This document shows, in pieces, positions 1 through 64,000 of a DNA stretch of 64,000 nucleotides; the first letter of the stretch is position 1; each line of letters starts with the position of its first letter. Origin of the DNA: Bradyrhizobium lupini (GTDB lineage Bacteria > Pseudomonadota > Alphaproteobacteria > Rhizobiales > Xanthobacteraceae); the NCBI RefSeq assembly GCF_040939785.1, contig NZ_CP162553.1, forward strand, positions 4,154,001 to 4,218,000, read 5' to 3'. The translations under genes were made by a program, and so were the position numbers. Under the pieces are notes generated by a model. That model was not told where the DNA came from. It did not search any database and saw nothing but the letters and a program-made list of their open reading frames with translations.

Positions 1-2145
1 ATCGACACGCTGTCGGCCCGGATCGCGCAGATTCGCACCTGGACCTTCGTCGCCAACCGCCCCGACTGGCTGAAAGACCCCGAACGCTGGCAGGGGATCG
101 CCCGCGAGGTCGAAAATAAATTATCGGATGCGCTCCATGAACGCTTGACTGAGCGTTTCGTTGATCGCCGGACCAGTGTATTGATGCGCCGCCTGCGGGA
201 GAACACGAGCTTGAATACGGAAATCGGCAAGACCGGCGAAGTCATCGTCGAAGGCCATGTCATCGGCCGCCTCGATGGCTTCACCTTTGCACCGGATGCG
301 GCGGAAGCCGGCTCCGATGCGAAAGCGTTGCAGGCTGCAGCGCAGGCCGTGCTCGCCGGCGAGATCAACGCGCGCGCCGAAAAACTGGGCAATGCGCCGG
401 ACGAGCAGTTCGTGCTGACCTCGGAAGGCATCATCCGCTGGACCGGCGACGCCGTGGCGCGGCTGTCTGCCGCAGAGGAAGCGCTGCATCCGCGCATCCG
501 CATCATCTCCGACGAACGCCTCACGGGCGCCCCCCGCGACAAGGTGCAGGCGCGGCTTGAGCTCTGGCTCAAGACGCATATCGAAAAGCTGCTCGGGCCG
601 CTGTTCGAGCTCAGCAAGGCCGAGGACGTCACCGGCATCGCCCGCGGCATCGCCTATCAGCTCGTCGAGGCGCTCGGCGTGCTGGAGCGCCCGAAGATCG
701 CCAACGAGCTGAAGGATCTCGACCAGCCCTCGCGCGCGACCTTGCGCAAATACGGCGTCCGCTTCGGCGCCTATCACCTCTATTTCCCCGGCCTGCTCAA
801 GCCGGCCGGGCGTGCGCTGGCCGCGCTGCTCTGGGCGCTGAAGCAGGACAATGTCGATCCCTCCGCGCTGTCTGGCGCGCAGCATCTGGCAAGCTCGGGC
901 CGCACCTCGTTCCCGGTCGACAAGCAGCTGCCGCGCGATGCCTATCGCGTGCTCGGCTACAAGCAGGCCGGCGAGCGCGCCGTGCGCGTCGATATCCTCG
1001 AGCGCCTGGCCGATCTGATCCGTCCGGCGCTGGCCTGGCGCGAGAACGCGTCTGGCGAAAAGCCCGCCGGGGCATTCGACGGCCGCAGCTTTGTGGTGAC
1101 GCAGGCGATGACCTCGCTCACCGGCTCCGCCGGCGAAGACTTTGCCTCCGTGCTGCGTGCGCTCGGCTATCGCATGGACAAGCGCCCGCCGCTGCCGGCG
1201 AAGCCCGCCGCGGCTGTTGTCGAGACGCCTATTGCTGAGGCGCCTGTTGCTGAAGCCTCCAGCGAAGAGACGCCCGCAACCGAAACGCCGGTCGAGGACG
1301 CCGCAACCCCTGCGGATGCCGCGATCGAAGCCGCTGCCGAGCCTGTGACCGTCGAAGACGCGCCCGGGATGGAGCAGCACGACGAGCCCGCGCATGACGA
1401 GCCGGCGCTCGAAGCTTCCGTCACGCCGGAAGACGCTCCCGGCATCGCGCCACCTGCGGAAGAGCCTGTTGCCCCCGCTGAAGCTGTCGAAACCGCACCT
1501 GCCGAAACCGCGCCTGCAGAGACCGCTGCAACTGAAGCCGCTGCGTCGGCCGATGCGGCAGCGCCCGTGGAAGCCGCGGCGACGCCTGCCGAGCCCGAGC
1601 TCATCGAGGTCTGGCGTCCCGCGGGCCGTCACGATGATCGCAAGCCGCGCCACGAGCGCCATCGCAACCAGCGTCATCACCAGCCGCGTCCACAGGCGGG
1701 CGCTGAAGCCGGCGCTGCGCCTGCCGAAGGCGAAGCCCAGCCTGCCGCCGACGGCGAGAAGCGCGGTGAGCGCCATCGCCATGGCGGCGGTCATCGTCGA
1801 GATGGTGGCAGGGACTTCCGCAAGCCGCGAGAAGGTGGCGCCGAAGCTGCGCCGCGTCCCGAGGGCCGCGACGACAAGAACCGCCGCTTCGAGGGCAAGA
1901 ATGGCGGCAGCAAGGACCGCGACAACAAGGACCGCAACAAGGGCAAGTTCGGCGGCGATCGCGACAAGGGCCGCGATAACCGTGGCCGTGACCGCGACAA
2001 GGGCCGCGACCGCCAGGGCGGACCGTCGCTGCGCCCCTACGCATCGAGCGCCACCCCGCGCGAGCGCGATCGTCCGGTCGATCCGAACTCGCCGTTCGCG
2101 AAGCTCGCTGCGCTGAAGGAGCAGCTGTCCGGGCGTAAGGAGTGA
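1..2145 (+). CDS. SUV3-like helicase-related protein, 3' part (5' end outside window)
   Basis: The frame is open from base 1, so the N-terminal helicase motor lies upstream of the window. What remains is the C-terminal region typical of alphaproteobacterial SUV3-like DEAD/DEAH RNA helicases: a conserved helical part (about 1-1200, including LFELSKAEDVTGIARGIAYQ and YHLYFPGLLKPAGRALAAL), then an Ala/Glu/Pro/Thr-rich linker (about 1200-1600), then a very basic Arg/Asp/Gly/Lys tail (about 1630-2080) that probably binds RNA. A TTG at 145 is only an internal codon. The S4 RNA-binding gene follows at once, so the pair is likely co-transcribed and acts on RNA. The family is recognised from the C-terminal part only. 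Confidence 0.8.
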   Translation: MDTLSARIAQIRTWTFVANRPDWLKDPERWQGIAREVENKLSDALHERLTERFVDRRTSVLMRRLRENTSLNTEIGKTGEVIVEGHVIGRLDGFTFAPDAAEAGSDAKALQAAAQAVLAGEINARAEKLGNAPDEQFVLTSEGIIRWTGDAVARLSAAEEALHPRIRIISDERLTGAPRDKVQARLELWLKTHIEKLLGPLFELSKAEDVTGIARGIAYQLVEALGVLERPKIANELKDLDQPSRATLRKYGVRFGAYHLYFPGLLKPAGRALAALLWALKQDNVDPSALSGAQHLASSGRTSFPVDKQLPRDAYRVLGYKQAGERAVRVDILERLADLIRPALAWRENASGEKPAGAFDGRSFVVTQAMTSLTGSAGEDFASVLRALGYRMDKRPPLPAKPAAAVVETPIAEAPVAEASSEETPATETPVEDAATPADAAIEAAAEPVTVEDAPGMEQHDEPAHDEPALEASVTPEDAPGIAPPAEEPVAPAEAVETAPAETAPAETAATEAAASADAAAPVEAAATPAEPELIEVWRPAGRHDDRKPRHERHRNQRHHQPRPQAGAEAGAAPAEGEAQPAADGEKRGERHRHGGGHRRDGGRDFRKPREGGAEAAPRPEGRDDKNRRFEGKNGGSKDRDNKDRNKGKFGGDRDKGRDNRGRDRDKGRDRQGGPSLRPYASSATPRERDRPVDPNSPFAKLAALKEQLSGRKE

Positions 2146-2194
2146 GCCCACGACCGAGCGGCAGCGCATCGACAAATGGCTGTGGCACGCGCGG

Positions 2195-2437
2195 GTGGTG
2201 AAGGCGCGCACCTCCGCGGCCGCGCTTGTCGAGTCCGGCCATGTTCGCGTCAACGGCGCACGCGAGAAATCGCCGGGGCATGCGATCAAGATCGGCGACG
2301 TGCTCACCATCGCGCTCGATCGCACCGTGCGCGTCTTGAAAGTCATCGCCTTCAACGAGCGCCGTGGCGATGCCGCCTCGGCCCGTGTGCTCTACGAAGA
2401 GCTCGGTGAAGGCCCGCCAAGTTCTCAGCGCAATTAA
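2195..2437 (+). CDS. S4-domain RNA-binding protein (HslR-like), 5' end disturbed
   Basis: Small S4 RNA-binding protein of the heat-shock HslR/Hsp15 type, which binds stalled 50S subunits in E. coli. The S4 signature is clear (SGHVRVNGAREKSPGHAIK, then GDVLTIALDRTVRVLKV). The only usual in-frame start is GTG 2195, yet S4 homology continues upstream as RIDKWLWHARVV from about 2150. That part has no ATG, GTG or TTG before a stop at 2114. A GTG at 2142, overlapping the helicase stop, would enter this frame if the CCC run at 2147-2149 had one more C. The real gene therefore probably starts at 2142 and the sequence lacks one base; otherwise the protein is truncated at the S4 N-terminus. Confidence 0.75.
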   Translation: MVKARTSAAALVESGHVRVNGAREKSPGHAIKIGDVLTIALDRTVRVLKVIAFNERRGDAASARVLYEELGEGPPSSQRN

Positions 2438-2569
2438 TTGCGCTTCGAATTCATTTCTTGGTCGATCAAGCGCATAAAGCCGTCATGATCGGCCGTTCCT
2501 GAGCTTGCGGCGCCGGGCCATCCGCGCTACGCAAGCCGCGACTTTTAAAAGAGCTTTTCGGAGCGTTGG

Positions 2570-2908
2570 ATGACTTACGTCGTCACTGAAGCGTGCATCA
2601 AGTGCAAGTACACCGACTGCGTCGAGGTCTGCCCGGTCGACTGTTTCTACGAGGGCGAGAACATGCTCGTCATCCATCCTGACGAGTGCATCGACTGCGG
2701 CGTGTGCGAGCCGGAATGCCCCGCCGATGCCATCAAGCCGGACACGGAACCGGGCCTGGAAAAGTGGCTCACGGTCAACGCCGACTACGCCAAGAGCTGG
2801 CCGAACATCACCCAGAAGAAAGAATCACCCGACGACGCCAAGGATTTCGACGGCATGGAGGGCAAGTTCGACAAGTATTTCTCGCCGAACCCCGGCTCCG
2901 GCGACTAA
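2570..2908 (+). CDS. fdxA: 7Fe ferredoxin FdxA ([3Fe-4S][4Fe-4S])
   Basis: A 112-residue cytoplasmic electron carrier. Cysteines fall at 9, 12, 17, 21, 25, 40, 43, 46 and 50, the Azotobacter FdI pattern shifted by one. By that model C9, C17 and C50 hold the 3Fe cluster and C21, C40, C43 and C46 the 4Fe cluster, leaving C12 and C25 unliganded. The start is ATG 2570 with GGAGC about 8 bases upstream. FdxA-type ferredoxins are usual in alphaproteobacteria, but their redox partners are not shown by this context. carD follows from its own promoter. Confidence 0.95.
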
Positions 2909-2975
2909 TTCGGGCCAAACTTAACCCTATTAGCGGCCTTACCGCCGAAAACTAGGCCTTAACACCCCTAAATCA

Positions 2976-3012
2976 TTGATTTTTGCGGGAAATGTGCTAT
3001 ATTGGGCACATT
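2976..3012 (+). promoter_or_regulatory. carD promoter with overlapping inverted repeat
   Basis: TTGATT (2976-2981) and TATATT (2998-3003) are separated by 16 bases, a good sigma-70-type promoter, predicting a start near 3010. The -10 box lies in the loop of a perfect 7-base inverted repeat, AATGTGC (2991-2997) and GCACATT (3006-3012). The repeat could be an operator or an early-transcript hairpin. No binding protein can be named. Confidence 0.6.
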
Positions 3013-3054
3013 GAGCCGAACCCTGGTTAGCCCCGTCGGCCCCGTTGGGTTCCC

Positions 3055-4077
3055 GTGAAACCAAATGTCGAACAGGGGCGTGGCAGTTTCCGCGCGCAGG
3101 CTGTGTCACAGAAAACGCGTAAAAAGAGTACTTCAGCGAAGGCTTCCCATAAGGACGCCAAGAAAGTCGCCGCGGCCAGCCGTAGCGCATCCAAGGGTCG
3201 GACCGCGACGAAGGCGCCGGCTGCAAAGTCCTCGAAGAACAAAAGAAGCGCAATGCCTAACAAGACTGCCAAGCCGGCCGCGAAAGCGACCGTTGCCAAG
3301 CCTGTTGCCGCCAAGCCTGCCGCCAAGCCCGCTGTTGCCAAGGCTCCCGCTGCCAAGCCCGCCGCAAAGGCTCCTGTTGCTGCTGCTCCTGCCAAGGCCC
3401 CTGTTGCTGCCGCCAAGCCGGCCGTGAAGCCCGCGGCTGTTGCGCCGAAGGTCGAGGAAAAGAAGGTTGTGACCCAGCGTCAGGGCTTCAAGGCCAACGA
3501 ATTCGTCGTCTATCCCGCTCACGGCGTCGGCCAAATTCTGGCCATCGAGGAGCAGGAGATTGCCGGCGCGAAGCTCGAGCTGTTCGTCATCAACTTCATC
3601 AAGGACAAGATGACGCTGCGCGTGCCGACCGCCAAGGTCGCCAATGTCGGCATGCGCAAGCTCTCCGACCCCGCGCTGGTGAAGCGTGCGCTCGAGACCC
3701 TCAAGGGCCGTGCCCGCGTCAAGCGCACCATGTGGTCGCGCCGCGCCCAGGAATACGAAGCGAAGATCAATTCGGGCGACATCGTCGCGATCGCGGAAGT
3801 CGTGCGCGACCTCTATCGCTCCGAGTCGCAGCCGGAGCAGTCCTACAGCGAACGCCAGCTCTATGAAGCAGCGCTCGACCGTCTCTCCCGCGAGATCGCG
3901 GTGGTGCAGCACTCGACCGAGACCGAAGCGGTCAAGGAGATCGAGGCCCAGCTCGCCAAGAGCCCGCGCCGCACTGGCGCCAAGTCCGAAGCCGCCGAAG
4001 GCGAGGCCGATGCGGACGCCGAGGGCGATAGCGACGAGACCGAGGGCGGCGCCACGGTCGCCGACGAGGCCGCGTAA
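3055..4077 (+). CDS. carD: CarD family transcriptional regulator
   Basis: CarD/CdnL proteins bind RNA polymerase beta and stabilise open complexes, especially at rRNA promoters. The Tudor-like RNAP-interaction domain starts near residue 143 (QGFKANEFVVYPAHGVGQI), followed by the helical DNA-binding part and an acidic Glu/Asp tail. Before the domain lies an unusually long Lys/Ala/Pro-rich segment resembling histone H1. The frame opens at GTG 3055, 45 bases after the predicted transcription start, but has a weak ribosome site. ATG 3253 (MPNKTAKPAAK) is the alternative start and may be the usual one, giving 274 residues. A strong terminator follows, so carD is probably monocistronic. Confidence 0.9.
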   Translation: MKPNVEQGRGSFRAQAVSQKTRKKSTSAKASHKDAKKVAAASRSASKGRTATKAPAAKSSKNKRSAMPNKTAKPAAKATVAKPVAAKPAAKPAVAKAPAAKPAAKAPVAAAPAKAPVAAAKPAVKPAAVAPKVEEKKVVTQRQGFKANEFVVYPAHGVGQILAIEEQEIAGAKLELFVINFIKDKMTLRVPTAKVANVGMRKLSDPALVKRALETLKGRARVKRTMWSRRAQEYEAKINSGDIVAIAEVVRDLYRSESQPEQSYSERQLYEAALDRLSREIAVVQHSTETEAVKEIEAQLAKSPRRTGAKSEAAEGEADADAEGDSDETEGGATVADEAA

Positions 4078-4106
4078 GCGTCTCGCGCGTCGAACGCAAC
4101 AGATCA

Positions 4107-4138
4107 AAGCCCGGCCTTACGGCCGGGCTTCTTGTTTT
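4107..4138 (+). terminator. Rho-independent terminator after carD
   Basis: Perfect 10-base stem AAGCCCGGCC / GGCCGGGCTT around a TTAC loop, followed by the T-rich stretch TTCTTGTTTT, about 30 bases after the carD stop. Confidence 0.9.
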
Positions 4139-4212
4139 GGAGACGCTGACCGTCCCGGTTCGGGGACGTCAGCGGGCGGAATTGCTTTGAGCCTATGCGG
4201 TCCTGAACAGGA

Positions 4213-4585
4213 TTAAACCCGCGATGCGCTTCCCGAAGCGCCGCGCCCGGTCTCGCGGTCGTCTCCGCGCGCGTCAGTCGCAACCGTCGACCACCAGGCG
4301 CCCAACGCATCGATCAACGGCACCAAGGTGTGGCCGGCGGCGGTCAGATCGTACTCGACCCTCAACGGGTATCCGTCGAATTCCGTGCGGTTCACGATAC
4401 CGGCGTCCTCCAGCTTGCGAAGCTCGAGGGCGAGCATCCTGTGCGAGATGGTCGGATTGTCCCGACGCAAGTCGCTGAACCGTTTGGTGCCCTGTTTCAA
4501 ATAGTAGATCAGAAGCGTAGGCCACCGGCCGCTCCAGGATCTGCATCACTTCCTCGATGGGACATCTCGAAACGAGGTCTTTCAT
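4213..4585 (-). pseudogene. HxlR family transcriptional regulator, frameshifted
   Basis: Winged-helix HxlR regulator, usually a redox- or aldehyde-responsive local repressor or activator. The first frame from ATG 4585 encodes MKDLVSRCPIEEVMQIL, with the family's N-terminal Cys. A second frame then gives SGRWPTLLIYYLKQGTKRF and the winged helix (DLRRDNPTISHRMLALELRKL). Joining them at about 4534-4535 restores the family spacing CP-x8-SGRW exactly; one extra G in a GG there explains the break. It is divergent from the GST gene, its likely target, across 109 bases. The break may be a sequencing error rather than decay. Confidence 0.8.
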
Positions 4586-4694
4586 CGGCGGACTCCAGGT
4601 TACAAAAATGTTCGCAATTTACTTGATGGAGCGAGCGACTAGGGTTCGGGACCGCTGCGCAGCGTGATCATCAGAAATCACGGAGAATAGATCG

Positions 4695-5405
4695 ATGGAT
4701 CCAATCCTACTCTACGGCTTCCCGATGGGAAGCTCCATGGGACTCGTTGCAGCTCTTGAATGGCTTGGCAGGCCATATCGCCTGTGTCGCGTCGACATGC
4801 TGGGCGAGATGCTGAGCCCGTCATACGCCAGGATCAATCCGCGACACGAGACGCCTGCACTTATAACGGACCAGGGCGATGTGCTGACGGAAACCATGGC
4901 GATCGCGGCTTGGCTCGAAGCCAGGGATACCGAACGGCGCATCAGCTTTGATCCGTTGTCGCCGCAAGCCGATCGCATGCACCAGCTGATGGCGTTCGTG
5001 AATACCGGCTTTACCGGCGCCTTCGCGCCGCTTTGGGTCGCAATGGAAGGCGTGGCGATGGACGACGCCATGCGTTCGGCCTTGCGGGAGTTCGGAAGGA
5101 GAAAGGTGATCGAACGCCACGACAAGCTCGAAGGCATGATCGAGCCGGCAAGGTTCCTGCTCGCCGACCGGCCGACCCTCGCGGACGCCTTGCTGGCAGG
5201 TGTGGCGCGCTGGCTCGACTTCCACGCTGTCGCGGACAGGAGCCGCTGGCCAAAGCTGGCCGCGCTGCGCCAACAACTCGAGGCCGATCCCGGGGTCATC
5301 TACGCCACCGCCGTGGAGAGCGGCAGCAATGATCCGGGAACAGGATCCTGCGCAGGCCACACCGCCCTGGCCGACGTCATCGCGCGATATGGCAAGCAAG
5401 CTTAA
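4695..5405 (+). CDS. Glutathione S-transferase family protein
   Basis: A 236-residue soluble GST. The N-terminal thioredoxin-like half (residues 1-80) shows MGSSMGLVAALEWLG, where a GST keeps its catalytic Ser or Cys, and ETMAIAAWLE, the usual glutathione-binding ET/ES segment. The C-terminal half is all-helical, with LADRPTLADALL matching the conserved N-capping box region. GSTs of this kind conjugate or reduce electrophiles. The ATG start has CGGAGA about 9 bases upstream. Its position opposite an HxlR regulator suggests inducible detoxification. The substrate cannot be read from sequence. Confidence 0.85.
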   Translation: MDPILLYGFPMGSSMGLVAALEWLGRPYRLCRVDMLGEMLSPSYARINPRHETPALITDQGDVLTETMAIAAWLEARDTERRISFDPLSPQADRMHQLMAFVNTGFTGAFAPLWVAMEGVAMDDAMRSALREFGRRKVIERHDKLEGMIEPARFLLADRPTLADALLAGVARWLDFHAVADRSRWPKLAALRQQLEADPGVIYATAVESGSNDPGTGSCAGHTALADVIARYGKQA

Positions 5406-5413
5406 CCAGTGGA

Positions 5414-5444
5414 GAGGAGGAGCGGCTTCGATCCGCTCCTCCTC
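5414..5444. terminator. Bidirectional hairpin between convergent GST and regR
   Basis: Perfect 12-base stem GAGGAGGAGCGG (5414-5425) and CCGCTCCTCCTC (5433-5444) with a 7-base loop. It sits between two convergent genes and overlaps the regR stop. There is little T tract. Confidence 0.65.
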
Positions 5445-5976
5445 ACTTCACCGGCCGCTTCTCGAGCTTCCGCGCCAGCGTCCGCCGATGCATCCCGAGC
5501 CGCCTTGCGGCTTCCGAGATGTTGAAATCGGTTTCGATCAGGGTCTGGTGGATGCGTTCCCACTCCAGCGTCTTAATCGATGTCGGCCGGGCGTCGAGCG
5601 CGACCTCGGCATTGCCTGCGGCCTTGTTGAAGGCGGCCTCGATGTCGTCGGTGTTCGACGGCTTTGCCAGATAGTGGCATGCGCCGAGCTTGATGGCCTC
5701 GACGGCGGTGGAGATGCTGGCAAAGCCCGTCAGCACCACGATCAGCATCTCTGGATCGTGCGTGTGCAAGAGCTCCACGCAGGCCAGTCCCGAGGCGCCG
5801 CCGAGCTTGAGGTCGACGACGGCATAGCCAAACGATCGCTCCTCCAGGACTTTCCGCACGTCCTCGATCGAGGCGGCGAGCACGACCTCGTAGTCGCGGC
5901 GCTCGAACGAACGCTTCAGGGTGCGGGCGAAGCCGGCATCGTCCTCGACGACCACGAGCGAACGATCAGGCGTCAA
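5443..5976 (-). CDS. regR: RegA/ActR/RegR-type redox response regulator
   Basis: A 177-residue two-domain regulator. The receiver has an acidic pocket (E11, D12, D13), phospho-acceptor D55 (VVDLKLGG), T83 and K105 (LAKPS). The Fis-type helix-turn-helix at 152-171 (NISEAARRLGMHRRTLARKL) is close to the near-invariant RegA/PrrA/ActR DNA-binding helix. This family activates respiration, nitrogen and carbon fixation genes when the quinone pool is reduced. Its start overlaps the 3' end of the sensor kinase by 11 bases, indicating coupled translation. It ends the cyo-SURF1-kinase gene string. Bradyrhizobium can carry more than one RegR-like protein, so the symbol is by family. Confidence 0.88.
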   Translation of the reverse strand: MTPDRSLVVVEDDAGFARTLKRSFERRDYEVVLAASIEDVRKVLEERSFGYAVVDLKLGGASGLACVELLHTHDPEMLIVVLTGFASISTAVEAIKLGACHYLAKPSNTDDIEAAFNKAAGNAEVALDARPTSIKTLEWERIHQTLIETDFNISEAARRLGMHRRTLARKLEKRPVK

Positions 5977-7345
5977 AGCTGCCTCCGATCGCGAGCGTTG
6001 CGAGCGGCAGCGTGAGGCGGACCGTAGCGCCGCGCTTCCTGTGGTTCTCGGCGGTCACGCTGCCCCCTAACTTGCGCACCACGTTCACCACCAGGAACAG
6101 GCCGAGCCCGCCGCCGGCGCGGCCCTTGCTCGATTGATAGGGCTTTCCGAGCTGTGCCAGCATCTCCGGCGCAAAGCCGGGGCCGCGATCGCTGATCGAC
6201 AGCACGAGATGATCGCCCTCGCGCCCGGCAACGAGCTCGACCCAGTCGCGCGAGACCTCGTAGGCGTTGTCGAGCACGTTGAAGATCACCTGCTTCAGCG
6301 CGACGTCCGAGACGATTGCGACGTCTTCGCCGAAAGTGTTGACGAAATACAACGTGCGCGCCGAGCGCGCGTCGCGCCACTCTTCCACGAGCGCGGTGAC
6401 GAAAGCCGCCACCGTCGTCGGCGACGATCCCTCGCCGCGGGCTTCGCCCGCCGACACCAGAATGCCTGTCACGATCGACTTGCAGCGTTGCAGCGAGGTC
6501 TCCATCTCCTCGAGGTCCTCGGCCAGCTCCTGATCGGCGGCGAGGTCGGGCATGCGGCGCCAGTCGCCGAGGATGACCGAGAGCGAGGCGAGCGGCGTGC
6601 CGAGCTCGTGAGCCGCGCCGGAGGCGAGCAGGCCCATGCGCACGATATGATCCTGCTCGGCGGCATGCTGGCGCAGCGCCGCCAGATGCGCGTCGCGCTC
6701 GCGCAAATTCCTGTTGATGCGGGTGACGAACACCACCAGCAGCACGGCGTTGAGCACGAAGCCCAGCAGCATGCCGGCAACCGTGAGGGTGTAGGTCTCG
6801 CTCAGCGGGTTCGGCGGCAGATCGAGCTGTCGGTAGGCGACGGTCAGCCAGACGAAGCTCGCGCAGGTCAAGGCGACCAGCGACCAGGTCGAGCGGCCAT
6901 CGAGCAGCACCGCGCCCAGCGTCACCTGGAGCAGGAACAGCGAGGTGAAGGGATTGGTGGCGCCGCCGCTGAGGTAAAGCTGCGCGGTCAGCGCGGCGAC
7001 GTCCAGCATCAGGGCGACCAGCAACTCATTGTTGGTGATCGCGGCGCGATGGCGCACCCAGACCAGGCTGGAGATGTTGAGAAATATCAGGGCGCCGATT
7101 ACCGCGCCCATGCGGGTGAGGGGCAGGGGAATGCCGAGCCACACATGCACGCCGCCGATGGTCACGATCTGGCCGACCACTGCGGTCCAGCGTAGCTGGA
7201 TCAGCAGCGCCATGTTCTTGCGGTTGGTCTCGTCGTCGGTTGGCGCTGTGCCGATCAGCTCGCTGCGCGCGTCCGCCTGCGATTGCAGCGTGACGGCGCC
7301 ATGCGTTCTTCCGTTGTCAGGTGGGCTCGCCGATCGTTCCAGCAT
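5966..7345 (-). CDS. regS: RegB/ActS/RegS-type redox sensor histidine kinase
   Basis: A 459-residue membrane kinase. Six membrane segments (about 45-205) contain the quinone-sensing signature GGATNPF (127-133). The H-box is HELGTPLASL, with H246 the phosphorylated His. C288 in LQRCKSIV matches the redox-active Cys of RegB. N-box and G-boxes follow (DNAYEVSRDWV, GLGLFLVVNVV). RegB-type kinases read quinone redox state and disulfide formation. Start ATG 7345 overlaps the SURF1 gene by 29 bases; a later ATG (MALLIQ) is possible. Placement behind cyoABCD and SURF1 ties the sensor to a terminal quinol oxidase. Confidence 0.9.
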   Translation of the reverse strand: MLERSASPPDNGRTHGAVTLQSQADARSELIGTAPTDDETNRKNMALLIQLRWTAVVGQIVTIGGVHVWLGIPLPLTRMGAVIGALIFLNISSLVWVRHRAAITNNELLVALMLDVAALTAQLYLSGGATNPFTSLFLLQVTLGAVLLDGRSTWSLVALTCASFVWLTVAYRQLDLPPNPLSETYTLTVAGMLLGFVLNAVLLVVFVTRINRNLRERDAHLAALRQHAAEQDHIVRMGLLASGAAHELGTPLASLSVILGDWRRMPDLAADQELAEDLEEMETSLQRCKSIVTGILVSAGEARGEGSSPTTVAAFVTALVEEWRDARSARTLYFVNTFGEDVAIVSDVALKQVIFNVLDNAYEVSRDWVELVAGREGDHLVLSISDRGPGFAPEMLAQLGKPYQSSKGRAGGGLGLFLVVNVVRKLGGSVTAENHRKRGATVRLTLPLATLAIGGSFDA

Positions 7346-8171
7346 CTGATCCCGTCCTGCGGGCGACAGCATCGAGGCCGCCGGCCGCTTCGTGGGCGAA
7401 GCCGCTCCAGGGCTCCTTGCGGCGGAACAGCCCGCCGCCGAATGTGACGAAAAGTTTGCCGGCCAGCATGAACGCCAGAGCAAACCACGTCAGCGCGTAG
7501 ATCAGGTGGTTATTGGGAAAGCTGATCACGGTCAATCCGCCGATTGGGCCGCTGCCGGATTGTGATCGAGCGTCGGCATCGATGAAAAAGGGCGCGACGT
7601 GGTCGAGGCCGCGTGCCGTCGCAATCGCTGCGACATCCCGCGAGTACCAGCGATTGTGCTCCGGCACGTTATTTCTGAGGAATCCGCCTTTTGGCTCCGT
7701 CACGCGCAACAGGCCGGTGATCTCGACCTGGCCTTGCGGGTTGCCGTCCCAGCGCGTCGACGCATCGCGCCGGTCGGACGGCACGAAGCCGCGGTTGACC
7801 AGGACCAGCGTGCCGTCGTCGCGCCTGAGCGGTGTCAGCACCCAATAGCCCGGGCCTTCTTCGGTGACGGCCTGAGCCAGGGTCTCGCGGTCATGCAGGA
7901 ACCGGCCGGAGACGCTGACGTGTCTGTATTCGTCGTTTGCGGCGGAGACGGTCGGCCATGCCGCCGGGGAGGGGATCGGCTGGGCCGGGGCATGAACGCG
8001 CTGCTCGACGCGATCGATCAGCGCCAGCTTCCAGGCGCGGCGCTCGATCTGCCAGCCGCCGAGCGCGATCAGAAGTGCAATGGCCGTGAGCGAGAGGACC
8101 GCGAGCCATGAGGGCGGGTGCGCAGCGTCGCGCCCGGTTGCCTTGCTGGCCACGGTCCCGGTCTCTGTCAT
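7317..8171 (-). CDS. SURF1 family oxidase-assembly protein
   Basis: A 284-residue inner-membrane protein with two membrane segments flanking a periplasmic domain, near residues 20-40 (LAVLSLTAIALLIALGGWQ) and near the C-terminus (HLIYALTWFALAFMLAGKL). It has family signatures GGWQIERRAWK, VLVNRGFVP and GFLRNNVPEHNRWYSRD. SURF1 helps insert heme into heme-copper oxidase subunit I; cyo-linked copies are thought to serve the quinol oxidase. ATG 8171 overlaps the cyoD stop by 4 bases (ATGA), so it belongs to the cyo operon. Confidence 0.92.
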   Translation of the reverse strand: MTETGTVASKATGRDAAHPPSWLAVLSLTAIALLIALGGWQIERRAWKLALIDRVEQRVHAPAQPIPSPAAWPTVSAANDEYRHVSVSGRFLHDRETLAQAVTEEGPGYWVLTPLRRDDGTLVLVNRGFVPSDRRDASTRWDGNPQGQVEITGLLRVTEPKGGFLRNNVPEHNRWYSRDVAAIATARGLDHVAPFFIDADARSQSGSGPIGGLTVISFPNNHLIYALTWFALAFMLAGKLFVTFGGGLFRRKEPWSGFAHEAAGGLDAVARRTGSDAGTIGEPT

Positions 8172-8554
8172 TTCATTCCGGACATCTGGTGGATCGGCAT
8201 CATGTTGCTGTTGAGGTGGTTCATCACCCACAGCGAACCCGACAGGGCGATCACCACCATGACGATGGTGAAGATCAGCGCCATCATGCTCCAGCCGTTC
8301 TCGGACGTCGTGTTCATGTGCAGGAAGTAGATCATGTGCACGACGATCTGCACGACCGCAAAGGCCATGATCACGAGCGCGGTGATCTGCTTGCTCGGAA
8401 GCGCGCCGCTCATCACCAGCCAGAACGGAATCGCGGTGAGCACGACCGAGAGCACGAAGCCGAGCATATAGGTCGAGAACGAGCCGTGGGCATTGGCGTG
8501 GCTGTCGCCGTGATGATGATCGTCCGCGTGGGCGGCGTGAGTATCGGTGTTCAT
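8168..8554 (-). CDS. cyoD: Cytochrome bo3 ubiquinol oxidase subunit IV
   Basis: A 128-residue subunit with three membrane segments and the family motifs IYFLHM and [13 protein letters not shown]. It has a His/Asp-rich N-terminal tail ([19 protein letters not shown]), longer than in E. coli CyoD. Subunit IV assists assembly of the Cu-heme site. The start is ATG 8554, overlapping the cyoC stop by 4 bases. The His cluster could bind metal, but this is speculation. Confidence 0.93.
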
Positions 8555-9180
8555 CGCAGAACTCCCAGGAGATAGACGAAGGTGAAGACGCCGATCCAGA
8601 CCACGTCCAGGAAGTGCCAGAACATCGACAGGCACATCAGGCGGCGGCGATTGGCCTCGATCAGGCCGAACTTCCAGACCTGCACCATCAGGGTCACCAG
8701 CCAGATCAGGCCACAGCTGACGTGCAGGCCATGGGTGCCGACCAGGGTGAAGAAGGCGGACAGGAAAGCACTACGCTGCGGCGTCGCGCCCTCATGGATC
8801 ATGTGGGCGAACTCGGAGAGCTCGATGCCGATGAATGCGGCTCCGAACAGGCCGGTGATCGCCAGCCAGATCTGGGTCTGCGCGATCTTGTTCTGCTGCA
8901 TCGTCAGCATGGCAAAACCATACGTGATCGACGACAGCAGTAGCATCGAGGTGTTGACCGCGACCAGCGGCAGCTCGAACAGATCCTTCGGCGCCGGGCC
9001 GGCGGCGTAATTGCCGCCGAGCACGCCGAAAGTGGCGAACAGGATCGCGAAGATGAGACAGTCGCTCATCAGATAGATCCAGAAGCCGAGCGAGGTGCTG
9101 TAGCCTTCCGGATGCGGGTGTTCGTCGGCGAGGTAGAAGACCGGCTCGCCGGTTTGCGTGGGATTGACAGCGACAGTCAT
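8551..9180 (-). CDS. cyoC: Cytochrome bo3 ubiquinol oxidase subunit III
   Basis: A 209-residue subunit III with five membrane segments. It has the heme-copper oxidase subunit III signatures [33 protein letters not shown] and [18 protein letters not shown]. It starts one base after the cyoB TAA stop, so translation is coupled. No heme or copper is bound by this subunit; it stabilises subunit I and may feed O2. Confidence 0.95.
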
Positions 9181-11178
9181 TTACTTGGCTCCGGCGAGCA
9201 GCTTGGTGCGCGCGTCTTCGGCCCGGATGACGTCCTCGGCCGGAATATCGAAATCGCGGTGATAGTTGAAGGTGTGACCGATGCCGACGGCGAGCATCGC
9301 GATGAAGCTCGCGGCCGCCAGCCACCAGATGTACCAGATCAGGCCGAATCCCATCGCGGTGGCGAAGCCGGCGAGGATGATGCCGGTGCCGGTGCTGCTC
9401 GGCATGTGGATCGGCTTGAACCCGGTGAGCGGGCGCTGATAACCGCGCTTCTTCATGTCCCACCACGCGTCATTGTCGTGAACGACGGGGGTGAAGGCGA
9501 AGTTGTAGGCCGGCGGCGGCGAGGAGGTCGCCCATTCCAGCGTGCGCGCGTCCCAGGGATCGCCGGTGACGTCCTTGAGCTGCTCGCGCCTGAGGAAGCT
9601 GACGGCGAACTGCATCAGCATCGAGAGGATGCCAAGGAAGACCAGGAAGGCGCCAATGCCGGCGACGATGAACCAGATCTGCAGGCTCGGGTCGTCGAAC
9701 ACGCGGAGGCGGCGGGTCACGCCCATCAGGCCGAGCACATAGAGCGGCATGAAAGCGAGGTAGAAGCCCGTGACCCAGAACCAGAACGACAGCTTGCCCC
9801 AGAACGGGTCGAGCTTGAAGCCGAATGCCTTCGGGAACCAGTAGCCGATACCGGCGAACGCGCCGAACACGACGCCGCCGATGATCACGTTGTGGAAGTG
9901 CGCGATCAGGAACAGGCTGTTGTGCAGGACGAAGTCGGCCGGTGGCACCGCGAGCAGCACGCCGGTCATGCCGCCGAGCACGAAGGTCAGCATGAACGCG
10001 ATCGTCCACATCATCGGCAACTCGAAGCGGATGCGGCCGCGATACATCGTGAACAGCCAGTTGAACATCTTCGCGCCCGTCGGGATCGAGATGATCATCG
10101 TGGTGATGCCGAAGAAGGAGTTGACGCTGGCGCCCGACCCCATCGTGAAGAAGTGGTGCAGCCAGACCAGGTAGGACAGGATGGTGATGACCACCGTGGC
10201 GTAGACCATCGAGGTGTAGCCGAACAGCCGCTTGCCCGAGAAGGTCGATGTCACTTCCGAGAAGATGCCGAAGGCGGGGAGAACCAGGATGTAGACCTCG
10301 GGATGACCCCAGATCCAGATCAGGTTCACGTACATCATCGGGCTGCCGCCGAAATCGTTCGTGAAGAAGTTGGTGCCGACGTAGCGATCGAGCGAGAGCA
10401 GCGCGAGCACGACGGTCAGAACCGGGAAGGAAGCGACGATCAGCACGTTGGTGCAGAGCGCGGTCCAGGTGAACACCGGCATCCGCATCATGGTCATGCC
10501 GGGGCACCGCAGCTTGACGATGGTGCAGATCAGGTTGATGCCGGACAGTGTCGTTCCGACGCCCGCGACCTGTAGCCCCCATATGTAATAGTCGACGCCG
10601 ACATCCGGACTGTAGCCGATGTTCGACAGCGGCGGATAAGCGAGCCAGCCGGTGCGGGCGAATTCGCCGATGAACAGCGAGGCCATCACCAGCACCGCGC
10701 CGCCGACCGTCATCCAGAAGCTGAAATTGTTCAGGAACGGGAACGACACGTCGCGCGCGCCGATCTGGAGCGGCACGACGAAGTTCATCAGGCCGGTGAC
10801 CAGCGGCATCGCCACGAAGAAGATCATGATCACGCCGTGGGCGGTGAATACCTGGTCGTAGTGATGGGCGTTGAGATAGCCCTCCGAGCCGCCGAAGGCG
10901 AGCGCCTGCTGCAACCGCATCATCAGCGCGTCGGCGAAGCCGCGCAGCAGCATCACGATGCCGAGGATCATGTACATGATGCCGATGCGCTTGTGGTCGA
11001 CGCTGGTGAACCACTCGCTCCAGAGATAACCCCAGACGCGGAAATAGGTCAGGCCGGCGAGCATGATGAGGCCGCCGGTCGCCACCACGGCAAACGTGCC
11101 GACGACGATCGGCTCGTGCAGCGGCAGCGATTCGAAGGTGAGCCGGCCGAAGATGAGCTTGAGAAGATCAGGAGACAT
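9181..11178 (-). CDS. cyoB: Cytochrome bo3 ubiquinol oxidase subunit I
   Basis: A 665-residue catalytic subunit of quinol:O2 oxidoreductase, a proton pump; E. coli CyoB has 663. Motifs include the CuB/heme segment [35 protein letters not shown] and [12 protein letters not shown] with heme ligands. The start at ATG 11178 ([15 protein letters not shown]) is supported by AAAGAGA seven bases upstream and by family length. Upstream, however, the frame has no stop and runs straight into cyoA, so a CyoA-CyoB fusion is formally encoded. The stop abuts cyoC. Confidence 0.95.
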
Positions 11179-12351
11179 GCGGGATCTCTTTACAGAATCT
11201 GACTTCGGACGTTGTCCGAGGAAGAAGGACGAGGACTTCAGCGGCGTGAAACTCGGCCGCTTCAGGCCGGCGCCGAGCAACGGCGCGGTGTCAACAGGTG
11301 CCGTGATGGAAGCGGTGGTCCTGCCCTGCGGCGCATCGGGCGTGCAGGTGCCGGCGACGAAAGTCGGCTCCGGCCCAAGCGCGGTGCCGCGGCGCGCGTA
11401 CTTGTCGTAGGCCAGCGGCAGGGTGTTGTTCAGACCCTCATGGCCGAGGCCCCCCTTGGCGTCGATCGCCATCATCTCGCTCTGGCACATCTTGCCGGTT
11501 TCGACGCACATGTTGAGGATCAGGCGGTAGAGATCGGAATCCACGGTACCGTAGCGCCGCACCGGCTCGTTCTGGCTGGGCTTTTCGAGCTGGAGATATT
11601 CGGCGCGGCCGAGCGAGCCGCCGCCGGACTTGGCGCTGGCGATCCAGGCGTCAAAGCCCTTGTCGTCGAGACCCTGGAAGTTGAAGTGCATGCCGGAGAA
11701 GCCGGCCCCGCTGTAGTTCGCCGAAAAGCCCCGGTAGGTGCCGGCGTGGTTCACGACGGCGTGGAGCTTGGTCTCCATGCCCGGCATTGCGTAGATCTGG
11801 CCGGCCAGCGCGGGGATGTAGAACGAGTTCATCACCGAGGACGCGGTGATGCGGAAGTTGATCGGACGATCGACCGGAGCTTCCAGATCGTTGACGGTGG
11901 CGATGCCGTAATCCGGATAGATAAAGAGCCACTTCCAGTCGAGCGCGACGACGTCGACCTCGAGCGGGGCCTTGGACTGGTCGACTGCGCGGTCGGCATG
12001 GATGCGGCCGAGCGTGCGATAGGGGTCGAGCAGGTGCGTGCCCATCCAGGTCAGCGCGCCAAGGCAAACAATGATCAGAAGCGGCGCCGACCAGATCACC
12101 AGCTCGAGGCTTGTCGAGTGGTCCCATTCCGGCTCGTAACGGGCGTCGGTGTTGGACTGGCGGTAGCGCCAGGCGAACAGCACCGTCAGCGCCATCACGG
12201 GCACGACAATCAGGAGCATTAGGACGGTGGAGATGATGACGAGGTCGCGCTGTTGCGCTGCGATATCGCCGGCCGGCGCCAGCACGACGTAGTTGCAGCC
12301 GCTGAGCGCAACCGCCAGGGGTAGCAGCGCCAGGATCTTGAAACGGGACAC
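11179..12351 (-). CDS. cyoA: Cytochrome bo3 ubiquinol oxidase subunit II (no stop before cyoB)
   Basis: Lipoprotein subunit II. GTG 12351 starts a signal peptide with a lipobox ending in SGC. Two membrane segments ([20 protein letters not shown], then [18 protein letters not shown]) precede the periplasmic cupredoxin domain ([40 protein letters not shown]). As in other quinol oxidases the CuA ligand Cys pair is absent. The C-terminal tail is extended ([17 protein letters not shown]) and stays in frame into the cyoB ATG without a stop. A TAA one frame away sits just before the cyoB ribosome site, so a small indel may have removed the true stop. Confidence 0.9.
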
Positions 12352-12420
12352 GGGCCGAGCCTTATGAGAATGAGTTTCTTTTGCGGGGCCAAGGGGTAGC
12401 TGCGGCGCAGCAATCCGGAC

Positions 12421-12439
12421 ATTGGACAATTTGTCCAAT
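12421..12439. promoter_or_regulatory. 19-bp perfect palindrome between cyoA and the MHS transporter
   Basis: ATTGGACAA-T-TTGTCCAAT is a perfect 9+1+9 inverted repeat, 70 bases upstream of the cyoA start and 95 bases upstream of the divergent transporter. It is too short and T-poor to be a terminator for either side, and its symmetry fits a dimeric repressor or activator site. No regulator can be named. Confidence 0.6.
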
Positions 12440-12533
12440 GTTGCAGTGCGGGATGTTGCGCCAGACAGGGCTAGATTGCATGGCACCTCGCCGGGCGGTC
12501 GGCTTTGGTTTTCAGGACGTTAAGGGCGCGCGA

Positions 12534-13859
12534 ATGGCGATGGCACAGACCCCCGCAATGGCAGACCACTCGGGCGAGCACGGCCACGACCAGGCCAGTC
12601 CCGGCGAGATCGCCATCGGCGTCATCATCGGCCGCACCTCGGAATTCTTCGACTTCTTCGTTTTCGCGATCGCCTCGGTGATCGTGTTCCCGCGCCTGGT
12701 CTTCCCGTTCACGAGCGAACTGACCGGCACCCTCTATTCCTTCATGATCTTCGCGCTGGCCTTCATGGCGCGGCCGATCGGCACCGTCATTTTCATGACG
12801 GTCGACCGCGAGTACGGCAAGACGGCCAAGCTGATCTCGGCGCTGTTCCTGCTCGGCACCGCCACCGTCGCGATCGCGTTCCTGCCCGGCTATCACGAGA
12901 TCGGCGCTGCCGCGATCTGGCTGCTGGCGCTGGCGCGCATCGCACAGGGTCTGGCCTGGGGCGGCGCCTGGGACGGCATGGCCTCGCTGCTGGCGCTGAA
13001 CGCGCCGCCTTCGAAGCGCGGCTGGTACGCGATGGTGCCGCAGCTTGGCGCGCCGCTCGGTCTGATCGTGGCGAGCGGGCTGTTCGCCTATTTCGCCGGG
13101 AATCTGTCGGCCGACGATTTCTTCGATTGGGGCTGGCGCTATCCGTTCTTCGTCGCCTTTGCCATCAATGTCGTGGCGCTGTTCGCGCGCCTGCGCATGG
13201 TGACGACGGAAGAATATGCCTCGCTGTTCGAGACCCGCGAATTGCAGCCCTCGCGCATCTCCGAGACCGTGGCGCGCGAAGGCCAGAACATCATGCTCGG
13301 TGCGTTTGCGCCGCTGGCGAGCTTCGCGCTGTTCCACATGGTCACGGTGTTTCCGCTGTCCTGGGTGTTCCTGTTCACCCGCGAAAGCCCGGTGCGCTTC
13401 CTGATCATCGAGATCGTCGCCGCCGTGTTCGGCGTCGGCGCGATCGTGCTCTCCGGCGTCATCGCCGATCGCGTCGGCCGCAAGTCGCTGCTGATGGGAT
13501 CGGCGATCGCGATCGCGATCTACAGCGGCTTTGCCCCGCAGCTGCTCGATGCCGGCGCGTTCGGCGAGACCATCTACATGGTGATCGGCTTCATCCTGCT
13601 CGGCCTCTCGTTCGGCCAGTCCTCGGGTGCGATCGCCTCGAACTTCAAGCAGGCGTATCGCTACACGGCCTCGGCGCTGACCTCCGACATGGCCTGGCTG
13701 TTCGGCGCAGGCTTTGCACCGCTGGTCGCTCTGTTGCTGGCGACCAATCTCGGCGTCATCGCCTCGGGTGCGTACCTGCTGTCAGGCGCGTTCTGGACCT
13801 TGCTCGCGCTCTGGCTCAGCGGCCAGCGCGAGGCCGGCGATATGGACGCGGGCGGTTAG
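12534..13859 (+). CDS. MFS transporter, metabolite:H+ symporter (MHS) type
   Basis: A 441-residue inner-membrane transporter with about 12 membrane segments. MHS-family hallmarks are GRTSEFFDFFVFAIASVIVF in helix 1, MARPIGTVIF, the loop DREYGKTAKL and ADRVGRKSLL between helices 8 and 9. Related proteins import organic acids such as citrate, ketoglutarate, shikimate or betaines with protons. Start ATG 12534 is chosen over earlier in-frame codons because the protein then begins right at the cytoplasmic N-terminus; ATG 12540 is equally possible. It is divergent from cyoA and shares the palindrome at 12421. The substrate is not determinable. Confidence 0.88.
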   Translation: MAMAQTPAMADHSGEHGHDQASPGEIAIGVIIGRTSEFFDFFVFAIASVIVFPRLVFPFTSELTGTLYSFMIFALAFMARPIGTVIFMTVDREYGKTAKLISALFLLGTATVAIAFLPGYHEIGAAAIWLLALARIAQGLAWGGAWDGMASLLALNAPPSKRGWYAMVPQLGAPLGLIVASGLFAYFAGNLSADDFFDWGWRYPFFVAFAINVVALFARLRMVTTEEYASLFETRELQPSRISETVAREGQNIMLGAFAPLASFALFHMVTVFPLSWVFLFTRESPVRFLIIEIVAAVFGVGAIVLSGVIADRVGRKSLLMGSAIAIAIYSGFAPQLLDAGAFGETIYMVIGFILLGLSFGQSSGAIASNFKQAYRYTASALTSDMAWLFGAGFAPLVALLLATNLGVIASGAYLLSGAFWTLLALWLSGQREAGDMDAGG

Positions 13860-13885
13860 GGCGTGAGCTGCAGCTACAAGCGAAT

Positions 13886-14033
13886 GTCGTCCCGGCCTAG
13901 TGCGCAATTGCGCACGGGGGCCGGGACCCATACCGCGTGATCTATCGAACGCGGGTGTTCTTAATCCCGAACGACCAGCGCCCGCCAAATTGCTCCCTGG
14001 GGTTATGGGTCCCGGCCGACGCCGGGACGACAG
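13886..14033. repeat. Dispersed inverted repeat containing a 16-bp palindrome
   Basis: Outer arms GTCGTCCCGGC and GCCGGGACGAC, inner arms GGCCGGGACCCATA and TATGGGTCCCGGCC, with a perfect 16-base palindrome GTGCGCAATTGCGCAC (13900-13915) in the left arm. This architecture is typical of short non-coding dispersed repeats in Bradyrhizobium. It separates convergent genes and could end transcripts. Confidence 0.7.
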
Positions 14034-14057
14034 CGGAGTTTGCGGAACCACCGCGCG

Positions 14058-15557
14058 TCAATCCGCCACGACCTTCACACGATCGCGCACCTTCACCTGC
14101 GCGTTGCGATCGAGCCCGTTGAGCACGCGAAAACGCTCGGCCGGGTGGTCGACGCCGGCCATGCGGTGGGAGAGCGATTCCACGGTGTCGCCAGGCTGTA
14201 CGGTGATGACCTTGATGCGCAGCGGGCGCGCGGCCTGGATCTCGTCGAGCGTCAGGCGGCGGAATGAACCGACGGTCTCGCGCGCATTGCGCTCGCTCTC
14301 GGTCGACTTCTGCCGTGCCGCGAAGATGAAGCGGTAGATGTCGCTGCCGAAGCGCAGCGCATAGACCTTGAACTGCCACTGGTCGCCCTTGGCGGTGGCG
14401 GACGCAGCCGGAAAACCGTTGATGGTGATGTCCTCGGTGGAGGCCTTCTCGACGCCCTCCATCCAGCCGGAATTCAGGTAATCGCCCAGCGACTGTTCGG
14501 CCGGCACCCGCACGACGTCGAAGCGCATCGCCTGCGAGCCGCCGTCGCGCACGCCGATCACGGCCTGCGCGGTGTTGTCGAGCGTAAAATTGTCCGGCGC
14601 CTGGAAGGTGAAACCGAGCTTCGGATGCAGGAAGCGCCGGCCACGGACAAAACCTTCGCTGGGGTCTTCGCCGTAGACGAGATTGTCGATCGCGGCGAGA
14701 TAGGTCTCGCGGTCGCGTTCGCCGCCCTCTGGCGCTGCGTATTGCCGCGCGATGGTCTGCGCGTTCTGCACGCGCTCGGGCGTTGCCGGATGCGACGAGG
14801 TGAAATCCTGCGCCCGCGGATCGAGCGAGGTCTTGCCGACCTTCAGCTCGGCATTGCGCTCCATCGCCGAGAGAAAGCGTGCAGCACCATAAGGATCGAA
14901 ATGGGCCTTGGCGGAGATGCCGACGCCGACGCCGTCGGCCTCGAACTCCTGATTGCGCGAAAAGCTCGCCATGGTCAGCTTGGTCTTGGCGAGCGCCAGC
15001 GCGGTGAGATCGGGATCGTTGCTCATGTCGGTGACGACGCGGGTGACGATCGCGGCCTGGCGGGCCTGGTCCTCGCGCATCGCGGCGTGCTTGGACAGCA
15101 CATGCGCCATCTCGTGGCTGAGCACGGAGGACAATTCCGACGTATCGCTCGCCAGCGCAAGAAGACCGCGCGTGACATAGAGCTGGCCGTTCGGCAGCGC
15201 GAAGGCGTTCACCGCGCCGGAATTGAGGATCGTGACCCTGTAACCCTGATCGGGGCGGTCGGACGCTGCGACCAGGCGGTCGACGGTCTTGGTGACGAGC
15301 GATTCGAGCCTGGGGTCGTCATATGTGCCGCCGTAGCTCGCCAGGATGCGCTCGTGCTCCTTTTCGGTGGCGGGGGTCTGCGCGACGGCCGGCTTCGGCT
15401 TGGGCATTGCGACGGTCGGGGGCGCCGCCGCGGTCTGGAACCGGCCCATATCGCCGCAACCGGCGAGGGCTGAACCCAGCACGAGGCATAGCGCAGCCGG
15501 CGCTGCCCGCAGGCGGCGGCGTTCACCTCGTCCGTGCCGTCCTAGCACCCCATTCAC
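14058..15557 (-). CDS. M48 family zinc metalloprotease lipoprotein with C-terminal LysM domain
   Basis: A 499-residue envelope protease related to BepA/YfgC. The signal peptide has lipobox ALAGC (lipidated C34). The zinc-protease HExxH motif is HEMAH (148-152), with a downstream Glu in NQEFEADGVGV. Then come SSHPATPERV, a long accessory region (about 290-440), and a LysM-like peptidoglycan-binding domain at about 450-497 (ITVQPGDTVESLSHRMAGVD). BepA-type proteases degrade or assist misassembled outer-membrane proteins. The ribosome site is weak. Convergent with the MHS gene across a repeat. Confidence 0.9.
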   Translation of the reverse strand: MNGVLGRHGRGERRRLRAAPAALCLVLGSALAGCGDMGRFQTAAAPPTVAMPKPKPAVAQTPATEKEHERILASYGGTYDDPRLESLVTKTVDRLVAASDRPDQGYRVTILNSGAVNAFALPNGQLYVTRGLLALASDTSELSSVLSHEMAHVLSKHAAMREDQARQAAIVTRVVTDMSNDPDLTALALAKTKLTMASFSRNQEFEADGVGVGISAKAHFDPYGAARFLSAMERNAELKVGKTSLDPRAQDFTSSHPATPERVQNAQTIARQYAAPEGGERDRETYLAAIDNLVYGEDPSEGFVRGRRFLHPKLGFTFQAPDNFTLDNTAQAVIGVRDGGSQAMRFDVVRVPAEQSLGDYLNSGWMEGVEKASTEDITINGFPAASATAKGDQWQFKVYALRFGSDIYRFIFAARQKSTESERNARETVGSFRRLTLDEIQAARPLRIKVITVQPGDTVESLSHRMAGVDHPAERFRVLNGLDRNAQVKVRDRVKVVAD

Positions 15558-15583
15558 GTCGCTTAACCCGTGCCTGGCCCTTT

Positions 15584-16422
15584 TTAGGGCCTTACCCCTG
15601 TCGGCTCGTTTGCGCCCAGCAACTCGATTTGTCCCACGAGGCGTACATCGATACGCGGCCCCGTATTCCCCTCAGCCCAGCCCCGGACACGAATACGCTT
15701 ATTTTCCAGAGACTTAGGGGCGATCCCGGCGCTTTCGAACGCGGGTATCATGCGCTTTGAAATAGCCATGGCAAAGCCGCGTGTCCAGTTTCGTCCGAAG
15801 TTGAGGTAGGTCATTGCCCCAGCTTGCCGGACCGACAGGACTTTGCCCTCGACCACCACAAAACGCCCGATCCCCGCCAAAATATCGTCCGGACTTTCCG
15901 CGTTTTTTATGGCCGACAGGTCAGCCCAGCTGCCCTTTTTTGGCGCCTTGCCTCGGCCTCCGCCGCCATCAGGGCGGCCGCGCAGTCCTTATCGGCGATC
16001 TCGGCGGAGACGATGGCGTCGCCCTCGGCGAGGAGCGTCGCCTGCACGGAGATGTCGCTCTCGCCGACAAAGACCAGCGCGCCCTGGCGGCCATAGCGGT
16101 CGGGCGTGTCGTCGGCGCTGCGCAAAATAACGTCGCGACCGACGAGCAGCGTCGTCAGCGCCTGCTTCGTGGTTGCGGTCGGCTCGATGCCGGTCAAGCG
16201 GATTTCCCGGCCGTCATCGAGACGCAGACTGCGCGCATCGATCGCGGTGACGCGGCCTTCGCCCTGGGACTCGAACTGGCACGGCGTGGCGGACGCACCG
16301 CGAGCCGCGACCAGAAGACATGCGACGATGAGATGAAGCAGTCGCGTCACGTTGCCCGGAAAGGTTGCGTTGCGCTCCAACCATAACTCAAGCGCGGTGG
16401 GGCGCGAAGACTGTTTGTTCAT
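15584..16422 (-). pseudogene. Thermonuclease (SNase-like) family protein, frameshifted
   Basis: Two consecutive frames make one exported SNase/OB-fold protein. Part 1 (16422-15907) has a signal-like segment (LLHLIVACLLVAARG) and the SNase-like core (GEGRVTAIDARSLRLDDGRE, IRLTGIEP, DRYGRQGALVFV). Part 2 (up to 15584) is a second OB-fold (IGRFVVVEGKVLSVRQAGAM, YLNFGRNWTRGFAM). The frames join at the run of six A on the coding strand (six T near 15936-15941); one more A would give KKGSWADLSAIKN and read through. It is probably intact in the organism. Catalytic SNase residues are not obviously complete. Confidence 0.75.
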
Positions 16423-16427
16423 ACTCC

Positions 16428-16505
16428 GTCATTGCGAGCGCAGGGAAGCAATCCAGAGTCCCTCCGAGGAAAGATCCTGGATTGCTTCGCTGCGCTCGCA
16501 ATGAC
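16428..16505. repeat. Hairpin repeat family A, copy 1
   Basis: About 78 bases running from GTCATTGCGAGCGCAG to CTGCGCTCGCAATGAC, with inner arms GAAGCAATCCAG and CTGGATTGCTTC. It folds into one long imperfect hairpin. Three more copies lie at 17889, 28611 and 43560. Confidence 0.85.
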
Positions 16506-16676
16506 GGCGGAGGCACTCTTCCGCATCTCGTCATTCCGCTTTGCGGAAAGCGCGTGTTGATCGTTCATCTGCATCGTCCCGTGCGCTTGCTGCGCTGTCG
16601 CGCATGCGGCATGATTGCGGTAACAGCAATAACCAAGCCGCCATCAGAGTACGGCGCGATAAGGGAGGTCTTTTCG

Positions 16677-17882
16677 ATGAAGCATGTTTTGTCGGGCATT
16701 TTTGCCGCTGCGTTGGCGCTGAGCGCGAGCGCCGTGCAGGCCCAGGACAAGCCGCCACTGAAGATCGGCGGCATCCTCGACATGTCGAGCCTTTATGCCG
16801 ACATCACCGGCCCCGGCAGCGAGACCGCGGCCAAGATGGCCGTGGAGGACTTTGGCGGTGAGGTGCTCGGCCGCAAGATCCAGGTGCTGGCTGCCGACCA
16901 TCAGAACAAGGCCGATCTCTCCGCCAATATCGCCCGCGACATGCTCGACAATCAGGGCGTCGAAATGATCTATGACGTCGCGGCCTCCGCGACCGCGCTC
17001 GCCGCCGGCGAGATCGCGAAAGCGCGCAACAAGATCATCATGTTCAACGGCCCGGGCTCGATCCGCCTCACCAACGAGGCCTGCGGTCCCTATACCATTC
17101 ACTACGTGTTCGACACCTACGGTCAGGCCAATGTGACCGGCCTTGCGGCCGTGAAGTCGGGCCTCGACACTTGGTACTTCCTCACCGCCGACTACGCCTT
17201 CGGCCAGGATCTGGAAAAGGACACCAGCGCCGTCGTGACCAAGACCGGCGGCAAGGTGCTCGGCAGCGTGCGCCATCCGCTCAACACGTCGGATTTCTCG
17301 TCGTTCCTGCTCCAGGCCCAAGCCTCGAAAGCCAAGGTGATCGGGCTTGCGAATGCCGGCGGCGACACCGTCAACGCCATCAAGCAGGCGGCCGAGTTCG
17401 GCATCACCAAGGGCGGCCAGAAGGTCTCGCCGCTGCTCGCCTTCGTGACCGATATCGACTCCATCGGACTCGAGACCGCGCAGGGCCTGTTGCTGGCGGA
17501 AGCCTTCTACTGGGATCTCAACGATGACACCCGCGCGTTCTCGAAGCGCTTCCAGGAGCGTATGAAGCGGCCGCCGACCTCGGCGCAAGCTGGTGTCTAT
17601 TCGTCCGTGACTCACTATCTGAAAGCGGTGAAGGCAGCCGGCACGACCGACGCTGCGACGGTGATGAAAGTGATGAAGGAGACGCCGATCAACGACTTCT
17701 TCGCCAAGAACGGCAAGATCCGCGAGGACGGCCGCATGCTGCACGACATGTACCTGTTCGAGGTCAAGAAGCCGTCGGAATCCAAGGGCCGCTGGGACGA
17801 CTACAAGCTGCTCGCCACCGTGCCCGGCAGCGAGGCGTTCCAGTCGCTGGAGCAGTCGCGCTGCCCGTTGGTGAAGAAATAA
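16677..17882 (+). CDS. LivK-type branched-chain amino acid/aromatic ABC substrate-binding protein
   Basis: A 401-residue periplasmic type I binding protein. The signal peptide is MKHVLSGIFAAALALSASA with cleavage near QAQD, followed by LKIGGILDMSSLYADITGPG and GRKIQVLAADHQNKADLSAN, typical of LivK-like receptors. The start is fixed by a strong Shine-Dalgarno AGGGAGGT about 8 bases before ATG 16677. In rhizobia such receptors often bind aromatic or acyl acids rather than amino acids. No permease or ATPase is nearby, so it must share transport components. It heads a set of acyl-CoA genes, suggesting it captures their substrate. Confidence 0.9.
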   Translation: MKHVLSGIFAAALALSASAVQAQDKPPLKIGGILDMSSLYADITGPGSETAAKMAVEDFGGEVLGRKIQVLAADHQNKADLSANIARDMLDNQGVEMIYDVAASATALAAGEIAKARNKIIMFNGPGSIRLTNEACGPYTIHYVFDTYGQANVTGLAAVKSGLDTWYFLTADYAFGQDLEKDTSAVVTKTGGKVLGSVRHPLNTSDFSSFLLQAQASKAKVIGLANAGGDTVNAIKQAAEFGITKGGQKVSPLLAFVTDIDSIGLETAQGLLLAEAFYWDLNDDTRAFSKRFQERMKRPPTSAQAGVYSSVTHYLKAVKAAGTTDAATVMKVMKETPINDFFAKNGKIREDGRMLHDMYLFEVKKPSESKGRWDDYKLLATVPGSEAFQSLEQSRCPLVKK

Positions 17883-17888
17883 ACACCG

Positions 17889-17972
17889 TCATTGCGAGGA
17901 ACGAAGCGACGAAGCAATCCAGACTGTCTCCGCGGAAACATCTCTGGATTGCTTCGCTTCGCTCGCAATGAC
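17889..17972. repeat. Hairpin repeat family A, copy 2
   Basis: GTCATTGCGAG ... CTCGCAATGAC with inner GAAGCAATCCAG and CTGGATTGCTTC arms, directly after the binding-protein stop. The left arm carries a short extra segment compared with the other copies. It probably terminates the upstream message or stabilises its 3' end. Confidence 0.85.
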
Positions 17973-18016
17973 GAGCGTCGATAGACCGAAGCAAACAACA
18001 ACAAGGGAGACGTCCC

Positions 18017-18808
18017 ATGAGCAACGACATGGTCCTGCAGAAGCTCGAAGGCGGGCTGCTCACCATCACCATGAACCGGCCCGAGCGCAAGAACGCGCTC
18101 AACCCGGACATGGTGGCCGGGCTGGTCGTGGCGGCACGGCGCGCGGCGGATGATCCGGAGGTGCGCGCGGTCTTGTTCAAGGGCGCGGGCGGCTCCTTCT
18201 GCGTCGGCGGCGACGTCAAGTCGATGGCGGAGGGCCGGGCGCCGCTGCCGTTCGAAGTCAAGATGGCGAACCTGCGCCGGGGCATGGAGGTATCGCGCAT
18301 CCTGCACCAGATGCCAAAACCCGTGGTGGCGCAGCTCGATGGAGCTGCCGCCGGCGCGGGTCTGTCGATGGCGCTGTCGTGTGACCTCCGCGTCGCTTCC
18401 GAATCCTGCAAGATCACCACCGCCTTCGCAAAAGTCGGCTTCTCCGGCGATTACGGCGGCACCTATTTCCTCACCCAGCTGCTCGGCAGTGCGCGGGCGC
18501 GCGAGCTCTATCTGACCTCGCCGGTGCTGACCGCGAAGGAAGCACATGCGATCGGCATGGTGACCAAGGTTGTCCCCGACGCCGAGATCGATACGGCCGC
18601 GCACGAGCTCGCACTGTCGCTGGCGCAGGGCCCGTCGATCGCGCTTGGCTTCATCAAGCGCAACATCAACAATGCCGAGCATCTCGCGCTGGAGGATTGC
18701 TTCGACGGCGAGGCGATCCATCACACCCGCTGCAGCGATACCGAGGATCACAAGGAGGCCGCAAAGGCGTTCGTCGAGAAGCGCAAGCCGACCTTCAAGG
18801 GCGCATGA
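18017..18808 (+). CDS. Enoyl-CoA hydratase/isomerase family protein
   Basis: A 263-residue crotonase-fold enzyme. It has the N-terminal strand LLTITMNRPERKNALNPDM and the oxyanion-hole loops (GSFCVGGDVKSMAEG and LDGAAAGAGLSMALSCDLRV). Helix SGDYGGTYFLTQLLG lies where hydratases carry a catalytic Glu, which is not evident here, so isomerase or another crotonase activity is possible. The start ATG 18017 has AGGGAG about 9 bases upstream. It overlaps the next gene by 4 bases (ATGA), so both work in one pathway. The exact acyl substrate is unknown. Confidence 0.9.
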   Translation: MSNDMVLQKLEGGLLTITMNRPERKNALNPDMVAGLVVAARRAADDPEVRAVLFKGAGGSFCVGGDVKSMAEGRAPLPFEVKMANLRRGMEVSRILHQMPKPVVAQLDGAAAGAGLSMALSCDLRVASESCKITTAFAKVGFSGDYGGTYFLTQLLGSARARELYLTSPVLTAKEAHAIGMVTKVVPDAEIDTAAHELALSLAQGPSIALGFIKRNINNAEHLALEDCFDGEAIHHTRCSDTEDHKEAAKAFVEKRKPTFKGA

Positions 18809-19563
18809 CGATGGCGCCCTATATGCGGTTGCGGCAGATCTGCCTGGTCGCGCCGCAGCTCGCGCCCGTGATCGCGGATATCGCTGACATCATGGGCCTC
18901 GCTGTCTGCTACCGCGACGGCAACGTCGCGAAATACGGCCTGGAGAACGCGCTGCTGCCGGTCGACACGATCCTGCTGGAGGTGGTCGCGCCGTTCAAGG
19001 AGGGCACCACGGCCGGCCGCTTCATCGAGAAGAGCGGCGGCCGCGGCGGCTACATGGCGATCTTCTGCTGCAACGATCCCGACGAGCGCGGCCGTAACGC
19101 CAACGCTCTGGGCGTGCGCACCGCCAACGTGATCGACCACGCGCCCTATCACGGCGTGCAGCTCCATCCCCGCGACTGTCGCGCCGCCTTCATCGAGTTC
19201 AACCACACCGAAGGCAGCGACGACATTTTGGGGCCTTATCCGCCAGCGGGGCCAGACTGGCATAAATTCATCCGCAAGGACGTGACGCAGGCGTTGACGA
19301 GCGTGGAAATACAGAGCCCGGACCCGCAAGGGCTGGCCGAGCATTGGGGCAAGCTCATCGGCGTGGCGCCGAGTGGCGATGTCGAACTGAAGCTGACCAA
19401 CGCGACCTTCCGGTTCGTGAAGGGCGCCAGCGAAATCATGAGCGCGCTGGAGTTTCAGGTGACAGATGTGGCCCAGGTGCTGCATGCCGCCAAGGCCAAG
19501 GGGCTCGCGGTGGCGGGCAATGAGTTTCTGCTGAGCGGCGTGACATTTCGGCTCGCTGCTTGA
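18805..19563 (+). CDS. VOC family protein (glyoxalase/dioxygenase fold)
   Basis: A 252-residue protein with paired beta-alpha-beta-beta-beta modules of the vicinal oxygen chelate fold (LRQICLVAPQLAPVIADIAD near the start, and TSVEIQSPDPQGLAEHWGKL near residue 165). VOC members include methylmalonyl-CoA epimerase, glyoxalase and extradiol dioxygenases. Metal-ligand His/Glu positions cannot be assigned with confidence. Translational coupling to an enoyl-CoA hydratase favours a CoA-ester or related catabolic role. Confidence 0.8.
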   Translation: MTMAPYMRLRQICLVAPQLAPVIADIADIMGLAVCYRDGNVAKYGLENALLPVDTILLEVVAPFKEGTTAGRFIEKSGGRGGYMAIFCCNDPDERGRNANALGVRTANVIDHAPYHGVQLHPRDCRAAFIEFNHTEGSDDILGPYPPAGPDWHKFIRKDVTQALTSVEIQSPDPQGLAEHWGKLIGVAPSGDVELKLTNATFRFVKGASEIMSALEFQVTDVAQVLHAAKAKGLAVAGNEFLLSGVTFRLAA

Positions 19564-19589
19564 CCACTTGCGCTAGTTCTCGTTGTGTC

Positions 19590-19664
19590 GTCATGGCCAG
19601 GCCTGTCTCGCCTGCGCGGCCGAAGCGGCTTCGGCCGCGCAGGCGAGACAGGCCCGGCCATGAC
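19590..19664. repeat. Long near-perfect hairpin repeat
   Basis: GTCATGGCC ... GGCCATGAC ends enclose a roughly 26-base stem (arms beginning GCCTGTCTCGCCTGCGCGGC and ending GCCGCGCAGGCGAGACAGGC). It sits between two co-directional genes and could act as a terminator or mRNA-end protector. A related family is seen at 57861. Confidence 0.8.
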
Positions 19665-19699
19665 GGGGGTAGCGCCAGACCGACAATTGGAATCTGCAC

Positions 19700-21868
19700 A
19701 TGCCGCATCCGCTCGACAGCTTCTTTGCACCCGCCAGCATCGCGCTGATCGGTGCTTCGCGCGATCACGAGAAGATTCCGGGGCGCCTGCTGTCGATGTT
19801 GCGCAAGAACGAGTATCCCGGAAAAATCTATCCGGTGAACCCGAACTACGCCGAGATCGACGGCCTCATTTGCTACAAATCGATCACCGACATCGGCGCG
19901 CCGGTCGATCTCGCAATCATCCTCATCCCCGCCCGCGCGGTGCTCGCCGCGCTCGAACAATGCGCCGCCGCCGGCGTGAAGAACGCTGTTATCATCTCCT
20001 CCGGCTTCGCCGAGGAGGGCGGGGAGAGCGCGGCGATGCAGGACGCGATCGCGGCGCTGGCGAGGCGCACCGGCATGCGGATTTCCGGTCCGAATGCCGA
20101 AGGCTTTTTCAGCCAGAAGCAGCGCGTGGCGGCGACGTTCAGTCCCGCCGTGGACGTCAAGCCGAGCGTGGTGCCGCTGGTCGCCACGACGAAGCGGATC
20201 GGCATCGTGGCGCAGAGCGGCGGCATCGGCTTTGCGTATTATCACCGCGCCAGTGCGCTCGGCATTGCCGTGAGCTATGTCGTCAGTGCCGGCAACGAAT
20301 CCGATCTCGGGGCCGGCGAGTTTCTGGATTACATGGTGCAGGACGCTTCAACGGACGTGATCCTGCTGTTCATCGAAGGCATTCGCGACGTCGACAAGTT
20401 TCTCGCGGCAGCGCGGCGCGCCGCCGAACTGAAAAAGCCTGTCATCGTCACGAAGGTCGGCCGCTCCGGCGCCGGGATGCGCGCGGCCGCCTCGCACACC
20501 GCGAGCATGGCCGGATGGTCGGCGGCCTACGACGCGGTGTTCGCCAAATATGGCTTCATCGTCTCCAACGATCTCGACGAGGCGCTGACGATCGCAGCTG
20601 TGCTTGCGAGCAATCCGTTGCCGAAAGGCGATCGCGTCGCCGTGGTCACCGTCTCCGGCGGCGCCGGCATCTGGGGCGCCGATGCCGTGGCGCTGCAAGG
20701 CTTGCAGGTGCCGGAGCTCTCCGAAAAAGTCCAGGCGGAGATCAGCGCGCTGATGCCGTCCTACGGCACCGCGCGCAACCCGATCGACGTCACGGCGCAG
20801 GGCGTGACCTCGGGCGGCTTGCAAAAGAGCGTCGATGTGCTCACCGCGTCGGACGAGATCGACGCAATCCTGATCGTGCTGTCGCTGTCGAGCGACGTCC
20901 GGAAGCCCTTCAAGGAAGCCGAGCTGACGCCGGTGCTGGCCGCGCAGCACAAGCCGGTGGTGTTCTATTCCTACACGGTACCGTCCGATTTCGCGCGGCG
21001 CGAGCTTGCCAAATCCGGCGTCGTGGTGCTCTCCGGCCTCACTTATGTCGGCGTCGCGATGCGGCAGCTCGTCGATTATGCCACCTTCGAGCTGCAGAGG
21101 CCCGCGGACGGGGCGCAAGTCCCCGCGCGGGACATCTCAGCACAGCTGAAATCGCCTGCGCTCTCGGAAGCCGACAGCAAGACATTGCTCCGCGCCGCCG
21201 GCATCGCGCTGCCGGATGAAGTGCTGGTGAAGGACAAGGGCGAGCTCGATGATGCCGTCGCCCGCGTCGGCTTTCCGGTGGTGCTGAAGATCCAGTCGCC
21301 GGACATCGCGCACAAGAGCGAGGTCGGCGGCGTGCGCGTCAATATCACCACAAAGGGCGAAGCGTTTCTGGCGTTCGAGGCGCTGCTCAACAATGTGCGC
21401 CAGCACAGGCCTGAGGCGGCCATTCAGGGCGTGCTGGTCTGCCCGATGGCGAAGCAGGGTGTCGAGATCATCATCGGCACCATGACAGACGCGACGTTCG
21501 GGCCGATGGTGATGGTGGGCCTTGGCGGCATCACGACCGAATTGTTCCGCGACGTCGTCTACCGCCCGGCGCCGGTCAGCGCAGAAGAAGCCGGCACGAT
21601 GCTGGCGCGCTTGAAAGCCGCGCCGCTGCTGACGGGATTTCGCGGGGCGGCGATGGCGGATGTTGCGGCGGTGTCGCAGTTGATCGCGGACATTTCCGTG
21701 CTTGCCGCGCAACATGCAGAGGAGATCGCGGAGATCGAGCTCAACCCGGTGCTGGTGCACGCGGAACGGCAGGGCGTGACGATCGTGGACGCGCTGGTGG
21801 TGGGGCGGAGATCATCCCTCTCCCCTTGTGGGAGAGGGTGGCTCGCCGCGAAGCGGCGAGACGGGTGA
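19700..21868 (+). CDS. ADP-forming acyl-CoA synthetase (acetate-CoA ligase family), single chain
   Basis: A 722-residue NDP-forming acyl-CoA synthetase. In order it has a CoA-binding Rossmann domain (PASIALIGASRDHEKIPGRL), succinyl-CoA-synthetase-like domains with the phospho-His segment ASHTASMAGW near residue 267, and a C-terminal ATP-grasp domain (FPVVLKIQSPDIAHKSEVGG, VLVCPMAKQGVEIIIGTMTD). It makes acyl-CoA from a free acid with ATP cleaved to ADP. The last 20-odd residues (SLSPCGRGWLAAKRRDG) are encoded by the dispersed repeat at 21816, so the normal C-terminus has been altered. It starts the activation step of this island. Confidence 0.9.
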   Translation: MPHPLDSFFAPASIALIGASRDHEKIPGRLLSMLRKNEYPGKIYPVNPNYAEIDGLICYKSITDIGAPVDLAIILIPARAVLAALEQCAAAGVKNAVIISSGFAEEGGESAAMQDAIAALARRTGMRISGPNAEGFFSQKQRVAATFSPAVDVKPSVVPLVATTKRIGIVAQSGGIGFAYYHRASALGIAVSYVVSAGNESDLGAGEFLDYMVQDASTDVILLFIEGIRDVDKFLAAARRAAELKKPVIVTKVGRSGAGMRAAASHTASMAGWSAAYDAVFAKYGFIVSNDLDEALTIAAVLASNPLPKGDRVAVVTVSGGAGIWGADAVALQGLQVPELSEKVQAEISALMPSYGTARNPIDVTAQGVTSGGLQKSVDVLTASDEIDAILIVLSLSSDVRKPFKEAELTPVLAAQHKPVVFYSYTVPSDFARRELAKSGVVVLSGLTYVGVAMRQLVDYATFELQRPADGAQVPARDISAQLKSPALSEADSKTLLRAAGIALPDEVLVKDKGELDDAVARVGFPVVLKIQSPDIAHKSEVGGVRVNITTKGEAFLAFEALLNNVRQHRPEAAIQGVLVCPMAKQGVEIIIGTMTDATFGPMVMVGLGGITTELFRDVVYRPAPVSAEEAGTMLARLKAAPLLTGFRGAAMADVAAVSQLIADISVLAAQHAEEIAEIELNPVLVHAERQGVTIVDALVVGRRSSLSPCGRGWLAAKRRDG

Positions 21869-21957
21869 GGGTCTCTCTCCACAAGCGCAAGAGAATGGCT
21901 TGCGGAGACAACCCTCATCCGGCGCTTCGCGCCACCTTCTCCCATAAGGGGAGAAGG
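21816..21957. repeat. Dispersed repeat pair invading the synthetase 3' end
   Basis: Two inverted modules. CCCTCTCCCCTTGTGGGAGAGGG and GCTCGCCGCGAAGCGGCGAG lie on the left; ACCCTCATCCGGCGCTTCGCG and CTTCTCCCATAAGGGGAGAAGG on the right. The synthetase stop codon lies inside the left module. This is the common rhizobial repeat type found after genes. Confidence 0.75.
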
Positions 21958-21967
21958 AAGAAAGGAC

Positions 21968-22786
21968 CTACCGCCCCCTGAAATTCGCGACCCGCCGCTC
22001 TTCCGTGGCCTTCACGCCTTCCTTGAAGTCTTCCGTGGCGCGCAGTCGGGTCTGCTCCTCGAGCTCGTGATTGGTCGCGGCCATCACGCGATCGGCGAGG
22101 CCAGCGCGCATCGTGGCGCGGGTGGAGACGAGGCCGAGCGGGGAGCATTCGGCGATTTCACCGGCGAGCTTCAGTGCGGCCGCCTTGACCTGGTCCTGCG
22201 GCACCAGCTCGTTGGCGAGGCCCCATTTGAAGGCCTCTTCACCGGTGACGCGGCGGCTGGTGTAGAACATCAGCTCGGCGTTGTTCTTTCCGATCAGCTC
22301 GGGCAGCGTCACAGTCAGGCCGAAGCCGGGATGAAAGCCGAGCTTTGTAAAGTTCGCGGAGAAGCGCGCTTCGGGGCAGGTGACCCGGAAGTCCGCCGAG
22401 ACCGCGAGGCCCAGTCCGCCGCCGATGGCGGCGCCCTGCACGGCCGCGACGATCGGCTTCTTGGCGCGGAAGATGCGCACGGCCTGGATGTAGAGATGAT
22501 TGATCGCCCCGAGGCTGTCGGCCGGATCGCCCTTGGCCGTCTTATCGGCTTCGCGCGCCTCTTGCGCCTGTCGTGCCGGGTCCTGGAAATTGGCGCCGGC
22601 GCAAAACGCCTTGCCCTGGGCCGATAGCACCGAGGCGCAGATCTCGATGTCGCGATCGAACTCGTCGAGTGCGTCCGCGATCTGGTTGATCAGCGAAATG
22701 TCGAAGAAGTTGAGCGGCGGGCGGCGGATCTCGATGGTGCCGACGTGACCAACTGTTTCGACGCCGATATCTTTATAGGTGCTCAT
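21968..22786 (-). CDS. Enoyl-CoA hydratase/isomerase family protein
   Basis: A 272-residue crotonase-fold enzyme with VGTIEIRRPPLNFFDISLIN at the N-terminus and oxyanion-hole loops GKAFCAGANF and AIGGGLGLAVSADFRV. FHPGFGLTVTLPELIG follows where hydratases carry catalytic Glu; Glu is absent at the first position, so the activity may be isomerase or hydratase variant. It lies downstream of two acyl-CoA dehydrogenase genes on the same strand with a 15-base gap, so it is the last gene of a dehydrogenase-hydratase operon. Confidence 0.88.
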   Translation of the reverse strand: MSTYKDIGVETVGHVGTIEIRRPPLNFFDISLINQIADALDEFDRDIEICASVLSAQGKAFCAGANFQDPARQAQEAREADKTAKGDPADSLGAINHLYIQAVRIFRAKKPIVAAVQGAAIGGGLGLAVSADFRVTCPEARFSANFTKLGFHPGFGLTVTLPELIGKNNAELMFYTSRRVTGEEAFKWGLANELVPQDQVKAAALKLAGEIAECSPLGLVSTRATMRAGLADRVMAATNHELEEQTRLRATEDFKEGVKATEERRVANFRGR

Positions 22787-22801
22787 GATGTCCTCGAATG
22801 A

Positions 22802-23962
22802 TTAGCGCAAGCCAAGCCCGCGGGCGATGATGCCGCGCAGCACCTCGGTGGTGCCGCCCTGGATGGTGAGTTTCGGTGCGGTCTTGATGGCGAAGTCGAG
22901 CTGCCGCTCCAGCGTCTCGCGGTTGGTCGCGGTCTCCTCGACGAAGGCGGCGAGATCGCGCACGCGGTGCGGCAGCTGCTGCTCCCACACCGTGCCGATG
23001 TCCTTGACGATGGAGGCTTCGACGACGGGCTCCTTGCCGGCTTGCAGCATGCCCGCGACCGAGACCGACATGCGCCGCATGGTGTGGAGCTGCGCCACCA
23101 GCCGGCCGATCCCTTCGGCACTGCGCGTATCCGGATTGGGACCAACGGCGCGAACCAGCTCGGTCAGCACGTAATAGGTCTCCAGAAAGCGCTCGGGGCC
23201 CGAACGCTCGTAGGCAAGCTCGCTCGTCGCCTGCTTCCAGGCGCCGTCGACTTCGCCGAGCACGTGATCGTCGGGCACGAAGAAGTCGGTGAACACGACC
23301 TCGTTGAACTCGTACTGGCCGGTGATCTGGCCGATCGGGTTCACCTGGATGCCCGGCTGCTTCATCTTGACCAGAAACTGGGTCAGGCCGTGACGTCGGT
23401 TTTCCTTGGTCGGCTGCGACGTCCGGAAGATCGCGATCATGTAGTCGGCGATATGCGCCGACGAGGTCCAGATCTTGGTGCCATTGATGAGATAGCCGCC
23501 GTCGGTCTTGGTCGCGCGGGTCTTCGCGGCAAACAGGTCCGAGCCGGAGTTCGGTTCGCTCATGCCGATCGCGAAGCAGATCTCGCCGCGGCAGATGCGC
23601 GGCAGGATGTCCATTTTGATGTGCTCAGGCGCGTATTTGATCAGCACCGGTCCGCTCTGGCGGTCGGCGACGAAGAAGCGCCGCGTCGGCGCGTTGGCGA
23701 CGCGCATCTCCTCCGTCACCACGTAACGTTCGAGGAACGAGCGCTCCTGGCCGCCATATTTTTTCGGCCATGTCATGCCGAGCCAACCCTTGGCGCCGAC
23801 CCGGCGGGAGAATTCCGGCGCGTCGGTGTCTTCGCGGTTGGGCTTGTGCGGATCGAAGGTACCGGCGGCGATTTCCTCCGCGAGGAAGGCGCGTACTTCC
23901 TTGCGCAATTGCTCGCATTTCTCGGGCAGGCGGATCGGATCGAAACGGAGGGCAGCGGTCAT
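22802..23962 (-). CDS. Acyl-CoA dehydrogenase family protein
   Basis: A 386-residue flavoenzyme oxidising an acyl-CoA to enoyl-CoA, passing electrons to ETF. It has the ACAD signatures EEMRVANAPTRRFF and CFAIGMSEPNSGSDLFAAKT, the middle beta domain (GYLINGTKIWTSSAHIADYM), and the C-terminal QGGTTEVLRGIIARGLG. Start ATG 23962 (MTAALRFDPIRLP) is preferred over an upstream codon in the neighbouring gene. It is paired with a second, shorter acyl-CoA dehydrogenase-like gene. Such unequal pairs often form heteromers that act on bulky or ring-containing acyl-CoAs. Confidence 0.9.
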   Translation of the reverse strand: MTAALRFDPIRLPEKCEQLRKEVRAFLAEEIAAGTFDPHKPNREDTDAPEFSRRVGAKGWLGMTWPKKYGGQERSFLERYVVTEEMRVANAPTRRFFVADRQSGPVLIKYAPEHIKMDILPRICRGEICFAIGMSEPNSGSDLFAAKTRATKTDGGYLINGTKIWTSSAHIADYMIAIFRTSQPTKENRRHGLTQFLVKMKQPGIQVNPIGQITGQYEFNEVVFTDFFVPDDHVLGEVDGAWKQATSELAYERSGPERFLETYYVLTELVRAVGPNPDTRSAEGIGRLVAQLHTMRRMSVSVAGMLQAGKEPVVEASIVKDIGTVWEQQLPHRVRDLAAFVEETATNRETLERQLDFAIKTAPKLTIQGGTTEVLRGIIARGLGLR

Positions 23963-23979
23963 TGTTGTCTCGTCCCTGA

Positions 23980-25043
23980 TCAGCGCGAAGCCACGAGCGG
24001 CCACAATTCGTCGGCGCCGCGGTTGGCAATGAGCTTGCCGAGCTCGACGGCCCAGTGGCTTTCCGAACCGAAATCGTCGCGCCAGGCAAGCGCCCGCAGC
24101 GAATAGCGGTGCAGGATGTGCTCCAGGGTGAAGCCGATCGCGCCATGGACCTGGTGCGCAATGGCGCCGCCCTTTTCCGCAGCTTCCGCGCAGCGGATCT
24201 TTGCGGAGGCGGCTTCGAGATAGACCGCGTCATCGAACGACTTTGCGTTGGCGATGGCGTCGGCCGCGGAAGTCGCAGCCGCAAGCGCAGCAGCCGACTC
24301 GCCGGCGAGGCGGGCGAGATTGTGCTGCACCGCCTGGAATTTGGAGATCTTCTTCTCGAAGGCGACGCGCTCGTTGGAATAGCGCACGGAGATGTCGAGC
24401 ATCGATTCCAGCGCGCCCGCGATCTGAAGGCTGCGCGCGACGCCGCCCATCAGCATCATTGTGGTCTGGTCAAAGCCGCTCGGCGCGGGCTTGATGGTGA
24501 GGGGCTGGACCTTGTCGAGCGTGACGGTGTCGCTGTGGTCATAGCCGACATTGAGTCCGGTCTCGATCCGGCCCTTGCTCGCATCCACCAGCGCGACCGC
24601 GACTCCGTCCTTGCCGTGGGCCAGCACCGCGAAGTGCTTTGCCGCCTTTGCGAAGGGCACGCCGCGGGCGCGGCCGGAGAGCGCACCATCGGCATCGCGG
24701 GTGATGCGATCCTTGGGCGACGCCGGCAGCACCGTCATCTCCCCTCCGGGGAAGCGATCTTCGCCTGCGCCAGCAGCCAGCCGGCCAGCATGGTCTCGGC
24801 CAGGGGAACCGCGACTGCGAAACGGCCGGCCGCGTTCAGCAGCGCAAAGCCGTCGGCCAGACTCGCGCCGGAGCCGCCGAGATCGTCGGGCACCCAGGCC
24901 AGCGGCAGGCCGGCCTCGCTCAGCGCCTGCCACAGCGGCGCCTGCCACGAATCCTTCTTGTCGTTGTTGACGGTCTGCGGATCGGCGAGATCGGCGAAGA
25001 TTTTCTCCGCGGTCTCGACGACGATATTGTCACTCTCCGCCAC
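23980..25043 (-). pseudogene. Acyl-CoA dehydrogenase family protein, frameshifted
   Basis: Probably the partner of the neighbouring dehydrogenase. The N-terminal part in one frame starts at GTG 25043 (VAESDNIVVETAEKIFADLA, with GGGGAA upstream) and ends AKIASPEG at about 24737. The rest continues in another frame from EMTVLPASPKDRITRD to the C-terminal helices (VHGAIGFTLEHILHRYSLRA). Joining them needs one more G in the GGGG run on the coding strand. The joined protein has about 350 residues, a normal length for the divergent FadE-like partner class. Likely a sequence error. Confidence 0.78.
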
Positions 25044-25204
25044 AGCGTTCCCCGTGTTTTGCCATTGGCGCATCCGGCCCCAGTGGGGCGGGCGCGCAGG
25101 TTCTTCTTGCGCCCGATGATCCAAAAAAGCCATGGCCCTGACAAGCGCTGATCGCAGGTCAACCTGCGGCGCGGGCATGGGCGATGAGCTAATTCCGCTT
25201 AGCG

Positions 25205-25237
25205 GAGTTTGCTCGATTTGCAGGGCGCGGCAAACTC
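25205..25237. promoter_or_regulatory. Inverted repeat upstream of the SDR gene
   Basis: GAGTTTGC (25205-25212) and GCAAACTC (25230-25237) form a perfect 8-base inverted repeat, 45 bases before the SDR start and in the divergent gap with the acyl-CoA dehydrogenase. It could be an operator. No promoter boxes are convincing. Confidence 0.35.
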
Positions 25238-25281
25238 GCTAAACAGAACGTCGATACTCAATCAAGGGGAAGGAAATCCGG

Positions 25282-26067
25282 ATGGCAAAGGACAGTTTGT
25301 GCGCAATCGTGACGGGGTCCGCCTCCGGCCTGGGCGCTGCGACCGCGGAAATTCTCGCACGGAGCGGGGCGCGGCTCGTCATCAACTATTCCTCGAGCCA
25401 GAAGGAAGCGGAGGCGACCGCGGAGCATTGCCGCAAGGCGGGCTCACCGGAAGTTCTGGTCGCGCAGGGCGACGTCTCGAAGGATGACGATTGCCGCAAG
25501 ATCGTCGCGGCAGCTGGCGGCTGGGGCCGGCTCGACGTGCTCGTCAACAATGCCGGCACCACCAAGCATGTCGTCCATGCCGATCTCGACGGATTGTCGG
25601 CGGAAGATTTCCAGCGCCTGTACGGCGTCAACACCATCGGCCCGTTCCAGATGGTGCGCGCGGCGCGCAGCCTGCTCGAGGCCGGCGCCAAAGCTTCTGG
25701 GCGGCCGTCCGCCGTGGTCAACATCTCCTCGGTCGCCGGCATCAGCGGCGTCGGATCGTCGATCGCATACGCCGCGAGCAAGGGCGCGCTCAACACCATG
25801 ACGCTGTCGCTGTCGCGCGCGCTGGCGCCGCTGATCCGCGTCAACACGGTATGCCCGGGCTATATCGATACACCCTGGTTCACCAAGGGCCGCGGCGAGG
25901 CGGGCGCCAAGCAGGTGCGCGACAGCGTCGTGGCGAAGGTGCCGCTGAAGGTCGCGTCATCGGCGGAAGACATCGCGCAGCTCGTCTGTTTCCTGGCGAT
26001 GCCGGCCTCCAGCAACATGACCGGCGAAGTCGTGCGCATGGATGCGGGGATGCATTTGGTGACGTGA
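25282..26067 (+). CDS. Short-chain dehydrogenase/reductase (SDR)
   Basis: A 261-residue classical SDR. It has the cofactor motif TGSASGLG (near residue 12), NNAG (near 88), and the catalytic Ser-Tyr-Lys with SSVAGISG and YAASK, then PGYIDTPWF. INYSS at the end of beta-2 suggests NADP use. It probably oxidises or reduces a 3-hydroxyacyl-CoA or keto intermediate of the adjacent acyl-CoA island. The ribosome site is AAGGGGAAGGA, upstream of ATG 25282. It is divergent from the dehydrogenase operon. Confidence 0.88.
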   Translation: MAKDSLCAIVTGSASGLGAATAEILARSGARLVINYSSSQKEAEATAEHCRKAGSPEVLVAQGDVSKDDDCRKIVAAAGGWGRLDVLVNNAGTTKHVVHADLDGLSAEDFQRLYGVNTIGPFQMVRAARSLLEAGAKASGRPSAVVNISSVAGISGVGSSIAYAASKGALNTMTLSLSRALAPLIRVNTVCPGYIDTPWFTKGRGEAGAKQVRDSVVAKVPLKVASSAEDIAQLVCFLAMPASSNMTGEVVRMDAGMHLVT

Positions 26068-26080
26068 TCGCGCGGCACAT

Positions 26081-26250
26081 TCTCTCCACGTCGTCGCCGG
26101 GCTTGACCCGGCCTCCGCTCTCTCCACGTCGTCGCCGGGCTTGACCCGGCCTCCGCTCTCTCCACGTCATGGCCGGGCTTGACCCGGCCATCCACGTGTC
26201 GCCGCGCGGATCAAAAGACGTGGATGCCCGGGTCAAGCCCGGGCATGACG
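26081..26250. repeat. 38-bp tandem repeat plus inverted copy
   Basis: A 38-base unit (TCTCTCCACGTCGTCGCCGG..., 26081-26118) is repeated exactly at 26119-26156 and imperfectly at 26157-26194. An inverted relative follows near 26218-26250 (CGTGGATGCCCGGGTCAAGC then CCGGGCATGACG). Each unit carries the internal palindrome CCGGGCTTGACCCGG. Family members also occur at 57861 and 62416. Confidence 0.85.
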
Positions 26251-26288
26251 ATGAGGTGGCGGTGTGCCGCTTTCGGCGTTTTGAAGCG

Positions 26289-26561
26289 TCACCCCTTGAT
26301 CACGCCGCTCGCCACCAGCCGGTGCCAGATGAACAGCACCACCACGGCGCCGATGGTGGCCATGATGAATCCTGCACCCTGGTCGGGACCGTAATGACCG
26401 ATGGCCTGACCGATGAAGGTCGCGAGAAACGCGCCGGCGATGCCGAGGATGGTGGTGAGGATGAAGCCGCTCGGATTGTTCGGTCCCGGCGCCAGCCAAC
26501 GCGCGATGAGGCCGGCGATGAAGCCGACGACGATGATCCACAACAAGCCACCCATGCTCAT
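26289..26561 (-). CDS. GlsB/YeaQ/YmgE family stress-response membrane protein
   Basis: A 90-residue protein of three hydrophobic segments with the family's Gly pattern (WIIVVGFIAGLIARWLAPG, FILTTILGIAGAFLATFIG, GFIMATIGAVVVLFIWHRL). Members are small inner-membrane proteins linked to general or acid stress; the molecular role is not known. It is followed on the same strand by the YidB-like gene, another poorly understood small stress protein. Confidence 0.9.
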   Translation of the reverse strand: MSMGGLLWIIVVGFIAGLIARWLAPGPNNPSGFILTTILGIAGAFLATFIGQAIGHYGPDQGAGFIMATIGAVVVLFIWHRLVASGVIKG

Positions 26562-26591
26562 GTCCGTGCTCCCCTCGTTTGACTAAACCAA

Positions 26592-27172
26592 TCAGACTCT
26601 GCCCGCGATCTCTTGCTCGGTCGGCAGCCGTCCGTCCGGCGTCAGATGGTCGACCACCTGCGGCAGATACTGGCTGAGGCCCGAGAGCAGCTCGTCACGC
26701 GACAGGCCGCTTTGGGCGGACAGGCTCTCGATCTGGTCGGCGCCGAGCGCATTGGCGAGATCGCCTGGAGCGATCGCCTTGTTCTCGCCCTTGCCGACCC
26801 AGGTATTGGCAGTATCGCCATGACCGCTGTGCTGAAGCTGGTTGAGGAGATCGCCGAGCCCGCCGCTGAGCACGCTGCCGGCCGCGCCGCCCGCGAGCAG
26901 GCCGCCAAGGCCGCCCTTCAACAGGTCGCCGAGGCCACCACCAGCGCCTGCATTCACCGGCGGGGGAGATGCGTCGGCGTCGGTGCCGGGGACGGCTGCG
27001 GCGCGCTGCCGCTCTGGTTGCCGCTCATATGCTTGAATGCCTTCCAGGCGAGCAGGCCAAGCAGCGCCATGGTCATGGGCGACATGCCGCCACTGGATGA
27101 GGATTGTGAACTCGGCGTGCTTGGCCCGCGCGGGCCGTTCTGCATGCCGTTGAGGACGTCGAGCAAACCCAT
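26592..27172 (-). pseudogene. YidB family protein (DUF937), frameshifted
   Basis: N-terminal part starts at ATG 27172 (MGLLDVLNGMQNG, then a Ser/Gly linker and a membrane-like stretch MTMALLGLLAWKAFKH) and shifts frame near 26970. The second frame carries the conserved part: Gly-rich LGDLLKGGLGGLLAGGAAG, then LANALGADQIESLSAQSGLS and YLPQVVDHLTPDGRLP, the YidB hallmark. One additional base in the GACGCATCT region restores one chain of about 193 residues. Function of the family is unknown. Confidence 0.8.
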
Positions 27173-27330
27173 GGCGTTCTCCCTTGGCGCTTTGTTGCCG
27201 GTAACAAGCCCCGTTCGAAAACATATGAGGCCGTCATGACGGTTACAAGGCGATTGCGCCGCAACTCCGGGAATGGGCAGCAGACACAGCCTCTGCTATC
27301 GAGGGCGGATCGTTGAGGGGGCAAGCCAAG

Positions 27331-28338
27331 ATGATGACGGATCGACCGATCGTGGTGGCCGGCGCGGGCGCCATCGGATGTTTTGTCGGCGGCACCCTGG
27401 CGGCTGCCGGTCGCCGCGTCGCGTTCCTGGTGCGACCGCGGGTGAAGGCCGAGATCGAGCGGTTCGGTCTGCTTCTGACCGATTTCGACGGCTCCGAGAA
27501 GAAGCTCGATCCGGGCCAACTCGCGCTATCGGAAGATCCCGCGATCTTGCACAGCGCCGGCATCGTGCTGGTCACGGTGAAGAGCGCCGACACGGCAGCT
27601 GTCGCCAAGCAGATCGCGCAGCATGCGCCGCAGGACGCTGTCATCGTCTCGCTGCAAAACGGCGTCGGCAACGTCGCGGTGCTGCGCGATCGCCTCGGCG
27701 ATCGCCGCGTGCTCGCCGGCATGGTGCCTTTCAACGTGGTCGGGATGGGCGAGGGCCGCTTCCACCGCTCGACCTCTGGCGACATTCATGTTGGCCAAGA
27801 TGACACGAACGCGGCCGCAGCTCTGTCGGTGCCGGGGCTCACGATGCGCGCGAGCCGCGACATCACCGGCGTGCAATGGGGCAAGCTGATCATCAATTTG
27901 AACAACGCGCTCAGCGCCTTGTCCGACATGCCCCTCGCTGCGCAATTGGGGAACCGCGAATGGCGAAGGTTGTTCGCCGATCAGATGGCGGAGGGGCTGG
28001 CTGCAATGAGGGCCGCCGGCATCACACCGGTCTCGGCGACGCCGATCCCGTCGTCCTGGACGCCCGCCTTGCTGAGACTGCCTGATCCGATTTTCGACCT
28101 GATCCTGGGAAGGACCATGAAGATCGATCCCGAGGCGCGTTCCTCGATGTGGCAGGATTTGAAGCAGGGCCGCAAGACCGAGATCGACTATCTCCAGGGC
28201 GCGATCATCGCCCTCGCCGAACAGAACAGTGTCGACGTGCCGCTGTCGCGCCGCATTGTTGCGCTGATCAACGAGGCTGAGGCCGCGGGCAAGGGTCCGC
28301 CGCGGCTGACGCCGCAGCAGGTTCGCGGCGCTGCATGA
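27331..28338 (+). CDS. 2-dehydropantoate 2-reductase-like protein (ApbA/PanE family)
   Basis: A 335-residue NADPH-dependent ketopantoate reductase family member. It has an N-terminal Rossmann motif GAGAIGCFVGGTLAAAGR, SLQNGVGN near residue 110, and the catalytic-domain Lys in VQWGKLIINLNNALSAL, then KTEIDYLQGAIIALAEQ. True PanE makes pantoate for CoA; many family paralogues act on other 2-keto acids. ATG 27331 and ATG 27334 are both possible. A second, frameshifted paralogue lies at 36560, so at most one of them is likely the housekeeping enzyme. Confidence 0.82.
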   Translation: MMTDRPIVVAGAGAIGCFVGGTLAAAGRRVAFLVRPRVKAEIERFGLLLTDFDGSEKKLDPGQLALSEDPAILHSAGIVLVTVKSADTAAVAKQIAQHAPQDAVIVSLQNGVGNVAVLRDRLGDRRVLAGMVPFNVVGMGEGRFHRSTSGDIHVGQDDTNAAAALSVPGLTMRASRDITGVQWGKLIINLNNALSALSDMPLAAQLGNREWRRLFADQMAEGLAAMRAAGITPVSATPIPSSWTPALLRLPDPIFDLILGRTMKIDPEARSSMWQDLKQGRKTEIDYLQGAIIALAEQNSVDVPLSRRIVALINEAEAAGKGPPRLTPQQVRGAA

Positions 28339-28366
28339 GTTCACGCCGGCTGACGGGAGACGTGCG

Positions 28367-28582
28367 ATGAAACGTTGTTTGACGATCGGGGTCGTGCTCG
28401 CCGCCTTATGTGCAGCTTCCACGTTTGCTCAGGCAAGGCCGCCGACCGTCACGAATTCGCCCGGCTATGACGCGCGCCTGAAGGAGAGTCGTTCGCAGTT
28501 GGGTAGTTCACCGACAACAACGGCGCCGGTGAATGCGCCGGTTGCTCAACCGAAGCGCAGCAAGAAGAAGCACACGAACTGA
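28367..28582 (+). CDS. Small secreted protein of unknown function
   Basis: A 71-residue protein with a clear signal peptide (MKRCLTIGVVLAALCAASTF, cleavage near AQA-RP), then a Ser/Thr/Pro-rich segment and a basic tail KRSKKKHTN. No domain is recognised. It starts 28 bases after the upstream reductase and is followed by a hairpin repeat. Such tiny exported proteins are common in Bradyrhizobium. Confidence 0.6.
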   Translation: MKRCLTIGVVLAALCAASTFAQARPPTVTNSPGYDARLKESRSQLGSSPTTTAPVNAPVAQPKRSKKKHTN

Positions 28583-28610
28583 GGCTAGGAGACGGATCCC
28601 CGCCCAGTTC

Positions 28611-28688
28611 GTCATTGCGAGCGTAGCGAAGCAATCCAGACTGCCTCCGCGGAGAGATGCTGGATTGCTTCGCTGCGCTCGCAATGAC
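28611..28688. repeat. Hairpin repeat family A, copy 3
   Basis: GTCATTGCGAGCGTAGC ... GCTGCGCTCGCAATGAC with inner arms GAAGCAATCCAG and CTGGATTGCTTC. Lies between convergent small-protein genes. Confidence 0.85.
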
Positions 28689-28699
28689 GGCGACGCAGC

Positions 28700-29332
28700 T
28701 CAGCCCTTCTTCGCGGGCTTGCTCGGCGTCGGGCTGAACAGCTTCTTGATGTCGTTCAATCCATCCGACAGCCGCGGCCATTCGCAGGAGAACGAGCCCT
28801 TGGTGCAGGGTGTGCCCTTCGGCCGCGGCCGCGCGTCGCCGATGGCGGCCTGCTGGACTTTCGGCCGCTCGACCGGCACGGGCACGCGCTCGACCTCGGT
28901 TCGCAACGCGACCCGCTGGAGCTGCTGCACCTGTTGTTCCTGCTGCTCGCGCTGCTGGCGCGCGGTGGCCTGCGCGGCTTCATTGCTGCGGCGCTGATTG
29001 GCGAGATAGGCGGTGTAGGATTCGTCGATCTTCTTCTGCTCCTCCGGCGTCGGATTGGGCCCGGCGATGTCGAAGCTGCGGTCCTGGAGGAAATCGTAAT
29101 AGGAATAGCCGCCGCCCGCCTTGCGCCGGCCGGCGAATTTGGCGTTGCAGTCGGCAAGCGCAGCCGTCTTCTCGGATTTGGTCGTAGCTTTCTCGGCGGC
29201 GTCGGCGCAGGCCTCGAAGTCAACAGGCGCGCGCTTCCACCATTGTGCCTGGGCATGCGACGGCGCCAGCAGGAAAAATCCTGCTGCAGCAACGACAAGC
29301 GCCGCACGACGCGATGCAACTACGTCCGACAT
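28700..29332 (-). CDS. Exported protein of unknown function, Gln-rich middle
   Basis: A 210-residue protein. It has a signal peptide (AALVVAAAGFFLLAPSHAQA), then FEACADAAEKATTKSEKTAA and ADCNAKFAGRRKAGGGYSYY, which resemble a domain common in rhizobial exported proteins. A Gln/Arg-rich probable coiled segment follows (QATARQQREQQEQQVQQLQR), then a C-terminal part with two Cys (CTKGSFSCEW). Two pairs of cysteines suggest disulfides. No function can be assigned. Confidence 0.75.
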   Translation of the reverse strand: MSDVVASRRAALVVAAAGFFLLAPSHAQAQWWKRAPVDFEACADAAEKATTKSEKTAALADCNAKFAGRRKAGGGYSYYDFLQDRSFDIAGPNPTPEEQKKIDESYTAYLANQRRSNEAAQATARQQREQQEQQVQQLQRVALRTEVERVPVPVERPKVQQAAIGDARPRPKGTPCTKGSFSCEWPRLSDGLNDIKKLFSPTPSKPAKKG

Positions 29333-29540
29333 TCTACGAGAGCATTCCTTGCAAAACTCAACCCGAACTGAGTCGGGCTGATTTTTGCCCCTTTATGGCC
29401 TGCTTGTCACCCATGGAACCCGGGAATTTCATGGCTGTGATGCTGACATTTTTTGCTTGACGTGGCGCAGGAGTCACAGCGTCACTTCATCCTGCGCTCG
29501 CCTCATCGGCGACGCCAAGAATACGAAGTGGAAACGCCTC

Positions 29541-31058
29541 ATGCTGCTGCCCCTGTCCGATGTGCCGCGCTGGTACGCCGAACGCAAACCGCAAGGCACG
29601 ATCGCCGTCCGTCACGGGCAGGATACGCTGACATGGGACGCGCTCGAACGCGGCGCCAACCGGCGCGCGCGGGCGTTCATGGCCAAGGGTGTCAAGCCCG
29701 GCGACTTTGTCGCGATCGGTTTGCCCAACTGCAATGCGTTTTTCGAGACCTCGTTTGCAGTGTGGAAATGCGGAGCGACGCCGACCTCGTTGTCATGGCG
29801 GCTGCCGCGCGGCGAAGCCGCCGCGGTGCTCGACATCCTGAAGCCGGCGCTGGTGGTCGGCGGCGAAGCCGACTGGAACGCGCCGAACCGTCTGCCCGCG
29901 GATTTCGTGCCGGAAGGGTTTTCGGACGAGCCGCTCACCGCACCGGTGGCGCGCTATTGGAAAGCCATGACCAGCGGCGGATCGACCGGCCGCCCGAAGG
30001 TGATCCTCGATCACCAGCCGGCGGTGATCGACACGGTCGCCGCGCCGCCGCTCAACATCCCCTTCGGGGTCTCGTTGCTCAATCCCGGTCCGCTCTATCA
30101 CAATGCGCCGTTCATCGTGTCGCACTACGCGCTGTTCACCGGCGGCCAGCTCACCGGCCTCGTCAAGTTCGACGCCGAGGAGGCGCTGCGGCAAATTGCG
30201 CGCGAGCGCGTGCAATGGGTCAATTTCGTGCCGACCATGATGCACCGGATCTGGGCGCTCCCGGAGCACGTGCGCAACGCCTACGATGTGTCGAGCCTGC
30301 AAACCGTCTTCCACATGGCCGCTCCGATGCCACCCTGGCTGAAGGAGAACTGGATCGCCTGGCTCGGGCCTGAGCGGATCTGGGAGCTCTATGGCGGCAC
30401 CGAGCGACAGGGCTCCTGCATCATCTCCGGCAAGGAATGGCTGACGCACCAGGGCTCGGTCGGCAAGATCGGCGAGACGGCGCGCTTGCGCATCATCGGC
30501 GAGGACGGCAACGACGTTGCGCCGGGTGAGACCGGCGAGATTTACTTCCTCAACAATGACGGCAATGACGCCACCTATCACTATCTCGGCGCCGAGCCGA
30601 AGCGCCGCGCCGACGGCTGGGAATCGCTGGGCGATATCGGCAGGCTGGATGCGGAAGGCTACCTTTATCTCGGTGACCGCCTCGCCGACATGGTGCTGCG
30701 CGGCGGCGCCAACATCTATCCCGCCGAGGTCGAAGCTGCCGTCTCCGCCTGTCCGGGCGTGCGCTCCTGCGTGGTGGTGGGATTGCCCGACCCGGAATTG
30801 GGCCAGCGCGTGCACGCCATCATCGAGCCGGAGAGCGATGCGGACGGCCAAGCCATCGCCGACGGAATGGCGGATTTCCTCAAAGACAGGCTCAGCCGCT
30901 ACAAGCACCCGGAGAGCTTCGAGATCGTCACCGTCCCACCACGCGACGATTCCGGTAAAGTTCGCCGCACGCTGTTGCGCGACGAGCGCGCGGCGTGGAT
31001 GAAGGAGGGGCGCGCGTTCCGGATTTGGCCGGCGAAGGCGCGGGCGGACGCCGATTAA
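29541..31058 (+). CDS. AMP-forming acyl-CoA synthetase/ligase (ANL superfamily)
   Basis: A 505-residue adenylate-forming CoA ligase. The phosphate loop is TSGGSTGRPK, the A5 motif is LYGGTERQGSC, then LGDRLADMVLRGGANIYPAE and the C-terminal lysine motif DSGKVRR. Start ATG 29541 (MLLPLSDVPRWYAERKP) has GGAAA about 8 bases upstream. It heads a four-gene run with RraA-like, cupin and TctC-like genes, all co-directional with gaps of 26 to 48 bases. The cluster looks like uptake and catabolism of one carboxylic acid. Substrate unknown. Confidence 0.88.
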   Translation: MLLPLSDVPRWYAERKPQGTIAVRHGQDTLTWDALERGANRRARAFMAKGVKPGDFVAIGLPNCNAFFETSFAVWKCGATPTSLSWRLPRGEAAAVLDILKPALVVGGEADWNAPNRLPADFVPEGFSDEPLTAPVARYWKAMTSGGSTGRPKVILDHQPAVIDTVAAPPLNIPFGVSLLNPGPLYHNAPFIVSHYALFTGGQLTGLVKFDAEEALRQIARERVQWVNFVPTMMHRIWALPEHVRNAYDVSSLQTVFHMAAPMPPWLKENWIAWLGPERIWELYGGTERQGSCIISGKEWLTHQGSVGKIGETARLRIIGEDGNDVAPGETGEIYFLNNDGNDATYHYLGAEPKRRADGWESLGDIGRLDAEGYLYLGDRLADMVLRGGANIYPAEVEAAVSACPGVRSCVVVGLPDPELGQRVHAIIEPESDADGQAIADGMADFLKDRLSRYKHPESFEIVTVPPRDDSGKVRRTLLRDERAAWMKEGRAFRIWPAKARADAD

Positions 31059-31084
31059 GAGAATTCATGGGAAGGACCGAGATT

Positions 31085-31723
31085 ATGACCATCACCATCG
31101 CCGCGAACGCTGTGCCGAAGCCGCCGGCCGCGATCATCGAGGGCTTTCGCGGTGCGCCGACCCCGGTCATTTCGGACAATCTCGGCCGGCTGCCGGGCGC
31201 CGTGGGGCTCAAACCCTATCATCGCGGTGCCAAGCTGGTGGGCACGGCCTTCACGGTCCGCACCCGTCCCGGTGACAATCTCGCCATCCACCGCGCGCTC
31301 GAGCTGGTGGGCCCCGGCGACGTCATCGTGGTCGATGGCGGCGGCGACGAGACCCGCGCGCTGGTCGGTGAGATCATGAAGAACATCGCGCAATGGCGCA
31401 AAGCCGAAGGCTACGTCATCGACGGCGCGATCCGCGACGTCGCGGCGTTCGCTGCCGATGACTTTCCCTGCTATGCCCGCGCGGTGATCCACCGCGGCCC
31501 TTACAAGAACGGCCCCGGCGAGATCAACGTGCCTGTTTCGATCGGCGGCAGCGTGATCTCGCCCGGCGACATCGTCGTCGGAGACGAGGACGGCGTGGTG
31601 TCGTTTGCCGCCGCCGGTGCCGCGGCGCTGCTCGACGCCGTGCGAGCCCAGGTCGCGCGCGAGGAGGAGACGCTGAAGGCGATCCGCGAGGGCCGTTATC
31701 AAGGCTCGTATGGCAAATCCTGA
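31085..31723 (+). CDS. RraA family protein (aldolase/decarboxylase-like)
   Basis: A 212-residue RraA/HMG-aldolase fold protein. It has TPVISDNLGRLPGAVGLKPY, PGDVIVVDGGGDETRALVGE and the divalent-metal site GYVIDGAIRDVAAF, including the Arg-Asp pair used by 4-hydroxy-4-methyl-2-oxoglutarate aldolase and oxaloacetate decarboxylase members. True RraA, the RNase E inhibitor, shares the fold but usually not this context. The catabolic neighbours favour an aldolase or decarboxylase here. Start ATG 31085; ATG 31067 is an alternative. Confidence 0.82.
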   Translation: MTITIAANAVPKPPAAIIEGFRGAPTPVISDNLGRLPGAVGLKPYHRGAKLVGTAFTVRTRPGDNLAIHRALELVGPGDVIVVDGGGDETRALVGEIMKNIAQWRKAEGYVIDGAIRDVAAFAADDFPCYARAVIHRGPYKNGPGEINVPVSIGGSVISPGDIVVGDEDGVVSFAAAGAAALLDAVRAQVAREEETLKAIREGRYQGSYGKS

Positions 31724-31749
31724 TCAGCGAGAATGAAGAGGAGGGCGGC

Positions 31750-32121
31750 GTGAGCCAGCAGGACGAATTCCACAATCTCGACGATAACGGCGACGGGTTG
31801 TTTCGCGAGCTCGCGGCAGGGGTGACCACGCGCATCTTCTCCGGCGAGCAGGCGATGCTGTCGGTGGTGACGCTGGCGCCGCATGCGCAAGGCACGCTGC
31901 ACCATCATCCCGAGGAGCAGTGGGGCGTGCTGCTCGACGGCTCCGCCATCCGCGTCCAGGGTGATGAGGAGATTGCCGTGAAGAAAGGCGACTTCTGGCG
32001 CACGCCGGGTAATGTGCCGCACACCATGCGCGCCGGCCCCGACGGCGCCCGCGTGCTGGACATCTTCAGTCCGCCGCGGCCAGAATACAGAAAAGCGGGA
32101 TCCGGTTTCGGGACCACTTAA
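31750..32121 (+). CDS. Cupin domain protein
   Basis: A 123-residue single-domain cupin. Motif 1 holds HHHPEEQWGVLLDG with metal-ligand His and Glu; motif 2 holds PGNVPHTMRAG with the final His. It starts at GTG 31750. It lies in the ligase-RraA-TctC operon and may be a small dioxygenase, isomerase or ligand-binding protein. The reaction cannot be told from the fold. Confidence 0.82.
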   Translation: MSQQDEFHNLDDNGDGLFRELAAGVTTRIFSGEQAMLSVVTLAPHAQGTLHHHPEEQWGVLLDGSAIRVQGDEEIAVKKGDFWRTPGNVPHTMRAGPDGARVLDIFSPPRPEYRKAGSGFGTT

Positions 32122-32169
32122 AGCGCCAAAGAGCAAAAGCCGGGCGCGAGAAAACAGGGGAGGGATACC

Positions 32170-33126
32170 ATGACGATCACACGACGGACGCTGCTGGCAG
32201 CGCCGGCTATTCTCGCGATGACGCCGGCATTGGCGCAGGCTTCAAAAATCACACTGCTGGTGCCGTTTCCGCCGGGCGGATCCACCGATGCGATGGCGCG
32301 GCTGCTCCAGAGCCATCTGCAAACCAAGCTCAACCGCATCGTCATTGTCGAGAACAAGTCGGGCGCGGCAGGCGCGCTCGGCGCGGCGCAGGTCGCCAAG
32401 AGCCCGCCTGACGGCTCGACGTTCCTGGTCACCTTCGATTCCCATGCGGTGATCCCCTCCATCCTCGACAAGCCGCCCGTCGATGTCGAGCGCGAGCTAA
32501 TGCCGGTGTTGCTGGTCGGCACCGCGCCTTACGTGATCGCTGCCGGTGCAGGCCGCCCCTACAAGAGCTTTGCCGACGTGGTGGCGGCCTGCAAGGCGAC
32601 GCCCGGCGCGGTGAAATATGCCTCCGTCGGCATCGGCACGCTCGGCCATCTCGCCATGACCGTGCTCGGCAACAAGGCCGGCGTCGAGATCATGCACGTG
32701 CCCTATCGCGGCGGAGGCCCCGCAATGAACGACGTGCTCGGCGGCCATGTCGACCTGATCGCGGGATCTGCGGCGCTGGTCGCAGCCCAGCTCGGCACCA
32801 ACATGCTGCGTCCGATCCTGCAGCTCGGCCGCGAGCGGCTGCCGGGCCTGCCGGATACGCCGACCGCGATCGAGGCGGGCTTTCCGGATTTCGAGACGCT
32901 GGCCTGGTGGGGCATCTTCGCGCCCACCGGCACGCCGCCGGACATCGTCGCAGGCCTCGCGACGGCGTCCAAGGAGATCCTGAGCGAGCCCGCGACCGCC
33001 GCCCAGCTCAAGGAAACGCAGCAGATGACGCTGCTGCTCGAGGACGCTCCCGCCTTCAAGACCTTCTTCGACAAGCAGGTCGCCATTTGGGGCAAGGTGG
33101 TCAAGGACAACAATATCCGGGCATGA
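32170..33126 (+). CDS. Bug/TctC-type tripartite tricarboxylate transporter substrate-binding protein
   Basis: A 318-residue periplasmic receptor. The N-terminus MTITRRTLLAAPAILAMTPA, with twin Arg, could be a Tat or Sec signal. The Bug fold follows with KITLLVPFPPGGSTDAMARL, IVENKSGAAG and VPYRGGGPAMNDVLGGHVDL. TctC proteins bind carboxylates and aromatic acids. No TctA or TctB partner is present. It ends the ligase-RraA-cupin operon, so it likely delivers that operon's substrate. A hairpin terminator follows 10 bases after the stop. Confidence 0.9.
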   Translation: MTITRRTLLAAPAILAMTPALAQASKITLLVPFPPGGSTDAMARLLQSHLQTKLNRIVIVENKSGAAGALGAAQVAKSPPDGSTFLVTFDSHAVIPSILDKPPVDVERELMPVLLVGTAPYVIAAGAGRPYKSFADVVAACKATPGAVKYASVGIGTLGHLAMTVLGNKAGVEIMHVPYRGGGPAMNDVLGGHVDLIAGSAALVAAQLGTNMLRPILQLGRERLPGLPDTPTAIEAGFPDFETLAWWGIFAPTGTPPDIVAGLATASKEILSEPATAAQLKETQQMTLLLEDAPAFKTFFDKQVAIWGKVVKDNNIRA

Positions 33127-33136
33127 GATGACCGGC

Positions 33137-33166
33137 AGCCCTCCGCATTGAGCAACGCGGAGGGCT
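33137..33166 (+). terminator. Hairpin terminator after the TctC-like gene
   Basis: Perfect 10-base stem AGCCCTCCGC (33137-33146) and GCGGAGGGCT (33157-33166) with a 10-base loop. The downstream T tract is poor. Confidence 0.7.
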
Positions 33167-33223
33167 TCCGATCCCCCTTCCGCTTTGATATGAAGCCCCG
33201 GTAACCCGCTCTGCGGGTTCCGC

Positions 33224-33300
33224 GGTCCCGTAGCTCAGCCGGATAGAGCGACGGTTTCCTAAACCGTAGGTCGGAAGTTCGAGTCTTCCCGGGATCGCCA
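33224..33300 (+). tRNA. tRNA-Arg (anticodon CCT)
   Basis: A 77-base tRNA with genomic CCA. The acceptor stem is GGTCCCG with CGGGATC (one G-U pair). The D arm contains AGCTCAGCCGGATAGAGC. The anticodon stem ACGGT/ACCGT encloses loop TTCCTAA, giving anticodon CCT for AGG codons. The T stem is GGAAG/CTTCC with loop TTCGAGT. It stands alone, between the TctC operon terminator and an amidohydrolase gene. Confidence 0.97.
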
Positions 33301-33424
33301 GTTTTTCAGTGAGCAATCGTCGCGTTTGATACGCTCGTCGGCGCAAAAATTGCTAGAAGCGCGAAGCTTCCTCCTGGCCCGGGCTGACTGCCGCCCCGCC
33401 TCGCTGCCATATCCGGAGACGACA

Positions 33425-34564
33425 ATGCCTTTCGATTTGATCCTGCGCGGCGGCCGTGTGGTCGACCCGTCCCAGAAGCTCGACGCCGTGACCGATGTCG
33501 CCTTTTCCGGCGGCAAGGTCGCGGCGATCGGCAGTGGGCTCAAGGCGGATCCGGGCACCGAGGTGCGCGACGTCTCTCGCTACATCGTGACGCCGGGACT
33601 GATCGATCTCCACACCCATGTCTATTGGGGCGGCACGTCGCTCGGCATCGACGCCGAGGAGTTCTGCCGTCTTTCCGGCGTCACCACCGCGGTCGATACC
33701 GGCAGTGCGGGGCCGGGCAATTTCGCGGGCTTCCGCAAGCATGTGATCGAGCCGAGCCAGGTTCGTATCCTCGCTTATCTGCATGTCTCGCATGCCGGCA
33801 TTTTCGGCTTCTCGCACCGGATCATGGTCGGCGAGAGCGAGGAGCTGCGGCTGATGAATCCGATCGAGGCGGCCAAGGTGGCCGACGCCAACCGCGATCT
33901 CATCGTCGGCATCAAGGTGCGCGTGGGGCTGCATTCCTCGGGCACGTCGGGCGTCGTGCCGCTCGACATCGCGCTCGAGGTCGCGAACGAGGTCGGCATG
34001 CCCCTGATGGCGCATATCGATCATCCGCCGCCGAGCTACGAGGAGGTGCTGGCGCGCCTGCGCCCCGGCGACGTGCTCACCCATGCGTTCCGTCCCTTCC
34101 CCAACACGCCTGCGACCGCGCAGGGCACGGTGAAGCGGGCGGTGCTCGACGCCCGCGAGCGCGGCGTGCTGTTCGACATCGGCCACGGCAAGGGCTCGTT
34201 CGCATTCAAGACCGCGCGTGCGATGCTCGCCAACGGCTTCTATCCCGACACCATCTCGTCCGACATTCATCAGCTCTGCATCGACGGCCCGGCCTTCGAT
34301 CAGGTGACGACCCTGTCGAAATTCCTGTGCATGGGCATGCCGCTGTCCGACGTCATCGCAACCTCGACCGTCAACGCCGCGATGGCGCTGCGGCGCCCCG
34401 AGCTCGGCAGCCTCAAGCCGGGCAGCGTCGGCGACGCCACGCTGATCTCGGTGAGGGAAGGCCAGTTCGACTATGAGGACGTCGTCGGCGAGCACCTGAT
34501 CGGCGACCGCAAGATCGTCTCCGAAGGCGTCGTGATCGGCGGCCGGTGGTGGCATCCGAATTGA
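33425..34564 (+). CDS. Amidohydrolase/deacetylase family metallohydrolase
   Basis: A 379-residue dihydroorotase-like enzyme. The metal-binding HxH is in VTPGLIDLHTHVYWGG. IVGIKVRVGL supplies a candidate carbamylated lysine. Further metal His are in MAHIDHPPPS and THAFRPF, and the catalytic Asp is in ISSDIHQLCIDG. Members hydrolyse cyclic or acyl amides and D-amino-acid derivatives. Start ATG 33425 (MPFDLILRGGRVVDPSQKL) is the natural family N-terminus. It stands alone after the tRNA. The substrate is not known. Confidence 0.88.
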   Translation: MPFDLILRGGRVVDPSQKLDAVTDVAFSGGKVAAIGSGLKADPGTEVRDVSRYIVTPGLIDLHTHVYWGGTSLGIDAEEFCRLSGVTTAVDTGSAGPGNFAGFRKHVIEPSQVRILAYLHVSHAGIFGFSHRIMVGESEELRLMNPIEAAKVADANRDLIVGIKVRVGLHSSGTSGVVPLDIALEVANEVGMPLMAHIDHPPPSYEEVLARLRPGDVLTHAFRPFPNTPATAQGTVKRAVLDARERGVLFDIGHGKGSFAFKTARAMLANGFYPDTISSDIHQLCIDGPAFDQVTTLSKFLCMGMPLSDVIATSTVNAAMALRRPELGSLKPGSVGDATLISVREGQFDYEDVVGEHLIGDRKIVSEGVVIGGRWWHPN

Positions 34565-34590
34565 GCGGCAGGCCGTTCACGCCGGCTTGA

Positions 34591-35735
34591 TTACAACGAC
34601 CTCGCGATCAACAGCTTCATGATCTCGTTCGTCCCGCCATAGATCTTCTGGATGCGGGAATCGATGAAGATGCGCGAGATCGGATATTCCTGCATATAGC
34701 CGTAGCCGCCGAACAGCTGCAGGCATTCGTCGGCGGTCTCGACCTGCTTCTCCGAGCACCAATATTTCGCCATCGACGCCGTGACGGTGTCGAGGTCCTT
34801 GCGACCAGCCGCTCGATGCACCAGTCGACGAAGACGCGCGCGATCATCGCTTCGGTCTTGCGCTCGGCGAGCTTGAAGGCGGTGTTCTGGAAATCCATCA
34901 GCGGCTTGCCGAAGGCCTTGCGCTCCTTGGTGTAGTCGACGGTGAGTTTTATCGCGCGCTCCATAGCCGCGACCGCGCCGACCGCGAGCGCGAGGCGCTC
35001 CTGCGGCAATTGCTGCATCAGCTGCACGAAGCCCTGGCCTTCCTCGCCGCCGAGCAAATTGTCCGGCGGCACCGCGACGTTGTCGAAGAACAGCTCAGAC
35101 GTGTCGGAGGCATGCAGGCCGATCTTGTCGAGGTTGCGCCCGCGCTTGTATCCATCCGCGCCTGAGGTTTCGACCACGATCAGCGAAATGCCCTTGGCGC
35201 CGACATCGCCGGTGCGCGCAACCACGATGACGAGGTCGGCAGCCTGGCCGTTGGTGATGAAGGTCTTCTGTCCGTTGATGACGTAGGAATTGCCCTGCTT
35301 CCTGGCGGTGGTCTTGACGGCCTGCAAATCCGAGCCGGTGCCGGGCTCGGTCATGGCGATGGCGCCGACCATCTCGCCTGAAGCCATCTTCGGCAGCCAG
35401 CGCTTCTTCTGCTCCTCCGAGCCGTAATTGAGGATGTAGTGCGCGACGATGGCGCTGTGCACGGAGACGCCGGTCGTCAGCTCCGGCACCGTGCTTTCGA
35501 GGTCGTCGAGCACGGCGGCATCATAGGCGAAGGTGGCGCCCAGGCCGCCATATTCCTCCGGCACGCTTGCCAGCAGCGCGCCCATCTCGCCGAGCCCGCG
35601 CCAGGCAAAGCGGTCGACCATCTTCTGCTCGCGCCATTTTTCGGCATGCGGGGCCAGATCCTTGGCAAGATACTTCCGGAACTGGTCGCGGAAGATTTCG
35701 AGCTCTTCGGTCATCCAGGAGGAGCGGTAGGACAT
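34591..35735 (-). pseudogene. Acyl-CoA dehydrogenase, frameshifted near the C-terminus
   Basis: A typical acyl-CoA dehydrogenase starting near ATG 35735 (MSYRSSWMTEELEIFRDQ). Signatures are GAIAMTEPGTGSDLQAVKTT and VINGQKTFITNGQAADLVIV. The frame changes after CIERLVA at about 34805. The other frame completes the enzyme with KDLDTVTASMAKYWCSEKQV, LFGGYGYMQEYPISR and QKIYGGTNEIMKLLIARSL. The joined protein of about 380 residues is full length and has the QKIYGGTNEI flavin/CoA motif. One base added after GTCGC restores it, suggesting a sequence error. Confidence 0.82.
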
Positions 35736-35862
35736 GGTCAACTCGGTCAATGCGGCTTGCCGGCCTGGTTAGGCCAGCCTTTGGCGGCAATTATTGTGTT
35801 TTCAGGCTGTGCCGGTGACGCTACCAAGGCGGCCGGAGCAGCGTCTATCGGGATGGTTGATT

Positions 35863-36555
35863 GTGGCTGTCAAAATCCAAACCGTCAAAACCAAAGAGCT
35901 CAAGCTCGACATCGCGCGCATCGGCACGGTCTCCGCGATCCTGACGCAGCCGGACAAGGCGCGCGCCTGCTACGTCCTGGCGCATGGTGCCGGTGCAGGG
36001 ATGCGGCATGCATCGATGGACAAGATTGCGGAGGGGCTCGCTGCTCGCGACATCGCGACCTTCCGCTTCAATTTTCCTTACATGGAAAACAAGCAGGGCC
36101 GTCCCGACCAGCCTGCGGTCGCCCACGCCACGATCCGCGTGGCAGTCGAGGAAGCCGCGCGGCTCTGCCCGGGTGTGATGCTCGTTGCGGGTGGAAAATC
36201 CTTCGGCGGGCGCATGACCTCGCAGGCGCAGTCCAAGGCTCCGCTGCCTGATGTCAAAGGGCTCGCCTTCCTCGGTTTTCCCCTGCACGCCGACAAGAAG
36301 CCGTCGACGGAGCGCGCCGAGCATCTCGCCCATGTCGAGATCCCGATGCTGTTCCTGCAAGGCACCCGCGACGGGCTCGCCGATCTCGGCCTCCTCAAGC
36401 CGGTCATCGCCGCTCTTGCCCCGAAGGCGACGCTGCATGAGATCGAAGGCGGCGATCACTCCTTCGCGGTGCTGAAAAAGTCCGGCCGCACCAATGAAGA
36501 GGCGCTGACAGAGGTGCTTGATACGCTCGCGGCCTGGATCGACAGCCTCGCCTGA
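35863..36555 (+). CDS. Alpha/beta hydrolase (KANL3/Tex30-like family)
   Basis: A protein of about 230 residues with alpha/beta-hydrolase fold: CYVLAHGAGAGMRHASM as oxyanion segment, nucleophile motif GKSFGGRM, acid in LQGTRDGLADLG and His in EGGDHSFAVLKKS. The family is bacterial and eukaryotic KANL3/Tex30-like; substrates are unknown. No ATG fits the start; GTG 35863 is chosen, with TTG 35857 possible. Divergent from the acyl-CoA dehydrogenase gene. Confidence 0.8.
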   Translation: MAVKIQTVKTKELKLDIARIGTVSAILTQPDKARACYVLAHGAGAGMRHASMDKIAEGLAARDIATFRFNFPYMENKQGRPDQPAVAHATIRVAVEEAARLCPGVMLVAGGKSFGGRMTSQAQSKAPLPDVKGLAFLGFPLHADKKPSTERAEHLAHVEIPMLFLQGTRDGLADLGLLKPVIAALAPKATLHEIEGGDHSFAVLKKSGRTNEEALTEVLDTLAAWIDSLA

Positions 36556-36559
36556 AATC

Positions 36560-37535
36560 TCACGCCGAATATAGCCCCTTGTCGCGCGCCTTCTGGATCG
36601 CGAGCGCGGCGATCAAGTCGAGCGTCGGCGTCGACAGGCCGGCGGTGCGCGCGAAGGCTTGGGGCGCCTTTACCAGGACGTCGATCTCCATGGCGCGGCC
36701 GAGCTCGTAATCCTGCAGCAGCGACGGCTTGTGGTTGGGGGCGGGGCCGCTGCGTGATACGCGCTTGACCTCGGGGATAAAATGCTGAGCGATCTCGTTG
36801 GCCTCGTTCAGCATCCGCGGAATGACATCCGCAAAGGCGGGGTCATCGCGCACGCCGCGCGCGGTCTGGCCGGTGAGCAGGCACAGCACCGACAGTGACA
36901 TGTTGGTCAGCAGCTTTGACCAGATCGCCTCGCGGATCTCGGCGACCGGCGGCGATTCCAGCCGTGCGTCGCTGAAGACACCGCGGAGCGTCGTGATGCG
37001 CTCGCAATTGCGGTCGTCACATTCGCCGATCAGCAGGCGGTTGCGGTCCGGCGTCAGGTTCTGCACCACGCCGGGCGCGATCACCTCGTTGGAGGAGAAG
37101 ACTACGCCGCCGACGATCCGCTCTTTCGGAATGCAGGCGCGCAGGCGTCCGCCCCGGGTCGAGGAAGGAAATGTCCGGCGGGGTCGGGTGCCGCGGCGGC
37201 AGGCCGATCCGGTACCACCAGGGAATGCCGTTCTGCGCGAACACGATCGCGGTGTTGTCCTGCAGCAGCGGCTTGAGACTGGAGACCAGCCCGGTCAACG
37301 CGGTCGCCTTCAAGGTGCTGATCACGACGTCCTGCGGGCCGAGCTGGGCCGGATCGCCGGAGGCGTTCACCTTGGCGGAGACCTCGGAATCGCCGACGCG
37401 CAGCTTGAGGCCGTTGGCCCGGACCGCCTCCAGGTGCGCGCCCCGCATCACGCACGAGACCTCGTGGCCGGCGCGGGCCAACCGAACTGCAAGATGGCTG
37501 CCGACGGCGCCCGCGCCGAAAATGCAGATGCGCAT
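36560..37535 (-). pseudogene. Ketopantoate reductase-like protein (ApbA/PanE), frameshifted
   Basis: Starts at ATG 37535 with MRICIFGAGAVGSHLAVRLA (Rossmann motif) and continues to ISFLDPG near 37156, where the frame breaks. The other frame resumes as GRLRACIPKERIVGGVVFSS and carries the C-terminal catalytic domain (IREAIWSKLLTNMSLSVLCL with the Lys, then NHKPSLLQDYELGRAMEIDV). One more G in the GGGG run on the coding strand makes a single chain of about 325 residues. The long C-terminal half is well preserved, so decay is unlikely. It is a paralogue of the gene at 27331. Confidence 0.82.
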
Positions 37536-37689
37536 GTGATGTCCGTCCCTGATCCCTTGATGCCGCCCCGCGGCAGCATGACACAAGCCGCCATGCGATG
37601 GACGCGGCTGCCCTACGCTCGAAAGATATGGATCAGGGCGCGGAGCCTCGGTCATAGTGCGCGCCAAACAAACGAGCGGAGGAACACCG

Positions 37690-38493
37690 ATGACCGACAG
37701 CCCCGTCCTGTGGACCCTGGATGCGCGTGGGGTTGCGACCGTCACGTTGAACCGGCCGGAGGTTAACAATGCCTATGACGGCGCGTTGATCGCAGGCGTG
37801 CTCGCGGCCATGGACGATCTCGGCAGCAAGCCCAACCTTCGCGTCGTCGTGCTCAAGGGCAATGGCAAGCATTTCCAGGCTGGCGCCGACCTCAAATGGA
37901 TCAACGGCGTGCGGCCGCAATCGAGCGAGGCGAACGAGGCCGCGTCGCGGGCGACGTTCGAGGCCGTGCAGCGGCTCAATACGCTGGCTATCCCGACGGT
38001 CGCGCTGGTGCAGGGCGGCTGCTTTGGCGGCGGCACCGGCGTGATCGCGGCCTGCGACGTCGTGATCGCGGCCGACAACGCCCTGTTCTCGATCACCGAA
38101 GTGCGCTGGGGCCTGACCGCGGCCATCATCATCCCGCAGCTCTGCGATGCCATTGGTGTACGGCAAGTCCGCCGCTACGCGCTGACAGGTGAACGTTTCG
38201 GCGCCGAGGACGCCCGTCGTATCGGCCTCGTCCACGAGGTGGTGCCGCTCGCCGATCTCGACGCCGCCGGCGCCAAGGTGGTCGAGCAGTTGCTTGCCAA
38301 CGGATCGGAGGCGATGGCCGAGACCAAGCGGCTCGCGCTGGAAAGTTCGTTCGGCGGCATGGCGGTGGACGATGCGGCTTACAAGCGGCTCGTGCATCTG
38401 CATTCGCTGAAGCGACAGAGCGCGGAAGCCGCCGAGGGGCTGGCGTCGTTCGCGGAAAAGCGCGCCGCGAATTGGGCAGGTGCTAAAAGCTGA
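37690..38493 (+). CDS. Enoyl-CoA hydratase/isomerase, LiuC-like
   Basis: A 267-residue crotonase-fold enzyme with ATVTLNRPEVNNAYDGALIA, oxyanion loops GKHFQAGADLKWI and GGCFGGGTGVIAACDVVIA, and catalytic-region EVRWGLTAAIIIPQLCDAIG. EVRWGL with Glu at the start matches methylglutaconyl-CoA hydratase and related enzymes of leucine/isovalerate catabolism. RBS GGAGG is 8 bases before ATG 37690. It is divergent from the reductase-like gene. No other leucine-degradation genes are in the window. Confidence 0.85.
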   Translation: MTDSPVLWTLDARGVATVTLNRPEVNNAYDGALIAGVLAAMDDLGSKPNLRVVVLKGNGKHFQAGADLKWINGVRPQSSEANEAASRATFEAVQRLNTLAIPTVALVQGGCFGGGTGVIAACDVVIAADNALFSITEVRWGLTAAIIIPQLCDAIGVRQVRRYALTGERFGAEDARRIGLVHEVVPLADLDAAGAKVVEQLLANGSEAMAETKRLALESSFGGMAVDDAAYKRLVHLHSLKRQSAEAAEGLASFAEKRAANWAGAKS

Positions 38494-38500
38494 ACGCGAG

Positions 38501-38533
38501 TAGCCCGGATTACGCTTCGCTCCATCCGGGCTA
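38501..38533. terminator. Hairpin between convergent genes (dispersed repeat type)
   Basis: TAGCCCGGAT (38501-38510) and ATCCGGGCTA (38524-38533) make a 10-base stem with a 13-base loop, between the convergent hydratase and LysR genes. Confidence 0.65.
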
Positions 38534-38540
38534 CGGGCTT

Positions 38541-39425
38541 TTACAGCGACGTCGCGAGTGACCTTTTCAGCAAAGTGAGCAGCGCCTGTACCGCGGCGGC
38601 ATTGCGCCGCCGTTCAGGGATCGCAGCCTTCACCCACAATTCCGGAATCGGAAACTCGCGCAGCACCGGCTTGAGCGCGCCGTCGCGCAAGGCGCCCGCG
38701 ACGAGATAGTCCGATATCAACACAATGCCGTTGCCGGCGATGGCGCTGCGCGCCAGCACTTGGCCCTCGTTGCAGGACAGCAGCGGACTGACCTGGACGC
38801 TGATGCGGCCGCGCGGCCCGTCAAAGATCCATTCGGGGCCGGTCGGTAGAAAGCTGAGGCAGCGATGATCGACCAGATCACGCGGATGTTTTGGCGTGCC
38901 GTGTTTCTTCAAATAGGCAGGCGAGGCGCAGAGCAGCCGCTTCAGCGGGCACAAGGGTTCGTCGACGACACCGCCAAAGGAATGCGGGAAGGCGCCGATG
39001 GCGATGTCAAAGCCTTCGGTGACGGGATCGACCGGACGGTCGAACAGCACGATCTCGAGCTTGAGCCGCGGGTTCTGGGTCTGGAAGGCGGTGAAGACGT
39101 CCGCAAGCCGCGCGACCGTCAGCGAGGTCGGGGCCTTGATGCGCAGATGATCGACGAGATCGTGGCCCTTCTCGCCCATGCGCGACAGCAGATCGGCGGC
39201 GTCGGTGACGACGCCGCGGGCGCGATGCACGTAGCGCTGGCCGGCCTCGGTCAGCCGCAATTGCCGGGTCGAGCGATGAAACAGTGGCGTGCCGATCCGC
39301 GCCTCCAGCTGCGTGACGCGCTTGGCGACCACCGACGTCGAGACGCCGAGTTTTCGCGCGGCCGCGGAGAAGCCGGTGGCGTCGGCGGTCGCGAGGAACG
39401 CCTGAAGGTTTACCAGGATGTCCAT
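38541..39425 (-). CDS. LysR family transcriptional regulator
   Basis: A 294-residue LTTR. The N-terminal winged HTH is clear (LQAFLATADATGFSAAARKL, LGVSTSVVAKRVTQLEARIG, LFHRSTRQLRLTEAGQRYV). The C-terminal periplasmic-binding-like sensor domain spans about 90-290 (VARLADVFTAFQTQNPRLKL). It is divergent from the FAD oxidoreductase/ABC importer operon across a 113-base gap, which is the usual layout for a regulator and its target. Its inducer is probably the imported substrate, but this is inference. Confidence 0.9.
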   Translation of the reverse strand: MDILVNLQAFLATADATGFSAAARKLGVSTSVVAKRVTQLEARIGTPLFHRSTRQLRLTEAGQRYVHRARGVVTDAADLLSRMGEKGHDLVDHLRIKAPTSLTVARLADVFTAFQTQNPRLKLEIVLFDRPVDPVTEGFDIAIGAFPHSFGGVVDEPLCPLKRLLCASPAYLKKHGTPKHPRDLVDHRCLSFLPTGPEWIFDGPRGRISVQVSPLLSCNEGQVLARSAIAGNGIVLISDYLVAGALRDGALKPVLREFPIPELWVKAAIPERRRNAAAVQALLTLLKRSLATSL

Positions 39426-39538
39426 CTTCGGCCTTTCGCGATTCGAGAAAGGTGATCGCCTATTTTGGCGGATTGTAGCTCGATCCGGGTTAATTCATAG
39501 TCCGGCCCAAGCAAAGGATTTCAGGGACAGGACGCGCC

Positions 39539-40903
39539 ATGCAGGCCATGACGATCGAAGAACCGGCGCGCCAGGTGCCGCTTTACGGCGAATATGAAGT
39601 CGTCGTCCTCGGCGGCGGTCCGGCCGGCATCGTGGCGGCGGCCTCAAGCGCACGCGCGGGACGGAAGACGCTGCTGATCGAGCGGTACGGCTTCCTTGGC
39701 GGCATGGGCACCGCCGCAGGCGTCACCAATTTCTGCGGCCTGCACGGCAATGTCCACGGCGAGGCCCACCGGCTGGTGCAGGGCATGGCGTCGGAGTTGC
39801 TGGCGCGGATCGATCGCTTGAACGGCCTCAACGCGCCGCATCTGATTCTCGGCAAGGTCTTCGCCCAGGCCTACGACACCGCCGCCTACAAGATCGCGGC
39901 CGACCAACTGCTCGCCAGTCACAAGGTGCACATCCTTTTCCACGCGCTTGGTGCCGGTGTGGTGATGGGCGCTAACAGCCGCATCGATGCGCTGATGGTC
40001 GAGACCAAGGCCGGCCGGCAGGCGGTGCGATCGGAGATCTTCATCGATTGCTCCGGCGACGGCGATCTCGCGGTTTGGGCCGGCGCGCCGTTCGAATTCG
40101 GCGACGAGCACGGTCATCCGATGTATCCCTCGATGATGCTCCGTCTCAACAACATCGACCCGGAGAGGGCAGGCGAAGCCTGGCGGACCATTCCGCAATT
40201 GATGGAGCAGGCCACCGCCGCCGGCACCCACACATTCCCGCGCAAGAGCGCGATCGTGCGGCCGCAGAAGTCCGGCATCGAATGGCGGGTGAATTTTACG
40301 CAAGTGGCGCGCGAGGACGGCCATGCCATCAACGGCATCGAGCCTGATGATCTCACCCGCGGCGAGATCGAGGGCCGCAAGCAGGCGCTGGCTGCGTTCG
40401 AATTCCTGCGCACCGTGCCGGGCTTTGAAAAATCCTACATCGTCGACCTGCCGCCGCAGCTCGGCATCCGCGAAACCCGCCGCATCACGGGCGGCTATCA
40501 GCTCAGCGGCGAGGACGTGCTCGGCTGCGCTTCGTTCGAGGATTCCATCGGGGTCAATGGCTGGCCGATCGAGGCCCATGTCCCCGGCGACGTCGTCTTC
40601 ACCTTCCCGCCGATCCCGGAATCGCGCGGCTATAACGAGCTGCCTTACCGGATGCTGGTGCCCGAAGGCGTCGATAATCTGCTGGTCGCCGGCCGCTGCG
40701 CCTCGATGACCCATGAGGGCCAATCGGCGGCCCGGGTCTCCGGTGCCTGTTTCGTGATGGGGGAGGCGGCCGGTTCCGCGGCAGCGCTGGCGCTCTCCGG
40801 AAACCGGATCCCGCGTGACATCCCCGTTGAAAAGCTGCAGGAAACGTTGAAACAACAGGGCGCCTTTATCGGACGGGACCAGCCCGTGCCTGAAGGCCTG
40901 TAA
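39539..40903 (+). CDS. FAD-dependent oxidoreductase (FAD_oxidored family)
   Basis: A 454-residue flavoprotein. The dinucleotide-binding motif is VVLGGGPAGIVAAASSARAG (about residues 21-40), followed by GGMGTAAGVTNFCGLHGN, the GDGDLAVWAGAPFE segment, and the closing FAD motif LVAGRCASMTHEGQSAARV. The family catalyses oxidation of unidentified small molecules. A start at ATG 39539 or 39548 is possible. It lies directly before an ABC importer, and a LysR gene is divergent. It probably processes the imported compound. No homologue of known substrate was recognised. Confidence 0.85.
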   Translation: MQAMTIEEPARQVPLYGEYEVVVLGGGPAGIVAAASSARAGRKTLLIERYGFLGGMGTAAGVTNFCGLHGNVHGEAHRLVQGMASELLARIDRLNGLNAPHLILGKVFAQAYDTAAYKIAADQLLASHKVHILFHALGAGVVMGANSRIDALMVETKAGRQAVRSEIFIDCSGDGDLAVWAGAPFEFGDEHGHPMYPSMMLRLNNIDPERAGEAWRTIPQLMEQATAAGTHTFPRKSAIVRPQKSGIEWRVNFTQVAREDGHAINGIEPDDLTRGEIEGRKQALAAFEFLRTVPGFEKSYIVDLPPQLGIRETRRITGGYQLSGEDVLGCASFEDSIGVNGWPIEAHVPGDVVFTFPPIPESRGYNELPYRMLVPEGVDNLLVAGRCASMTHEGQSAARVSGACFVMGEAAGSAAALALSGNRIPRDIPVEKLQETLKQQGAFIGRDQPVPEGL

Positions 40904-40937
40904 CCGACTGCAAGATTTCGACGGCGGAGGAAACGAA

Positions 40938-41942
40938 ATGATCGGGATTGTGCGGCTCGCGCTAGCTGGCCTGATGGCGATCACAGCAATGGGCACGGCC
41001 CGAGCCGAGGACGCGCTGAAGGCCAGGATCGGCGTGCTCAGGCTATCCTCCTCCGCGCCGGTGTTCATCGCGCAGGACAAGGGCTATTTCCGCGAGGCCG
41101 GCCTCGAGGTCGAGCTGAAATTCTTCGACGCGGCGCAGCCGATCGCGGTGGCGACGACCTCGGGCGACATCGATTTCGGCGTCACCGCCTTCACCGCAGG
41201 TCTTTACAATCTCGCCGGCAAGGGCGTGCTCAAGGTGATCGGCGGCATGAGCCGCGAGAAGGCTGGTTATCCCCTGATCGGCTATTTCGCCAGCAACAAC
41301 GCCTATGCGAGCGGTCTGAAGACGCCGAAGGACCTCGCGGGCAAGCGCGTGGCGATGACGCAGGTTGGCTCCTCCTTTCACTATTCGCTCGGCCTGCTTG
41401 CCGACAAATACGGTTTCAAGCTCGCCGACGTGAAGATTGTGCCGCTGCAATCGCTGTCGAATGCGGCGGCCGCGCTGAAGGGCGAGACCGTGGATGCAGC
41501 GCTGCTGCCGATCTCCACCGCGCGAAAGCTGATGGACGACGGTGGTGCGAAGTTTCTCGGCTGGGTCGGCGACGAGACACCCTGGCAATTGGGCGCGGTG
41601 TTCGCCTCGCCGAAGACGCTGACCAACAAGGTGCTGGTGACGAAGCTGCTCGGCGCCTTGGCAAAGGCCGACCGCGAATATCACGACGTCATCCTCGCCG
41701 CGATGAAGGACGGTGTCGCGCCGATCAATGACAAGACAAAGCCGCTGCTGGAGATCATCGCCAAATATACGAACCTCCCGGTCGAGCAGGTGGTCGGCAA
41801 CTGCGCCTATATCGATCCCGACGGCAAGCTGGATGTGAAGAACGTCGACAACCAGATCAAATGGCTCCAGGAGCAGGGTTTTGCCGACAAGGGCTTCGAC
41901 GCGAATGCGATCATCGCCAAGGAATTCGTGAAGGCGGATTGA
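40938..41942 (+). CDS. NitT/TauT-family ABC transporter substrate-binding protein
   Basis: A 334-residue periplasmic receptor. Signal peptide MIGIVRLALAGLMAITAMGT is cleaved near ARAED. Family signatures are RIGVLRLSSSAPVFIAQDKG and GYFREAGLEVELKFFDAAQP, typical of SsuA/TauA/NMT1-like proteins. It is the first gene of a complete receptor-ATPase-permease importer. These systems carry sulfonates, taurine, nitrate, pyrimidine precursors or aromatic acids. The ligand is unknown. Confidence 0.9.
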   Translation: MIGIVRLALAGLMAITAMGTARAEDALKARIGVLRLSSSAPVFIAQDKGYFREAGLEVELKFFDAAQPIAVATTSGDIDFGVTAFTAGLYNLAGKGVLKVIGGMSREKAGYPLIGYFASNNAYASGLKTPKDLAGKRVAMTQVGSSFHYSLGLLADKYGFKLADVKIVPLQSLSNAAAALKGETVDAALLPISTARKLMDDGGAKFLGWVGDETPWQLGAVFASPKTLTNKVLVTKLLGALAKADREYHDVILAAMKDGVAPINDKTKPLLEIIAKYTNLPVEQVVGNCAYIDPDGKLDVKNVDNQIKWLQEQGFADKGFDANAIIAKEFVKAD

Positions 41943-41958
41943 GAGTAGAACGCAGTCC

Positions 41959-42732
41959 ATGGACCTGATCGCCAACCACATCACCCATCGCTTCGGCGAT
42001 CTCGCCGTGCTCGACAACGTCTCGTTCACCGTCAGCGCGGGCGAGGTGGTGGCGATCGTGGGGCCGTCGGGCTGCGGCAAGAGCACGTTGCTGTCGATCC
42101 TCGGCGGGCTGTTGCTGCCGACCTCCGGCGCGCCCGAGCTGCGTGGATCGCCGCCGGCGGACAGCCTCAATCCGCTCACCTTCGTGTTCCAGGACTTTGC
42201 GCTGCTGCCCTGGGCGAATGTGGAGGAGAACGTCGAATTCCCGCTGCTGCACACCCAGCTCTCGGCCGTGCAGCGCCGCGCGCTGGTCGAGGACGCCTTG
42301 CGCCGCACCGGCCTGACCGATTTTCGCAAAACCTATCCAAAGCAGCTTTCCGGCGGCATGCGCCAGCGCGTCGGCATTTCGCGCGCGCTCGCGGTCAGGC
42401 CGGCCATTCTCCTGATGGACGAGCCATTGTCGGCGTTGGATCCGCAGACCCGCGAACTGCTGATGGAGGATTTCGTCCGGCTGCTCGCCGATGGCGGCAT
42501 GGGCGCCGTGTATGTCACGCATAATCTCGAAGAGGCGGCGAGGCTTGCCGACCGCATCGTGGTGCTGTCGCGGCGCCCTGGCCGTATTCGCGAGGTCGTG
42601 AGCGTGCCGATGACGCGCACTGAGCGCGGTGACATTGCAGCCCGTGAAAAGCTGCTCGCGCTTCAGAACCAGATCTGGTCGCTGATCCGCAACGAGGCGA
42701 TCGATGCCGAGCGCGAGGTCCAGCATGCTTGA
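41959..42732 (+). CDS. ABC transporter ATP-binding protein (NitT/TauT type)
   Basis: A 257-residue ATPase. Walker A is GPSGCGKST, the Q-loop lies in VFQDFALLPWANVEENVEF, the signature is LSGGMRQRVGISRALAV, Walker B is ILLMDEPLSALD, and the H-loop His is in VYVTHNLEEAARLADR. All key motifs are intact. It starts 16 bases after the receptor stop and overlaps the permease start by 8 bases, so the importer genes are translationally coupled. Confidence 0.95.
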   Translation: MDLIANHITHRFGDLAVLDNVSFTVSAGEVVAIVGPSGCGKSTLLSILGGLLLPTSGAPELRGSPPADSLNPLTFVFQDFALLPWANVEENVEFPLLHTQLSAVQRRALVEDALRRTGLTDFRKTYPKQLSGGMRQRVGISRALAVRPAILLMDEPLSALDPQTRELLMEDFVRLLADGGMGAVYVTHNLEEAARLADRIVVLSRRPGRIREVVSVPMTRTERGDIAAREKLLALQNQIWSLIRNEAIDAEREVQHA

Positions 42733-43549
42733 TCGCGCTCCGGCGGGAACATCGACGAAGGATGAAGCGGTCCGGCGCGTCCGCTTTCGCGGCGCCGGCT
42801 TCGTGCCGGCGAGCAGCCGTTTCGGCGGCTGGATCGCGCTCGCGCTGGTCATTGCGATCTGGCAGGCCGCCGGCAGCACCGGCCTGGTCAATCCGCTATT
42901 CCTGCCACCGCCATCGGCGATCGCGCGGGCGATCTACCAGCTCGCGATCTCGGGTGCGCTGTGGCAGCACCTTTCCGCGTCGCTCCTGCGCATCGGTGTC
43001 GGCTGGCTGCTCGGCACGGCAGCCGGTGTCGCCGTTGGCTTTGCCATCGGCCTGTCGCGTCTGGCGCGCAGCGTCGGCATCACCTTCATCTCGGCGCTGT
43101 TCCCGATCCCGAAGATCGCGCTGCTGCCGCTGTTGATCCTCTGGCTCGGCATCGGTGAAGAGCCGAAGATCGCGACCATTGCGCTCGGGGTGTTCTTCTC
43201 GACCGCGATCTCGGTCTATAGCGGCGTCGACGCGGTGCCGCGCAACCTCATCCGCATGGCGCAGAGCTTCAACGTGCCGTTCGCCACCATCGTGCGCAAG
43301 GTGGTCTGGCCGGGCGCGCTGCCCGCGATCCTCGCCGGCTTCCGTATCACCTCGTCGGTGGCGCTGCTGCTCGTCGTCAGCGCCGAGATGATCGGCGCGC
43401 AGTACGGCATCGGCGCGTTCGTGCTGCAGGCTGGCAATTTGATGCAGACGGATCAGCTGCTCGCGGGCGTGGTGATTTTGTCGGTGTTTGGGTTGATGGT
43501 GGGGAGGGTGATCAACTGGCTGGAGACGCGGCTGTTGCACTGGCGGTGA
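42725..43549 (+). CDS. ABC transporter permease (NitT/TauT type)
   Basis: A 274-residue inner-membrane permease with six membrane segments and the cytoplasmic EAA-loop (SFNVPFATIVRKVVWPGALP). SsuC/TauC-like features are FLPPPSAIARAIYQLAISGA, FPIPKIALLPLLILWLGIGE and VIYSGVD-like helix regions. Start ATG 42725 (MLDRAPAGTSTKD) lies inside the ATPase gene end. The gene is followed by a hairpin repeat, which probably ends the operon. Confidence 0.93.
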   Translation: MLDRAPAGTSTKDEAVRRVRFRGAGFVPASSRFGGWIALALVIAIWQAAGSTGLVNPLFLPPPSAIARAIYQLAISGALWQHLSASLLRIGVGWLLGTAAGVAVGFAIGLSRLARSVGITFISALFPIPKIALLPLLILWLGIGEEPKIATIALGVFFSTAISVYSGVDAVPRNLIRMAQSFNVPFATIVRKVVWPGALPAILAGFRITSSVALLLVVSAEMIGAQYGIGAFVLQAGNLMQTDQLLAGVVILSVFGLMVGRVINWLETRLLHWR

Positions 43550-43559
43550 GGTTTACTCC

Positions 43560-43637
43560 GTCATTGCGAGCGCAGCGAAGCAATCCAGACTGTCGCCGCG
43601 GAAAGATTCTGGATTGCTTCGCTGCGCTCGCAATGAC
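43560..43637. repeat. Hairpin repeat family A, copy 4
   Basis: GTCATTGCGAGCGCAGC ... GCTGCGCTCGCAATGAC, inner arms GAAGCAATCCAG and CTGGATTGCTTC. It lies between the convergent permease and gentisate dioxygenase genes. Confidence 0.85.
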
Positions 43638-43657
43638 GATGCTACCAGCAGCGTACC

Positions 43658-44698
43658 TCACGCATTCCCGCGATCCTCCCGGAACAAATCCAGCTTCTGC
43701 TGCACGGGGCGATCCGAGAAGCTGAACAGCACCGCATCCATATCAGCCTCGTGCGTGACCCATTGCCAGCTCGGCACCACGAACAAATCGCGCGGGCCCC
43801 ATTCGAACGTCGCATCCCCGATGCGGGTACGGCCGTGGCCCTCGATCGGACAGAACACCGTCGCGTCCGTCGCGCGATAGCGCGCGGTCTTGAAGCCCTT
43901 CGGCAGCAGCTGGATGAACGTGCCGATGGTCGGCATCGCGAAGTCGCCGGTCTCGGGGTTGCTGAATTTCAGCTTCAGCCCGTGACAGGCATCCCACTCC
44001 TGGCTCGCGCGAGCCTTCTCCAGTGCCTCGCGCGTGTAGGCATAGGGATAGCTGAAGATCGGGGAAGTCTTCGAGCTCCGCTTCACGTCGACCGGCAGCA
44101 GATTGTGGCCGTAGCGTGCAAAGCTGTCGCCGGCCGGCCTTGTAATCTTCTGCTGATCCTCGTTGGAGCCTTCCGCGAAAGAGCAGTCGAAGAACTGCAC
44201 CAGCGGAATGTCGAGACCGTCGAGCCAGAACATCGGCTGGTCGGTCTCGTTGGAATGATCGTGCCAGGTCATCGACGGCGTGATGATGAAGTCGCCGGGC
44301 TCCATCGCGGTGCGCTCGCCGTCCACGGCGGTGTGGGCGCCCTTGCCTTCGAGCACGAAGCGCAGTGCCGATTGGCTGTGCCGGTGCGCGGGCGCGACGT
44401 CGCCGGGCACCACCATCTGCACGCCGGCATAGAGCGACGTGGTGATTTTCGACTGTCCGCGCAGGCCGGGGTTTTCCAGAACCAGCACGCGCCGCTCGGC
44501 CTCTTTCGCCGTGATCAGCTTGCCGGCTTCGGTCATGTAGTCGCGGATGATGTCGAACTTCCACAGATGCGGCCGGCAGGCGCTCTTCGGCTCCGGCGTG
44601 ATCAAATCGCTCATGACCGTCCAGAGCGCGGTGAGATTCTCGCCGTCGATCTTCTTGTAGAACGCCTCGCGTTCCGGCGTCTTGGTCACGGCTTCCAT
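43658..44698 (-). CDS. Gentisate 1,2-dioxygenase
   Basis: A 346-residue bicupin that opens the gentisate ring to maleylpyruvate with Fe(II). Metal-ligand His in the first cupin are at 105, 107 and 146 or 148 (PAHRHSQSALRFVLEGKG and SMTWHDHSN). RPHLWKFDIIRDY and FSYPYAYTREALEKA are typical of the family. The start has CGGGAG about 8 bases upstream. It is divergent from the isomerase that uses its product. Alternative bicupin substrates such as 1-hydroxy-2-naphthoate or salicylate cannot be excluded, but the isomerase neighbour favours gentisate. Confidence 0.9.
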   Translation of the reverse strand: MEAVTKTPEREAFYKKIDGENLTALWTVMSDLITPEPKSACRPHLWKFDIIRDYMTEAGKLITAKEAERRVLVLENPGLRGQSKITTSLYAGVQMVVPGDVAPAHRHSQSALRFVLEGKGAHTAVDGERTAMEPGDFIITPSMTWHDHSNETDQPMFWLDGLDIPLVQFFDCSFAEGSNEDQQKITRPAGDSFARYGHNLLPVDVKRSSKTSPIFSYPYAYTREALEKARASQEWDACHGLKLKFSNPETGDFAMPTIGTFIQLLPKGFKTARYRATDATVFCPIEGHGRTRIGDATFEWGPRDLFVVPSWQWVTHEADMDAVLFSFSDRPVQQKLDLFREDRGNA

Positions 44699-44722
44699 GG
44701 TGCGGCTCCCGTCGCTTTGTTG

Positions 44723-44756
44723 ATTGACAGTATACTTACGATCTGGGTAGCGTCAA
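44723..44756 (-). promoter_or_regulatory. Gentisate dioxygenase promoter with MarR-type operator
   Basis: On the minus strand TTGACG (44756-44751) and TATACT (44734-44729) are 16 bases apart, a good promoter. The -10 box lies inside ATTGACAGTATACTTAC (plus strand 44723-44739), which contains the palindrome AGTATACT. The same 17 bases occur before the hydroxylase at 48732. The site also covers a possible divergent promoter for the isomerase (TTGACA 44724-44729). The island's MarR protein is the obvious candidate binder. Confidence 0.75.
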
Positions 44757-44788
44757 CGTGCGAACAAGAACGAAACGGGAGGGTTCCG

Positions 44789-45421
44789 ATGAAGCTGCAC
44801 GGCTATTTCCGCTCCAGCGCCGCCTACCGGGTACGCATCGCGCTGAACCTCAAAGGCCGCGGTGCCGAGCACCTGCCGCATCATCTTCGCAAGGGCGAGC
44901 AATGTGCGCCAGCCTATCTCGCCATCAATCCGCAAGGCCTGGTGCCGGCGCTGGAGAACGATGCGGGCGCAGTGCTGACCCAATCGGTCGCCATCATCGA
45001 ATGGCTCGACGAGACCCATCCCAACCCGCCCCTGTTGCCGAGGGATGCGTTGCAGCGCGCCAAGGTGAGGGCGTTCGCGCTGGCGATCGCCTGCGACACT
45101 CACCCCGTGCAGAACTTGAAGGTGCTGGCGCGGCTGCGCGAGCTCGGCCTTGCCGAGGAGAAGGTTCAGGACTGGGCGGCCTGGGTCAACCGCGAGGGGC
45201 TCGCGGCGTGCGAGACGCTGATCAGAAACGAGCCGGGCCCGTTCTGCTTCGGGGATGTGCCGACGCTCGCCGATCTCTGTCTTGTGCCGCAGCTCGCCAA
45301 TGCGCGCCGCTTCGGCGTCGACGTCTCCGCCTATCCGCGCCTGCTTGAAGCGGAAGCTGCGGCCAAGGCCCTGCCGGCGTTCGTCAACGCCGCGCCGGAG
45401 AAGCAGCCCGATGCCGAGTAA
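44789..45421 (+). CDS. maiA: Maleylpyruvate/maleylacetoacetate isomerase (zeta-class GST)
   Basis: A 210-residue zeta GST. The N-terminal catalytic motif RSSAAYRVRIALNLKG contains the Ser-Ser pair and the RVRIAL signature. QGLVPALENDAGAVLTQSVA and IIEWLDETHPNPPLLP match the glutathione site. CDTHPVQNLKVL is the zeta-class C-domain motif. It isomerises maleylpyruvate to fumarylpyruvate after the gentisate dioxygenase, or maleylacetoacetate in tyrosine breakdown; the neighbour favours the first. RBS GGGAGGG precedes ATG 44789. It overlaps the MarR gene by 11 bases. Confidence 0.92.
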   Translation: MKLHGYFRSSAAYRVRIALNLKGRGAEHLPHHLRKGEQCAPAYLAINPQGLVPALENDAGAVLTQSVAIIEWLDETHPNPPLLPRDALQRAKVRAFALAIACDTHPVQNLKVLARLRELGLAEEKVQDWAAWVNREGLAACETLIRNEPGPFCFGDVPTLADLCLVPQLANARRFGVDVSAYPRLLEAEAAAKALPAFVNAAPEKQPDAE

Positions 45422-45923
45422 GCCTGCCCCTCCAATCACGATAGACGCGGTCTATGCGGCGCCGGGCTATCTGTTCCGGCGCATGCAGCAGATCGCGGTC
45501 TCGATCTTCATGGAGGAGTGCAAGGCGTTCGACCTCACGCCGGTGCAATACGCGGCGCTGATCGCGATCCACACCCACCCCGGCATCGACGCGACGCGGC
45601 TGTCCGCGGTGATCGCCTTCGATCGCTCCACGCTCGGCAGCGTGATCGAGCGGCTTCAGGCCAAGGATTTCGTCGAGCGCAGGCCGGCGCCGGAAGACAA
45701 GCGGATCAAGCTGCTCTATTTGACCAAATCAGGCGCGGCGATCCTGCGCGACATCATTCCCGCCGTCGAACGCGCCCAGGCGCGGATGCTCGAGCCGCTC
45801 AAGCCAGCGGACCGTAAGGCGCTTATGGGGCTCCTGGCGCAGCTCGTCGATCTCAACAACGAGGCGTCGCGGGTGCCGCTCCGGGCGGAGGACGCGATGG
45901 AGCATCTGGGGAAGGCACCTTAA
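45411..45923 (+). CDS. MarR family transcriptional regulator of the aromatic island
   Basis: A 170-residue winged-helix regulator. The HTH is LTPVQYAALIAIHTHPGIDA and TRLSAVIAFDRSTLGSVIER, and the wing is KDFVERRPAPEDKRIKLLYL. Members usually repress and are released by aromatic acids or their CoA esters (BadR, HbaR-like contexts, HcaR/FerR). Its start overlaps maiA by 11 bases, so it is coupled to the operon. Its likely targets are the two identical operators at 44723 and 48732. The effector could be the aromatic acyl-CoA made by the neighbouring ligase. Confidence 0.88.
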   Translation: MPSKPAPPITIDAVYAAPGYLFRRMQQIAVSIFMEECKAFDLTPVQYAALIAIHTHPGIDATRLSAVIAFDRSTLGSVIERLQAKDFVERRPAPEDKRIKLLYLTKSGAAILRDIIPAVERAQARMLEPLKPADRKALMGLLAQLVDLNNEASRVPLRAEDAMEHLGKAP

Positions 45924-45933
45924 TCCTGGTTGT

Positions 45934-45957
45934 CATCGCCCGCCTTCGCGGGCGATG
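45934..45957. terminator. Bidirectional hairpin between marR and the CoA ligase
   Basis: Perfect 10-base stem CATCGCCCGC (45934-45943) and GCGGGCGATG (45948-45957) with a CTTC loop, between convergent genes. Confidence 0.75.
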
Positions 45958-45968
45958 GCAGCGGTGGC

Positions 45969-47582
45969 TCACATCCTCAGCAACGCCTGCCGGTCGATCT
46001 TCCCCGTGCCGGTCTTCGGCAGCTCGTCGATGAAGATCACCTCGCGCGGATATTTGTAAGGAAGCAGTTTGCCCTTCACGTAATCCTGCAGCCGCCGGGT
46101 CGTTTCGCTTTGATCCGCCGCGCGGGTGTTCATCACCACCACTGCCTTAAGCGTCATGCGCCGGTCCGGCAGCTCGGCGGCGAACACCGCGCATTCGCGG
46201 ATGTCCGGGTGGTCGGCGAGGCAAAGCTCAACCTCGAGCGGGTAGACCCATTGGCCGGAGATCTTGATGAGATCGTCGGCGCGGCCGCGGAAGAAGTGAA
46301 AGCCATCGCCATCGCGGACGAAGCGGTCGCCGGTGTAGATCCAGCCGCCTTCGCGGATGGTCTCGGCGGATTTGTCCGGCCGGTTCCAGTACAGCGGCGT
46401 GTTGGAATCGCCGCGCACCCACAAGATGCCTTCCTCGTCGTCGGCGACATCGCGGCCGTCCTTGTCGCGCAGCGCGACCTCGTAGCCGGGCACGCGCAGG
46501 CCGGCGGCGCCGAGCTTCTTCCGCTCGGGGCGGTTGGAGAGATAGATGTGCAGCACCTCGGTCGAGCCGAGGCCTTCCACGATCTCGAGACCGGTGAGCG
46601 TCTTCCAGCCGTTGAAGACGTCGGCCGAGAGCACCTCGGCGGCCGAGAGCGCCATGCGCAGTGAGGAGAAGTCGGTCTTGTTCGCACCCTCGGCCTTGGT
46701 CAGCGATGTATAAAGCGTCGGCAGGCCGAAGAAGACCGTCGGCCTGTACTGCTCGATCGCCGAAAAGATTGCCACGGGCTTCGGCTGGCCGGGCAACAGC
46801 AGTGTCGTCGCGCCCGCCGAGAACGGGAAGGTGATCGCGTTGCCGAAGCCATAGGCGAAGAAGATTTTTGGCACCGAGAAGCAGATGTCATCCGGCGTCA
46901 GCTTCAAGACGTTCTGCGCAAAGGCGACTTCGCTATAGGCCATGTCGTGCTGGAGATGCACGATGCCCTTGGGGCGGCCGGTCGATCCGGACGAATACAT
47001 CCAGAACGCCATCTCGTTGCGATGCGTGTCGGCTTCCGCGAGCTCAGTCGGAAACTGGGGGAGCCAGCCGGCGGCGGAAACGGCGTTCGGCGCGGCGTGA
47101 TCGCTCGCCGGGCCATTGACGACGACCAGGGTATGCAGGGCCGTGTCCTTGCAGGCCTCGGCGTTGAAACGTGCACAGAACTCGGCGTCCGCCACCGCAA
47201 CAGTCGCGCCGGAATCGGCGAGATAGAATTGCAGCAGATCCGGCGGTGTCAGCGTGTTGATCAGCAATGGCACGAAGCCGGCGCGCACCGCGCCGAAGAA
47301 CGCGGCCGGGTAGGCCGGAGTGTCATCGAGGAACAACAGCACGCGATCGCCGCGCTTGAGGCCAAGCGAGGCAAAGCCGTTGCCCCAGCGCCCGGCTTCC
47401 GCGCAGAGCTCCGCGTAGGTGCGCGTGCTCGCGGGGCCGATGAGCGCGAGCTTGTCACCGTGGCCTTTGCCGACATTGTCGAACAGCACGCGGCTGGCAT
47501 TGTAGACCTGCGGAACGGAAAAGCCGATCTCGCGCGCGCCCGCGCAGTCGGCGGGCACCTGGTCGTGAATCTGCCGGCTCAT
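45969..47582 (-). CDS. Benzoate-CoA ligase family protein
   Basis: A 537-residue AMP-forming aryl-CoA ligase. It has the phosphate loop YSSGSTGRPKGIVH, FFGLPTLYTSL, the A5 region GLGSTEVLHIYLSN, LYWNRPDKSAETIREGGWIY with GDRFVRDGDGF, and C-terminal lysine motif PKTGTGKIDRQALL. The overall pattern is that of benzoate/2-aminobenzoate/hydroxybenzoate-CoA ligases (BadA-like). Start ATG 47582 overlaps the hydroxylase stop by 4 bases, so the two enzymes form an operon: CoA activation then ring hydroxylation. Exact aryl acid (salicylate, 3-hydroxybenzoate, anthranilate) is not determined. Confidence 0.88.
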   Translation of the reverse strand: MSRQIHDQVPADCAGAREIGFSVPQVYNASRVLFDNVGKGHGDKLALIGPASTRTYAELCAEAGRWGNGFASLGLKRGDRVLLFLDDTPAYPAAFFGAVRAGFVPLLINTLTPPDLLQFYLADSGATVAVADAEFCARFNAEACKDTALHTLVVVNGPASDHAAPNAVSAAGWLPQFPTELAEADTHRNEMAFWMYSSGSTGRPKGIVHLQHDMAYSEVAFAQNVLKLTPDDICFSVPKIFFAYGFGNAITFPFSAGATTLLLPGQPKPVAIFSAIEQYRPTVFFGLPTLYTSLTKAEGANKTDFSSLRMALSAAEVLSADVFNGWKTLTGLEIVEGLGSTEVLHIYLSNRPERKKLGAAGLRVPGYEVALRDKDGRDVADDEEGILWVRGDSNTPLYWNRPDKSAETIREGGWIYTGDRFVRDGDGFHFFRGRADDLIKISGQWVYPLEVELCLADHPDIRECAVFAAELPDRRMTLKAVVVMNTRAADQSETTRRLQDYVKGKLLPYKYPREVIFIDELPKTGTGKIDRQALLRM

Positions 47583-48717
47583 GCCTCGTCCCCACCGTTC
47601 TTGGCGGCTTCGTAGCGCGCCATGAAGCCCGGCGACATCGCGCGCAGGCGGGGTCGTCGATGCGGCCGGAGCGGGTGATGTAGCTATAGGCAAAGTCCAT
47701 CAGGCCCTGCTGCATGTGCTGAGCAAAGTGCTCGTACCAGAAAGCGCTGGTCCGCGCGGCATTGACGAGCTTCTGCACCACCGGCTTTCGCGCGGCCTGG
47801 TAGCGATGCAGGGCGGTCGAGAGATGGGCGTCCGATTCCAGCGCCTTGACCAGTGCAATGGCGTCCTCGATCGCGAGCCGCGTGCCGGAGCCGATCGAAA
47901 AATGCGCCGAGTGCAGGGCGTCACCGAGCAGCACCATGTTCTTGAACGACCAGTGCTCGTTCCAGACCCAGGGGAAGTTGCGCCAGACCGATTTGTTGGA
48001 AACCAGCGAGCGGCCGCCGAGCGTGTCGGCGAACACCTCCTCGCAGACACCTTTGGACTGCTCCACGTCCTTGTAGGCGAAACCGTAGGCCTGCCACGTC
48101 GCATGGTCGCATTCGACCAGGAAGGTGCTCATGGTCGGCGAGTAGCGGTAGTGATGGGCGTTGAAGGCACCGCGGTCGGTCTTGACGAAGGTCTGCGACA
48201 GCGTCTCGAAGCGCTTCGAGGTGCCGTACCAGACGAACTTGTTCGAGGAGTAGGACAGCGAGGTGCCGAAATCGCCCTCGAAGGCGCGGCGTACCAGCGA
48301 GTTCAGCCCGTCGGCAGCGACGATCAGATCGTGCCCGTTGAGCTGATCGATCGCATGAATCGGCGTGTCGAAGCGCGGGGTGACGCCGGCATTGATCGCG
48401 CGCTGCTGCAGGAATCGCAAGAGCTCGAGCCGGCCGATCGAGGAGAAGCCGACGCCGTCGATGGCCACGCTGTCGCCGCTCAGGTTCAGCGTGATGTTCT
48501 CCCAGCTCTCCATGTGCGGCGAGATCGCGTCGACCGTCTCGGGGTCGTCGGCGCGCAGGAATTCCAGGGCCTGATCAGAAAACACCACGCCAAAGCCCCA
48601 GGTCGCGTCGGCCGGGTTCTGTTCGAACAGGTCGACTTGATCCTCGGGGTGACGCTTCTTCCAGAGATAGGCGAAGTAGAGCCCACCGGGCCCCCCGCCA
48701 ATCACGGCGATCCGCAA
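47579..48717 (-). pseudogene. FAD-dependent aryl-CoA (salicylyl-CoA 5-) hydroxylase-like protein, frameshifted at 3' end
   Basis: A class A flavin monooxygenase. It has GGGPGGLYFAYLWKKRHPED for FAD, WGFGVVFSDQALEFLRADDP, HDLIVAADGLNSLVRRAF and the second FAD motif GDALHSAHFSIGSGTRL. The N-terminus resembles the monooxygenase half of salicylyl-CoA 5-hydroxylase and 2-aminobenzoyl-CoA monooxygenase, but the C-terminal reductase half is absent. The start is TTG 48717 with GGGAGG 6 bases upstream. The frame breaks near 47651-47654, in a CCCC run; one more C restores LRAMSPGFMARYEAAKNGG and a TGA overlapping the ligase ATG. About 379 residues, probably intact in vivo. Confidence 0.82.
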
Positions 48718-48731
48718 CGTCTGCCTCCCTA

Positions 48732-48766
48732 ATTGACAGTATACTTACTATCTAGGGGTAGACTAA
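48732..48766 (-). promoter_or_regulatory. Hydroxylase-ligase operon promoter with MarR-type operator
   Basis: ATTGACAGTATACTTAC (plus strand 48732-48748) is identical to the site at 44723 and is followed by ATCT after one variable base in both places. On the minus strand TATACT (48743-48738) serves as -10 and TTAGTC, 17 bases away, as a weak -35. It lies 15 bases from the hydroxylase start, giving a short leader. Confidence 0.7.
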
Positions 48767-48984
48767 TGTGCTCCGGCCACCCGCGCCAGCGGAATTATCG
48801 GCAAGCCGCGCGGCACACCACAGCTCACGTCCGGACGCGCGTTTGGCGCGTGTCCGAAGCAGTGACCTTGCGAAGCATAGCCAAACCGTGGCGGCTTGGC
48901 CATCCGCCCCGTCAGACGCAGCGCTTCACCCGTACGCCGCCCACGAGCACGGTGGTGCAGCGGACCGCCGGATGGCACGCTTCT

Positions 48985-49800
48985 CTAGCGTGCCGCGAAC
49001 GGCGCCAGCACGTCCTTGCAGGCAGGTGACAGCGACGCGGCGTTGCTGGCGATGCACTGCACGATGCGGCCGCCGCCAGGCGCTACGCCGGCGCACAGCG
49101 TGCGGATGTCGGCACCGCAGGCGGAGCGGACGATGAACAGCTCTTCGCGCGGCCGCAGCGGGCGCAACGCGATCACGGCGGGCGCGGCTGCCGGTGCTGC
49201 CGCCGCCGCGGGAGCCGCGCCCGGAGGTGCCGCCGTTGCTGCCGTGCCACCGCCGCCGGCCGCGGCGCTCACGGCCTTCTCGCAGGCCGGCGAAACCTTT
49301 GCCTTGTTCTTCTCGAGGCATTCGAGCGCAGGCGCGCCGCCTGGCGGCACGCTGGCGCACACCTTGGGATAATCGGCGCGGCACGCGCTCTTGACGGCAG
49401 CGACCTGCGCGCTGCTCGGCTGTTTGGCTGCCGCGTCCTTCGGCGCTGCTCCAGATGCCGGCTTTGCGGCGGGGGCGGTTTCAGCCTTCGGCGCGGCAGG
49501 CGCGGCCTCCGCCTTGGGTGGAGCCTCGGTCTTCGGCGCCGCAGCAGGCTCGACGGCGCGGACCGCGGTTTGGCATCCCGAGGACAGGCTGGACATGTTC
49601 TTCTGCAGGCATTGATAGGCTTCCACGCCGCCGGGCGTGACGCTCGCGCAGTGCGCCATGAAATCCGAGCGGCATGCGGAGCGGATCGCGCTCTTTTGCG
49701 CCTCGGTCGGCGCTTGTGCGAATGCGCCTGCTGCAGTTGCGAAGAGAGCCGCCGCCAGCAACGCCCCGCGTGCCGACGCATGTTTCAACGTGTTGAACAT
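48985..49800 (-). CDS. Exported protein with three cysteine-rich repeats
   Basis: A 271-residue secreted protein. The signal peptide is ALLAAALFATAAGAFAQA. Three modules (about residues 37-83, 135-180 and 223-267) share the exact spacing C-x7-C-x12-C-x11-C: CRSDFMAHC, CRADYPKVC and CGADIRTLC open each one. They resemble the Cys-rich repeat known from eukaryotic Golgi protein GLG1. Ala/Pro/Lys-rich linkers join them. Each module probably holds two disulfides. Function unknown; envelope or periplasmic binding protein is a guess. Confidence 0.85.
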   Translation of the reverse strand: MFNTLKHASARGALLAAALFATAAGAFAQAPTEAQKSAIRSACRSDFMAHCASVTPGGVEAYQCLQKNMSSLSSGCQTAVRAVEPAAAPKTEAPPKAEAAPAAPKAETAPAAKPASGAAPKDAAAKQPSSAQVAAVKSACRADYPKVCASVPPGGAPALECLEKNKAKVSPACEKAVSAAAGGGGTAATAAPPGAAPAAAAAPAAAPAVIALRPLRPREELFIVRSACGADIRTLCAGVAPGGGRIVQCIASNAASLSPACKDVLAPFAAR

Positions 49801-49951
49801 CCGAGTATTCCTGCCCTGTCGGCAACGCCGACAATTTTTTCAAATGTGATGCAAACAATCGTCGCGGGTGATGCCGCGCGCGACATCATTGGCCGCCGCG
49901 ACCTCTACCGCAAGTAGATATTGGCTTTGCAATTGCGACGTAACTACGTCG

Positions 49952-50953
49952 TCAGAGCTTGATCATCCGCTTGCCGCGGTTCTCGCCCGCCAGCAATCCG
50001 ACCAGCGCCTTCGGCGTGTTCTCGAGGCCGTCGATGATGTCCTCCTGCACCTTCAGCTTGCCGGATGTGACCCAGGCCTGGAGGTCGGCGAGCGCTCGCT
50101 GACTCTCTTTCATGTAGTCCATCACGATGAAGCCTTGCATGACGAGCCGCTTCACCACGATCAGGCCGGGCACGCCGCGCGGGCCGTGTGCCGAGGGCGC
50201 GCCGTCATATTGCGAGATCGCACCGCAGCAGGCGATGCGGCCGTAATTGTTCATCTGCGGCAGGCAGGCTTCGAGAATGTCGCCGCCGACATTGTCGAAA
50301 TAGACATCGATGCCCTTCGGAGCCGCCGCGCGCAACGCCTTGAACACCGCGCCGTCCTTGTAGTCGACGGCGGCATCGAAGCCGAGTTCGGAGGTCAGCC
50401 AGCTGCACTTGTCGGCGCCGCCGGCGATGCCGATGACCCGGCATCCCTTGATCTTCGCGATTTGCCCGACGATCGAGCCGACCGAGCCCGCGGCCGCGGA
50501 GACCACGACCGTCTCGCCCTCTCTGGGCTTGCCGATCTCCAGCAGGCCGAAATAGGCGGTGAGGCCGGCAATGCCGAACACGCTGAGCAGATGCGTCATC
50601 GGCTCGAGCTTCGGCATCTTGGTGAGATGCTTGGCGGGCACTGTCGCCAACTCCTGCCAGCCGGTGTCGCCGAACACGATGTCGCCCGGCGCAAGCTCCG
50701 GCGCCTTCGAGCTGATGACCTCGGCGATGGCGCCGCCGGCCATCACGCTGTTGGCCTCCACCGCTGAACGATAGGTCGCGCCGTGCATCCAGGCGCGGTT
50801 GGCGGCGTCGAGCGAGATGTAACGCACGCGCAGCAAGGCCTCGCCGTCCTTCGGCTCGGGCACCGCACCTTCGACCAGCTTGAAGTGCTCGGGACCGAGC
50901 TTGCCGCTGGGCTTTTCCACCAAAAGAATCTGACGATTGATGCTGCCGCTCAT
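49952..50953 (-). CDS. NADP-dependent oxidoreductase (MDR family, zinc-independent)
   Basis: A 333-residue medium-chain reductase of the prostaglandin/leukotriene reductase and CurA type. Motifs include the NADP-binding loop AAAGSVGSIVGQIAKIKGC, then GGADKCSWLTSELGFDAAVD and DVYFDNVGGDILEACL. No catalytic zinc Cys cluster is present. Enzymes of this type reduce alkenals and enones. Start ATG 50953 (MSGSINRQILLVEKP) is the family N-terminus. It stands alone, divergent from the symporter gene. Confidence 0.9.
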   Translation of the reverse strand: MSGSINRQILLVEKPSGKLGPEHFKLVEGAVPEPKDGEALLRVRYISLDAANRAWMHGATYRSAVEANSVMAGGAIAEVISSKAPELAPGDIVFGDTGWQELATVPAKHLTKMPKLEPMTHLLSVFGIAGLTAYFGLLEIGKPREGETVVVSAAAGSVGSIVGQIAKIKGCRVIGIAGGADKCSWLTSELGFDAAVDYKDGAVFKALRAAAPKGIDVYFDNVGGDILEACLPQMNNYGRIACCGAISQYDGAPSAHGPRGVPGLIVVKRLVMQGFIVMDYMKESQRALADLQAWVTSGKLKVQEDIIDGLENTPKALVGLLAGENRGKRMIKL

Positions 50954-51160
50954 GATGTTTCCCCTCGGTCGTTTGACGATTATTGATGCAGCGGCCGCAA
51001 GAAAAACGTGCAAGCCGCTTTCGTTGTGCGCTGCATGAAGGCTAGATCGCGGGCGCCAGTTTCGCAACGGGAACATCCGCCCGACGATCGCACGCCAAGC
51101 GTGTTGCGCAGTCGTCATATCTGCGACATCATGAAGCGGTTGGTGTAGCGGGGGTGTTCA

Positions 51161-52456
51161 ATGTCGAACAGGTTTACGCAATTCATTCTGGTGGCGATGG
51201 TGCTCGGCATCATCATGGGCGCGGCGATCTACAATTTCCTGCCCGACACGCGGGGCGACTGGGCCTCGTCCATCAACCTGATCGCCGTGATTTTCCTGCG
51301 CCTGATCAAGATGATCATCGCGCCGCTGGTATTTGCGACCCTGGTCGGCGGCATTGCTCATATGGGCTCGGGCTCCAAGCTCGGCCGCATCTTCGCCAAG
51401 ACCATGGGCTGGTTCGTCAGCGCCTCTTTCGTCTCGCTGATGCTCGGCCTCGTGATGGTCAATCTGCTCCAGCCCGGCGCGAATTTCCCGGGTACGCTGC
51501 CTGACAAGGCGCAGTCGACCGGCCTGCCGGTTTCCGCCTTCTCGATCGAAAAATTCCTGACCCATCTGATCCCGACCTCGATCGCGGATGCGATGGCGCA
51601 GAACGAGATCCTGCAGATCGTGATCTTCGCCGTGTTCTTCTCGGTGGCGATGGGCTCGATGCCCGAGCGCTCCAAGCCGATCCTGGCGCTGATCGACGAC
51701 ATCGGCCACATCATGCTCAAGGTGACGGGCTATGTGATGCTGTTCGCGCCGTTCGCGGTCTGGGCCGCCATCACCGCGACGGTTGCCAAGAACGGCCTGC
51801 TAGTGCTCTGGAAGCTCATCGTCTTCATGGGTGGCTTCTATCTCTCGCTCGCGCTCCTGTGGGGCATCCTGGTGGTCGTGGGCTTCATCGTGATCGGGCC
51901 GCGCTACGCCCATCTGCTGAAGCTGATCCGCGAACCGCTGATGATCGCGTTCTCCACCGCGAGCTCGGAAGCGGCGTATCCGAAAACTCTGGAGGGGTTG
52001 AACAAGTTCGGCGCCTCGTCGCGGATATCGAGCTTCGTGCTGCCGCTCGGCTATTCCTTCAATCTCGACGGCACGATGATGTACTGCACCTTCGCGAGCG
52101 TCTTCATCGCGCAGAGCTATCACATCGACATGCCGCTCGGCACCCAGCTCGCGATGCTGGCAACGCTGATGATCACCTCGAAGGGCGTGGCCGGCGTGCC
52201 GCGCGCCTCCCTCGTGGTGATCGCCTCGACGCTCTCGCAGTTCGGCATCCCCGAGGCGGGGCTGTTGATGATCATGGGCATCGACACCTTCCTCGACATG
52301 GGCCGCAGCGCCACCAACGTGATCGGCAACACGCTCGCGACCTCGGTCGTGGCCAAGTGGGAAGGCGAGCTCGGGCCCGAGCACGAGCTTGAACCTGGCG
52401 ATGCCGTGCCGGGGGACATGATCCCCGGCGAAGTGCCTGCGATGGCCGGCCATTGA
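51161..52456 (+). CDS. Dicarboxylate/amino acid:cation symporter (DAACS family)
   Basis: A 431-residue secondary transporter of the DctA/GltP/SLC1 fold. Family motifs are the re-entrant loop Ser-rich AFSTASSEAAYPKTLEGLNK, the hinge NLDGTMMYCTFASVFIAQSY and the cation-binding helix MGIDTFLDMGRSATNVIGNT. Substrates are usually C4-dicarboxylates, glutamate or aspartate. It is followed 12 bases later by an ABC-type amino acid receptor, an unusual partner for a symporter. The C-terminus is acidic and Pro-rich. Confidence 0.92.
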   Translation: MSNRFTQFILVAMVLGIIMGAAIYNFLPDTRGDWASSINLIAVIFLRLIKMIIAPLVFATLVGGIAHMGSGSKLGRIFAKTMGWFVSASFVSLMLGLVMVNLLQPGANFPGTLPDKAQSTGLPVSAFSIEKFLTHLIPTSIADAMAQNEILQIVIFAVFFSVAMGSMPERSKPILALIDDIGHIMLKVTGYVMLFAPFAVWAAITATVAKNGLLVLWKLIVFMGGFYLSLALLWGILVVVGFIVIGPRYAHLLKLIREPLMIAFSTASSEAAYPKTLEGLNKFGASSRISSFVLPLGYSFNLDGTMMYCTFASVFIAQSYHIDMPLGTQLAMLATLMITSKGVAGVPRASLVVIASTLSQFGIPEAGLLMIMGIDTFLDMGRSATNVIGNTLATSVVAKWEGELGPEHELEPGDAVPGDMIPGEVPAMAGH

Positions 52457-52468
52457 TCGGAGTGCATC

Positions 52469-53389
52469 ATGCGCCTTTCAATGGCGATATCGGGCGGCCT
52501 GTTGCTGGCAGCGTGCCTGCTGGCCACGGGTGCCTCCGCCCAGACCGGTGGCAGCGAAGGGCTTAGCCCGACGCTGTCGGCGATCAAGACCGCGCACACC
52601 GTGCGCCTCGGCTATCGCGAGAGCTCGCCGCCGTTCTCCTTCCTCGACCAGGCCAACCGGCCGATCGGCTACAGCCTCGAGCTTTGCGAGGCTATTGTCG
52701 AGGAGATCGGCGTCGAGGTCGACGATCCCAATCTGAAGATCGCCTACGTCAAGGTCACCTCCGATGACCGCATCGACGCCGTGCTCCAGAACAAGATCGA
52801 CCTGGAATGCGGCTCGACCACGGCCAATGCCGAGCGCGGCAAGCGCGTCGCCTTCTCGCCGCTGATGTTCGTCGCCGGCACCAAGCTGATGGTGCCGAAG
52901 GCGTCCAGCGTCCAGTCACTGACTGATCTGAAGGGCAAGACCGTCGTGGTGACGAAGGGCACCACCAACGAGCAGGCGATCCAGGCGGCCGACAAGAAGT
53001 CATCGTTGGGACTGAACATCGTTGTCGGTGCCGATCACGAACAGTCATACCAGATGCTCGTCGACGGCAAGGCCGATGCGTTCGCGACCGACGACATCCT
53101 GCTGTCCAGCCTGATCGTGCGTCACAAGGCACAGGACAAGTTCCGCGTCACCGGCGATTACCTGTCCTACGACCCCTACGGCATCATGTTCCGCAAGGGC
53201 GAACCGCAACTGGCGGCGGTGGTCGATCGCACTTTCCGCAAGCTCGGCTCCAACCACGACCTCGTTCCGCTCTACAACAAATGGTTCACCGCACGGCTTC
53301 CGACCGGCGAACGGCTGAACGTGCCGATCTCGCTGCAGCTGGAGGAAGCCTTCAAGGCGATGGACGATTCCGCGAGCGCGAATAACTAG
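52469..53389 (+). CDS. Amino acid ABC-type substrate-binding protein (family 3)
   Basis: A 306-residue receptor of the glutamate/aspartate type. A signal peptide (LLLAACLLATGASA) is followed by LGYRESSPPFSFLDQANRPI, GYSLELCEAIVEEIGVEVDD, LECGSTTANAERGKRVAFSP and DGKADAFATDDILLSSLIV, all family 3 hallmarks. CGSTT-NAER places it with glutamate/aspartate binders (GltI-like). No permease or ATPase follows. RBS GGAG precedes ATG 52469. It sits in an apparent operon with the dicarboxylate symporter. Confidence 0.9.
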   Translation: MRLSMAISGGLLLAACLLATGASAQTGGSEGLSPTLSAIKTAHTVRLGYRESSPPFSFLDQANRPIGYSLELCEAIVEEIGVEVDDPNLKIAYVKVTSDDRIDAVLQNKIDLECGSTTANAERGKRVAFSPLMFVAGTKLMVPKASSVQSLTDLKGKTVVVTKGTTNEQAIQAADKKSSLGLNIVVGADHEQSYQMLVDGKADAFATDDILLSSLIVRHKAQDKFRVTGDYLSYDPYGIMFRKGEPQLAAVVDRTFRKLGSNHDLVPLYNKWFTARLPTGERLNVPISLQLEEAFKAMDDSASANN

Positions 53390-53413
53390 CGCCTGTGCGA
53401 CGAACGAAAGTGT

Positions 53414-53440
53414 GCCCTCTCCCTTACCGGGGGAGAGGGC
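53414..53440. terminator. Hairpin between convergent genes
   Basis: Perfect 10-base stem GCCCTCTCCC (53414-53423) and GGGAGAGGGC (53431-53440) with a 7-base loop. It is a shortened relative of the repeat at 21816. Confidence 0.7.
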
Positions 53441-53461
53441 GCAGCAACGAGCAGCGCGCGC

Positions 53462-53827
53462 TCACGTGCCGGCGGGCACCTGGTCCAGAAATCCCGTGAT
53501 GCTCCTGATACGGCCGTCCTTCAGCACGGCGAAATCCGTCCCCTTGATCGGGCTGTCGATGCCGTCAGGACCAAGGCCCCAACTGAAGCGGACATGGTCG
53601 CTGTAGCCGTTGGGCTCGCCGATCAGCTTGAATTTGAAATCAGGGAAGCGCTGCTGCACGCCTGCGATCAGCGCATCGACGCCGTCATGGCCGTCGCCCT
53701 TCATCAGGGGATCGACATAGCTCGCATCCGCCGTCCAGTTCTGGCTCAGCAGTTCGCGCCGGCGGTCAGCTGCACGTTCGTTCCAGAGATCGATGTAGCG
53801 GCGAGCGATGGTGATGGGATCGGTCAT
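53462..53827 (-). CDS. SnoaL/NTF2-like fold protein
   Basis: A 121-residue protein of the nuclear-transport-factor-2/SnoaL fold: ITIARRYIDLWNERAADRRR helix, SQNWTADASYVDPLMKGDGH, then beta strands with VRFSWGLGPDG and GTDFAVLKDGRIRSITGFLD. The fold covers isomerases, hydrolases and pure binding proteins. A catalytic residue set cannot be assigned. The neighbouring ridA gene is on the same strand, about 170 bases upstream. Confidence 0.85.
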   Translation of the reverse strand: MTDPITIARRYIDLWNERAADRRRELLSQNWTADASYVDPLMKGDGHDGVDALIAGVQQRFPDFKFKLIGEPNGYSDHVRFSWGLGPDGIDSPIKGTDFAVLKDGRIRSITGFLDQVPAGT

Positions 53828-53994
53828 TGTCGTCTCCTTCGATGGCGCCGTGTCGTTCGGCTGACATGATTATCGAAGGTTTGCGCGCGCTGATCGATTA
53901 CCTCGGAGGTCATGCGCATGATGCGGGAAAGTGTGAAGCGGTTTCCCGATCGGATCATGCGCCGACAAGCGCGCGCAAATGTTTGTCGGCGAAC

Positions 53995-54345
53995 TTACTT
54001 GGCCGCCGTGACCATGATTTCGACGGTGTATTGTGCCGCCGCGAGCTTGGCTTCGACGGTGGCGCGTGCCGGCGTGTTGCCGGGCGAGACCCAGGCGTCC
54101 CACACCGCGTTCATCTCGCCAAACGTCTTCATGTCGGTGATGTAGATCGTGGCCGAAAGAAGTTTGGACTTGTCGGTGCCGGCCTTGGCGAGATGGCTGT
54201 CGATAGTCGCCAGAATGTCCTGGGTCTGCTTCGTCACGCTTTCGCCGGCGGCGTTGTTGGCGACGACACCGGCGAGATAGACTGTGTTACCGTGCACGAC
54301 GACCTGGCTCATGCGCGGGCCGGTTTCAAGACGCTGAATGCTCAT
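53995..54345 (-). CDS. RidA family (Rid/YjgF/UK114) protein
   Basis: A 116-residue Rid-family protein. It carries VVVHGNTVYLAGVVANNAAG, SVTKQTQDILATIDSHLAKA and GNTPARATVEAKLA, where the last includes the Arg that is conserved among deaminases. RidA hydrolyses reactive enamine/imine intermediates of PLP enzymes; other Rid subfamilies differ. Start ATG 54345 (MSIQRLETGPRMSQVVV) removes a long repeat-derived upstream extension. A GGAGAC-like ribosome site lies directly before it. The tandem repeat at 54403 lies upstream. Confidence 0.9.
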   Translation of the reverse strand: MSIQRLETGPRMSQVVVHGNTVYLAGVVANNAAGESVTKQTQDILATIDSHLAKAGTDKSKLLSATIYITDMKTFGEMNAVWDAWVSPGNTPARATVEAKLAAAQYTVEIMVTAAK

Positions 54346-54402
54346 TGGGGGTCTCCTTTGAATGGCGGCCCTGTCTAGCGCAGCGGCTTGCCCTGTGCCA
54401 CC

Positions 54403-54456
54403 CCAGGCACGCATGCGTTGCCGGGCACGCATGCGTTGCCAGGCACGCATGCGTCG
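54403..54456. repeat. Three 18-bp direct repeats, each with a 10-bp palindrome
   Basis: CCAGGCACGCATGCGTTG, CCGGGCACGCATGCGTTG and CCAGGCACGCATGCGTCG lie head to tail at 54403, 54421 and 54439. Each contains ACGCATGCGT, a perfect palindrome. They are 58 to 111 bases upstream of ridA and between it and the depolymerase gene, so they could be an iteron-like operator array or a simple tandem duplication. Confidence 0.85.
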
Positions 54457-54478
54457 TCGGCGATGCCTGAGTTGCACT

Positions 54479-55399
54479 TCAGGGAAACTGGCCGAAGAAC
54501 GTCCAGATCGTTTCGGCTGCGTCGACGTCGCCGTTCTGCGACCCGAGCAAGCTGGCGGCGACCTTCGGGAAGCGGGCATCCGGAAAAAATCCGGGCATGC
54601 GATGACCGCCTTGATTGATGCGATAAAGCACGACGTCGTGCCCTTCAGGACAGCGCGAGGATATCCGCGTCACCGTGGACTGGTCTGCTGGCGCCCTGTC
54701 GGGCAAATCGGTCATGTCGGCATTATCGGTCTCGCAGCCGTTGAGCTTGCGCCAGAACGCAAGCGTCTCGTCGGTGGACCAAAAACTGTCTGCGGCATAA
54801 TAGCTCGATCCGCGGCCGCCTTCGTAGGGGACCAGCGGATCGGCGGTGCCGTTCATCAGCAGCATCGGCAACGGCCGCGACGGATGGCACGTGACAGCGG
54901 TCTCATCAGTGAGGTTCATGCTCACGCTCGCGCCGGCAGCAAACAGATCGGCGCGGGCGCAGACCAGCGTCATTGCCATGGCGCCGCCATTGGAGATGCC
55001 GGTGACATAGACGCGGCGAGGATCGGCGGTGCCGTTCGCCACCAGCTTCTCGACGAGCTTTGCGATGAAGGCGACGTCGTCGGTGCCTGCGGGCGGGCCA
55101 CGGAGCGCCGGTCCCGCCTTGGTCCTCGCATCGGCCCATGCGTGGTTGAGGCCATCAGGAAAGACCACCGCAAACCCTTCGCGCTTTGCGACCTGCGGCC
55201 ACGCCGTCCGCGTCATCATGTCGGCTCCGCGCTGCGTCTTGCCGTGCAGCACGACGACGAGCGGCACGAGCCGCTTCGACGGCAGTTGCACAGTGTAGGA
55301 CCGCTTCACACCGTCAATATCGATCGTATCCGCGGACGCAGCCGAGGCAGCGGCTAATGCCGCAACAAACGCCCCGATGCGCAGCCGCGGCCGCATCAT
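54479..55399 (-). CDS. Polyhydroxybutyrate depolymerase-like esterase (LpqC/PhaZ type)
   Basis: A 306-residue exported hydrolase. The signal peptide is GAFVAALAAASAASA, followed by LVPLVVVLHGKTQRGADMMT as oxyanion segment and GISNGGAMAMTLVC as lipase box with catalytic Ser. NGTADPLVPYEGG supplies the Asp and NQGGHRMPGF the His. The family hydrolyses polyesters, feruloyl or acetyl esters. Pro/Cys-bearing C-terminal part (CPEGHDVVLYRINQGG) is usual for the LpqC class. The stop is beside the repeat. It follows the FAD dehydrogenase gene directly (adjacent ends), so they share an operon. Confidence 0.88.
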   Translation of the reverse strand: MMRPRLRIGAFVAALAAASAASADTIDIDGVKRSYTVQLPSKRLVPLVVVLHGKTQRGADMMTRTAWPQVAKREGFAVVFPDGLNHAWADARTKAGPALRGPPAGTDDVAFIAKLVEKLVANGTADPRRVYVTGISNGGAMAMTLVCARADLFAAGASVSMNLTDETAVTCHPSRPLPMLLMNGTADPLVPYEGGRGSSYYAADSFWSTDETLAFWRKLNGCETDNADMTDLPDRAPADQSTVTRISSRCPEGHDVVLYRINQGGHRMPGFFPDARFPKVAASLLGSQNGDVDAAETIWTFFGQFP

Positions 55400-57070
55400 C
55401 TAGCCCACGGCCTTCGCCGCGGCCCGGCCCGCATTGCGGCCCGAGAACAGGCAGCCGCCGAGGAACGTGCCTTCCAGCGAACGATAGCCGTGCACGCCGC
55501 CGCCGCCGAAGCCGGCGGCTTCGCCGGCTGCATAGAGGCCGGGGATGACGCTGCCCTCCTCGCCGAACACGCGCGAAGAGAGGTCGGTCTCGAAACCGCC
55601 GAGCGTCTTGCGGGTGAGGATGTTGAGCTTGACCGCGATCAGCGGCCCTTGCGCGGGATCGAGGATGCGGTGAGGGGAGGCGGTGCGGATCAGTCTGTCG
55701 CCGATATAGCGCCGCGCATTGTGAATGTTCATCACCTGCGCATCCTTGACGTAAGGGTTGGCGATCTCTCGGTCGCGCGCCTCGATCTGCATCCTGATGT
55801 GCTCGAGCTTGAGGAGGTCGCTGCCGGCCAGCTTGTTCATGGCCGCAACGAGATCCTCGATCTTGTCGCGCACGATGAAGTCGACACCATGGCTTTTGAA
55901 CGCTTCCACCGGCGCCGGCGCGCCCTTGTTGGTGGCGCGCTTGATGGTCATACGCCAGCTCTTGCCGGTGAGGTCGGGATTCTGCTCCGAGCCCGACAGC
56001 GCAAACTCCTTCTTGATGATGCTCTGGGTCAGGATGAACCAGGAATAATCGTAGCCGGTGGACATGATGTATTGGAGCTGGCCGAGCGTGTCGGAGCCGG
56101 GAAACAACGGCGCCGGCAGGCGCGTGCCGGTGGCGTCGAACCACATCGAGGAGGGGCCGGGCAGGATGCGGATGCCGTGGCGCGGCCAGATCGGTGACCA
56201 GTTCTGGATGCCTTCGACATAATGCCACATGCGGTCGCGGTTGATCAGCCGCGCGCCTGCTTTCTCGGTGATGCCGATCATGCGGCCGTCGACATGCTCG
56301 GGCACGCCGGAGATCATGAATTTCGGCGGCGCGCCGAGTCGCTTCGGCCAGTTCTGCCGCACCAGCTCGTGATTGCCGCCGATGCCGCCGGACGCCACGA
56401 TCACGGCTTGGGCCTTCAACGCAAACTCGCCGACAACATTGCGCGACGAACTCTTGCCGCGCTCGACATTGTCGGGGGCGAGAATGGCGCCGCCGACGCC
56501 ATCCACCGTACCGTTGGTGATCGAGAGCGCATCGACGCGATGGCGGAACCGAAAGCTCAGCCGGCCGCTTCTGACCGCCTCGCGCGCCCGGCGCTCGAAC
56601 GGCTCGACGATGCCGGGCCCGGTGCCCCAGGTGACATGAAAGCGCGGCACCGAATTGCCGTGGCCCATCGCGTCATAACCACCGCGCTCGGCCCATCCGA
56701 CCACGGGGAAAATGCGATGGCCCATCGCTCGCAGCCATGCACGCTTCTCGCCGGCCGCGAACGCCACATAGGCGTCGGCCCATTGCCGCGGCCAGAAATC
56801 CTCGTCGCGGTCGAAGCCGGCGGTGCCGAGCCAGTCCTGCATCGCGAGGTCGAAGGAGTCCTTGATGCCGAGCCGGCGCTGCTCCGGCGAATCGACCAGG
56901 AACAATCCGCCGAACGACCAGAACGCCTGGCCGCCGAGCGACTGCTCGCCCTCCTGGTCGACCACGATTACGCGCTTGCCGGCGTCCGCGATCTCGGTTG
57001 CGGCCACCAGGCCCGACAGTCCTGCGCCGACAACGATGACGTCAGTCTCTTCAGCCATCTGTTCGGCCAT
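55400..57070 (-). CDS. FAD-binding dehydrogenase (fumarate reductase/KstD-like flavoprotein)
   Basis: A 556-residue flavoprotein. N-terminal FAD motif VGAGLSGLVAATEIADAG, then GEQSLGGQAFWSFGGLFLVD, AVIVASGGIGGNHELVRQNW, TGYDYSWFILTQ and C-terminal GLYAAGEAAGFGGGGVHGYR typical of KstD-like and fumarate-reductase-like dehydrogenases. Substrate-site residues could not be mapped. It begins at ATG 57070 and ends right before the depolymerase gene start. Function is annotated in related rhizobia only as a generic dehydrogenase. Confidence 0.85.
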   Translation of the reverse strand: MAEQMAEETDVIVVGAGLSGLVAATEIADAGKRVIVVDQEGEQSLGGQAFWSFGGLFLVDSPEQRRLGIKDSFDLAMQDWLGTAGFDRDEDFWPRQWADAYVAFAAGEKRAWLRAMGHRIFPVVGWAERGGYDAMGHGNSVPRFHVTWGTGPGIVEPFERRAREAVRSGRLSFRFRHRVDALSITNGTVDGVGGAILAPDNVERGKSSSRNVVGEFALKAQAVIVASGGIGGNHELVRQNWPKRLGAPPKFMISGVPEHVDGRMIGITEKAGARLINRDRMWHYVEGIQNWSPIWPRHGIRILPGPSSMWFDATGTRLPAPLFPGSDTLGQLQYIMSTGYDYSWFILTQSIIKKEFALSGSEQNPDLTGKSWRMTIKRATNKGAPAPVEAFKSHGVDFIVRDKIEDLVAAMNKLAGSDLLKLEHIRMQIEARDREIANPYVKDAQVMNIHNARRYIGDRLIRTASPHRILDPAQGPLIAVKLNILTRKTLGGFETDLSSRVFGEEGSVIPGLYAAGEAAGFGGGGVHGYRSLEGTFLGGCLFSGRNAGRAAAKAVG

Positions 57071-57351
57071 ATGTTTCCCCCTCCATGTGTTTCGCCCTCC
57101 ACAGGTTCCTCCCTGTAGTTGCCCGGATTGAAGCCGGCGGTTGCAACTGAGATCAAGAGGACGGCGCGTAAGACATCGTTAACTTGTTCCACTTCGGGAA
57201 AAAGACCGGCTGAGTGCAGCGCCGGCGCAACACTGGATTTGAATTTGTTTTGAGCGAGCCGGCATGCCTAGACAAAACCGCGGTTACGACGGACCCTAGC
57301 AGGGCATCACCACCTGACACACAGATTCGAATTCGACTGGGGCGGGGGCCA

Positions 57352-57822
57352 ATGAAGTTTCTGACGGGGTTGCTTGCGGCGGTTCTCCTGATCGCGAGCA
57401 TGGGCGCTGCTCACGCGGTGGTTCGGATCGCGGATGACCGCGGCGGCCGGATCGGAACCTACGTCGACAAATACCAGGACCTGCGACAGTCGGGCGATAC
57501 CGTCATCATCGACGGTCTCTGCGCCTCTGCCTGCACCATCGTCCTCGGCGCCATCCCGCCTGACCGCATCTGCGTGACGTCGCACGCCACACTGGGCTTC
57601 CACGCCGCGTGGGATTTCGGCAGCAACGGCCGCGCCGTCACCAATACCGAAGCGACCCAGATGCTCTATGCGATGTATCCCTCGCAGGTGAAGCGCTGGA
57701 TCAATCAGCGCGGCGGCCTCACCCCGCATATGCTCTTCCTGAAGGGCCGGCAGCTCCAGGCTATGTACAAGCCTTGCTACCTCGACGCGCAGGCCTCGGC
57801 CAACAAGCCATCGTCGCGGTAG
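57352..57822 (+). CDS. Exported ClpP/crotonase-like protein (COG3904 type)
   Basis: A 156-residue exported protein. The signal peptide is MKFLTGLLAAVLLIASMGAA (cleavage near AHA). The core DTVIIDGLCASACTIVLGAI contains the family's Cys-x-Ser-Ala-Cys motif with a presumed nucleophile Ser, followed by CVTSHATLGFHAAWD, where His could complete the site. Predicted periplasmic ClpP-fold proteins of this type have no known substrate. Start ATG 57352; upstream in-frame codons are in a non-conserved stretch. Confidence 0.75.
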   Translation: MKFLTGLLAAVLLIASMGAAHAVVRIADDRGGRIGTYVDKYQDLRQSGDTVIIDGLCASACTIVLGAIPPDRICVTSHATLGFHAAWDFGSNGRAVTNTEATQMLYAMYPSQVKRWINQRGGLTPHMLFLKGRQLQAMYKPCYLDAQASANKPSSR

Positions 57823-57860
57823 GCCGCGCCGTCGTTGCTTCCGTTCAACCCTGAATTCTC

Positions 57861-57992
57861 GTCATAGCCGGGCGTCGCTTTCGCTCGCCTATGTCCCGGC
57901 CATCCACGTTTTTGGCCCGGGCGAGAAATCACGTGGATGCCCGGGCCTTCGCCTCGCGGAAGCGGCTTCGGCCGCGCAAGCCCGGGCATGAC
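57861..57992. repeat. Dispersed inverted repeat (GTCATAGCCGG type)
   Basis: GTCATAGCCGGGCG ... GCCCGGGCATGAC ends, inner ATCCACGT/ACGTGGAT arms and a CGGAAGCGGCTTCGGCCGCG module shared with the repeat at 19590. It fills most of the 274-base gap before the SCO1 genes. Confidence 0.75.
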
Positions 57993-58096
57993 GGAGAACC
58001 TCCGTATCACAAGTTCTCCAGCCCCCCGCCGCGCTTGCCCGGCCCCGTCCCAGCGCCTATTTGAAAGGCAGGGAACCCTTCACCCCGATCGTTGTC

Positions 58097-58291
58097 ATGG
58101 CTCAACCACTGCACCCTACCCATCCTGTATCGGACAATTCGCCCACTGCCGGCCGGACGCCGGTCGTGCTGCTGTTGGCAGGTGCTGGCGTCGGCGGCCT
58201 GGTCGTGCTCGGCGCGCTCGCGCTCTGGTTCCACTACGGCAGCCAGGTGTTCTTCGAAATGATCAGGACCGGTCTTGCCGCCTGCTTCTGA
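58097..58291 (+). CDS. Small single-pass membrane protein upstream of SCO1
   Basis: A 64-residue protein: polar N-terminal tail with His and Pro, one membrane segment (VVLLLAGAGVGGLVVLGALA) and a short amphipathic end (YGSQVFFEMIRTGLAACF). ATG 58097 is chosen over an upstream codon in repeat sequence. It ends 25 bases before SCO1 on the same strand. No family is recognised; context suggests a role in oxidase copper-site assembly. Confidence 0.6.
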   Translation: MAQPLHPTHPVSDNSPTAGRTPVVLLLAGAGVGGLVVLGALALWFHYGSQVFFEMIRTGLAACF

Positions 58292-58315
58292 CACGCGACA
58301 GGAAGTTTTCCGCTC

Positions 58316-58906
58316 ATGAGCCCTACCGCCCGTCCGCTGGTGATCGCGACCGCCTTCGCCGCAAGCCTCGTCCTCGGGCTGCTGATCGTATTCTGGGCCA
58401 TGGGCGGGGTCGGCAAGGTGGCGCAGCCGGCCGCGATCGGCGGCCCGTTCCAGCTCACCGACCAGAACGGCAAGACCGTCACCGACAAGAACCTCAAGGG
58501 CAAGCCGACCCTGATCTTCTTCGGCTACACCCATTGTCCCGACGTCTGCCCGACCTCGCTGTTCGAGATCTCGGAAGTGCTGCGCGCAATGGGCAAGGAC
58601 GCCGACAAGGTCAATGCCGTCTTCATCTCGGTCGATCCCGAGCGCGATACGCCGGCCGCGATGAAGGATTATCTGTCGAGCTTCGACCCGCACCTCGAAG
58701 GGCTGAGCGGCGATCCTGCCGAGACCGCCAAGGTGATCACCTCCTACCGGGTCTACGCCAAGAAAGTCCCGACCAAGGACGGCGACTACACCATGGACCA
58801 CACCGCGCTGATCTATCTGATGGATCGCGACGGCCGCTTCGTTTCGCCGTTCAACCTGAAGCGCACGCCGGAGGAAGCCGCTGGGGAGTTGAAGCGGTAT
58901 CTGTAG
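58316..58906 (+). CDS. SCO1/SenC/PrrC family copper chaperone
   Basis: A 196-residue membrane-anchored thioredoxin-fold protein. An N-terminal anchor (VIATAFAASLVLGLLIVFWA) precedes GKPTLIFFGYTHCPDVCPTS with the CxxxC copper motif, VNAVFISVDPERDTPAAMKD, and the copper-ligand His in YTMDHTALIYLMDRDG. SCO proteins load CuA of cytochrome oxidase or act as thiol reductants. RBS AGGAAG precedes ATG 58316. Since the local cyo oxidase lacks CuA, the target is likely an aa3 or cbb3 oxidase elsewhere. Confidence 0.94.
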   Translation: MSPTARPLVIATAFAASLVLGLLIVFWAMGGVGKVAQPAAIGGPFQLTDQNGKTVTDKNLKGKPTLIFFGYTHCPDVCPTSLFEISEVLRAMGKDADKVNAVFISVDPERDTPAAMKDYLSSFDPHLEGLSGDPAETAKVITSYRVYAKKVPTKDGDYTMDHTALIYLMDRDGRFVSPFNLKRTPEEAAGELKRYL

Positions 58907-58997
58907 GCTCCCCTGTTGACCGCAATCCGCGCTCGCGTTCCCGGCCGGATGGGCTATAAGGCCCTCCGATCCCAACGAAAATCGTTCATTTCAGCCG

Positions 58998-59933
58998 ATG
59001 GCTCCATCGCAACAGGCGAAATCGTCCAAATCCGCCCGTGGCTTGCTGACCGGGCTGGTCGTCGGCGTCTGCGCGCTCGCTGCTGCGCCGTGCGCGCAGG
59101 CGCAGGCCCCGGCCAAGCAGCCCCCAACGGCGCCGCAAGCCTCACCTCAGGTCGCGCCGCAAGCCGCCCCGCAGGCGGTGCCGGGTTTCTGGGACCCGCG
59201 GCGGCGGCCGGAGCGGCCGGACCTGTCGCGCCTGACCGTGATCCGTTTCCTGACCGAGACCGACTATCCGCCGTTCAATTACACCGGCGCCGACGGTAAT
59301 CCGGCCGGCTTCAACGTCGACTTCGCGCGCGCGCTGTGCGAGGAGATCAAGGTCACTTGCACGGTGCAGATGCGGCGCTTCGAGACGCTGGTCGATGCGC
59401 TCGCCTCCAACCGGGGCGATGCCATCATCGCCTCGATGGCGGTGAGTCCGCAGCTCCGCGCCCGGGTCGACTTCACCGATCCCTATTACCGCGTGCCTGC
59501 GCGCTTTGCTTCGCGCAAGGACGCGGTGATGCCGGAGATCCGGCCCGAATATCTCGAAGGCAAGAAGGTCGGCGTCATCTCCGGCTCCGCGCATGAGGCC
59601 TATCTCAAGGCCCTGTTCACCGACGCCGAGCTGCACCCCTATCCCAACGACGACGCTATGCGCGGCGCCTTGCGCAAGGGCGAGGTCGATTTCATCTTCG
59701 GCGACGCCATCGCGCTCGCGTTCTGGATCAACGGCACGGATTCCGGCGATTGCTGCGCCTTCTCCGGCGGCCCCTTCGTCGAGAGCCGTTTCTTCGGCGA
59801 GGGCATTGGCATCGCCGTGCGCAAGGGCAACGACGTGCTGCGCCAGGCCCTGAACTGGGCGATGTTCCGCGTCTGGGAGAAGGGCCGCTACACCGATCTG
59901 TGGCTGCGGTATTTCTCGGTGAGCCCGTTCTAG
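58998..59933 (+). CDS. Amino acid ABC-type substrate-binding protein (family 3), orphan
   Basis: A 311-residue receptor. A long signal segment (LLTGLVVGVCALAAAPCAQA) and a Pro/Ala/Gln linker come first, then the family 3 core: FLTETDYPPFNYTGADGNPA, FNVDFARALCEEIKVTCTVQ, ASNRGDAIIASMAVSPQLRA and VDFTDPYYRVPARFASRKDA. Two extra Cys occur in the C-terminal lobe (SGDCCAFSGG). No permease or ATPase gene lies nearby. Related solitary receptors can act as polar amino acid binders or as inputs to sensor proteins. Confidence 0.88.
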   Translation: MAPSQQAKSSKSARGLLTGLVVGVCALAAAPCAQAQAPAKQPPTAPQASPQVAPQAAPQAVPGFWDPRRRPERPDLSRLTVIRFLTETDYPPFNYTGADGNPAGFNVDFARALCEEIKVTCTVQMRRFETLVDALASNRGDAIIASMAVSPQLRARVDFTDPYYRVPARFASRKDAVMPEIRPEYLEGKKVGVISGSAHEAYLKALFTDAELHPYPNDDAMRGALRKGEVDFIFGDAIALAFWINGTDSGDCCAFSGGPFVESRFFGEGIGIAVRKGNDVLRQALNWAMFRVWEKGRYTDLWLRYFSVSPF

Positions 59934-59956
59934 TCCCAGGCGCCGTTGCCAATTCC

Positions 59957-60056
59957 TCATCCTGACGAGCTTGCGTAGCAAGCGTCTCGAAGGATGACGG
60001 CCCCGCTGGTGGCCGGGCCCTTCGAGACCCGCGCTTCGCGGGCACCTCAGGATGAG
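59957..60056. repeat. Dispersed inverted repeat (CTCATCCTGA type)
   Basis: CTCATCCTGACGAG ... CCTCAGGATGAG ends, with inner hairpins GCTTGCGTAGCAAGC and CCGCGCTTCGCGG and long-range CTTCGAGA/TCTCGAAG arms. A common rhizobial non-coding repeat; it occupies much of the 260-base gap here. Confidence 0.75.
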
Positions 60057-60193
60057 CATATGTCGTATCCGCGACACCGGCGCATTAACCGTCCGCTCAT
60101 CCTTTTCGTCAAAATAGCACCGCTCTGGCCGCAGCGTCGCTCGCGGAGCGGCCTTCCGCGTGGTGAAATCGAGCTTCGGCTTCGAGTGGTGTG

Positions 60194-60703
60194 ATGCGTA
60201 ACATAATGATCTTCGCGGCGATCATGATCGGCCTCGGCACCTTCATGGCGCAGATGGCGGACAGGATGAGCTCCGCCTCGGCGACGTCGGTGCCGCGTAC
60301 GGTCGCAGTCGCGTCCACCGCGGCGGCCGGCGGCCGCAGCCTCAACATCCCCCGCGACGGCCGCGGCCACTTCCAAACCGAGGGCCGGATCGAAGGCCAG
60401 CGCATCGGCTTCATGGTCGACACCGGCGCCTCCGTGGTCGCGCTGAACGAGACCTCGGCCGCCCGCTTCGGCCTGCGTCCCTCGCGCAGCGATTACAACG
60501 CCACCGTCTCCACCGCCAACGGCACCATCAAGGCCGCGCGCACTCGCATCGCCATGCTCGATGTCGGCGGCCTAATCGTGCGCGACGTCGATGCCATGGT
60601 GCTGCCCGACGAAGCACTGTCCGAGAACCTGCTCGGTCTCTCCTTCCTCTCCCGCCTCAGGCGCTTCGAATACGCCAACGGTCAGATGGTGCTGGAGCAG
60701 TAA
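60194..60703 (+). CDS. TIGR02281-type clan AA aspartic protease
   Basis: A protein of about 169 residues with an N-terminal membrane anchor or signal (MIFAAIMIGLGTFMAQMA) and one retropepsin-like domain. The catalytic motif is MVDTGASVVALNE, followed by GLIVRDVDAMVLPDEALSEN and LLGLSFLSRLRRFEY, the hydrophobic-hydrophobic-Gly strand. The family is common in alphaproteobacteria as dimeric single-domain proteases of unknown substrate. GTG 60191 and ATG 60194 are adjacent start options. Confidence 0.9.
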   Translation: MRNIMIFAAIMIGLGTFMAQMADRMSSASATSVPRTVAVASTAAAGGRSLNIPRDGRGHFQTEGRIEGQRIGFMVDTGASVVALNETSAARFGLRPSRSDYNATVSTANGTIKAARTRIAMLDVGGLIVRDVDAMVLPDEALSENLLGLSFLSRLRRFEYANGQMVLEQ

Positions 60704-60893
60704 AGGTCCTCCCAAAGGCGACGGCGACACATATTTCAAGAAAATCTCTATTTCGATCGCTCTCGCGGACAGATTTCCCCGTTACCAAACTGCCGCAATT
60801 ATCATCCATAAGCTGCCATTCCCGCCTTCCGCTGCAGCCCGGCATTCGCTAAGGCTGCATCAAATCCTGGCTCTTTTTCACGAGACCGTCTCA

Positions 60894-62393
60894 ATGTTCC
60901 CCAAGCCGAAATCCGTGTTGCTGCCCAACACCTATGCCTTCGAATCCGAGCCGATGGTGAAGGCCACGGGCTTTCGCGAATACGACGCGCGCTGGCTGTT
61001 CCAGAAGGAAATCAACCTGATGGGTATCCAGGCGCTCGGCATGGGGCTGGGCGCGCTGATCGCGGAGCTCGGCGTCAGCCAGGAGATCGTCACCGGTCAT
61101 GATTTCCGCGGCTATTCGGCCTCGATCAAATATGCGCTGATCTCCGGCCTGATGGCAGCAGGCTGCAAGGTGCACGACATTGGGCTCGCGGTGACGCCGA
61201 TGGCCTATTTCGCGCAGTTCGACCTCGACGTGCCCTGCTGCGCCATGGTCACGGCCTCACACAACGACAATGGCTGGACCGGCGTGAAGATGGGCGCCAA
61301 CCGCCCGCTGACCTTCGGTCCCGACGAGATGACGCGGCTGAAGGAGATCGTGCTGGGCGCCGAGTTCAAGAACAAGGCCGGCGGCTCCTATCAATTCCAC
61401 GAGAATTATCCGGCGCGCTACATCGCCGATCTCACCGGCCGCCCGAAGCTCAAGCGCAAGCTCAAGGTCGTCGCGGCCTGCGGCAACGGTACCGCCGGCG
61501 CATTCGCGCCGCAGGTGCTGGAGGCGATCGGCTGCGAGGTGATCCCGCTCGACACCGAGCTCGACCACACCTTCCCGAAATACAATCCGAACCCCGAAGA
61601 CATGGAGATGCTGCACGCGATCCGCGACGCGGTGCTGCGGCACAAGGCCGATGTGGGTCTCGGCTTCGATGGCGACGGCGATCGCTGCGGCGTCGTCGAC
61701 AACACCGGCGAGGAGATCTTTGCCGACAAGGTCGGCGTGATGCTGGCGCGCGACATGTCCGCGATCCACAAGGACGCGCAGTTCATCGTCGACGTGAAGT
61801 CGACCGGCCTGTTCATCACCGATCCGGTGCTGCAGAAGCAGGGTGCAAAAACCACCTACTGGAAGACCGGCCATTCCTACATGAAGCGCCGCACCCATGA
61901 GACGGGTGCGCTCGCCGGCTTCGAGAAGTCCGGCCACTTCTTCTTCAACAAGCCTTATGGACGCGGCTATGACGACGGTCTCGTCTCGGCGCTGGCGATC
62001 TGCGATATGCTTGACCGCGCCCCCGGCAAGTCGATGGCCGATCTCAAGAACGCGCTGCCGAAGACCTGGTCGTCGCCGACGATGTCGCCGCATTGCGCCG
62101 ACGAGACCAAATACGGCGTCATCGACAAGGTGGTAAAGCACTTCGAGGCCTTGCAGGCCAATGGCGCCAAGATCGGCGGCCAGTCGATCCGCGATCTCGT
62201 CACCGTCAACGGCGTCCGCGTCACGGTCGAGGACGGCAGCTGGGGCCTGGTGCGGGCCTCCTCCAACAAGCCCGAGCTCGTTGTCGTGGTCGAGAGCCCG
62301 GTCTCCGAGCAGCGCATGCACGACATGTTCGAGATGGTGAACAGCGTGCTGCGCACCCATCCCGAAGTCGGCGAGTACAATCAGAAGATTTGA
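60894..62393 (+). CDS. Phosphomannomutase/phosphoglucomutase
   Basis: A 499-residue alpha-D-phosphohexomutase. Active-site phosphoserine loop TASHNDNGWTGVKMG, metal-binding loop GFDGDGDRCGVVD, substrate loop GALAGFEKSGHFFFNKPYGR and C-terminal phosphate-binding VRASSNKPELVVVVES are intact. It converts mannose-6-P or glucose-6-P to the 1-phosphates for polysaccharide and LPS precursors (AlgC/ManB role). Start ATG 60894 (MFPKPKSVLLPNTYAFES). About 190 bases separate it from the protease gene, with a promoter probably inside. Confidence 0.95.
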   Translation: MFPKPKSVLLPNTYAFESEPMVKATGFREYDARWLFQKEINLMGIQALGMGLGALIAELGVSQEIVTGHDFRGYSASIKYALISGLMAAGCKVHDIGLAVTPMAYFAQFDLDVPCCAMVTASHNDNGWTGVKMGANRPLTFGPDEMTRLKEIVLGAEFKNKAGGSYQFHENYPARYIADLTGRPKLKRKLKVVAACGNGTAGAFAPQVLEAIGCEVIPLDTELDHTFPKYNPNPEDMEMLHAIRDAVLRHKADVGLGFDGDGDRCGVVDNTGEEIFADKVGVMLARDMSAIHKDAQFIVDVKSTGLFITDPVLQKQGAKTTYWKTGHSYMKRRTHETGALAGFEKSGHFFFNKPYGRGYDDGLVSALAICDMLDRAPGKSMADLKNALPKTWSSPTMSPHCADETKYGVIDKVVKHFEALQANGAKIGGQSIRDLVTVNGVRVTVEDGSWGLVRASSNKPELVVVVESPVSEQRMHDMFEMVNSVLRTHPEVGEYNQKI

Positions 62394-62415
62394 GGCGCGA
62401 GGCTAGTCTCACCTG

Positions 62416-62520
62416 CTGTCATGCCCGGCTTGACCGGGGCATCCAGTACGCCGCGGCTTATCCGTACCCCATCATCGTCTCTGGAATACTGGATCGCCCG
62501 GTCAAGCCGGGCGACGACAG
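62416..62520. repeat. Dispersed inverted repeat (CTGTCATGCCCGG type)
   Basis: CTGTCATGCCCGGCTTGACC and CCGGTCAAGCCGGGCGACGA arms with inner ATCCAGTA/TACTGGAT. It separates the convergent mutase and Lrp genes and belongs with the 26081 and 57861 repeats. Confidence 0.8.
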
Positions 62521-62537
62521 TTTGCGTGTGGTGAGCC

Positions 62538-63046
62538 TTAAGCCGCAACCACAGCCGGGATCGGCAGCGCGGTGACCGACTTGATCTTCTCCATCGCGAA
62601 GCGCGAGGTGACGTTCTTCAGCGGCACGGCGCTGATCAGTTTCTTGTAGAACACGTCATAGGCCTGCATGTCCGCGACGACGACGCGCAGCATGTAATCG
62701 ACGTCGCCGGCCATGCGATAGAACTCCATCACCTCAGGCATGGCGCTGACGGCGTCGGCGAACCTCTTGAGCCAGGCGTCGGAATGGTCGGAGCTCTCGA
62801 CCGACACGAACACGGAGATGCCGAGCCCGATCTTGTTCTGGTCGACCAGTGCCACCCGCTTGGTAATCACGCCGTCGGCCTCAAGCGCTGGATGCGCTTC
62901 CAGCAGGGGGTCGAGGACAGGCCGACGCGGTCGCCAATCTCGGCGACGGAGAGGGAGGCATCGTCCTGCAGCACCATCAGAATCTTGCGGTCGATGGCGT
63001 CGAGGCGGCGGCTGGTCTCGGGGAGTGGGACGGCGAGATCGGTCAT
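62538..63046 (-). pseudogene. Lrp/AsnC family transcriptional regulator, frameshifted
   Basis: The N-terminal HTH is encoded from ATG 63046 (MTDLAVPLPETSRRLDAIDR, then KILMVLQDDASLSVAEIGDR and VGLSSTPCWKRIQRL). The frame then shifts at about 62880. The other frame provides EADGVITKRVALVDQNKIGL and the RAM ligand-binding domain (FADAVSAMPEVMEFYRMAGD, VDYMLRVVVADMQAYDVFYK). One more G in a GG at the junction gives a normal 169-residue Lrp-type protein. A 6-base inverted repeat resembling an Lrp site lies just upstream. Probably a sequence error. Confidence 0.85.
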
Positions 63047-63086
63047 TTGAAGAACTTTGTTCCATTTCAAGGGACGTTTTCCCTGA

Positions 63087-63107
63087 TATAGAGAAAATCT
63101 TTCTATA
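63087..63107. promoter_or_regulatory. Possible Lrp-type operator upstream of the lrp-like gene
   Basis: TATAGA (63087-63092) and TCTATA (63102-63107) form a perfect 6-base inverted repeat around an A/T-rich core that reads GAAAATCTTTC-like, as in many AsnC/Lrp autoregulatory sites. It is about 40 bases before the regulator's ATG and just after the PfkB gene stop. Confidence 0.4.
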
Positions 63108-63113
63108 GCAAGT

Positions 63114-64000
63114 CTATAATCTTGGCGCCCGCTCCAACGTCGCCGCCGGCGACATGCTCAAAAGCTCTTCAACTTCAACGCGTTGCGGGGCGGCCAGGCC
63201 GCCACCATGACGGGTGCATTTCAGCGCCGCGGCGGCCGCGGCGAATCGCAGCGCCTGCCGCACGCCGCCACCTTCGGCGAAGCGAAGCGTGAAGGCGCCA
63301 TGGAAGACGTCGCCGGCGCCGAGCGTATCGACGGCCTGAACCGGGAAGGCCGGCGTCTGCTCCAATGCGCCGGTCTCGTTCAGCCAGATCGTGCCATACG
63401 GACCGCGGGTGGCGGCGAGGAAGGCGGGCGTGAGCGTGGCCAGGCGCTTCAATGCCGCGCCGTCATCGGGGATGCCGGCTGTCTCCTGCACCTGGTCACT
63501 GGCGAACAGCAGATGCGACGCGGTCGTGAGCAGGCTGTCCTGCAACGCCATCGCGCGATCGACGCCGACGATGACGGCAATGCCGCGCCGGCGTGCCTCA
63601 GTGCAGAGCGAAGTTGCGAACGCGGCGCAGCGGCTTTCGACGAGAACCGCCCGGCAATCGGCGAGCAGCTTGTCGGCGTCGGGCAGCTCGACTGTCCACA
63701 GGGCCGGATCGCGATAGATCGTGAGCGTTCGCTCGCCCATCGCGTCAATGATGATGGCAGAGACGGGCGTGCTCGCATCAGGTATGCGCACGATATGGCT
63801 TGTGTCGATATTTTCGGATGTCATGCGGTCGAGAATGAAGCCGCTCGACGTCTCCTGCGCATCGCCCATCGGACCTGCGAACGCGACGCGGCCACCAAGC
63901 CGAGCGATAGCGATCGCGGCATTGAGTGCGTTGCCGCCGCAAATCTCCGCGAGATGGCTGGCATTCGCCTTGCTGCCGCGCGCGGGCACGGTTTCGACAC
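63114..64000 (-). CDS. PfkB family carbohydrate kinase (5' end outside window)
   Basis: A ribokinase-fold sugar kinase whose frame continues past base 64000, so the first residues are missing. Visible parts are the substrate motif ICGGNALNAAIAIARLGGRV with FAGPMGDAQE, the lid region, and the C-terminal ATP/anion-hole signature DTLGAGDVFHGAFTLRFAEG with the catalytic Asp. It phosphorylates a sugar, nucleoside or sugar acid; PfkB members are hard to tell apart by sequence. It is upstream of, and co-directional with, the lrp-like gene with a 67-base gap that holds the inverted repeat. Confidence 0.88.
   Translation of the reverse strand, partial: VETVPARGSKANASHLAEICGGNALNAAIAIARLGGRVAFAGPMGDAQETSSGFILDRMTSENIDTSHIVRIPDASTPVSAIIIDAMGERTLTIYRDPALWTVELPDADKLLADCRAVLVESRCAAFATSLCTEARRRGIAVIVGVDRAMALQDSLLTTASHLLFASDQVQETAGIPDDGAALKRLATLTPAFLAATRGPYGTIWLNETGALEQTPAFPVQAVDTLGAGDVFHGAFTLRFAEGGGVRQALRFAAAAAALKCTRHGGGLAAPQRVEVEELLSMSPAATLERAPRL

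Follow-up and report, generated by a model that had tools for sequence, protein, structure and literature searches.

A putative CoA-dependent salicylate catabolism island in Bradyrhizobium lupini with a frameshifted hydroxylase gene

Introduction

Salicylic acid acts as a defence signal in plants, and many bradyrhizobia live in legume roots. Five genes within a 64,000-nucleotide stretch of the Bradyrhizobium lupini chromosome (contig NZ_CP162553.1; the window) raise the question of which aromatic acid they serve, and of whether that acid is degraded as a CoA thioester. An earlier sequence-only reading had proposed that they lead from an aryl acid to gentisate through CoA thioesters, with salicylate, 3-hydroxybenzoate and anthranilate as candidate substrates. 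Here we analyse the island by comparison with its relatives in Bradyrhizobium and with known systems.

Results

The five genes lie where the sequence-only reading had placed them, and their family assignments were borne out by profile matches. The gentisate 1,2-dioxygenase gene (43658..44698, minus strand) encodes 346 aa and matches TIGR02272 with 626 bits against a cut-off of 442; at E 0.001 this is the only match to that model in the genome. Divergent from it run, on the plus strand, a gene for a 210-aa maleylpyruvate isomerase of the MaiA/GST family (44789..45421), which scores 263 bits against a cut-off of 171 with the maleylacetoacetate/maleylpyruvate isomerase family model TIGR01262, and a gene for a MarR family regulator (45411..45923; Pfam MarR above cut-off), probably the repressor of the island. 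Both ring-cleavage genes thus exceed their family cut-offs. On the minus strand follow a CehG-like aryl-CoA ligase of the benzoate-CoA ligase family (45969..47582; 537 aa; TIGR02262, 488 bits against 375) and a single-domain FAD aryl-CoA hydroxylase gene of the CehH clade (47579..48717; TTG start), which is frameshifted near 47652. The genes for the binding protein, ATPase and permease of an SsuABC-type ABC importer (40938..43549, plus strand) are syntenic with the island in most relatives, a position that makes the importer a possible uptake system for it.

The hydroxylase was found to be best matched among NCBIfam models by NF006101 (salicylyl-CoA 5-hydroxylase/oxidoreductase), with 389 bits against a cut-off of 1078, and the match spans only model positions 1-364 of 768. 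The earlier observation that the protein lacks a second half is thereby confirmed, the absent C-terminal half being of Old Yellow Enzyme type. The view that this makes the island a compact variant of the Streptomyces-type path did not hold, since on our tree the single-domain hydroxylases are a distinct clade, in which 379 residues is the normal length, and the absent half belongs by its neighbours to another route: fused enzymes with an Old Yellow Enzyme type half form a separate group whose usual neighbour, among 40 loci sampled, is an enoyl-CoA hydratase and not a gentisate dioxygenase. A 34-row clade with support 100/99 unites the window hydroxylase with both rows named cehH, which sit in a different subclade of it. 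Identity to the plasmid proteins annotated cehH is 53-54% for the hydroxylase, and that of the ligase to those annotated cehG is 55-58%, these names being public database annotation on plasmid proteins and not sequences of Rhizobium sp. X9. The closest solved structures by sequence are those of VioD (PDB 3c4a, 8gqr; E ~1e-49, residues 1-349), a hydroxylase of the violacein pathway, which differs from the island in substrate and pathway. For the intact relative L034, an AlphaFold2 model computed with 14 close sequences had a mean pLDDT of 49.7 and was discarded.

These data bear on anthranilate, which the island would degrade if its hydroxylase were a 2-aminobenzoyl-CoA monooxygenase. The hydroxylase does share 38% identity over 353 residues with a fused enzyme of the same genome, which reflects distant homology. 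However, that 783-residue fused enzyme, at 6205742, already lies near an enoyl-CoA hydratase and an anthranilate-type ligase, the latter within the same 16 kb and 52% identical to the ligase on plasmid pAL1, whereas the island hydroxylase is without the second half; moreover, the dioxygenase scores as the gentisate type and not as a 5-aminosalicylate dioxygenase (262 bits against a cut-off of 650). Because anthranilate would not give gentisate, and because the genome holds this separate fused-type enzyme with its own ligase, we regard anthranilate as extremely unlikely.

Does the hydroxylase act on a CoA ester at all? Some flavin hydroxylases of the same superfamily, such as 3-hydroxybenzoate 6-hydroxylase and salicylate 1-hydroxylase, use free acids, and the island protein gives weak matches to their models; the ligase would then serve a different route. 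Three observations on relatives argue against this. First, of the 34 rows of the hydroxylase clade, five are fusions of hydroxylase and ligase into one protein of ~910 residues, found at two distinct places in the tree; one comes from a Bradyrhizobium carrying the same island (L176), the Bradyrhizobium case being a single genome. Second, many relatives show a four-base overlap between the two genes. Third, genomes without a local ligase hold another of the same kind. A usable local ligase is missing in 5 of 80 relatives, with no match in L060, L074, L098 and L104 and a 25-residue remnant in L064; a second ligase at 60-61% identity was present in each of the first four genomes and in none of 13 controls whose local ligase is complete, where the best match reached 43%, although the ligase-loss genomes may share ancestry and are not counted as independent events. 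In L060, whose second ligase is 61% identical, a transposase-like ORF runs from after the hydroxylase to the contig end, and G063, a genome with the same contig match as L064, holds a second hydroxylase at 67%. We therefore consider use of the free acid very improbable. On sequence grounds, the CoA-thioester route to gentisate proposed earlier is well supported by the CehG- and CehH-named kin, the hydroxylase-ligase fusions, an operator-like element common to both transcription units and the sole gentisate dioxygenase of the genome.

Which acid enters this route is less sharply defined. The same chemistry on 3-hydroxybenzoate, with 3-hydroxybenzoyl-CoA hydroxylated at C6 to gentisyl-CoA, would have an identical product and identical ring-cleavage steps, and the genome has no 3-hydroxybenzoate 6-monooxygenase above the family cut-off (best 330 against 459 bits). 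HbdA, the 3-hydroxybenzoate-CoA ligase model, is second best for the island ligase with 366 bits against a cut-off of 1000, but it gives the ligase annotated cehG 364.5 bits, so that the score does not discriminate, and the nearest specifically named relatives are salicylyl-CoA enzymes. This substrate thus stays in play, though it is unlikely. A further route to the same intermediate is that of the Phg pathway of Brevibacillus, in which 4-hydroxybenzoyl-CoA is reportedly converted to gentisyl-CoA by hydroxylation at C1 and migration of the thioester group (NIH shift). The kinds of gene, a ligase and a flavin hydroxylase, are said to be alike; nevertheless, two 4-hydroxybenzoate 3-monooxygenase genes above cut-off elsewhere in the genome represent the usual route for 4-hydroxybenzoate and make it a very unlikely substrate here. 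Among the acids left open by the sequence-only reading, salicylate is accordingly most likely by kinship, and we conclude that the island probably encodes CoA-dependent salicylate catabolism.

Both transcription units carry an operator-like element. One copy, TAAGTATACTGTCA (48734..48747, minus strand), lies 16 bases from the hydroxylase start codon, and a second, exact copy (44725..44738, minus strand) lies between the dioxygenase unit and the divergently oriented isomerase-MarR unit. Of the 75 relatives in which the dioxygenase falls within the stretch, 73 bear the element at both promoters. A single site was found in 7 of 80 relatives, namely five in which no dioxygenase was found in the stretch, L098, which is without the hydroxylase site, and L113, in which one site is more diverged. 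Searching the whole genome with at most one mismatch returned 2 sites, and the reversed control pattern returned 3, so the count alone is not above chance; the case for the element is carried by its exactness, position and conservation. Palindromy in the two window copies is confined to the central 8 bases, the flanking arms matching in 4 of 10 places. Upstream of the importer genes no copy was found.

The reported lack of a gentisyl-CoA thioesterase and a fumarylpyruvate hydrolase gene was confirmed and extended: in the 64 kb window and the stretches of 80 relatives, four thioesterase queries gave no match at E 0.001, nor was there any relative of the fumarylpyruvate hydrolases of known clusters. 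The IclR protein of A. vitis, whose gene lies beside the thioesterase, likewise found no match in the window or these stretches; the island has a MarR protein instead. The absence of both enzymes is thus typical of the Bradyrhizobium layout. Elsewhere in the genome, a candidate fumarylpyruvate hydrolase is encoded at 6369115-6369786, and the sole thioesterase match is weak (35%) and lies among ORFs resembling acyl-CoA synthetase, dehydrogenase and crotonase. Counting against the salicylate reading are the origin of the cehH names in annotation, the separate subclade of the rows that bear them, the lack of the CehI-like thioesterase and the IclR regulator that the relatives have in their clusters, the weakness of the sole thioesterase match and the frameshift of the hydroxylase gene in this genome. 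It is distinctly unlikely, in our estimate, that in bradyrhizobia ligase and hydroxylase work as one CoA-recycling complex (a single polypeptide in some strains) with salicylate in and gentisate out, or that the dioxygenase opens gentisyl-CoA itself; in either case, if true, the pathway would need no dedicated thioesterase.

The sequence-only reading had given the hydroxylase about 379 residues, a figure that corresponds to no open frame here and implies reading across the frameshift. As read in this genome, the ORF spans 47455-48717 (minus strand) and encodes 420 residues, its tail being out of frame and reaching into the ligase gene; compared with two near relatives, one base is deleted at ~47652, and this shifts the frame. 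In all 80 relatives the frame is intact, at 379-392 residues, so that the shift is confined to this genome and a programmed frameshift was rejected. The ligase start overlaps the point where the relatives' hydroxylase frame ends, and fusion of the two genes through the frameshift was rejected since their frames differ. A generally error-ridden assembly was also rejected, there being one coding-frame shift among 21 indels relative to L034; this comparison covered ~18.8 kb and indels of lengths not divisible by three, with the effect on the frame judged from positions, and the remaining indels fall in intergenic DNA, on the stop codon of the permease gene (43547) or ahead of a likely start codon (51082). 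An isolated sequencing error is possible; alternatively, the hydroxylase of the sequenced strain may be impaired by the frameshift.

Discussion

Gene families, phylogenetic position, element conservation, synteny and gene fusion were read from sequence, and from them we infer substrate identity, every catalytic step, repression and the inducer as follows. The ligase would convert salicylate, ATP and CoA to salicylyl-CoA, to which the single-domain flavin hydroxylase would add the 5-hydroxyl with FAD, NAD(P)H and O2, giving gentisyl-CoA. Loss of the thioester would be either spontaneous or the work of a thioesterase whose gene lies outside the island; the gentisate dioxygenase would then open the ring, the GST-type isomerase would turn maleylpyruvate into fumarylpyruvate, and a hydrolase encoded elsewhere, for which the above candidate is available, would split the latter. 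The MarR protein would repress both units through the common element until the substrate, or the CoA ester formed from it, releases the protein.

Of 98 Bradyrhizobium genomes examined, 95 carry a hydroxylase of this type, and degradation of salicylate by such an island may therefore be a trait that bradyrhizobia have as standard. For annotation, the 40 loci suggest a simple rule, namely that a hydroxylase without the second half goes with a gentisate dioxygenase and one with it goes with an enoyl-CoA hydratase. Two annotated hydroxylase-ligase fusion proteins that we inspected are both named only 'benzoate-CoA ligase family protein', by which the hydroxylase half goes unseen. Among the matches listed from open-licence PMC papers, none on salicylyl-CoA ligase and hydroxylase described such a fusion, and none dealt with this island in Bradyrhizobium, which is weak evidence of absence. 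New here are the common operator-like element, the hydroxylase-ligase fusions, the loss of the ligase with a second ligase elsewhere and the hydroxylase frameshift in this genome.

SdgABCD of Streptomyces sp. WA46 is said to lead from salicylyl-CoA through gentisyl-CoA to gentisate, and gentisyl-CoA reportedly hydrolyses there non-enzymatically; this would explain why the island has no thioesterase. By description the systems are set apart by their ligases, that of SdgABCD being reportedly AMP-ligase-like and that of the island belonging to the benzoate-CoA ligase family. The 2-aminobenzoyl-CoA monooxygenase/reductase type (NF006101) has a hydroxylase half homologous to the island protein (36-47% identity; 38% in this genome), but the island differs from it in the absent second half, in its ligase and in having a gentisate dioxygenase, not an enoyl-CoA hydratase, as neighbour.

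Among known systems, the island stands closest to CehGHI of Rhizobium sp. X9, for which CoA-mediated salicylate catabolism has been published (Zhou et al. 2021, doi 10.1111/mmi.14771; as cited in PMC11335346). Like it, the island has a single-domain CehH-type hydroxylase and a CehG-type ligase of the benzoate-CoA ligase family, with gentisate as the presumed product, and an Agrobacterium plasmid cluster with ceh names also has a MaiA-type isomerase. Unlike CehGHI, the island has no CehI-type thioesterase beside the hydroxylase, no IclR regulator and no fumarylpyruvate hydrolase, and instead has a MarR protein with its own element and an ABC importer alongside; its dioxygenase, judged on the 99% identical copy in G076, shares only 34-36% identity with the dioxygenases encoded in two Agrobacterium plasmid clusters. 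The route that the island probably follows is thus already known from a related bacterium, from which the island differs in layout, in regulation and in the damaged gene of this strain.

Gene layout and conservation of the island

The window (4154001-4218000) lies in a single-contig genome of 7.83 Mb. All five genes that the sequence-only reading had assembled into an aromatic-acid island were found: a gentisate 1,2-dioxygenase (43658-44698, minus strand), a MaiA/maleylpyruvate isomerase (44789-45421, plus strand), a MarR protein (45411-45923, plus strand), a benzoate-CoA-ligase-family protein (45969-47582, minus strand) and a flavin hydroxylase (from 48717, minus strand), with the dioxygenase, isomerase and ligase above their NCBIfam cut-offs. 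The hydroxylase-ligase pair is transcribed leftward, the isomerase and MarR genes run rightward toward that pair, and the dioxygenase is divergent from the isomerase; these gene directions rule out the island as one operon. A single-domain hydroxylase at at least 71% identity was detected in 95 of 98 Bradyrhizobium genomes, the present one included (three were partial matches). Among 80 named loci of relatives, MarR was present in 76, the dioxygenase and the isomerase in 75 each and ABC importer proteins in 71-73, some absences reflecting short stretches that end at contig ends. We conclude that this is a real, well-conserved pathway island, ordinary in kind and a variant of the CoA route of the CehGH type (named after a ligase and a hydroxylase of Rhizobium sp. 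X9); its useful extras are an operator-like element that stands out clearly, the natural fusions of hydroxylase with ligase, a ligase loss that is conditional, and a frameshift specific to this strain.

Two further window proteins were observed. An FAD-dependent oxidoreductase (39539-40903; PF12831, 382 bits) lies immediately upstream of the genes for the ABC importer and matched no NCBIfam model above its cut-off. The protein at 48985-49800 appears to have three similar cysteine-containing repeats, and an NCBIfam search at 1e-20 gave no family.

The hydroxylase belongs to a single-domain clade

The best NCBIfam model for the hydroxylase was the fused salicylyl-CoA 5-hydroxylase/oxidoreductase, matched below its cut-off and over positions 1-364 of 768 only, confirming the earlier remark that the reductase half is lacking. 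By sequence, its closest solved structures are those of VioD, and its nearest named relatives are almost all from Bradyrhizobium. The lacking half resembles Old Yellow Enzyme and serves for ring reduction in the 2-aminobenzoyl-CoA enzyme; a hydroxylase without it is consistent with a product that stays aromatic and passes to gentisate dioxygenase.

In a phylum-wide draw of 398 genomes, 77 of which had a hydroxylase match at 1e-40, matches of at least 51% identity had frames of 324-429 residues with two exceptions, a 1014-residue frame (a fusion of hydroxylase-ligase type in genome G347) and a fragment of 100 residues lying at the end of a contig, and matches of at most 47% had frames of at least 763 residues. 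Within the genus, three more single-domain matches were as low as 49-52%. A tree of 50 hand-chosen rows, midpoint-rooted for drawing only and with long branches in some rows, placed the window and both cehH-named proteins in a 34-row clade with support 100/99; the 13 rows of fused type and three from actinobacteria (486-517 residues) fell outside it. Since a single domain is the usual state in this clade, the proposal of a compact variant was rejected.

The two types also differ in their neighbours, as compared in stretches of 9.5-19 kb around hand-chosen loci. A related ligase at at least 55% identity occurred at 17 of 22 single-domain but 0 of 18 fused-type loci, and gentisate dioxygenase at 12 of 22 versus 1 of 18, a thirteenth single-domain locus (Variovorax) having it annotated at the stretch edge; enoyl-CoA hydratase was found at 0 of 22 versus 15 of 18 (one at only 32%). 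The sole fused-type locus with a gentisate dioxygenase match (L223, 39%) has a hydrolase-family match and lacks the usual hydratase. A 783-residue fused enzyme is also encoded in the present genome (at 6205742), and an anthranilate-type ligase and a hydratase lie in the same 16 kb.

A third cluster type, with the hydroxylase at 49-52%, was seen in two Bradyrhizobium genomes (L185, L186) and on a Variovorax plasmid (L170); it contains a thioesterase, a hydrolase, gentisate dioxygenase and a ligase of another kind. The Variovorax locus additionally carries acyl-CoA dehydrogenase, crotonase and 3-hydroxyacyl-CoA dehydrogenase, which would suit an aryl-CoA formed by beta-oxidation of a side chain, for example that of 2-hydroxycinnamate. 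On plasmid pSWIT02 of Rhizorhabdus wittichii RW1 (L119) the hydroxylase adjoins gentisate dioxygenase amid transposase and integrase genes, and the ligase is absent from the 15 kb stretch.

A strain-specific frameshift in the hydroxylase

Compared with two near relatives, a strain-specific one-base deletion near 47652 breaks the hydroxylase frame, so that the window reads as an open reading frame of 420 residues with its tail out of frame, not the 379 residues first given. The in-frame end falls at 379-392 residues in every one of the relatives read, which were the best 80 of 159 confirmed; intact copies are therefore widespread in the genus. The tail is largely conserved among 13 aligned relatives. 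The hydroxylase of the present strain may be impaired, or the missing base may be a sequencing error.

An operator-like element marks the island

The 14-base element TAAGTATACTGTCA has two exact copies in the window, where 0.31 would be expected with up to 3 mismatches. The first lies 16 bases ahead of the start codon of the hydroxylase, the other between the dioxygenase and the isomerase. With at most one mismatch, these two were the sole sites in the whole genome, although a reversed control pattern gave three matches. Exactly two sites within two mismatches occur in 73 of the 80 relatives' stretches, the first before the hydroxylase and the second mostly about 4 kb further; the spacing is 2.4-2.8 kb in three loci from which all or most of the ligase is missing. 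The remaining seven have a single site, and in five of these no dioxygenase was found in the stretch. The second site reads TCAGTATACTGTCA in many relatives and contains a palindromic core of 10 bases. Both sites persist, though altered, in the diverged Bradyrhizobium islands L176, L177 and L190; the two IclR-type second clusters inspected (L183, L184) have no site that differs from the 16-base form by four mismatches or fewer.

Pairing of ligase and hydroxylase

Rhizobium leguminosarum, Nitratireductor, Sinorhizobium sojae and one further genome (L178) encode hydroxylase and ligase as a single polypeptide of about 910 residues with the hydroxylase in front; fusion proteins of about 910-916 residues comprise L173, L174, L175, L176 and L178. 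None of the 80 named loci has such a fusion. L176, a 916-residue fusion from a single Bradyrhizobium genome that has the island, stands apart from the other fusions in the tree, which suggests that it probably arose on its own. The annotated fusions L174 and L175 are named merely 'benzoate-CoA ligase family protein'.

A full local ligase is present in 74 of the 80 named loci and interrupted by the contig end in L111. It is reduced to a 25-residue remnant in L064 and absent from four loci: in L074, L098 and L104 the remaining island genes directly follow the hydroxylase, and in L060 what reads as a transposase-like frame extends from there to the contig end. All four genomes without any local ligase have a second ligase at 60-61% identity, versus none of 13 control genomes with a full local ligase (next best match at most 43%); loss of the local ligase thus appears, from these sequences, to be confined to genomes that retain another ligase of this kind. 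In the three ligase-less genomes inspected, this second ligase adjoins another hydroxylase (67-69%) and the beginning of a gene for a thioesterase. Among the matches listed, second hydroxylases at 67-70% appear for four of the 98 Bradyrhizobium genomes, and G063, which shares its contig match with L064, has one at 67%. We consider that ligase and hydroxylase belong together.

Steps missing from the island

Neither the window nor the 80 relatives' stretches (7.5-19 kb, 64 at full length) gave a match at E 0.001 to any of four thioesterase, three hydrolase and one IclR query, in agreement with the earlier remark that no thioesterase or fumarylpyruvate hydrolase gene is present. Elsewhere the genome has 11 hydrolase-family matches, including a candidate at 6369115 that is 55% identical to an Agrobacterium vitis protein and adjoins an apparent MFS transporter; its sole thioesterase match, at 2976287, is 35% identical to the A. 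vitis protein. In Streptomyces work gentisyl-CoA reportedly breaks down without an enzyme, and by analogy the thioesterase may be dispensable.

Substrate and relation to known systems

The genome encodes one gentisate dioxygenase and two 4-hydroxybenzoate 3-monooxygenases over the cut-off; no 3-hydroxybenzoate 6-monooxygenase passed it. From kinship, salicylate is our best guess for the island substrate, with 3-hydroxybenzoate as the serious rival.

A CehGHI-type salicylate pathway has been published (Zhou et al. 2021, Molecular Microbiology 116:783, doi 10.1111/mmi.14771, as cited in PMC11335346). In a 2026 Massilia study (PMC13215587), 59 of 60 strains are reported to carry SdgC genes, one of which is induced by salicylate, so that a salicylyl-CoA route is credited to further root bacteria. 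Two relatives on plasmids bear the annotations cehH (salicylyl-CoA hydroxylase) and cehG (salicylyl-CoA ligase), and one of them also cehI (gentisyl-CoA thioesterase). The window proteins are 53-54% (hydroxylase) and 55-58% (ligase) identical to these, the names being database annotation, and the likeness to the Rhizobium sp. X9 system is drawn through these plasmid proteins rather than X9's own. Identity to the A. vitis pair is 65% for both hydroxylase and ligase, at a locus that contains a thioesterase, an IclR protein, a fumarylacetoacetate-hydrolase-family protein, an isomerase and a cupin.
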